From positions 1 to 25,991 of the IMG/VR virus record IMGVR_UViG_3300030116_005952: a stretch of 25,991 nt of DNA; one strand, given 5' to 3'. Below the pieces are notes generated by a model that saw only the letters and a list, made by a program, of their open reading frames with translations, did no database searches and had not been told where the DNA came from. A program made the position numbers and the translations under genes. Below, one piece after another: positions 1-25,991 of this stretch (position 1 is its first letter; each line of letters opens with the position of its first letter). This DNA is from a virus.

Positions 1-233
1 CGGACGTCAGCCGCCGATGCCGTGAGGTGCTTGGACTTGGATGCGCCGCCCACTCTGCGGTTGTATTCCTCTGTGCGGTAACCAGAGATGATGACTACGG
101 GCGAGCCCAAGCGAGCACGAAGGTGTTCGAGTGCTAAGCACAGTGCAGCGACGTTGCCCTGGTATTTCTCGGGCACCTGGGTGCCGTCCTTGCAGGCGAA
201 CTCGCTGAGCTTGAAGTGTTTGGTGACTTGCAT
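1..233 (-). CDS. M15-family Zn peptidase, probable endolysin (partial, C-terminus off the left edge)
   Basis: This frame is open from an ATG at 233 to the window edge and gives 77 residues. It begins MQVTKHFKLSEFACKDGT and contains SGYRTEEYNRRVGGASKSKH followed by LTASAADV. That is the pattern of peptidase M15 (D-Ala-D-Ala carboxypeptidase/L-Ala-D-Glu endopeptidase type), in which the His of S-x-H and the Asp a few residues later bind zinc. The next His ligand would lie beyond the edge. Such enzymes cut peptidoglycan stem peptides and serve many phages as the lysis endolysin. The gene starts 9 bases after the stop of the 1197-aa gene, so it is the last gene seen in the structural operon, a common place for lysis genes. 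The SD is weak (AGAAG). A virion-associated peptidase is an alternative role. Confidence 0.85.
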   Translation of the reverse strand, partial: MQVTKHFKLSEFACKDGTQVPEKYQGNVAALCLALEHLRARLGSPVVIISGYRTEEYNRRVGGASKSKHLTASAADV

Positions 234-242
234 GGTGATCTT

Positions 243-3200
243 CTATGGCCTTGGCATACGGGGTGGGGTGGGGAGTTTAGGGATTGCTCCCTTCCTGTAT
301 TCTTTGGGGTCGTAAACCTGGGCGCCAATACCAAAGAACTGAACCGCTTGGGGGAGGAGCACCTCCTCCACAAGGTCCTTCTCTTTCTGCGTGGAGTTAA
401 GGAGCCAGCCCTCTGCGGCAGACTTGATTGGTATGGGGGCGACAATGCCCATGGCGGGGAAGATGACGCGGTTAAGGATGTCGGCCAGAGCTCCATCAAG
501 GCCAGACTCTTTACCTGCAACCATTCTCTCAAAGATGAGGCCTGGGTTTTCTTCGTACTCAACCTTATCTAGCTCGCGCAGACGCCAGTCTTTGTTGAAA
601 ATCAAGGAGCGCATGGCTTGATAGAACGGCGCTAACTTGTTGTTGACGAGTTGCAACCCACCCCTCACATAAGAGTCTAAGTCTTTAGTTGCGATGACAT
701 CATCGCCACTGAATGGGGTGAAAGTGTAAGGCAGCAGGTAGCGCATGGTGGCTGACGTGCCGCCCATCAAATCAAAGTGCGTATCGCCAACCCTCACCTT
801 GAGGAAGTCTGCTGAACCGGGGTCGTAGAAGGAGTCAATGCGCTCCCGTAAGTCGTCGCTGTCGTCGGATGACGCGGCTGCTGCCATAGCGGCAATGCCC
901 ATCATGAAGCCAAGGTTTCCACCTATGCGCAGTCTGAACTGCTTCCTAGCGGTGGGGGATAGAGACCTGCCAAACTCACCGCGACCAGTGAAGACCTGTG
1001 CAGCCCGATACACGTTCTCGACCCTGGACATGGTGAAGCGTGGGGCAAACATCAAGTAGCGGAGAAAGCCAAGGTTGTCTGAGTTAAGCCTGCCGGTGGT
1101 CCGGCCCGTGCTGACGTTGATTAGCTTGGCCAATCCCTCGATGTCCCGCCTAGGAACGCTCCTGACGTCGGGCTTTTGCCCTGGCTTTGCGTGATTATCC
1201 GCAAGCAGTTCGACGCCCTTAGCGAAGTTGGCTAGCCTGAGGCGGTTAAGGGTGAGGGCGAACACGTTCTGCGAGGGGATGAGAAACCCTGAGCCAAACC
1301 AGCGGCCAAGAAACCCGCTCTCCGAGATGTTGAACATGAAGTTCTCTTCACGGGCGGTCATCGGGTCTGACCCAGCCCTGGAGTTAGACAGGCCCTCGAC
1401 CTCGGTAAGCTCCCCTCCAGCGGCTGTGAACAATCTGTTGGTTCGCGACGAAAGCATGCTCTCCATTTCGCTGCGAGCAAACTCTCTGTAGCCAGGGCTA
1501 AAGGGGGCGGCCTTAAACATCCACTTGGCTGTCTTGAGCGCCTCGACGGGGTTCTGCATGGCTAGAAAAATAGCCTGCCTGCCCAGGGCAGATGCATCGC
1601 CCGCTGAGTTCATAGCGATGCCAACGCCAAACACCTTGGAGTAGAGCCTTTTAAGGTCTCCAGCCATCGCCTCTTGGGATACTGTGGCCTGCTGCTTCTG
1701 GGCTTTTTGCGCTTGAGATCTGGCGCTCTGGACTTTGTCGGCGGCCTTCTTGACCGCCTTGTCCAACCTCTTGAGGTCAGCATCGGGGGCGCCACGCTCA
1801 ACCGCCTTGTTGTATTTAGCGCGCGCAGACTTCAGGTCCTTCATAGCCTTTTGGTAAAGGTCCTTGGTGCGAGCCAGCTCCTTCTCAGCCTTAAGCCAAA
1901 ACTTCTCAATGTCAGCCTCTTCCTTGGCACTAAGCTTGCGCTTGGCGCGGTACCTCGCACTTGCCTTGGCTTGGTTGAGTGTAAGGTCGGGGCTGACCAC
2001 GTACTGGAGAGCGCGTAATGCGCGGCCCAGCTCACCAGCACCAATCCTGAGAGCAAGCATAGACTCAATCTCAACCCTAGCCGCAGCGTCTAGTTGCCGC
2101 TCTGCGCTCATGCGCCGATCATCGCTGAGCCTTTCCTCAGAAAGAATGTCTTTGAGTTGCGATTGGGCTCTCTTAGACGTCTGGATAGCGTTGTTAAGCG
2201 CCAATACGTCTGCACCATCAGGCGGGACATTATTGTTAATGGCGTTATAGCGAAGTGAGTCCAGCCTTTCGGGGCTTTGGAGCACAGGCACCCCGTCATC
2301 ACCGATAACAATCTTGCTCCTCATGCCTCGCCCGTCCAGAGCGTTGACAAGGTCCTGATAGCCCACGCGCTGCTTGGCTGTAAGCTCATCGTAGTTGACG
2401 CCCTGCTCTTCAAGCTTGGCGCGCAGGTCTTCCTCGTAGTCAACCTTGCGCGAGGCCATACCATCCTCGTTGAGCGCTGCATTGGCAGACCCAAGGGCAG
2501 ACTCTATGTCCTCATCAGATGAGAACGGGTCGTAAGCTGCGGAGCGCAGGTCCTCCTCTGGGGTTGATACGTCAACCTCCTCAACCACTTCCTGCTCAAC
2601 AGCTGGCTCAGCCCTGGGTCTGCGTGGGACTGAGTCACGCTCTTCTTGTCTTGCGCGCTCCTCCGCTCTCTTAGCGCCCTCGACCACAACCTCTTCGGCA
2701 GCCTGGACCTCAGCGTCCTGAGCTGTGGGTTCTTGGGTGGGGACGGCTTGCTCAACAATGTCACCCTCAACAGCCACCTCTTCGGGGGGAGCGACGGTCT
2801 CCTCAATAGCCTCCTCGGCAACCAGGGTGGGCTCACCCCTCTCTGCCTGTCGCGTCTCGATGGCCTCAAGCTCGCGCTCTAGCCTAGAGACGGTGCGCTC
2901 CGATGGAAGGCGGCCAAGCTCCACCGCCCCTGACACAACACCGCCAGCGGGGCCTCCCCCAATGAGGCCACCAAGGGCCCTTTTGCCCAACTCAAGAGGG
3001 TCGACACCGAGCACATAGTCCTCACCCTCTCTAGTAAACGCCTGCTCGCCTATGGTCTGCAATGACTCCTGTGCGACCTCGGTGGCACCCTCCGCCGCCG
3101 CCGCCTGGCCTATCCTTCCAAGCCCAGTAGACGCTGGGGCCCCTCCTGCCATGTACCTAGCGCCCAAGCGCTCACCACCGGCAACGATTCCAGATGTGCC

Positions 3201-3836
3201 AGCAGCCCAAAGAAGGTCGGCACCCGTGACCTCAGCGTCCGGGCCCCTATTGGCAGCGCGCTTCTTAGCTATATCACCCAGCATAGAAAGCGCGTAAGCC
3301 GGCAGGCTAACCAGAGCAGCGACCGCCGAAGGAGCAGAGCTGGCTAAGGTTTCGCCTATAAACGGCAGGATGTTCTCCTTGGGGTCATCAAGCACGTCGT
3401 CGATCGAGGCCGATGGCCTATAAAACAGCTCTTCAGCCTCGCGCAATGCCTTTTCAGCCTGGTAAGTCGGGACGCGCTCAAGGCGCTCCCGGCCTATGAT
3501 GGGCTCAGCGAGTGCCAAACCTGTCTCAAGCCCGATGCCTCGCGCAATCCTTGATGCCCCGGCGCCGATACCACGTAGCGCCTGGGTGGCAAAGTTAGGG
3601 TCCTCGCCGTAAAACAGTGGCTCTTCGTACGGGGCTCGAAGCTCTTTGAACCCGCGCATTGTTTCAGCGAGACCCTCGAATCCAGCGGCCTTAATATCCT
3701 CAGGAGTGATGCCCTCGTCTTGCTGCGGCGCTGTGCCCATGCTGTCGTAGACGGCAATCAACTTCTCAGCGATATCATCTTCGCCTGAGTCAACCGCATC
3801 CTTGATTAGAGCAGCGACCTCCTCCTTGGTCGCCAT
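243..3836 (-). CDS. Large internal virion / DNA-ejection protein candidate (1197 aa)
   Basis: This is the largest protein in the window. Residues 85-310 are Gly/Ala-rich with weakly hydrophobic stretches (about 158-190, 205-220, 285-306) and include AAEGATEVAQESLQTIGEQ. Residues 310-430 are a very acidic, Pro/Val/Glu-rich linker. Residues 550-725 are charged helices that are probably coiled coil (Lys/Ala-rich at 645-715). The C-terminal 470 residues form a more conserved-looking helical module (GDASALGRQAIFLAMQNP near 746, FAPRFTMSR near 930, a hydrophobic Gly/Ala segment at 972-990). The layout resembles large phage polyvalent or internal-core proteins, such as the role played by T7 gp16 (about 1300 aa). 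No lysozyme or transglycosylase motif was recognised. The start overlaps the preceding stop as TAATG, with an AAGGTG SD. The function is inferred from size, composition and position. Confidence 0.85.
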   Translation of the reverse strand: MATKEEVAALIKDAVDSGEDDIAEKLIAVYDSMGTAPQQDEGITPEDIKAAGFEGLAETMRGFKELRAPYEEPLFYGEDPNFATQALRGIGAGASRIARGIGLETGLALAEPIIGRERLERVPTYQAEKALREAEELFYRPSASIDDVLDDPKENILPFIGETLASSAPSAVAALVSLPAYALSMLGDIAKKRAANRGPDAEVTGADLLWAAGTSGIVAGGERLGARYMAGGAPASTGLGRIGQAAAAEGATEVAQESLQTIGEQAFTREGEDYVLGVDPLELGKRALGGLIGGGPAGGVVSGAVELGRLPSERTVSRLERELEAIETRQAERGEPTLVAEEAIEETVAPPEEVAVEGDIVEQAVPTQEPTAQDAEVQAAEEVVVEGAKRAEERARQEERDSVPRRPRAEPAVEQEVVEEVDVSTPEEDLRSAAYDPFSSDEDIESALGSANAALNEDGMASRKVDYEEDLRAKLEEQGVNYDELTAKQRVGYQDLVNALDGRGMRSKIVIGDDGVPVLQSPERLDSLRYNAINNNVPPDGADVLALNNAIQTSKRAQSQLKDILSEERLSDDRRMSAERQLDAAARVEIESMLALRIGAGELGRALRALQYVVSPDLTLNQAKASARYRAKRKLSAKEEADIEKFWLKAEKELARTKDLYQKAMKDLKSARAKYNKAVERGAPDADLKRLDKAVKKAADKVQSARSQAQKAQKQQATVSQEAMAGDLKRLYSKVFGVGIAMNSAGDASALGRQAIFLAMQNPVEALKTAKWMFKAAPFSPGYREFARSEMESMLSSRTNRLFTAAGGELTEVEGLSNSRAGSDPMTAREENFMFNISESGFLGRWFGSGFLIPSQNVFALTLNRLRLANFAKGVELLADNHAKPGQKPDVRSVPRRDIEGLAKLINVSTGRTTGRLNSDNLGFLRYLMFAPRFTMSRVENVYRAAQVFTGRGEFGRSLSPTARKQFRLRIGGNLGFMMGIAAMAAAASSDDSDDLRERIDSFYDPGSADFLKVRVGDTHFDLMGGTSATMRYLLPYTFTPFSGDDVIATKDLDSYVRGGLQLVNNKLAPFYQAMRSLIFNKDWRLRELDKVEYEENPGLIFERMVAGKESGLDGALADILNRVIFPAMGIVAPIPIKSAAEGWLLNSTQKEKDLVEEVLLPQAVQFFGIGAQVYDPKEYRKGAIPKLPTPPRMPRP

Positions 3837-5878
3837 TACTCACCTTCCTGCTTGGCTTTCTTGCGGCGCTCAAGTTCTTTTTGAGCCTCACGCACCAAAG
3901 CGTCTGCGTCAGACTGCTGGGCGGGCGCGCCTATACGGTCAGCGATTGACTGCATCTTTGCCGTGTAAATGGCCGAAGCGTCCTCCTCGTCCATATCAGC
4001 AAGCACGTTAGATGCGTAAGCTGCCTTAGCGGCGCGTGCCTCGGCGTCAGCGGAAAGCCTTTGTAGGCTAATGTTAAGCCTGCTTGCGGCCCTGGCTTCG
4101 GCGGCGTCCGCCTTCGCCCTTGAGTCATCCAACCTTTGTTGAGCCTGCTCGATGCGAACGCCAGCCTGGGCAGTCCTCTCGGCAGCCAGCATGTTTTTCC
4201 CTGCGGACTCAAGCGACTTAAGGTTTCTCCCGCGGAGTCCAGCGTTCTGACCATCAATGGACAGGCTAGACGGTGTGGATTGCCAGAAGGGGCCAGTGTT
4301 AAACCGCCACCGCTCTGTGGATATGTTGCCAGCCTTCCATTCTGGGTAGTTCTTGATGAGATAGGCCGCTTGCTCCATAAGCTCGCTAGACTTGCCAGTG
4401 CCGCCACCCCGCTTAGCCTGACGTGCAAGCTTGGCGGCCTCTTTATCTAGTGCGGCCTGGAGTTTTTGCTGACGGAGGTTCTCCGTCTCCATGCTCTCAC
4501 GAGTGCTCTCCATTCGCAGGCGCATGCTCTCCATGCGCAGCTTATCAAGCTCGCTCATCGGCTCTTCCTCCTCAGGGAAGAGCTTCATCACGGCCTGCAT
4601 GGCGCGGTCGCGGTAAGCTCCCTTCGCCAAGTCGCTAAGGTTAGCGGCCTGGATGTCGGGGCTGTCAGCGGCAGCCTGGAGGAGTATGGCGCGCTGCTCT
4701 GCTGTGCGCGCCGATGGGGCTGCTGCAAGGATGTCCGCAATGCGGAAGAGCTTGCGCTCAGGAGCTGGGCCAACGGCCTCGATGGCCTCCTGTCTGAAGT
4801 CACGGCCCGAGGTGTCAGGGGTAAAGGAGACTGGCATGCCAGTTCCCTCAACGCCGGGTGTGCCCTCAGCGACTATTTGCATAAGCCGATTGCGATCGAC
4901 GGAGCCATCCGGCCTGACGGCGGACCTGATGATGCGCGCGCGGTCTATCCGCGCCGGGTCTCCAGTTGCCTCAAGGCGCCCAACTAGGCGGCCAACCCTC
5001 TCAGAAAGCTCTTGCGGTGACGAGCCATAAATCTTAGCGGCCTGGTCTTCAAACAAGGCTCGGTCTAATGGGGGCATCCCGCTCATCTGTGCGGCGGCGA
5101 GGGCTCCCTGGTCTTGCATTATTGCGCGCATTACAGCGTCTCGGTCAAGAAGGCCGCTGTCCATGGCGGCTCTGAGCCGAGCAGCGCGCTCCATGCGCGC
5201 AGGGTCACCTCCCGACTCAAGCCTAGAGATAAGTGCTGACATGCTCTCCCTAAGCTCAGGCTGGGTAAGCCCGTAAACCTTGGCGGCCTGATCGGCAAGC
5301 AAGTTAGTGGAGACAACATTCCCGTCTGGACCGATAACAGGGCCAGCCTGAACGGTGCTTCGGAACTGAGATGGGCGGTCAAGTACAAACCTGTCTTCAG
5401 GCGGAACAAACCTGTCTTCAGGCGGAAGAGTCCCCGGCATAGCCAGGACGCCGGGAGAAAGCGCCCCTCCCCTTTGCATTGGGCGAGGCTGAACAAGGCC
5501 GCTCTGTAAACTCATGGAGGAAAGAGACGGTAGCCGTTCGCGCACAGACGGTGGCTCTTGCTGGGCAAAGAAAGCCTCTACCTGACCACTCACGCTTGCG
5601 TCGTCAATCTCGGCTTGTGCCGCCCTTTGGCGGCTCTCGATCTCCGACTGAAGCCTCTGGTCATATTCAGCCTGTGCCTCAGCCTGCTCCTTCTCCCGGT
5701 TGCTAATCTGGACAGCCCTGGCAATCTGGCCACCGCCTGCCACTGCGAGGTCAGCAAGCTGGGACACAAGCCGCATCTCCTGCGGGCCAAAGCCATTGGC
5801 GAAGTAACCCGTGCGGCGCTTTCTTTGAAGCTGTTGTCTCGCCTCTTGGCGGACCCTTGGTATGACGATGCGTCCCAT
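3836..5878 (-). CDS. Probable internal virion protein with a duplicated module (680 aa)
   Basis: The protein is Ala/Arg/Gln/Glu-rich and mostly helical. Residues 55-100 form a charged helix. A doubled heptapeptide PPEDRFV lies near 152-165. Residues 193-256 and 275-338 are two copies of one module: both have DQAAK(V/I)YG near the start, a central RLE-x-x-GDPAR and a (L/V)DR(D/N) near the end. A Met/Arg/Glu-rich coiled coil spans about 441-490, a Gly-rich hinge lies near 490, and helical Ala-rich sequence runs to a Lys-rich tail. I do not recognise a catalytic motif. Its place between two other internal-protein candidates suggests a core or ejection protein comparable in role to T7 gp15 (about 750 aa), but this is inference. 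The ATG lies 8 bases after the previous stop with a GAGG SD. Confidence 0.8.
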   Translation of the reverse strand: MGRIVIPRVRQEARQQLQRKRRTGYFANGFGPQEMRLVSQLADLAVAGGGQIARAVQISNREKEQAEAQAEYDQRLQSEIESRQRAAQAEIDDASVSGQVEAFFAQQEPPSVRERLPSLSSMSLQSGLVQPRPMQRGGALSPGVLAMPGTLPPEDRFVPPEDRFVLDRPSQFRSTVQAGPVIGPDGNVVSTNLLADQAAKVYGLTQPELRESMSALISRLESGGDPARMERAARLRAAMDSGLLDRDAVMRAIMQDQGALAAAQMSGMPPLDRALFEDQAAKIYGSSPQELSERVGRLVGRLEATGDPARIDRARIIRSAVRPDGSVDRNRLMQIVAEGTPGVEGTGMPVSFTPDTSGRDFRQEAIEAVGPAPERKLFRIADILAAAPSARTAEQRAILLQAAADSPDIQAANLSDLAKGAYRDRAMQAVMKLFPEEEEPMSELDKLRMESMRLRMESTRESMETENLRQQKLQAALDKEAAKLARQAKRGGGTGKSSELMEQAAYLIKNYPEWKAGNISTERWRFNTGPFWQSTPSSLSIDGQNAGLRGRNLKSLESAGKNMLAAERTAQAGVRIEQAQQRLDDSRAKADAAEARAASRLNISLQRLSADAEARAAKAAYASNVLADMDEEDASAIYTAKMQSIADRIGAPAQQSDADALVREAQKELERRKKAKQEGE
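5385..5426 (-). repeat. Perfect tandem 21-bp repeat (2 copies) inside the 680-aa gene
   Basis: Two identical adjacent 21-base units occupy 5385-5405 and 5406-5426. On the coding strand each gives the heptapeptide PPEDRFV in frame, so the protein carries PPEDRFVPPEDRFV. Identity down to third codon positions points to a recent slippage duplication in a linker just before the larger duplicated modules. Confidence 0.95.
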
Positions 5879-5886
5879 TTAATCCT

Positions 5887-6621
5887 CTAGCCCCCAAGAC
5901 CAGGTGGGAGATAAGCGCTGTATTCGTATCCGGGGTCAGCAGAGCTTTGGGACACGCGCGTGTTAAGAGCGGCAATCGTTCGATCGCGCTCCAGTGCTTG
6001 GCGAACCCTGTCCTCCATCCTAGCCAATGCAGCCATGCCCAGCTGGTGCGCAGGGCTACCTGCCGGAATCGTGGCAAGGAAAGCGCGCAGTTGACCGGGA
6101 CGATCAGACACGCTGTAGTTGTCCTCAAGCACTTCCAGGTAGTTCTGGAGGTTGACCACGTCATTCTGGACTGAGCGCTGCGCCTCTGCCTGGGCAAGCA
6201 TTGCGCCGGGGAGAGCCTCGCCCATCATCTGAAGTTGGCGGTTGGTGATGTCTGCCTCAAGTCCCGCGGCACGCTGGGCAGCATCTGCTGCAAAGTCAGC
6301 AGCTCTGCGGCCAAAGCTCAAGCCACCCTGTCGCATGCTTGCTGCTCGGCCACCACCACCTGCCATCTGCCCTGCGCCGCCCATAGCGGCTGCACGGGCT
6401 TGAGCTGCTTGCTCAGCAAGGGACATCATCCCGGTGCGCTGGGCCTGCTGGAGCGCTTGACGTTCACGCGCAGCAGAACGCTCAAGTAGTTGAGGGGCCT
6501 CAAGCTGGAACCTGCCAAGGGCCTGCTGGTAGGGCTGAAGGCCGTATGCACCTTGGCTGGCAGCCAGCATGTCGTCTGCGCTGATGTTGTACTCGTCTTC
6601 GTGTCCTGGCTCGTGCGCCAT
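5887..6621 (-). CDS. Probable small internal virion protein (244 aa)
   Basis: The protein is rich in Ala, Gln, Met, Arg and Gly. A helical Gln/Ala segment covers about 28-80, followed by a Met/Gly-rich turn (MGGAGQMAGGGG near 80-91), then helices to about 225 and an Asp/Tyr/Pro-rich tail. There is no enzymatic motif, signal peptide or clear membrane segment. Size, composition and position, just ahead of two larger internal-protein candidates, parallel the T7 gp14-15-16 order (gp14 is about 200 aa and acts in forming the ejection channel). This analogy rests on context, not on seen homology. The ATG has a strong AGGAGG SD with 5-base spacing and starts 9 bases after the previous stop. Confidence 0.78.
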   Translation of the reverse strand: MAHEPGHEDEYNISADDMLAASQGAYGLQPYQQALGRFQLEAPQLLERSAARERQALQQAQRTGMMSLAEQAAQARAAAMGGAGQMAGGGGRAASMRQGGLSFGRRAADFAADAAQRAAGLEADITNRQLQMMGEALPGAMLAQAEAQRSVQNDVVNLQNYLEVLEDNYSVSDRPGQLRAFLATIPAGSPAHQLGMAALARMEDRVRQALERDRTIAALNTRVSQSSADPGYEYSAYLPPGLGG

Positions 6622-6630
6622 GAGTGCCTC

Positions 6631-8514
6631 CTACTTCGTAAGGTGCTTCTTGCAGATAAGATACACGTAACACCCGCCGTAGCCTATTAAGATGCTTGAT
6701 TTCTCTTTGATATCGGTCGAGCTAACGTCGAACTGATACGGCGCCTCTAGCAAGGCGCCAGAAGATGTTCTGTAAAGGTTTGAGCGGACCTCGATCCACT
6801 GCTCAGCACCAGCGGTGTCTGGGTTAGCGCTGTTTAGCTGGCTCCTAGAGGCCGTCTTGGTCCATCCGGGGCCGACAAAAACCTCTTTCCCTTGGCTGTG
6901 GTAACCCCTGCCAGAGCTTCCAACGAGAGGGATGGAGTGAAGCTCCCAGTTCCACTTCCGAAGCCCAAACGCACCACCTGCGCCATCCCAAACAAGGACC
7001 CTCGGTGGGTCACCTGTTGTGGTGATCCTGTCAATAAGGTTAGTGTCCCAAGACCCCTTGGTGTTGGGGGTGGTGGGTGTTTGAGCTGACGAATCGTAGT
7101 TGTTCGGGTTGGTAATGGTTAGCGCTGCCACCTGGTCGTAGCTAAATCCGTCTGCGCCAGAGCCCGTGCCAATGCCAACACCGACAGAAAGGCCGATATC
7201 TTGAGACGGGCACGCTATGTTAGCCCTTTGCTGGTCACTTGCGCTCGATGGCCCTGAACTTATTGGCGCACTGCCAGAGCCGGGCCAGTTAAGCAGGTCC
7301 CAAGGCGTCCAGTTCCATGCCAGCACAGCGTGCTGGATGGTGTACGAGTGATGTATGGGTATGATTCGGCGGTCAAACGCACCTGTATCGGATACTGCGG
7401 TAACGGTTGTGCCGCTTAGTGATGCTAAGTACGGATACGTCGCATAGAACGTAGGCGACGGCGAAAGCCCACCATGCGCCATGTTCTGGTACAGCGGCAC
7501 AGCGATGACCTCGTAGGCCGCATCGTCTGCAATCACCTCTGTGGGGGGCACATCTGCGAACCTATTATACCCACCCTCAAGCTTGTCCCTGAACTGCTCA
7601 TCAAGCGTGTCGATGTTGTAGTTAACGCCATCGTTGGAGTCTGCCTCAATGTCGGTGGTGTGTGCAGGTGTGTTAATCGTCACACTGGGAGCCGTCTTGG
7701 CTCCGTACTTGCCTGCGCCGCTGCCGCCATCGGCAGGAATGTTTTGCACCGCTGTCTGCCCCGTGTCCCTAGGCATAAGCTCGCACACAAACTTCAGGGA
7801 GACCTCGATCGATGGCAGTGCAAGGTTCCTCCCGTCCGTATCGTCCAATCCGGGGCATGACACCGTGAGGATAAAGGACTTAAACGGGTCCACGGCTATG
7901 TCTAAATCAGACTGTATGAACGGGTTGGCCCTAAGGGATACACCAGCATAACCCTCCGCTGCGGGTATAACGGTAGACCACAGTTCCCTTTCAAGGTTGT
8001 AAGGGTAGGCGTCGCCAAAATACTCTTGGGTTTTTTCATGCAGAGATAGCCTGATGTCTAGGCGAGTAACGTCTTCGTAGCTGACCTTGCCTTGCTCGGA
8101 TGAGTAGCCATACTTACCCGTGTTTGAAGTGCCGCTCTTGGTCCAAAACTGACTGGCTATAGCGGCTGGTTCAGCGCGCTGGTCGAAAGAGAAAGACGCT
8201 GACTTGAGCTTTAGCACTGGGAGGTCGCCCGCGTATATGGGGTCCTTGCCCCCTGCGGCGTTGGTGGCGGTCAAGAAGAAGTCCTGGGCTGGCGGCAGGA
8301 CAAAAGGCATTGTAATCGTGCCCGATGGCAGGGAATCGCTGGCTAAGTACGGGAGGGTTAAGTTGACCCTGAACGGCGCCATGGGCGCCTGCATCTGCTC
8401 CTTCTCGATGGCGATGCTCGTAAGCTGTGAGGCCGCTGAGGTCAGCGGTGGGTACACGTGCTCGGGCGTGAGCTTAGCTCCGCGAGATAGCTTCTTGCGC
8501 GTAATCTTAGCCAT
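6631..8514 (-). CDS. Large beta-rich virion structural protein, unknown role (627 aa)
   Basis: The protein starts MAKITRKKLSRGAKLTPEHV with a basic N-terminus. It then runs through Ser/Thr/Gly/Pro-rich, aromatic, largely beta-type sequence without coiled coils or membrane segments. Low-complexity loops such as SVGVGIGTGSGADGFSYD near 445-462 and Asp/Asn-rich spacers suggest surface loops. Length, composition and position between tail-nozzle and internal-protein genes fit a virion protein (tail appendage, decoration or fibre component). I do not recognise the family. The ATG has a strong GAGGAGG SD and overlaps the preceding gene by 8 bases. It ends 9 bases before the next start, so it is translationally linked to both neighbours. 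Confidence 0.82.
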   Translation of the reverse strand: MAKITRKKLSRGAKLTPEHVYPPLTSAASQLTSIAIEKEQMQAPMAPFRVNLTLPYLASDSLPSGTITMPFVLPPAQDFFLTATNAAGGKDPIYAGDLPVLKLKSASFSFDQRAEPAAIASQFWTKSGTSNTGKYGYSSEQGKVSYEDVTRLDIRLSLHEKTQEYFGDAYPYNLERELWSTVIPAAEGYAGVSLRANPFIQSDLDIAVDPFKSFILTVSCPGLDDTDGRNLALPSIEVSLKFVCELMPRDTGQTAVQNIPADGGSGAGKYGAKTAPSVTINTPAHTTDIEADSNDGVNYNIDTLDEQFRDKLEGGYNRFADVPPTEVIADDAAYEVIAVPLYQNMAHGGLSPSPTFYATYPYLASLSGTTVTAVSDTGAFDRRIIPIHHSYTIQHAVLAWNWTPWDLLNWPGSGSAPISSGPSSASDQQRANIACPSQDIGLSVGVGIGTGSGADGFSYDQVAALTITNPNNYDSSAQTPTTPNTKGSWDTNLIDRITTTGDPPRVLVWDGAGGAFGLRKWNWELHSIPLVGSSGRGYHSQGKEVFVGPGWTKTASRSQLNSANPDTAGAEQWIEVRSNLYRTSSGALLEAPYQFDVSSTDIKEKSSILIGYGGCYVYLICKKHLTK

Positions 8515-9571
8515 GCGTCACCTCCTCAAGCATGGTGACGGCCATGTGTATCTTCTGCTGCATCCAGGGGTACTTGGCACTGAAGTTGTTAGGGTTCCAC
8601 CCGCTTGTCCTTGATACCGCACCCACGGCACTTAAGTACGAAGGTATCACGCAGGACACGCGAAACCGAGCGTTCTGATGGATGGGTATGTTTAGGTCCT
8701 TAAGCTTCAGGTGAATCCCTTGGACCGTGCTTGCTGGAGCCTTGCTGCCGCCAACATTGGATGTGGCTGGCGTCATCTCTGCGTACCCAGGCGAAGTGCC
8801 TGAGTCCTTTGGTAGCGACAGTGTGCTAAACGCATCTTGCTTGACTACAAAGCCTTTCCTGAGGACCTCAACATCTGCCATGTTCCGGTCCTCTCGGGCG
8901 AACTCACTGTCGACAGATGCGGTCACAACAAGGTCCCTAGAGTTAATGTCCGGGTATCCTTCGGGCTGATTGTTTGCTGCAAACTCAAAGTTGTTCTCAA
9001 ACACCTCAGAAGCGCCACTGAGCGCAGAGTGATCTACCTCTAGTATCAGGTCTATGGCATCCAATATGGATGGGTTTTCAATAAACCACGAACGCGTCCA
9101 CGCCCACTGTATGCCGATGGCCAACGCGGCAGGCTCAAAAGCGGTGCTAGTTATATTTGCAAACCCAAACGGATGGATGCCCGGAACTGATATGCCCTTA
9201 AGCCTGTAAGGGTTAGTGACCTTTGTGTCATCCGCAGCAGCCGCCCCCTCTGTGCCGGTTGCAACGCCAGACGTGTCGTTCTTTACGCGCAACCAGGGCC
9301 AACGGTGGGTGCCGTAAACGCCGCCACTTTGTGATGCGTTTGACCCAGAGGTCGGCTCAGGTGTCGCGCTGCTAATGCAGGCAGGGGACTGTGGAGACCA
9401 CCCAGCCACGTAAGTGGTTGGCACCCAGCGCTTACGCAAGTCGCCATAAGGGATGTTGTTGACTCGCTCAACGACGTCATCCAAGGCGTTGTCAATCCGG
9501 TCACCATCAATGGTCGTGCCGGTTGAGAACTGCTCCTTAGTGAGTGTTCTTGGGTTCTTGCGCCAAGTCAT
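8507..9571 (-). CDS. Virion structural protein, unknown role (354 aa)
   Basis: The N-terminal 50 residues look like a short helical anchoring region (TIDGDRIDNALDDVVERVNN, then RKRWVPTTYVAGWSPQ). The rest is Ser/Thr/Asn/Pro-rich beta-type sequence with no enzyme motif. The C-terminus has an aromatic patch followed by a helix (KYPWMQQKIHMAVTMLEEV). It probably works with the 627-aa protein encoded next, since the two genes overlap by 8 bases. A tail appendage or fibre-attachment role is plausible from position but not shown. The start overlaps the previous stop as ATGA with an AAGG SD. Confidence 0.8.
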   Translation of the reverse strand: MTWRKNPRTLTKEQFSTGTTIDGDRIDNALDDVVERVNNIPYGDLRKRWVPTTYVAGWSPQSPACISSATPEPTSGSNASQSGGVYGTHRWPWLRVKNDTSGVATGTEGAAAADDTKVTNPYRLKGISVPGIHPFGFANITSTAFEPAALAIGIQWAWTRSWFIENPSILDAIDLILEVDHSALSGASEVFENNFEFAANNQPEGYPDINSRDLVVTASVDSEFAREDRNMADVEVLRKGFVVKQDAFSTLSLPKDSGTSPGYAEMTPATSNVGGSKAPASTVQGIHLKLKDLNIPIHQNARFRVSCVIPSYLSAVGAVSRTSGWNPNNFSAKYPWMQQKIHMAVTMLEEVTHG

Positions 9572-10179
9572 GTGACCTTAACCGTCCCTGTCTCCGTAAT
9601 CGACCCAAGGCTAACATTTGGCGTGAGGTTTACGCATCCGATAGCCTGAACGTTAGTGGCAACGCCCGTCTGGTTGTCGATGGTGGTGGTGCCGCCGTTG
9701 ATAAACGTGCATCCGATAAACACAACCGCTGGGTCAGAAAGACCAGCGCCCTCATCAGACACAAAGACTATGCTATTTGTGCTGGCGTTATCTCGCCTAA
9801 ATATGCAGTTCACAAAGCTAACTGCAATGCCGGGGCCGATGCGCACCAACTCTGTCGCATCAGGCTGCATTGAATCAGTGAACGTCACACCAAACACAGA
9901 AGAGTGTCCGTTTATTTGGCAGCGTCTAGGTATGATGGTGTTTGCTGCAAGGCCTCTGATGACGTTCTCATTAGCCTCATGCGTGAAGGACGGATAGACC
10001 CCACCCCCAAGTGTCCACGTGTTGTTGACTATCTTGGTCTCGTTAAGGATGCTGCCTTTAGGCAGCACCTCTAGGCCTGCAACGGCCTCCTCGATGACCT
10101 GCTCATGGGCATCATCGTTGGCCTCTTCAGGGGTTCGATCAGGCTTCAGGAGCTTGCTGTAGATGCCGTAGTTGGGCAT
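9568..10179 (-). CDS. Small beta-helix-like virion protein (203 aa)
   Basis: The N-terminal 45 residues are helical and charged (PDRTPEEANDDAHEQVIEEA). After that come repeated short beta runs with the spacing of a right-handed parallel beta-helix, for example VSFVNCIFRR and VVFIGCTFINGG, where a hydrophobic pair is followed by C-x-F. Such folds are common in phage tailspikes and fibres. At 203 aa it is far shorter than a full tailspike, so it may be a head-binding or adaptor piece or a minor appendage protein. The start ATG overlaps the stop of the nozzle gene as TAATG and has an AAGGGG SD. The fold call is from pattern only. Confidence 0.78.
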   Translation of the reverse strand: MPNYGIYSKLLKPDRTPEEANDDAHEQVIEEAVAGLEVLPKGSILNETKIVNNTWTLGGGVYPSFTHEANENVIRGLAANTIIPRRCQINGHSSVFGVTFTDSMQPDATELVRIGPGIAVSFVNCIFRRDNASTNSIVFVSDEGAGLSDPAVVFIGCTFINGGTTTIDNQTGVATNVQAIGCVNLTPNVSLGSITETGTVKVT

Positions 10180-13091
10180 TAGTGGCCCCTTCTGCGGCGA
10201 CCGCCGACCACTCGGAACACCGCCTTAACGCCTTCAAGCCAGAGCTTTTCGGCTCGGTTCATGATGAACCCGAAGTTCATTACGCTGAAGCTCTCACCCT
10301 TGACCGACATGCTGACAGCTATGTTGCTCGTGTCTTCATCGCCAATCAATACGGTGCCGCGAACAGTTGTCGGATCACTATCGTCCTTGTTAGCCCACAC
10401 GGTGTTAGCGCCAAAGGTTTTTTCGACCAGTGTCTTGTCGGCCTTCTGCACCCTGGTGCGCAGTGTGTTGGTTGCGACCGCCTGCTCTACTGCGGCTTGT
10501 GCTGGGGTGGCGTCGATAACCTGAGTCATCCACTCTTTACGGTCGCTTCCCACTAGGGTGTTGAATGTGCCGTAGGGCCAGACGCTGTCAAGCTTGTCTG
10601 TGCCCGTGCCGTGGCTTAGCAGGTTGGCGTAGAGGCCGCGCATCTTTAGTTGATTGCCGCCCTCTAGGCCCACGTTGGTGGACTTGTAGGCCCAATCCAC
10701 AGGCTGGGCGACAGAGTCTTCCTTGCGCACCGAGGTTGTTGCCAAGGACCACCTGTTGAAGATGTTAACGCCTGCGCGGTAGCTCTGCCCTCCCACTGTG
10801 TTTGACACCGATGTGAAAGTGTTGCCGCTGCTGTCTGTCAGTACGGTAAAGCCCATTCCGCTAGTGTCTTCCGACTCTGTTGCTGAAAGCCTTTCGAATG
10901 GCAGGTATATCAGCCTAGATTCCCGGTTAGTTTCTAGGTTCATGTATGGGGCATGTATCCAGCCAGTGGTGCCCGATCCGGCGTTAAATAGAATCTGCAT
11001 GAATGCGCCAGATTGAGACTCCGCACCAAACGATGGCCCTGCGGGATTCCATGAGGAGTAGACCTTTACGTGTCCAACAAAGGTTGTACCGCCTTGCGTA
11101 GTCCATCCCCCTGCTGATCCGAGCCTTTCGGTGGGCAATATGAGTTGGACATCGGCGTTCGTGACGTGATTAAAGACTGGCCTCCAGTGCGTGGCATCGA
11201 AGCCAAGCCTGAGGTCAATCTTGTTTACCGTGATCGCCGATGCTCCGATTGCCTGCGGGTTAACGATTGTAACTGGAACGAGGTAGAACCTGTCTGTTGT
11301 TGCTGTTGTGACCGAGTTAAACACATACCCAACGGGCACCTTGATTGGGTCATGTAGGTAAAAGCCTCCGATCGCACTTGCTCCAGAGCCATACGCGGCA
11401 GTGTATGCGCCGTAGCCTGTTATCTTGCGGTCATCCTCATCAGAGACGCTGCGGTCAATCGAGCCGCCTCTGCCGTATTCCATGATGAAGAACGAGCGTG
11501 AGGTGACGTCGAAGTTAATGTCTGATCCAGACACAGGGTTGACAGCCTCGTCAGTTAGCGCCTGGACATCTGGGCCTGCGATAGCAAAGATGTCGTCTTG
11601 GTAGTTCAGCACCCATGGCGCGGGCAGGTTCTGACTGACACCCACTACAGCAGAGCCGCCCGATTGGGCGACCATGCTCTCAAATGTCCACCACGACCAC
11701 TTCCCGCCGCTCAATACAAGGGCGCCGCTCAGGTCTGGGACGCAGATCGAGAGCATATTCATCGACGCAACGAAGGTGCATTTCACGCCCTCTGGCTTCA
11801 GCCTCAGCGTCGTAGTCGGCTGCTCCCTTGCTGAGGGATCTGCCTTGCCATGGTCCACAAAGTAAGATGTGAGGGGATTTGTCATCCCCTCCCTCTCGAA
11901 GAATGGAAGCACATCGTCCGACAGGCGACTCATGTTGAGCCCGCTCGTCGTCTGGTACACACCGCTTGTATCCACCCATACCAAAGCCGACCCCATGCGG
12001 CACTTTGCGTTAGGCCCAACGCAGCCCACCGTGTCGCTCACACGGGTAATCCTACCGGCTGAAGCTAGGTCACCCACGGAAGGCTGGTACAGCCATGTCT
12101 CATTGGCTGTAAATATCATCAGGTTTGAGTTGTGCTCAGCCACCGCTGTGATGCCTTCTTCAGAAGGCACCTGCACGAAGTTGTCGCCTACAATGGCGTT
12201 GGGATAAAACGGGTCCGAGAAGAAGACCGTGTTACCCTCCGCGTAAACCATGCGCCCGGACACCACTGCAATGTCCACAGCGTTAGGCATATCTGCGGTC
12301 CTGAAGTAAGCGTAGGCATCTGTGTTGATGCCAGGGCTAAGCACCACAGGTGTTATCATGCTCGACTCGCCGTAAGACAGGGCGTAGTCGCGCAGATTAA
12401 ACTTGTCTATGAAGGTCTTGCGCGTGCCATTGAATGACGACGGCAAGTAAGCCCATGTGCCAGTATACTTGTTGCCGAAGTAGAGGATGTCGGCGAACTC
12501 TTTGAAATAAAAGAACTCATCCTCTGCTTGGACCCACGCCTCGTAGGACTCCCCCTTGCATGTCTGGTACTGCGGGAGCAGGTCTTGCAGGCCAGATGAC
12601 GCAACGTCGATTGACTCCCTGCCGCCTAGGGTGGTGGGCACAGAGTCCTGGTAGCTTGAGGCTACGGCAGTCTGGTTGGTGTGCCGGTACAGCGGGACCT
12701 CAAAGCGCTCGTTAGTGGTGAGGTCATATATACTGACAATGTAAATGTTTTTGAGGCCTGCGTAAGAGCTAACCAGTCCAGGTCCTCCAGCAGTCGACGA
12801 CTGAACCTTAGCCAGAAAAACAGACAGCATCTGAAGGTTTCCAAAGCCTGTCTTGATTACATGCGACCCTAGATGCTTGGTAAAACCCCATTCCCCACCA
12901 GATATTGTCCCGCCGCTACCAAGTGGAATGGCGGACATCTCAGTGTCGAACTGGGTGACCTGGCCAAAGCCCTCTCGTACTTGCCAGCAGTTGTTGCTGA
13001 ACAGCATGTTCAAAGCGAACGACCCTGGTGTGGGTGCGTTCGCCTGGATGCCGTCTCGGAGGACCTGTACCTCTTGGGCTTTGGTGGCCAT
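10179..13091 (-). CDS. Tail nozzle / packaged-DNA stabilisation-type protein (970 aa)
   Basis: Residues about 255-390 carry the pattern seen in P22 gp10- and T7 gp12-like tail proteins, which form a beta-propeller at the end of the short tail. There is VVSGRMVYAEGNTVFFSDP (278-294), then a run containing ITAVAEHNSNLMIFTANETW (314-333) and RLSDDVLPFF (389-398). The protein is longer than P22 gp10 (about 470 aa) or T7 gp12 (about 790 aa). The extra C-terminal beta-rich half, ending in a basic GGRRRRGH tail, may carry an added domain. It follows the adaptor gene with a TAATG overlap, as expected for the part added after portal and adaptor. The SD is weak, so translation probably depends on coupling. 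The family assignment is by motif reading. Confidence 0.82.
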   Translation of the reverse strand: MATKAQEVQVLRDGIQANAPTPGSFALNMLFSNNCWQVREGFGQVTQFDTEMSAIPLGSGGTISGGEWGFTKHLGSHVIKTGFGNLQMLSVFLAKVQSSTAGGPGLVSSYAGLKNIYIVSIYDLTTNERFEVPLYRHTNQTAVASSYQDSVPTTLGGRESIDVASSGLQDLLPQYQTCKGESYEAWVQAEDEFFYFKEFADILYFGNKYTGTWAYLPSSFNGTRKTFIDKFNLRDYALSYGESSMITPVVLSPGINTDAYAYFRTADMPNAVDIAVVSGRMVYAEGNTVFFSDPFYPNAIVGDNFVQVPSEEGITAVAEHNSNLMIFTANETWLYQPSVGDLASAGRITRVSDTVGCVGPNAKCRMGSALVWVDTSGVYQTTSGLNMSRLSDDVLPFFEREGMTNPLTSYFVDHGKADPSAREQPTTTLRLKPEGVKCTFVASMNMLSICVPDLSGALVLSGGKWSWWTFESMVAQSGGSAVVGVSQNLPAPWVLNYQDDIFAIAGPDVQALTDEAVNPVSGSDINFDVTSRSFFIMEYGRGGSIDRSVSDEDDRKITGYGAYTAAYGSGASAIGGFYLHDPIKVPVGYVFNSVTTATTDRFYLVPVTIVNPQAIGASAITVNKIDLRLGFDATHWRPVFNHVTNADVQLILPTERLGSAGGWTTQGGTTFVGHVKVYSSWNPAGPSFGAESQSGAFMQILFNAGSGTTGWIHAPYMNLETNRESRLIYLPFERLSATESEDTSGMGFTVLTDSSGNTFTSVSNTVGGQSYRAGVNIFNRWSLATTSVRKEDSVAQPVDWAYKSTNVGLEGGNQLKMRGLYANLLSHGTGTDKLDSVWPYGTFNTLVGSDRKEWMTQVIDATPAQAAVEQAVATNTLRTRVQKADKTLVEKTFGANTVWANKDDSDPTTVRGTVLIGDEDTSNIAVSMSVKGESFSVMNFGFIMNRAEKLWLEGVKAVFRVVGGRRRRGH

Positions 13092-13750
13092 TAGCTGTAC
13101 CAGGGTACGGTTTGGATGTAGTCGTAGCCGTCGTAGGCTCTTGCCTGCAGGTACTCTCTGAACTCAGACATGCGCGTGGCAGCCTGCCTCAGGATTGGTT
13201 CGCTCTCAGCGCCATCGACAATGGCGTACTGGCGATAAGCCAAGAGCGCAATCAAGTCGTGAAACGGAGTTAGATTGTCGATGAAGTTTGGGTTTCCGTC
13301 AGTCCAGTCGACAGTAGACTCTGGCACGTAGTTGACCTCGTAAGTGCCTGTGAGCCGAGTGCTGAACCTGAGGATGGTGTTAGCCAGGTAGTAGCTGCAA
13401 GGCACAACATCTAGTGCCTGCTCGTTGCTAACCGCTTCAAGCCTCTCTGATATCCGGCCTTCAGAGTTGCGCTTCACGATGGTGTTAAGCCTGACCATGC
13501 GGCCAGGGTTTGCGATTGCGTTAGCGCCCAGGAGTTTCGGGTCAACATTGGCTAGGTCGTGGCTAATCGCATTGGATAGCGTGATGTTCTGTGTGGTGTT
13601 GTAGATCACCGGGTTGATGTCGCACACCATGTTGCGGAACTCACGGTAGCCATCGGCTAGGTAGGTTGACACGTCCGAGTCAGACACAAAGGTCTGGTCA
13701 GGCTCGTCAATATACTGACGGAACTTGACTATGAGTTCTGCCGTTGTCAT
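13091..13750 (-). CDS. Head-tail adaptor (connector) protein (219 aa)
   Basis: The N-terminus (MTTAELIVKFRQYIDEPDQ, then VSDSDVSTYLADGYREFR) has the helical 'AEL...D...sD..v..yL..gyre' signature typical of phage adaptor proteins that form a ring under the portal. A beta-rich middle and a C-terminal helix with RQAATRMSEFREYLQAR follow. Its position directly after the portal (ATGA overlap) and before the nozzle-type gene supports the role. The length is in the usual range for T7 gp11-like adaptors (about 200 aa). The main uncertainty is which adaptor family it belongs to. Confidence 0.82.
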   Translation of the reverse strand: MTTAELIVKFRQYIDEPDQTFVSDSDVSTYLADGYREFRNMVCDINPVIYNTTQNITLSNAISHDLANVDPKLLGANAIANPGRMVRLNTIVKRNSEGRISERLEAVSNEQALDVVPCSYYLANTILRFSTRLTGTYEVNYVPESTVDWTDGNPNFIDNLTPFHDLIALLAYRQYAIVDGAESEPILRQAATRMSEFREYLQARAYDGYDYIQTVPWYS

Positions 13751-15663
13751 CCGATACCCCCGAATACTGGGCTAATCAGAGCCTCTTGTCCTCGCGCAGT
13801 GTTGGACTGCGCAGCCTCCATGGCGTCCTGCTGCTGTGCCATTCCGACCGCAGCCTCGGCCATCTGCCCTTGGGTCTCAGGCGACTGTGCCGCCAGGATG
13901 CTCTGGACAGTCTGGGCTTGGCTTGGGGATGGCAACTGGCGTGGGAACACCTTCTGCATCGTCTCAGCCTTGATGAACTCCTCGGTAGTCGCCATGGGGT
14001 TGCTGAGGGCAACCACCACGTCTCTGATGTACAACTGACGCTCGTCGGGTAGGGCGTAAAAATCGTCAGTATGTACGAAGTCAGCGAAGACCTTGAGCAT
14101 CGACTTGATGTCATCGGACTGGAAGATCTCAATCTCGAAGCCTTGCTTGGTCGCCTCAAGCAGCTTTTTCGCGTGAGACAGACCCTGAACCTTCTCGGTG
14201 ATGTAGGCGTTGCCAGTGCGGAAGGAAAGCTCCTGCATGGCTGTCTCTGGGTCAATCAACCCAGCCTGGAACAACTCCATCACGTGCTGATCACGGTCGC
14301 GAGCATCGAAGCGGAAGGCGCTGCCTGCCTCGATAAACACCTCTGGGTTGTCCACGATGTTCTCTGAGCTGATCGCCCGGTACAACACTCGACCTGTCTG
14401 GTCGAGCATGCGAACCATCTTGGCCTCAGTGTAATGAGCCTTCATCAGCTCAAGCACAACCTTGGCCATCTCCCGGATGGCGCGCTCCACGTTGGTCTGA
14501 GTCTCCTGAAGCTGCGAGGTATCACGCTCAGCCAAGACCTGCATGGCCTTGCCAGAACTAACACCAACAGCGCGCTTACCAAGACTCACCGAGTGGATGC
14601 CCGCCACATCGTGCATCTCTGCCTGTGTGCGGGTAATGCTGTCCAAAACATATCCAGGCAGAGGAACCGGCTGAATCTGAGAAGGAGGGCCACCAGCAGG
14701 GTTGAAGTAAATCTTCTCGCCTGGGCGGTTGGTCATCGACGAAGTGTTGACGCCCGCTGTCTTAGGGATGGCCCACTTGGGATTACCCATGAGCTTGACG
14801 TTATGCACAACCTGCGTGCGCTGCTCGTTGTAGAGACGCTGCAGGTCCAAGAGAGGCTGCATCAGGCCGATGCCCCAGAGACGCCCAGGCACCTCTGTGT
14901 AGCGGATAATCTGCACCGGAAAGGTCTTGGTCTTCCATGTGCCCTTGTAGAGGTACACGTCGTTAGAGAGGATGGCGTGGCGCCCATCCCTCCAGTAGAC
15001 CTCCATCAACTCTACGCGGTTGTCAGGCACAGTGTGCAGCTCGTAGTCCAAACCTGAGTCATCACTGCTCCCCCCGGAGTAGGACATGTCGTCCACCTTG
15101 TCCGGGTAAGCGGCCTCAACGTCCTCTTTGACGTGATAACTGCGGATGGCTACCCACTGAGAGTCATCAGGGTTGGTGACCTTATCCTCGAAGAAAAGGT
15201 CGTATGGGCTGATGGGCTCACTGTGAATGACGTCGTCATCAGCGTCGTAGTAAGTATGCATTGCAGTGGTGCCAGTCACCAACAACCACTGCAATGCAGA
15301 ATGAACCTTGTCCTGGACGTCCTCTCGGGTCCAGTAGTAGCGCAGCGCTATCTCAGAACTCTTCGCCTTGATGATGTCATCGTTCGATGGAGATGCTGGG
15401 ATGACCGCGATAGACGGATAGCTCAGCGTAAGCCGAGCCATGATGTTCCGGTAGATGTTGAGCAGCAAGTTAACCGTCTGGCGCTGACTCCCGTCAGGCC
15501 TAGCGCGCTGGTTAATCAGATATGCCGCTCGGTCTCGGTCATAGTTCAGCCACTGCCGCCCTTCGAGGAACATCGTGCAGAGGTCCCACATCCGACCATA
15601 GGTGGTCTTGTCACTGCGGGAAGCCTCAATCTGGCTGCCCATGTTGTCTGGATATTCAGGCAT
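13747..15663 (-). CDS. Portal protein (638 aa)
   Basis: This dodecameric ring component would sit at the capsid vertex and pass DNA. It shows the familiar portal layout. The N-terminal helices include RMWDLCTMFLEGRQW and the NLLLNIYRNIMARLT region. A middle wing/stem has VTGTTAMHTYYD, ISPYDLFFED and PVQIIRYTEVPGRLWGIG. LYNEQRTQVVHN precedes the clip. After SVSLGKRAVGVSSGKAMQVL comes a helical crown. The Gln-rich C-terminal tail (TVQSILAAQSPETQGQMAEA) is also common. I choose ATG 15663, because it shares its A with the preceding TGA (TGATG) and has a GGAG 7 bases upstream, over the in-frame TTG three bases earlier. The gene lies after the capsid gene, which is an unusual order. Confidence 0.9.
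   Translation of the reverse strand: MPEYPDNMGSQIEASRSDKTTYGRMWDLCTMFLEGRQWLNYDRDRAAYLINQRARPDGSQRQTVNLLLNIYRNIMARLTLSYPSIAVIPASPSNDDIIKAKSSEIALRYYWTREDVQDKVHSALQWLLVTGTTAMHTYYDADDDVIHSEPISPYDLFFEDKVTNPDDSQWVAIRSYHVKEDVEAAYPDKVDDMSYSGGSSDDSGLDYELHTVPDNRVELMEVYWRDGRHAILSNDVYLYKGTWKTKTFPVQIIRYTEVPGRLWGIGLMQPLLDLQRLYNEQRTQVVHNVKLMGNPKWAIPKTAGVNTSSMTNRPGEKIYFNPAGGPPSQIQPVPLPGYVLDSITRTQAEMHDVAGIHSVSLGKRAVGVSSGKAMQVLAERDTSQLQETQTNVERAIREMAKVVLELMKAHYTEAKMVRMLDQTGRVLYRAISSENIVDNPEVFIEAGSAFRFDARDRDQHVMELFQAGLIDPETAMQELSFRTGNAYITEKVQGLSHAKKLLEATKQGFEIEIFQSDDIKSMLKVFADFVHTDDFYALPDERQLYIRDVVVALSNPMATTEEFIKAETMQKVFPRQLPSPSQAQTVQSILAAQSPETQGQMAEAAVGMAQQQDAMEAAQSNTARGQEALISPVFGGIG
15257..15298 (-). repeat. 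Perfect 14-bp inverted repeat inside the portal gene
   Basis: TGCATTGCAGTGGT at 15257-15270 is the exact reverse complement of ACCACTGCAATGCA at 15285-15298, with a 14-base spacer. In the mRNA this would give a 14-bp perfect stem within the codons for LQWLLVTGTTAMH. There is no T-tract after it, so it is not an intrinsic terminator. Confidence 0.9.
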
Positions 15664-16043
15664 CAAAAGGCTCCGCGACTACCGAGTCCGGTCTGGAAGG
15701 TGTAGTTAGACCGGGGGCTTTCGAGCAATGGGGAAGCAAGCCTCATGTTGCCAAGCGACTGCTGCGCGGCATACTGCCGAGGGGATAACATGCCTGAATC
15801 AGCCGCAGGCTGCTGTGCGTATGCGCCAAGCGCACCAAGACCTCCAGAGAGGAGGCCATCGAGGACTAGCTGCCCAGGCGAGGGTCCTTGTCGCGGCTCT
15901 TCCATCCCCAATTGCAAACGCTCCCCACTCATAAGAGAGGGAGCCATGGGGAGGGGCTGCTTTGGTTTTGGAGCCAGTGCGCCGAAAAGCGCGCCTAGCA
16001 ATGATGGGGCTGCGCTAAGTAGTCCCGCTGTGATTGGCTCCAT
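15663..16043 (-). CDS. Small Gly/Ala/Leu-rich protein of unknown function (126 aa)
   Basis: It begins MEPITAGLLSAAPSLLGALF, a short hydrophobic N-terminus. A Pro/Met/Gln-rich linker and a second Gly/Leu/Ala stretch (DGLLSGGLGALGAYAQQ near 60-77) follow, and the tail reads SNYTFQTGLGSRGAF. Neither hydrophobic stretch is long enough to be a confident membrane span. I choose ATG 16043 for its GAGGTG SD. An in-frame start 36 bases upstream lacks support and would deepen the overlap with the preceding gene. It overlaps that gene by 29 bases and ends in a TGATG junction with the portal gene, so it is probably co-translated with the portal. A minor head protein is a guess. Confidence 0.72.
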   Translation of the reverse strand: MEPITAGLLSAAPSLLGALFGALAPKPKQPLPMAPSLMSGERLQLGMEEPRQGPSPGQLVLDGLLSGGLGALGAYAQQPAADSGMLSPRQYAAQQSLGNMRLASPLLESPRSNYTFQTGLGSRGAF

Positions 16044-16218
16044 ACAACACCTCAAATATCTCAGAAGGGGTGGGGTCAACCGAAGCGGGGTTCAAGAGGT
16101 GGTCAGATTCCGCCTCCTTTACCCGCCTCAGCGTGGCCAGAAACCTAGCCAACTGTACCTCCACGAACACCCCACCTGCAAGGAGGAGGACAAGTAGAAT
16201 GTCGTGGAGAACAGCCAT
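16015..16218 (-). CDS. Small single-span membrane protein (67 aa)
   Basis: From ATG 16218 the protein reads MAVLHDILLVLLLAGGVFVE, giving one strong transmembrane segment at about residues 5-22. A basic stretch (RFLATLRRVK) and an acidic/polar C-terminus follow. This start lies 7 bases after the capsid stop with an AGGTG SD. A longer in-frame start at 16260 would sit inside the capsid gene and is less likely. One span followed by a charged tail fits a small phage membrane protein such as a holin-like or spanin-like factor. However, it lies between capsid and portal, far from the endolysin at the left edge, so a lysis role is uncertain. Confidence 0.7.
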   Translation of the reverse strand: MAVLHDILLVLLLAGGVFVEVQLARFLATLRRVKEAESDHLLNPASVDPTPSEIFEVLYGANHSGTT

Positions 16219-16225
16219 GCTACAC

Positions 16226-17551
16226 CTAGTACGAGATGCCCGTAAGGACAGCCTGAGCATTAGGTCGGTAGCAGTAGTGGTTGTAGTACCACTTGTAGAA
16301 GCCCTCGAAGCTATCCTTACCGCTCACGCGAGAAAGAACGTTGCCATCGAGGTCGGCGAACTTGCCATCCTCAAGGACTGCGAGCTTCCAGCACTTCGTG
16401 TTGAGGAAGAGCATGAGGCTGCGGTCAACGTGACGAGCCGCCTTAATCGGAATACCAGCATAGGCAAGACCCAAGAACCCGCCGTCACCTGACTGCGCAG
16501 CCCCCTGTGGGTTCATCTGGATGCTACCCTGGAGCAAAGCAATGTACTTAGCTCGGTCGATGGGGTTCATCAAGATGACATCGGGCGACATGCCGCTGGT
16601 GATAGACACAGCGTCAATCACCTCTTGCATGCGCGTAAGGGTCAGCGCCTCAGCGGTGCCGTTGTTGTTGACGTCTTGAGCCATAATGACCGACTGAAGC
16701 TCCATGGCGTCGCCAGCGACAGAGCCACGGTCAACCCCAAACAAAAGCTCACCGCCAAGGTTTCCGTAGATACCAACAGGCTCTTGGTCAAGGTAGTTGA
16801 GGTTAGCGTCCGTGTCACTAATCACCAAAGCAACACCAAACCCAGGGGCAACGCCCGATGTGTCCAATGCACCTGTGAGCGAGATAGTGCCTGCAGCAGG
16901 GTTGATTGCAGTCGCATCAACGCTCGCTACGGTAGTGATCAGCTCGTAGGTAACAGCCTCACCAGTAAGAGTGTTGTTGGAGCAATCAACAGCAGCGATG
17001 TCGACATTGCCGCCCTTGGCCGTGCAAGCGGCTGCGAGCTTCGCAAAGTTGCCACGGAACTCCCAGGTCGCTGGGGCAGCACCTGATTTGCGCTCATTCA
17101 AGAAGCCAACAACACGGCCACCGCTAATCGCAGTGATGTCAGCCTGATCACGGATATCATCCTTGAGCTTATCCATCTCAAGCTCAAGCGCCCCGATGAA
17201 GCTCGCGGTGCCGCCCTTGGCTGCCGAAGCAATCGCGGGACCAGTCACCTCAAAGCGACCGTAAAGGTACGCAGCCTCGAAGCTCAGGCGCTTGGTGGTC
17301 TGTGAGCCCGCTGCAGGCAGCGTGCCGCCAGCACCAGTGCTTCCCTCAGCGCGGAAGCCAACGCCGCTGTTGCGGCCAACATGCACGGGCACAATACCCT
17401 GCCGACCAGCCCAGGAGATCTTGGCCTTCTCAAACATCTGAAGGACCATGACCTCGTTGTTCAGCTGCTCCTGAAGAGGTCCGATGTAAAAATCTTTAAG
17501 AATGGGGCCGAGCGTTCCGGCGGTCCCCACTGTTCCGATTGTAGCTGCCAT
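16226..17551 (-). CDS. Major capsid protein (441 aa)
   Basis: The length, the place after an acidic scaffold gene and the sequence style fit an HK97-fold major capsid protein. The N-terminal arm is Gly/Thr-rich (MAATIGTVGTAGTLGPILKD), then comes YIGPLQEQLNNEVMVLQMF. KRLSFEAAYLYGRFEVTGPA is followed by a helix (ALELEMDKLKDDIRDQ) like the long spine helix of that fold. A Val/Thr/Ala-rich beta insert spans about 180-260. The C-terminal part contains MQEVIDAVSITSGMSPDVIL and GIPIKAARHVDRSLMLFLN, as in many P-domain/A-domain regions. It would assemble around the scaffold into the icosahedral shell. A GGGAG SD sits 9 bases before the ATG, 13 bases after the scaffold stop. The call is from pattern and context, with no search run. 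Confidence 0.88.
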   Translation of the reverse strand: MAATIGTVGTAGTLGPILKDFYIGPLQEQLNNEVMVLQMFEKAKISWAGRQGIVPVHVGRNSGVGFRAEGSTGAGGTLPAAGSQTTKRLSFEAAYLYGRFEVTGPAIASAAKGGTASFIGALELEMDKLKDDIRDQADITAISGGRVVGFLNERKSGAAPATWEFRGNFAKLAAACTAKGGNVDIAAVDCSNNTLTGEAVTYELITTVASVDATAINPAAGTISLTGALDTSGVAPGFGVALVISDTDANLNYLDQEPVGIYGNLGGELLFGVDRGSVAGDAMELQSVIMAQDVNNNGTAEALTLTRMQEVIDAVSITSGMSPDVILMNPIDRAKYIALLQGSIQMNPQGAAQSGDGGFLGLAYAGIPIKAARHVDRSLMLFLNTKCWKLAVLEDGKFADLDGNVLSRVSGKDSFEGFYKWYYNHYCYRPNAQAVLTGISY

Positions 17552-17564
17552 TTTCTATTTCTCC

Positions 17565-18524
17565 CTAACCGAAGAGTTTGATATCGCCACGTTCCATGGC
17601 TTTGAAGAGGGCTTCTGTGCCCTCCTTGATCGTGCTGTAGGACTTTCGGTCAGCAGTTCGAGCAACACTTGACGCTCCCGTTCCTGCACGCTTTGGGCGT
17701 GAAGGAACGCCTGACGACGCCTCGGTAGCCTGAGTCTCGGCCTCTGCAACAGATGCGCCGGGGTTCTTCTCAAGATACCGAGCAATCGCCTCTTCTTCGC
17801 GTTTAGCGACCCACGTCGTGTACTGCTCTGCCACCTGATCTAAGTCTACATTCGGATCACGCTGTACGGCGCTGTAGAGAACTTGCTGAAGGTCTGTAGT
17901 GAGGCTCTTGTCATACTTATCGGTGACATCGGCGACCTCTTGCCGAAGACGAATCCGCTCAGCGTGGACCTCCTGCTGGTGCAGGCGAGCCTCCATCATG
18001 GCGATCTTATCCTTCACTTCCTTCGGAAGGTCTGGGTTGCCATTCAGTAGCCTATCGAGTTCGTCGGAGACCTCTACTTCGCTCTCTGCCGGCTTGGCTG
18101 GTTGCAGGTTCCGCATCATCGCAACCTCGTTGCGCATTGCCTCTACCTGCTGTTTGAACAACTGGACTTGTGCAGCAGCATCTTCGGCATCTAGCCGGTA
18201 CTTGTTGCGCGCCTCCAGAACGTTCTTAAACCGCTTGTACGGTACACGGTGGCCCGGTGGCAAAGAGTCGTCCTCGTCAGCGCCGCTGTCTGACTTAGCC
18301 TCTGTCTTCGCCTCGCTCTCGCCGGTTTGGGCCTCTGCACCACCCTGATCAGCCGGCACTTCCGGTGTCTCAGTCTGGGCTTCAGCCACCTCTTCGGCTG
18401 CGGGTGCAGCCTCGACCTCTGGCTTTACGTCCTCGGTCACGGACGCAGGTTCACTCTGCCCGGAGAATCCAAGCTCCAGCTTCTCAGTCAGCTCCTGTGC
18501 TTTCTCTTCGCTTAGTAAACCCAT
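17565..18524 (-). CDS. Capsid scaffolding protein (319 aa)
   Basis: The N-terminal 90 residues are Glu/Ala/Pro-rich and strongly acidic. GHRVPYKRFKNVLEARNKYR (91-110) begins a coiled coil to about 140, a motif style seen in many phage scaffolds. A second helix with VKDKIAMMEARLHQQEVHAE lies at 170-190. The C-terminal 50 residues are Ser/Arg/Lys-rich (RPKRAGTGASSVARTADRKS), as expected for a capsid-binding end. It directly precedes the capsid gene, 13 bases apart, and the ATG has an AGGAG SD. Its role is to guide capsid assembly and leave before or during DNA packaging. No protease domain is visible, and whether the scaffold is cleaved cannot be told. Confidence 0.86.
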   Translation of the reverse strand: MGLLSEEKAQELTEKLELGFSGQSEPASVTEDVKPEVEAAPAAEEVAEAQTETPEVPADQGGAEAQTGESEAKTEAKSDSGADEDDSLPPGHRVPYKRFKNVLEARNKYRLDAEDAAAQVQLFKQQVEAMRNEVAMMRNLQPAKPAESEVEVSDELDRLLNGNPDLPKEVKDKIAMMEARLHQQEVHAERIRLRQEVADVTDKYDKSLTTDLQQVLYSAVQRDPNVDLDQVAEQYTTWVAKREEEAIARYLEKNPGASVAEAETQATEASSGVPSRPKRAGTGASSVARTADRKSYSTIKEGTEALFKAMERGDIKLFG

Positions 18525-18536
18525 CTCTAGCTCCTT

Positions 18537-20162
18537 TTAACGCCGTGGAATCTTGGCGGGGTTGACACGCTTTTGCGTGAGTTCATTTTGGGAGAGAATG
18601 TCTAATGATTCTTCCTCATTAGCTACCCACTCCTCCTGGAAGACCTTACCCGTTGCGCGCTCATATGCCAAGAGTTCGCGCAGGTTAGTGGGTCTAACCA
18701 TCATTTTTTCCTCTCTAACGACATCTATCTGGTCTAGGCCAGCGATAGCCAGAGCCCACGCAAACACCATGTCGTCATGCTTTCCACTGTCTGCCTGAGG
18801 CTTGCCACCCTTGGCGTACACAAAGGTGTTCATCTCAGCCTTCATCCTGTCGTCATTAACGACTAGGTCACCGGCAGATATAAACTTGTGCAGGTTGGCA
18901 AGGATGACCGGGCGAGTTGCAACGGTGGTGACGAAGCCAAGCTCCTCCTTCCACCGCTTTGCCATCTTATCGAACTTGGTGCGCCTGTAGAGGTTTGCGT
19001 ATCCCTCTCCGATAAGGTGCTCGATGATGCTTAGTCCGTAGGAGTTTGACTCCGCCACAACCAGGGCGTCCCACTTCTTCGCCTCCTCCAAGACTCTCGC
19101 TGCGAACTCGCTTGGTGAGATCCTTGCGTAGTAGGTGCTGACGCACTTGGGCTTCTCCTTGTTTGTAATGTCCATAACGCAGAACGTAGAAAAGTCCCCA
19201 GACGGCGAGCCCGAAGCAGTGTCCACGCCGATCGAATATGCATGATACTTCTGTGGCTTGCCATACTCTCTATACCCAGTAGACGCCTTGGCGTGCGGGT
19301 AGATGACATCGAAGTACCGCTCACCTGACGTGATGAACGCAACCTCAGCAGTAGCCGGGTACTCCTGATGGAACGTCTGCCAGTTGTTCCCGCACTTGGT
19401 CCTGTAGGTGTCAAACGCCCACCACAGCTGATACTTCGTAAGCTTGTGCTCTTTCGCATAGTCATGCCACTTCGTCATCTTGCCACGGAACGCATCAGGG
19501 CGTTCCTTTAGCTGGTACTCCTCAGAAAGCATCCAGGGCAGGAAGATTTTGCTATAGCCGTTCTTATCAACCCACAGCTGGTGGGCGTGATTTAGGCCGT
19601 TGGCTGTGGTCTCCATGACAACAATAGCGTCTGGCGTGGCTGTCTGGAAGACAGCGCGCACAGTGTTCTCAACATCCGAATAGAAGGCGAACTCAGAGCA
19701 ATGAAGGAAGTTATAGGTGGTGCCACGAGCACTCTGCGTGTTGGCGGTGAAGACTCGAATCATGCCGCCATGGAAGAACAACATCTCCCGCACATTGGAC
19801 TTATCGGTAGGAAACTGAAGCCACTGTGGGAGGTTGTCGTAGAAGCGCTTGTAGATCTCGAAAATCTGCTCGGCAGACTCCCGGCTCTGAGCCATGACAC
19901 CAACCCGGAAGTTGGGCCTGAAGCAGGCATGCCAAAACGCATACGCAGCGATACCCGTAGTGCCGCCCATCTGACGAGCCTTGAGGTCAAACACCCATGG
20001 GTTGTCCTCAATGGAGGAGACAAGCTTCTCCTGGGCAGCATTCAGCTTGAACGGGATGAGCTTCGCCTTCTTGTCAACAATCCTGAGGTGCCGACAGAAG
20101 TAACGGAAGTCTGAGGCGCATCGCCTCAACTCCTCCTCAGTTGACTTGCTCTTCCTTGACAC
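18537..20162 (-). CDS. terL: Terminase large subunit (541 aa)
   Basis: This is the DNA-packaging ATPase and nuclease. A variant Walker A is KARQMGGTT (61-69), the R-Q-x-G-x-T form usual in phage terminases. Walker B is FLHCSEFAF with catalytic Glu157 and Ser in place of the first acidic residue, which is also common in the family. The coupling motif is METTANG (183-189). The C-terminal RNase-H-like nuclease has IGVDTASG (Asp314), VVAESNSYG (Glu371) and SGKHDDMVFAWA (Asp463/464). The start is GTG at 20162 with GAGGTG 7 bases upstream and a 26-base overlap with the small subunit gene. No ATG lies near the N-terminus. The packaging mode (cos or headful) cannot be read reliably here. Confidence 0.96.
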   Translation of the reverse strand: MSRKSKSTEEELRRCASDFRYFCRHLRIVDKKAKLIPFKLNAAQEKLVSSIEDNPWVFDLKARQMGGTTGIAAYAFWHACFRPNFRVGVMAQSRESAEQIFEIYKRFYDNLPQWLQFPTDKSNVREMLFFHGGMIRVFTANTQSARGTTYNFLHCSEFAFYSDVENTVRAVFQTATPDAIVVMETTANGLNHAHQLWVDKNGYSKIFLPWMLSEEYQLKERPDAFRGKMTKWHDYAKEHKLTKYQLWWAFDTYRTKCGNNWQTFHQEYPATAEVAFITSGERYFDVIYPHAKASTGYREYGKPQKYHAYSIGVDTASGSPSGDFSTFCVMDITNKEKPKCVSTYYARISPSEFAARVLEEAKKWDALVVAESNSYGLSIIEHLIGEGYANLYRRTKFDKMAKRWKEELGFVTTVATRPVILANLHKFISAGDLVVNDDRMKAEMNTFVYAKGGKPQADSGKHDDMVFAWALAIAGLDQIDVVREEKMMVRPTNLRELLAYERATGKVFQEEWVANEEESLDILSQNELTQKRVNPAKIPRR

Positions 20163-20691
20163 TAGGCTTCACCTCTTCACGCACTTCGTTCAGGATGTCG
20201 CGCAAGCGATCGAGGACAATCTCTTCACTGTCCTCCTTGAGCTTGGTGGTGCGGGCCTCAACGTAGACCGTATCAGCCTTAGTCTTGGCAAGCTGAGCCT
20301 TCTGCTGCTCTCTCTGGACTTCGTCATCCATCTCTGGCCTATCGTTCCACTTGTATCGCTTCTGCAACACGAACATCGCAGCGCGCCAGTTGTGCTTCTC
20401 GGTGGCCTCTCGAATAACAATGTCTGCAAACAGAGACTCACCAACACCCTCTGAACGACTAATCTCATGGTAAAACCATGGGTACAGAGAATGCGTTAGG
20501 TTTTTCTGACCCTTGCGAGCCCATGTCTTTACCGTGTGAGGCGAAACGTTAGCCATGGATGCCGCTGATTGGCGGCTGTGTCCAGCCTCAAGAGCCTCAA
20601 GGACGCGAAGCATACGCTTCTTCATCGCCCTCTCTTGGGCGGTGAGGATGATATCCTCAGGTTCAGGGTAATGCACGGGCGCTTCAGCCAT
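20137..20691 (-). CDS. terS: Terminase small subunit (184 aa)
   Basis: A helix-turn-helix lies at about 28-61 (LEAGHSRQSAASMANVSPHT, then VKTWARKGQ) and would bind the packaging site. It is followed by TEKHNWRAAMFVLQKRYKW (98-116), a pattern shared by many terminase small subunits and homeodomain-like phage proteins. A charged coiled coil (about 122-175) probably drives ring formation. The gene directly precedes and overlaps terL. ATG 20691 overlaps the previous stop by 8 bases. The role is to recognise concatemeric phage DNA and load the large subunit. Confidence 0.92.
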   Translation of the reverse strand: MAEAPVHYPEPEDIILTAQERAMKKRMLRVLEALEAGHSRQSAASMANVSPHTVKTWARKGQKNLTHSLYPWFYHEISRSEGVGESLFADIVIREATEKHNWRAAMFVLQKRYKWNDRPEMDDEVQREQQKAQLAKTKADTVYVEARTTKLKEDSEEIVLDRLRDILNEVREEVKPSVKEEQVN

Positions 20692-21184
20692 CTAAAAACC
20701 TCTTTTTCCAGCGGTGTCGCTTCTTTCGATCTGTCTCTTCAAGCATACACACGTGCATGCACTCAAAAAAGCGAACAGCATCCTTGGCAAAAAGCTCAAG
20801 GTCTTCTGCCTCGGCATCCTCTTGGATGTCGTTAGACCGCATACGCTCCAGCATATTCACCACAATCTGCCGACAGGCGCGGTGCTTAGGGCGAAGCGCT
20901 GCGTCATGATAGCCAGACAACATGTCGATGAGGTTCATCAACTCCATGCCGATAAGCTTAAACGAGGAGATAAGCGCGTCCTCAATGCTCATATCGGTCT
21001 GGTTGTAATAGACAACGTCTAGAGACTGCTTACAACTCACAACGCACTCGGCGATCAAGCCTTCGACGATAGTCGCCTTGCCGATCCCGCCAGAACGAGC
21101 GCCCTCGTTGTAAACCACAATATCCTTAGAGGATATCTTCTTGGCGTCTCCAAGATCACTACCCTCCGGAGCAAAAACACTCAC
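20684..21184 (-). CDS. Conserved-looking protein of unknown function (166 aa)
   Basis: The protein is helical, with an acidic stretch (NDIQEDAEAEDLELFAKDAV) and a very basic C-terminus (DRKKRHRWKKRFLDG). It contains six cysteines, including C-x-x-x-C near 47-51 and FFECMHVCML near 138-147, but no clear zinc finger. A GTG start at 21184 has a GAGGT SD 7 bases upstream and overlaps the previous stop as GTGA. It overlaps terS by 8 bases, so its expression is tied to packaging. I do not recognise the family. A role in terminase regulation or DNA handling would be a guess based on context alone. Confidence 0.75.
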   Translation of the reverse strand: MSVFAPEGSDLGDAKKISSKDIVVYNEGARSGGIGKATIVEGLIAECVVSCKQSLDVVYYNQTDMSIEDALISSFKLIGMELMNLIDMLSGYHDAALRPKHRACRQIVVNMLERMRSNDIQEDAEAEDLELFAKDAVRFFECMHVCMLEETDRKKRHRWKKRFLDG

Positions 21185-21501
21185 TTGGAGAACCTCTTCA
21201 ACTGTGGGGCAAAGTAGCGCGGCCCATTGACTCGGCCAGAATTTCTAGACATGCGGACCATGCAGCAGATGATGTCCTTAACGGACATGCCTGAAGACTT
21301 AGACACGCTCTCAATGAACTTAAGAGTGTCCTTGCCCAGGTCCTTGGCCTGAATCTTAGCGACCACGTCCATAGCGCTCGGGCCAGTGCGTGGCTTGCGA
21401 GGAGTCTTCTCCTTGGCTGCTGCTCGGAGCATGGTCTTTGCCTCGTCAGTGACAACGGGCTTAGGCTTACGGGTACGCTTAACAACCTTCTCTTCACTCA
21501 T
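21181..21501 (-). CDS. Small basic protein of unknown function (106 aa)
   Basis: The N-terminal 45 residues are Lys/Arg/Pro-rich and probably unstructured (VKRTRKPKPVV, KEKTPRKPRTGPS). The remaining 60 residues look like a compact helical domain (DTLKFIESVSKSSGMSVKDI, then CMVRMSRNSGR) with a basic end. The composition suggests nucleic-acid binding, but no known DNA-binding motif is clear. The ATG lies 3 bases after the resolvase stop with a GGAG SD inside that gene. The 4-base GTGA overlap with the next gene makes a coupled trio leading into terS. Confidence 0.75.
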   Translation of the reverse strand: MSEEKVVKRTRKPKPVVTDEAKTMLRAAAKEKTPRKPRTGPSAMDVVAKIQAKDLGKDTLKFIESVSKSSGMSVKDIICCMVRMSRNSGRVNGPRYFAPQLKRFSK

Positions 21502-21504
21502 GGT

Positions 21505-22032
21505 CTACTCCAACCAGTCCCAGGCGTGGCAACACGCCCAACCAATCAGTAGAGCCGCCCGCCTGTCATCATTCTTTGCCAGATGGGCCAGCGGCAATGC
21601 CGGGCTATGTCTGGGTTTTGACAGAATATTGCACATGTCGCGCGTAGCCGCAACTGCTCGCGACCTTGGCTGCGACGGTAGGCCCAGTTCAACCCTCCAC
21701 TGAGTGGGGGACACCTCTACATAGGGCACATCTTCGTACCATGCGCTGGTCGCAAAGCGCTCTCTCACCCTGGCCAACCCTAAAGACGCGGCAGCGTTCA
21801 CACCAACGTAGCCACCACCCTCCATGACCATCAGGTCGATGTCGAGAGCCACCCCGCTCACCGCGAGGTAGTCCGTATGGTCGATGTCACGGAAGTCAAC
21901 GGGCTCTGTGCCCTCCCATACGACCACGGCGGTGGCTTTCTTGCCACTCGCCGGGTCAATACTCACCCATCGGCTAGGTGCTTGGTGGGCAGGGGGCGGA
22001 CACGGGGGAAACTTGCTCTTTGATTTAGCCAC
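21505..22032 (-). CDS. RuvC-like Holliday-junction resolvase (175 aa)
   Basis: The RNase-H-fold resolvase signature is visible: VSIDPASGKKATAVVVW with Asp26 (motif I), DLMVMEGGGYVGVNAAASLG with Glu71 (motif II), and a C-terminal acidic pair Asp155-Asp156 in KNDDRRAALLIGWA. The length matches bacterial RuvC (about 173 aa). VSPTQWRVELGLP resembles the segment before the last motif in RuvC relatives. Such phage enzymes cut branched replication and recombination intermediates so that DNA can be packaged, which fits a place between the helicase and terminase genes. The start is a GTG overlapping the helicase stop by 8 bases with a weak AAGG SD. It could instead be a more distant RNase-H-like nuclease. 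Confidence 0.84.
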   Translation of the reverse strand: MAKSKSKFPPCPPPAHQAPSRWVSIDPASGKKATAVVVWEGTEPVDFRDIDHTDYLAVSGVALDIDLMVMEGGGYVGVNAAASLGLARVRERFATSAWYEDVPYVEVSPTQWRVELGLPSQPRSRAVAATRDMCNILSKPRHSPALPLAHLAKNDDRRAALLIGWACCHAWDWLE

Positions 22033-23365
22033 GATGCCTTAATCCCGCAGAAATGAAACGAGTTCTACTGCCATCCCACTCAATATCGCTCTCATATAGG
22101 TTGCGACGGGGGCCGTGGCGGAACTTATCCATGCCAATCTGCGCCTCCCAAGGGCTAGCGTTTTCGTTAACATTATGTAGCAGCCAAGGCACAAGACCCA
22201 AATCAGCATCATCATCGATTGCTCCTGAACCCTTGGAATCGCGGATAGTTGGACGCTCTTTCGTCCTCTTAGCCGCCATTGTGGGTTGAGAGATGCTAAT
22301 CACCACGCAATCTAACTCCATTGCAAGCTCTTTCAGCCCCCGGCTTATCTGCTCAAGCTCCTCAGTGCGGTTGCTGCTGCGCTTTTGGGATCTCATTAGC
22401 TGGATATAGTCCACCACGATGATGCCAAGGTCCCCTTTCTGGGCCTTGTAGGACCGAGCAGCCTGCCTGACACCGTCGATTGTGCCCGCCTGGTGGCCAA
22501 CCACCCTGATTGGGGCAGCAGAAACCCGGTGTGCAGCGTGCGTAAGGGCCACTAACTGGTCCTCGTTGAGGCCTTCCTGGTCATGAAGCTGCACCGGGAT
22601 GCCAGAATCGGCGGCAATAAGCCGTCCGATTATCTGATCAGCGGGCATTTCTAGGCTGACAATGAGTGCAGGGCGCTTCTGCTCGTGGGCAACCGCCCAT
22701 GCAAAGCCATTTACGGACAAAGCAGTCTTGCCATGACCGTTAAGGCTCATGACTAGCACCAACCAGCCGGGTCGAAAGCCTCCTCCGGTAGCCTTATCCA
22801 GCGGATAGAGGCCTGTAGAGATACGTGGCGGTTTCTTTTCACCCTTCTGGATGGCGTGTACCATCTTCATGTAGTCGCTGACTACAGGTCCCGCATCATC
22901 TCCATCCGTTAGATTCTCACCTGACTCCCTCAGACGCCCTACCAACGCCTCAGCCTCGGAGAGAGCTTCTCCTGGGCTGAGGTCCCCATCTATGGCGATG
23001 GATGATAGCTGCTCAGCAGCCTGTTGCATGCGGCGTCTAGCGGTCATCTCCAGCAAGCGGTCCACATAGGTGTCAAGCATGGAGGTTGAGCCGGCTCTAT
23101 CCATGAGCTTGACGAGGTCACCGCCGCTTACACGGCCCCATGAGCCCTGATCACGCATGACTTCTTCGAGCACTACGCCATCGAAGTCCGTATGGCGCTC
23201 ATGCGCCACGACCATGCCGTCCCAGATGAAGCGATTAACGTCGTTATGGAAGTCCTCCCCGGTCAGACGGCTGGACACCGAGGGTGTTTTGGAAGGGTCT
23301 AAGAGCAAGCAGGCGAGCACCTCACGCTCGACACTGCTGCTCTGCGGTAGAAATAGCGGGTCCAT
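22025..23365 (-). CDS. DnaB-type replicative helicase (446 aa)
   Basis: This is a hexameric 5'-3' helicase of the replisome. The N-terminal domain (SSSVEREVLACLLLDPS ... RFIWDGMVVAHER) matches the DnaB N-terminal fold. The RecA-like domain has ISTGLYPLDKATGGGFRPG, Walker A SLNGHGKTALS (about 207-217), SLEMPADQIIGR, Walker B IIVVDYIQLM, ISQ, DSKGSGAIDDDADL and an arginine-finger region DKFRHGPR. The Walker A replaces the usual RPGMGKT with LNGHGKT. I choose ATG 23365 over an in-frame ATG at 23401. It forms a TAATG junction with the methyltransferase stop and has GGAGG 7 bases upstream. The 28-bp duplicate near 24100 also preserves exactly this start. No primase or polymerase lies in the window. 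Confidence 0.94.
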   Translation of the reverse strand: MDPLFLPQSSSVEREVLACLLLDPSKTPSVSSRLTGEDFHNDVNRFIWDGMVVAHERHTDFDGVVLEEVMRDQGSWGRVSGGDLVKLMDRAGSTSMLDTYVDRLLEMTARRRMQQAAEQLSSIAIDGDLSPGEALSEAEALVGRLRESGENLTDGDDAGPVVSDYMKMVHAIQKGEKKPPRISTGLYPLDKATGGGFRPGWLVLVMSLNGHGKTALSVNGFAWAVAHEQKRPALIVSLEMPADQIIGRLIAADSGIPVQLHDQEGLNEDQLVALTHAAHRVSAAPIRVVGHQAGTIDGVRQAARSYKAQKGDLGIIVVDYIQLMRSQKRSSNRTEELEQISRGLKELAMELDCVVISISQPTMAAKRTKERPTIRDSKGSGAIDDDADLGLVPWLLHNVNENASPWEAQIGMDKFRHGPRRNLYESDIEWDGSRTRFISAGLRHRG

Positions 23366-23367
23366 TA
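23340..23367 (-). repeat. 28-bp direct repeat, copy 1 (real helicase start)
   Basis: The sequence is identical over 28 bases to 24084-24111. On the coding strand this copy holds the methyltransferase stop TAA fused to the helicase start ATG (TAATG), followed by codons for DPLFLPQ and two further bases. Bases immediately outside differ between the copies. Confidence 0.97.
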
Positions 23368-24075
23368 CACGGCCTCCAGGCTGCTGATTAATGTGCGCCA
23401 TGCGAGTGCAGCCACTGCCGGAACTTGTCCATTGCCAATGGCTCTAAGTCGGTCCATCCGATTGGCCACCCCATCAACCACGCGAAGTGTTCTGGGCAAA
23501 CCATCAGACCACGGCGATGCCACTCCCTGCACCCTGGGTGCTTCATCATTGATGGCGACGTTTGATTGGCTGTTGCGGTCGGGGTGGCAAGCCACGACCC
23601 AGATGCGTTCACGCTTGTGAGGTGCGCCGGAATGATGCGCTCCGAGCACTCCCCATCCCGCATCAAACCCCAGCGCGGCCAAGTCACCGAGCACGACCCC
23701 AAGGCCCCTAGAAGTGAGCATTGGCGAGTTCTCCACGAAGACGAAGCGCGGTCGTACCTCGCAAACGATTCGGGCCATTTCCACCCAGAGCCCTGACCTG
23801 GCGCCTCCAATCCCCGCGCCCTTTCCTGCGGAACTAATGTCCTGACAGGGAAAACCGCCACTGATAACGTCAACTGAGCCTCGCCACGGGTGGCCGTCAA
23901 ACGTGGTGACGTCGTCCCATATCGGGAACCTATCGAGGTGCCCATCGCGCTGACGCGCAAGGAGCACCCCTCTGGCGTAGGTATCAAGCTCAACAGCGCA
24001 GACGGTGCGCCATCCAAGGAGCTTTCCTCCCAGGATGCCACCTCCTGACCCTGCAAAAAGTGCCAACTCATTCAC
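23365..24075 (-). CDS. C5-cytosine DNA methyltransferase (Dcm-like, 236 aa)
   Basis: The enzyme transfers a methyl group from S-adenosylmethionine to C5 of cytosine. Visible motifs are I LALFAGSGGGILGG (4-17), II with Glu29, III WDDV (53-56), IV GGFPCQDISS with catalytic Cys77, VI VFVENS (Glu115), VIII GAPHKRERIW (150-159) and X AIGNGQVP (212-219). It is short: the target-recognition region between VIII and X is only about 50 residues, so the sequence specificity cannot be predicted. No restriction partner is nearby, so protection from host restriction is the likeliest role. The start is GTG 24075, with an AGGGGG 4 bases upstream. A 28-bp direct repeat flanks the gene, suggesting insertion. 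A second open frame overlaps it throughout (see 23388-24071). Confidence 0.93.
   Translation of the reverse strand: MNELALFAGSGGGILGGKLLGWRTVCAVELDTYARGVLLARQRDGHLDRFPIWDDVTTFDGHPWRGSVDVISGGFPCQDISSAGKGAGIGGARSGLWVEMARIVCEVRPRFVFVENSPMLTSRGLGVVLGDLAALGFDAGWGVLGAHHSGAPHKRERIWVVACHPDRNSQSNVAINDEAPRVQGVASPWSDGLPRTLRVVDGVANRMDRLRAIGNGQVPAVAALAWRTLISSLEAV
23388..24071 (-). CDS. Candidate overprinted ORF nested in the methyltransferase gene (227 aa)
   Basis: This is a same-strand ORF in another frame, wholly inside the methyltransferase gene. Its sequence does not look random: SSSWRTRQCSLLG, then TWPRWGLMRDGEC, ATPTATANQ, and a C-terminal WLMGWPIGWTDLEPLAMDKF followed by RQWLHSHG. From general familiarity, the TWPRWG-MRDGE, PTPTA and LMGWPIGWTDL-PLA blocks occur in many phage proteins associated with cytosine methyltransferases. 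The DNA for the last block also encodes VDGVANRMDRLRAIGNG in the methyltransferase frame. ATG 24071 lies 8 bases after AGAGGGGG, a better SD spacing than that of GTG 24075, and overlaps the stop of a 13-codon relic as ATGA. It may be a second protein or just an open frame preserved by codon bias. No expression evidence exists here. Confidence 0.35.
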   Translation of the reverse strand: MSWHFLQGQEVASWEESSLDGAPSALLSLIPTPEGCSLRVSAMGTSIGSRYGTTSPRLTATRGEAQLTLSVAVFPVRTLVPQERARGLEAPGQGSGWKWPESFARYDRASSSWRTRQCSLLGALGSCSVTWPRWGLMRDGECSERIIPAHLTSVNASGSWLATPTATANQTSPSMMKHPGCREWHRRGLMVCPEHFAWLMGWPIGWTDLEPLAMDKFRQWLHSHGAH

Positions 24076-24109
24076 ACATCCCCCTCTGCGGTAGAAATAG
24101 CGGGTCCAT
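24068..24109 (-). pseudogene. 13-codon relic of the helicase start, possible leader peptide
   Basis: ATG 24109 shares TAATG with the stop of the 114-aa gene and has AGGTGG 7 bases upstream. It reads MDPLFLPQRGMCE and then stops. The first eight residues equal the helicase N-terminus because they lie in the 28-bp repeat. The stop TGA overlaps ATG 24071 as ATGA and lies just after GTG 24075, so ribosomes finishing here could re-initiate on either frame of the methyltransferase locus. Confidence 0.6.
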
Positions 24110-24111
24110 TA
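24084..24111 (-). repeat. 28-bp direct repeat, copy 2 (relic helicase start)
   Basis: This is a perfect copy of 23340-23367, offset by 744 bp. Here the TAA ends the 114-aa gene, and the following ATG opens a 13-codon dead-end frame instead of the helicase. Confidence 0.97.
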
Positions 24112-24453
24112 TTGAACCACCTTTCGGCCAGACACCTTTGCCCCAAACTGGCCTAGGCCGTCAGGCATCATACCTCTATAGCAGTCCCACTCCTCTATAA
24201 GAGAGCCCGGAACGCCGTGCCGGTCGCCAGTGTTAAGCGGAGGCATCGCAGACACATCGCCCCCGTTAAGCACGCTCACCATCGCGGCTGCGCTCTTGAA
24301 CGCCGCCTTTATCCCTGCCCTACTAGGAATATCGACGACAGCGCTGTGGTCGACAAACGTGGCCAGCATTACGAACACCCCGTTGGGGGCGTAGTATCCG
24401 ACATCAAAACCAATGACCACTTCCGACTCGGTGTCGGGCCTAAGAACAAACAT
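24109..24453 (-). CDS. Protein of unknown function (114 aa)
   Basis: From ATG 24453 the protein reads MFVLRPDTESEVVIGFDVGY, then APNGVFVMLATFVD. The alternating beta/alpha feel and GFDVGY resemble the first strand of an RNase-H/actin-like fold, but the second motif is not evident, so I give no function. I choose ATG 24453 because GGGG lies 6 bases upstream. ATG 24459 overlaps that SD, and the longest frame (from 24531) would begin within a hairpin that looks like a terminator. It is the first gene after the intergenic gap and was probably the immediate upstream neighbour of the helicase before the methyltransferase cassette arrived. Confidence 0.7.
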   Translation of the reverse strand: MFVLRPDTESEVVIGFDVGYYAPNGVFVMLATFVDHSAVVDIPSRAGIKAAFKSAAAMVSVLNGGDVSAMPPLNTGDRHGVPGSLIEEWDCYRGMMPDGLGQFGAKVSGRKVVQ

Positions 24454-24485
24454 ACACATCCCCTGTGTAGAAAAGACAAGTAAAA

Positions 24486-24524
24486 CCACCCCGCGCCAGT
24501 GCGCTAGCATGAGACGCGGGGTGG
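24486..24524 (-). terminator. Probable rho-independent terminator
   Basis: CCACCCCGCG at 24486-24495 pairs perfectly with CGCGGGGTGG at 24515-24524 (10-bp GC-rich stem, 19-base loop). On the minus strand the stem is followed by TTTTACTTGTCTTTTC. It sits between the 92-aa gene and the 114-aa gene, 32 bases before the latter's ATG. The long loop and interrupted T-tract suggest partial rather than complete termination. Confidence 0.65.
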
Positions 24525-24566
24525 AACCCATAACCCAAAGGAGAGCTACTCCGAGGGTGAGAAGAG

Positions 24567-24606
24567 ACTGAACGAAGCCCCAGGGGATGTCAAGGCCTCG
24601 TTCAGT
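24567..24606 (-). other. Strong hairpin just after a stop codon
   Basis: A 13-bp stem is formed by 24567-24579 and 24594-24606 with a 14-base loop. It is fully paired in minus-strand RNA with one G-U wobble, whereas plus-strand RNA would have an A-C mismatch there, so the structure favours minus-strand transcription. It begins 5 bases after the stop of the 92-aa gene. The downstream sequence is only moderately T/C-rich, so it may be an mRNA 3'-end stabiliser or a weak terminator working with the hairpin at 24486-24524. Confidence 0.6.
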
Positions 24607-24611
24607 AGGAG

Positions 24612-24890
24612 TTAATAACTCCCGTATTTACGCTTAGTTTGGCCCATGCGCGGGTTTTGCGGACGCTTAGCCGACTTCTTTTTAGCTAGCGATGCAGCAG
24701 CCTCTTTGCGCGCCTTAGGGCGAGGCTGACCCACTGGTCCCAGCTTTGCCCGCACCCTCTTGATAGAGGCTAAGAGCCACTCGGGCTCGTCCCCGCGCAA
24801 AGGCTCGTCGCGTCCGTGTTTGGCGCGGTAGCTCTTTGTGTTCTCCATGACAACGCGATCGACCTCGGCGTCACCTGGGTATTTTGCCAT
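24612..24890 (-). CDS. Small basic protein of unknown function (92 aa)
   Basis: The protein begins MAKYPGDAEVDRVVMENTKS. The C-terminal half is very basic and Ala/Pro-rich (ARKEAAASLAKKKSAKRPQN, ending TKRKYGSY). It probably binds nucleic acid or a charged partner, but no motif is recognised. ATG 24890 shares its A with the preceding TGA (TGATG) and has GGAG 7 bases upstream. The GTG three bases earlier is less likely. It is the last gene before the intergenic hairpins. Confidence 0.75.
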   Translation of the reverse strand: MAKYPGDAEVDRVVMENTKSYRAKHGRDEPLRGDEPEWLLASIKRVRAKLGPVGQPRPKARKEAAASLAKKKSAKRPQNPRMGQTKRKYGSY

Positions 24891-25876
24891 CACTTAGCTC
24901 CACTTCTAGCGGCTTCCTGCCGTGCCTTTGTTCGCGGGTTAAGGGGCTTAATGGAGAGCCTGCCACCCTTCATTGAGGTAATCTTCTGTGCCCATGCTGG
25001 GAGTTTGTCCCCCTTGGCGACCTTATTGGAGATATAGGCGCGCACCTCTTGCTCAGTCACGTTGGGTGACTTGGTATCAGGGGCCACACCAGCCATACCC
25101 TGCGTAGCCTCGACCGCTTTGACGCGGTCAGGCGAGAGCACCGCTGGAGGCGGAAGCTCAGAGGGGCTCACGAGCCCTGGCACCATACCCGTGATGGCCT
25201 CCTCCTGTGCGCGTGCAAACTGGACAGGTGTGCGCGACTCTGGGTCGAGTGCGTAGTCGATGATTGGAGCGGCTGCTACGCCCATGGCGGTAGACAGTCC
25301 CCGGGCAGCGGTAGAGCGCGCGGATGGCGCTACGCCGCTAATAAAGCCCTTGTCACCTTTAATAAGCTCAAAAGCTCCCCTTCTGGAAGAAACGTCTCGG
25401 TCTTTGACCATCTGTTTTACTTCGTTGAATAGGCGGTCCACCTCTGTACGGGGGCCAGAAGGCCCGCGAAGGCCGCGACGAGCGGCACGAAGGCGCTCAT
25501 TGGCGCTGTCCATGCGGGTGTCGATGTCCCAATCCGACCCCGGCATTGAGTCGTACCTGGGGTCTCTTGTCAGGGCATCCCACGATGCCTTTTGTGCGCC
25601 CTTTGGGGGCATGCGCTCTAACTCTTCAACATCGCGCCAAAACTGATCAAGCTCCCTGCCGCGCTGAAGGGCACTTCGGGGTCCACCTTCAGACCCGAAA
25701 CCGTGCTCCATGGCAAGCTGCCCGCGGTGTTTGTGGATAGCGTCAATCTCGGCCAAGGCGCGAGCCTCTTCAGCCAAAAGCCCAGCCCTGTCGGTTGGCA
25801 TGTATCGGACGGACCCCTCAATGTCAATGTAACGCACACCCTGCGGAGGTGGGAGATCTGGAACCTTATCAACCAT
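24890..25876 (-). CDS. Protein of unknown function (328 aa)
   Basis: The protein begins MVDKVPDLPPPQGVRYIDIE. Charged helices follow (LLAEEARALAEIDAIHKHRG, MDSANERLRAARRGLR, EVDRLFNEVKQMVKDRDV), then a short Ala-rich hydrophobic patch (STAMGVAAAPIIDYALD near 194-210), a Pro-rich linker and a basic C-terminus (NPRTKARQEAARSGAK). The composition resembles the internal virion proteins further along, so a structural role is possible, but no family is recognised. ATG 25876 has AGGGG 7 bases upstream. The GTG just before it is too close to that SD. Confidence 0.75.
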   Translation of the reverse strand: MVDKVPDLPPPQGVRYIDIEGSVRYMPTDRAGLLAEEARALAEIDAIHKHRGQLAMEHGFGSEGGPRSALQRGRELDQFWRDVEELERMPPKGAQKASWDALTRDPRYDSMPGSDWDIDTRMDSANERLRAARRGLRGPSGPRTEVDRLFNEVKQMVKDRDVSSRRGAFELIKGDKGFISGVAPSARSTAARGLSTAMGVAAAPIIDYALDPESRTPVQFARAQEEAITGMVPGLVSPSELPPPAVLSPDRVKAVEATQGMAGVAPDTKSPNVTEQEVRAYISNKVAKGDKLPAWAQKITSMKGGRLSIKPLNPRTKARQEAARSGAK

Positions 25877-25886
25877 CACTCAACCC

Positions 25887-25985
25887 CTACCACTTCACCT
25901 TGTCTGCCCAAAATGCAGCAGACATCTTACCCTTGGCAATGTTCCGGCGGTGACGGGCCTTGAAAGAGGCCCTCTTCTTCTTCAT
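25887..25985 (-). CDS. Very small basic phage protein (32 aa or longer, may extend off the right edge)
   Basis: From ATG 25985 it reads MKKKRASFKARHRRNIAKGK, then MSAAFWADKVKW and a TAG stop. The FKARH, N-AKGKMSA and WA-KVKW pattern looks like a short conserved protein I associate with phage genomes, with no known function. Charge and the ordered Trp/His/Arg residues suggest nucleic-acid contact. Only six bases lie upstream, and that frame is still open (Glu-Arg), so the true start may be outside the window. It ends 10 bases before the 328-aa gene. Confidence 0.65.
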   Translation of the reverse strand: MKKKRASFKARHRRNIAKGKMSAAFWADKVKW

Positions 25986-25991
25986 GCGCTC

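Follow-up and report, generated by a model that had tools for sequence, protein, structure and literature searches.

Out-of-register joining of two cassettes as the probable origin of a repeat-flanked methyltransferase gene in an uncultured phage

How does a methyltransferase gene come to lie between two perfect copies of the start of its neighbour? The question arises in the window, the whole stretch of 25,991 nucleotides of viral DNA analysed here, where a 28-bp sequence occurs at 23340-23367 and again at 24084-24111, identical at 28 of 28 positions with a spacing of 744 bp. The computed chance expectation for such a pair is about 5e-9 pairs per window, and within the window the 28-mer is the sole exact direct repeat of at least 15 bp with copies 60-4000 bp apart. 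The minus strand carries every gene of the region, in the order leader, 114-aa gene, repeat copy, C5-cytosine methyltransferase, and a repeat copy that is the start of a DnaB-like helicase gene. The genes occupy a slot for variable cargo recognised by comparison with related loci (L numbers below):

24109..24453, minus strand: first cargo, a 114-aa protein without assigned function, motif ..VSVLNGG.., with same-place homologues in L007, L010 and L017
24084..24111, minus strand: upstream copy of the 28-bp repeat, a helicase-start relic by its identity with 23340-23367
24068..24109, minus strand: relic ORF MDPLFLPQRGMCE, whose own stop codon overlaps the methyltransferase start
23365..24075, minus strand: second cargo, a compact C5-cytosine DNA methyltransferase of 236 aa with a GTG start (PF00145, PHROG 363)
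23340..23367, minus strand: downstream copy of the 28-bp repeat, the slot right edge and true helicase start (TAATG), conserved as a single copy in relatives
22025..23365, minus strand: DnaB-like replicative helicase, 446 aa (PF03796, E 1.1e-47; PHROG 19, E 9.7e-77)

The upstream copy (24111-24084) includes the stop codon with which the 114-aa gene (24453-24109) closes, and opens a dead ORF of 13 codons (24109-24068), and the downstream copy (23367-23340) overlaps the methyltransferase stop and starts the helicase (23365-22025). A sequence-only reading of this DNA had described the identical copies and their spacing, with the upstream copy as a relic and the downstream one as the real helicase start; its coordinates and gene logic are right, and both assignments hold on the minus strand. 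It had further claimed that losing one copy with the intervening DNA would rejoin the 114-aa gene to the helicase through a TAATG junction. The sequence bears this out, and the unstacked junction with the 114-aa gene end directly on the helicase would read TTCAATAATGGACCC...CAGAGCAGC. In principle, recombination between the copies could delete the methyltransferase cleanly, and such recombination across 744 bp between 28-bp copies may be rare.

Family searches place the second cargo in PF00145 (E 1.2e-31) and PHROG 363 (E 7.6e-61), and the solved structures nearest to it are the HhaI and HaeIII methylases. Its translation contains GGFPCQDIS, FVFVENSP, HKRERIW and AIGNGQVP, corresponding to the PCQ, ENS/ENV, RER and C-terminal GN(G)xVP motifs of its class. 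We infer that the enzyme may shield phage DNA against host restriction. Relatives of the helicase at 74-99% amino acid identity were found in IMG/VR viral contigs, and every match in named phage records is below 60% identity. No close copy was found in host-genome contigs, where full-length-type matches are only 24-27% identical.

In the IMG/VR relatives, a hypervariable cargo slot adjoins the helicase gene at its 5' side. When the window is aligned with these relatives, similarity breaks at the end of a conserved leader and returns at the helicase start, which forms the right edge of the slot (TARTGGACCC...). Between these conserved flanks the content differs or is absent across 16 contigs, close relatives included. 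The 28-mer or a close form of it occurs once per close relative. The empty site that the sequence-only reading proposed to look for was seen in two forms: L010 and L017 have a homologue of the 114-aa gene directly on the helicase with a single 28-mer, and L025 and L015 have no cargo, the leader end of L025 being fused straight to the helicase. L091 and L173 are chance matches to the search patterns. The left edge of the slot is formed by the leader:

24588..24593, minus strand: TTGACA box at the head of the leader, a possible -35 element; TTGAC is invariant in 14 sequences
24482..24524, minus strand: terminator-like hairpin CCACCCCGCG...CGCGGGGTGG followed by TTTT, conserved with compensatory changes
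24454..24480, minus strand: slot left edge, leader end CTTGTCTTTTCTACACAGGGGATGTGT, the cargo ribosome-binding site preceding the cargo start codon

The leader ends in ...CTACACAGGGGATGTGT directly 5' of the cargo start codon. In the window, L002, L003, L007 and L017, CTTGTCTTTTCTACACAGGGGATGTGT stands directly before the cargo start, and close variants do so in L001, L004, L006, L009 and L010; a second leader type, ending in ...TTTTATCCACCGTCAAGGAGG, occurs in L011, L012 and L015. The compensatory changes of the hairpin fall in alignment columns 99-156 (CG 5, UA 5). A sigma-70 scan of the leader gave no full promoter and no good -10 near the TTGACA box, and a search of the leader against Rfam gave a sub-threshold match alone (sR035, 19 bits; 233 needed). 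The position of the hairpin between the TTGACA box and the cargo (leader 24454-24611) is compatible with attenuation control of cargo and helicase.

The cargo found at the slot is of several types:

Window, L007, L010 and L017: 114-aa-type cargo
L001, L004 and L006, with longer forms in L008 and L009: MSWYIK-type cargo, distantly related to the 114-aa type
L002, with mosaic relatives in L011 and L012: 134-aa-type cargo
L003 and L007: 80-aa cargo gene
L005 and L006: 169-aa cargo gene
L007: cargo protein with a helix-turn-helix (HTH) and sigma-70 region 4

Distant homologues of the 114-aa protein (MSWYIK type) were identified in L001, L004, L006 and L009. Family searches of the slot cargo other than the methyltransferase gave no match except the sigma-70 region 4 of L007 and a weak TPR match in L002.

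Near-identical helicases carry unrelated cargo in two pairs, the window with L001 (97.2%) and L002 with L017 (98.4%). In three other pairs, the cargo is closer than the flanking helicase: L003 and L007 (cargo 96%, helicase 85%), L001 and L006 (89% and 84%), and L007 and L010 (83% and 76%). Because unrelated cargo sits on helicases that are 97-98% identical and cargo is more alike than its flanks in other pairs, comparison of the contigs shows that the slot content is exchanged horizontally. The cargo may be swapped among related phages by recombination across the conserved slot edges. The contig of L001 (G001, 38 kb) is collinear with the window, and is probably complete, as its two ends meet inside one stretch aligned to the window.

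The sequence-only reading had suggested a recent gain of the methyltransferase, with possible reversible loss. The gain itself is supported, the gene being absent from the slot in all related contigs examined. A search throughout the contigs of L001, L002, L003, L007, L011 and L012, made without a positive control, showed no copy either. The two ends of the 716-bp block between the repeats match sequences of this same slot:

24074..24083, minus strand: leader fragment GGGGATGTGT, from the relic to the methyltransferase start, its 10 bases identical to those that end the slot leader
23368..23380, minus strand: methyltransferase tail CCTGGAGGCCGTG (..LEAV), a 13-base suffix identical to that of the different cargo of L002

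The fragment GGGGATGTGT lies directly 3' of the relic, at the position that the leader usually takes before a start codon. Among 79 methyltransferase homologues, the longest leader match at this place is at most 6 bases, and at about 20,000 random window sites the match reaches a maximum of 9 bases and never 10. Descent of GGGGATGTGT from the native upstream region of the methyltransferase was ruled out, as it is missing from the 79 homologues. At the opposite end, the final 13 coding bases are those that close the unrelated cargo of L002, and only 0-1 bases are identical in 15 other loci; the window methyltransferase ends in ..AWRTLISSLEAV before its stop codon, and its homologues end near AWRTL. 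Since 10 leader bases stand at its start and an L002-type tail at its end, these comparisons show the block to be a slot-derived cassette stacked on another.

We consider it likely that the two stacked cassettes arose when phages with the slot in common were joined out of register, and that the repeat is not a transposon-type scar. Read from the leader, the stack is best described as leader, 114-aa gene and helicase start (the relic), then GGGGATGTGT, methyltransferase and helicase. One occupied slot would have contributed its right edge, the 114-aa gene followed by TAATGGACCCGCTATTTCTACCGCAGAG, and this would have fused out of register with the left edge of a second occupied slot, in which GGGGATGTGT preceded the methyltransferase and helicase. 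A single illegitimate join of this kind would stack both cassettes and leave the helicase start of the first parent as the relic. The repeat would then be the helicase start common to both parents, its length of 28 bp set by the span from the cargo stop codon at one side to the join at the other. The methyltransferase cassette itself may have arisen earlier by replacement of an L002-like cargo, gaining the last bases of the leader at its start and keeping the last four codons of that cargo (LEAV) at its end. We infer both the origin from two parents and this order of events.

Translational coupling across the stack was probably retained: the 114-aa stop meets the relic start, the relic stop the methyltransferase start, and the methyltransferase stop the helicase start. 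Ribosomes could pass from gene to gene, since the relic ORF opens where the 114-aa gene stops and closes on the start of the methyltransferase. Against this account, a scan for GGGGATGTGTGAATGARYTNGC found no relative that has leader and methyltransferase alone, the donor it predicts. Clear microhomology is also missing at the exact join, where the one similarity seen is TTTCTAC, matched a few bases away.

The sequence-only reading had explained the repeat differently, as a cassette inserted at the helicase start with transposon-like duplication of 28 bp of target. The perfect flanking repeat and the single copy in relatives that have no methyltransferase (L010, L017) are what such an event would leave, and the gain of the gene stands on that evidence. 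The duplication does not: the block ends in the leader fragment and the L002-like tail, both sequences of this slot rather than of a foreign insert. Its observation that the cassette holds no transposase or homing endonuclease also turns against the duplication, for family searches of the block found methyltransferase families only, with no recombinase, transposase, integrase or homing endonuclease. Moreover, at 28 bp the repeat would be long for the target duplication of a transposon. We regard this explanation as very unlikely.

Alternatively, one genome might have duplicated its slot in tandem, from the end of the leader up to the helicase start, with the methyltransferase then taking the place of the second cargo; this would yield the same order of edges and account for both leader fragment and relic. 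However, the tail of the second unit is of the L002 type and not of the 114-aa type, so that two different slot contents are required anyway, and we judge this course of events unlikely. The double structure is present in one metagenomic contig only and rests on one assembly; 28 bp comes close to the smaller k-mer sizes, and a 28-mer common to co-occurring phages could have joined unrelated contigs. We give almost no credence to such a chimera, because a misjoin at the 28-mer cannot make the join of relic and GGGGATGTGT, which is itself without a repeat, and could at most have supplied the wrong first cargo. The flanks, too, are collinear with those of G001, G002 and G003.

Stacks are also present at this slot in other contigs, which speaks for the stacking account. 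L006 carries genes of 87 and 169 aa joined at TAATGGAC. L007 (3825-5001) carries three stacked cargo genes with joins ATGA and TAATG, the second being the HTH gene; the 80-aa gene of this triple stack is the lone cargo of L003. The stacks of L006 and L007 contain no long relic, and relics are therefore not a regular outcome of stacking. Separately, cargo genes in L006 (2885-2900) and L016 (2424-2440) open with ATGGACGC and ATGGACCCA, resembling the helicase start ATGGACCC, and may hold shorter in-frame relics.

The closest precedent is mycobacteriophage LRRHood, in which genes 43-46 form an insertion between 29-bp direct repeats and the phage Cali has a single copy; the insertion was attributed either to recombination with another phage or to loss, and the origin of the repeat was unknown there (PMC3029335). 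Like the window, LRRHood has a short segment in one phage, direct repeats of about 30 bp and one copy in relatives. In the present case, many relatives reveal the slot with its two edges and its unoccupied form, and the repeat consists of a helicase gene start. At the junction of Island3 gene 68 and Brujita, neighbouring genes share an end of about 50 bp through recombination at short similarity (PMC3029335); there the C-terminal ends of two genes are involved, and in the window a stop/start junction. At the counter-defence locus of ICP1, homologous flanks enclose either odn or CRISPR-Cas (PMC9040626). As at our slot, alternative cargo occupies one site and is exchanged between near-identical phages; in ICP1, however, nucleases may drive the exchange, and our slot has more cargo types and no nuclease recognised among them. 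Mosaicism at short conserved boundary sequences has been discussed against illegitimate recombination (PMC3233612, PMC3029335). The window resembles these models in its breaks at gene boundaries and in boundary sequences common to the cassettes, and goes beyond them in that a right edge is followed by a left edge, which is a direct trace of joining out of register.

The case is modestly novel, being an unusually readable example of known phage cassette exchange. Age has made most mosaic joins of phages illegible. At this slot one can see the edges, the empty and the singly occupied sites and a double occupant that retains its relic, and the stacking step is therefore readable and testable. Because the majority of its cargo falls outside known families, the slot may also be searched for uncharacterised small phage genes that act early against the host. 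A tentative and rather doubtful extension is that the leader end and helicase start persist as handles for exchange, making a plug-in site for incoming genes. If so, an incoming gene would gain a ribosome-binding site, an early position in the operon and coupling of its translation to that of the helicase, and this uncultured phage group would swap and stack counter-host genes at a high rate.

At the 3' end of the helicase gene there is another variable slot (window 22020-22035; L001 6325-6895, L006 4740-5640, L007 6334-7185). The inserted gene of L001 begins GTGGCTAAA, like the next gene of the window (MAKSKSKF), and its end supplies that next gene with a new start, ATGAGTAAATCAAAG. The insert of L007 has a weak PAPS-reductase match. 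In the leftward early genes of G001, G004 and G005 (contigs of 14-38 kb), a repeated motif, AACCCA(T/C)AACCCAA...GGGAGTAGCTCTCC or GAGAGGACAGC, stands just 5' of ATG, and a motif of the same start-associated type occurs in inverse orientation at 24525-24560 of the window. It looks like start-associated sequences in certain other phages.
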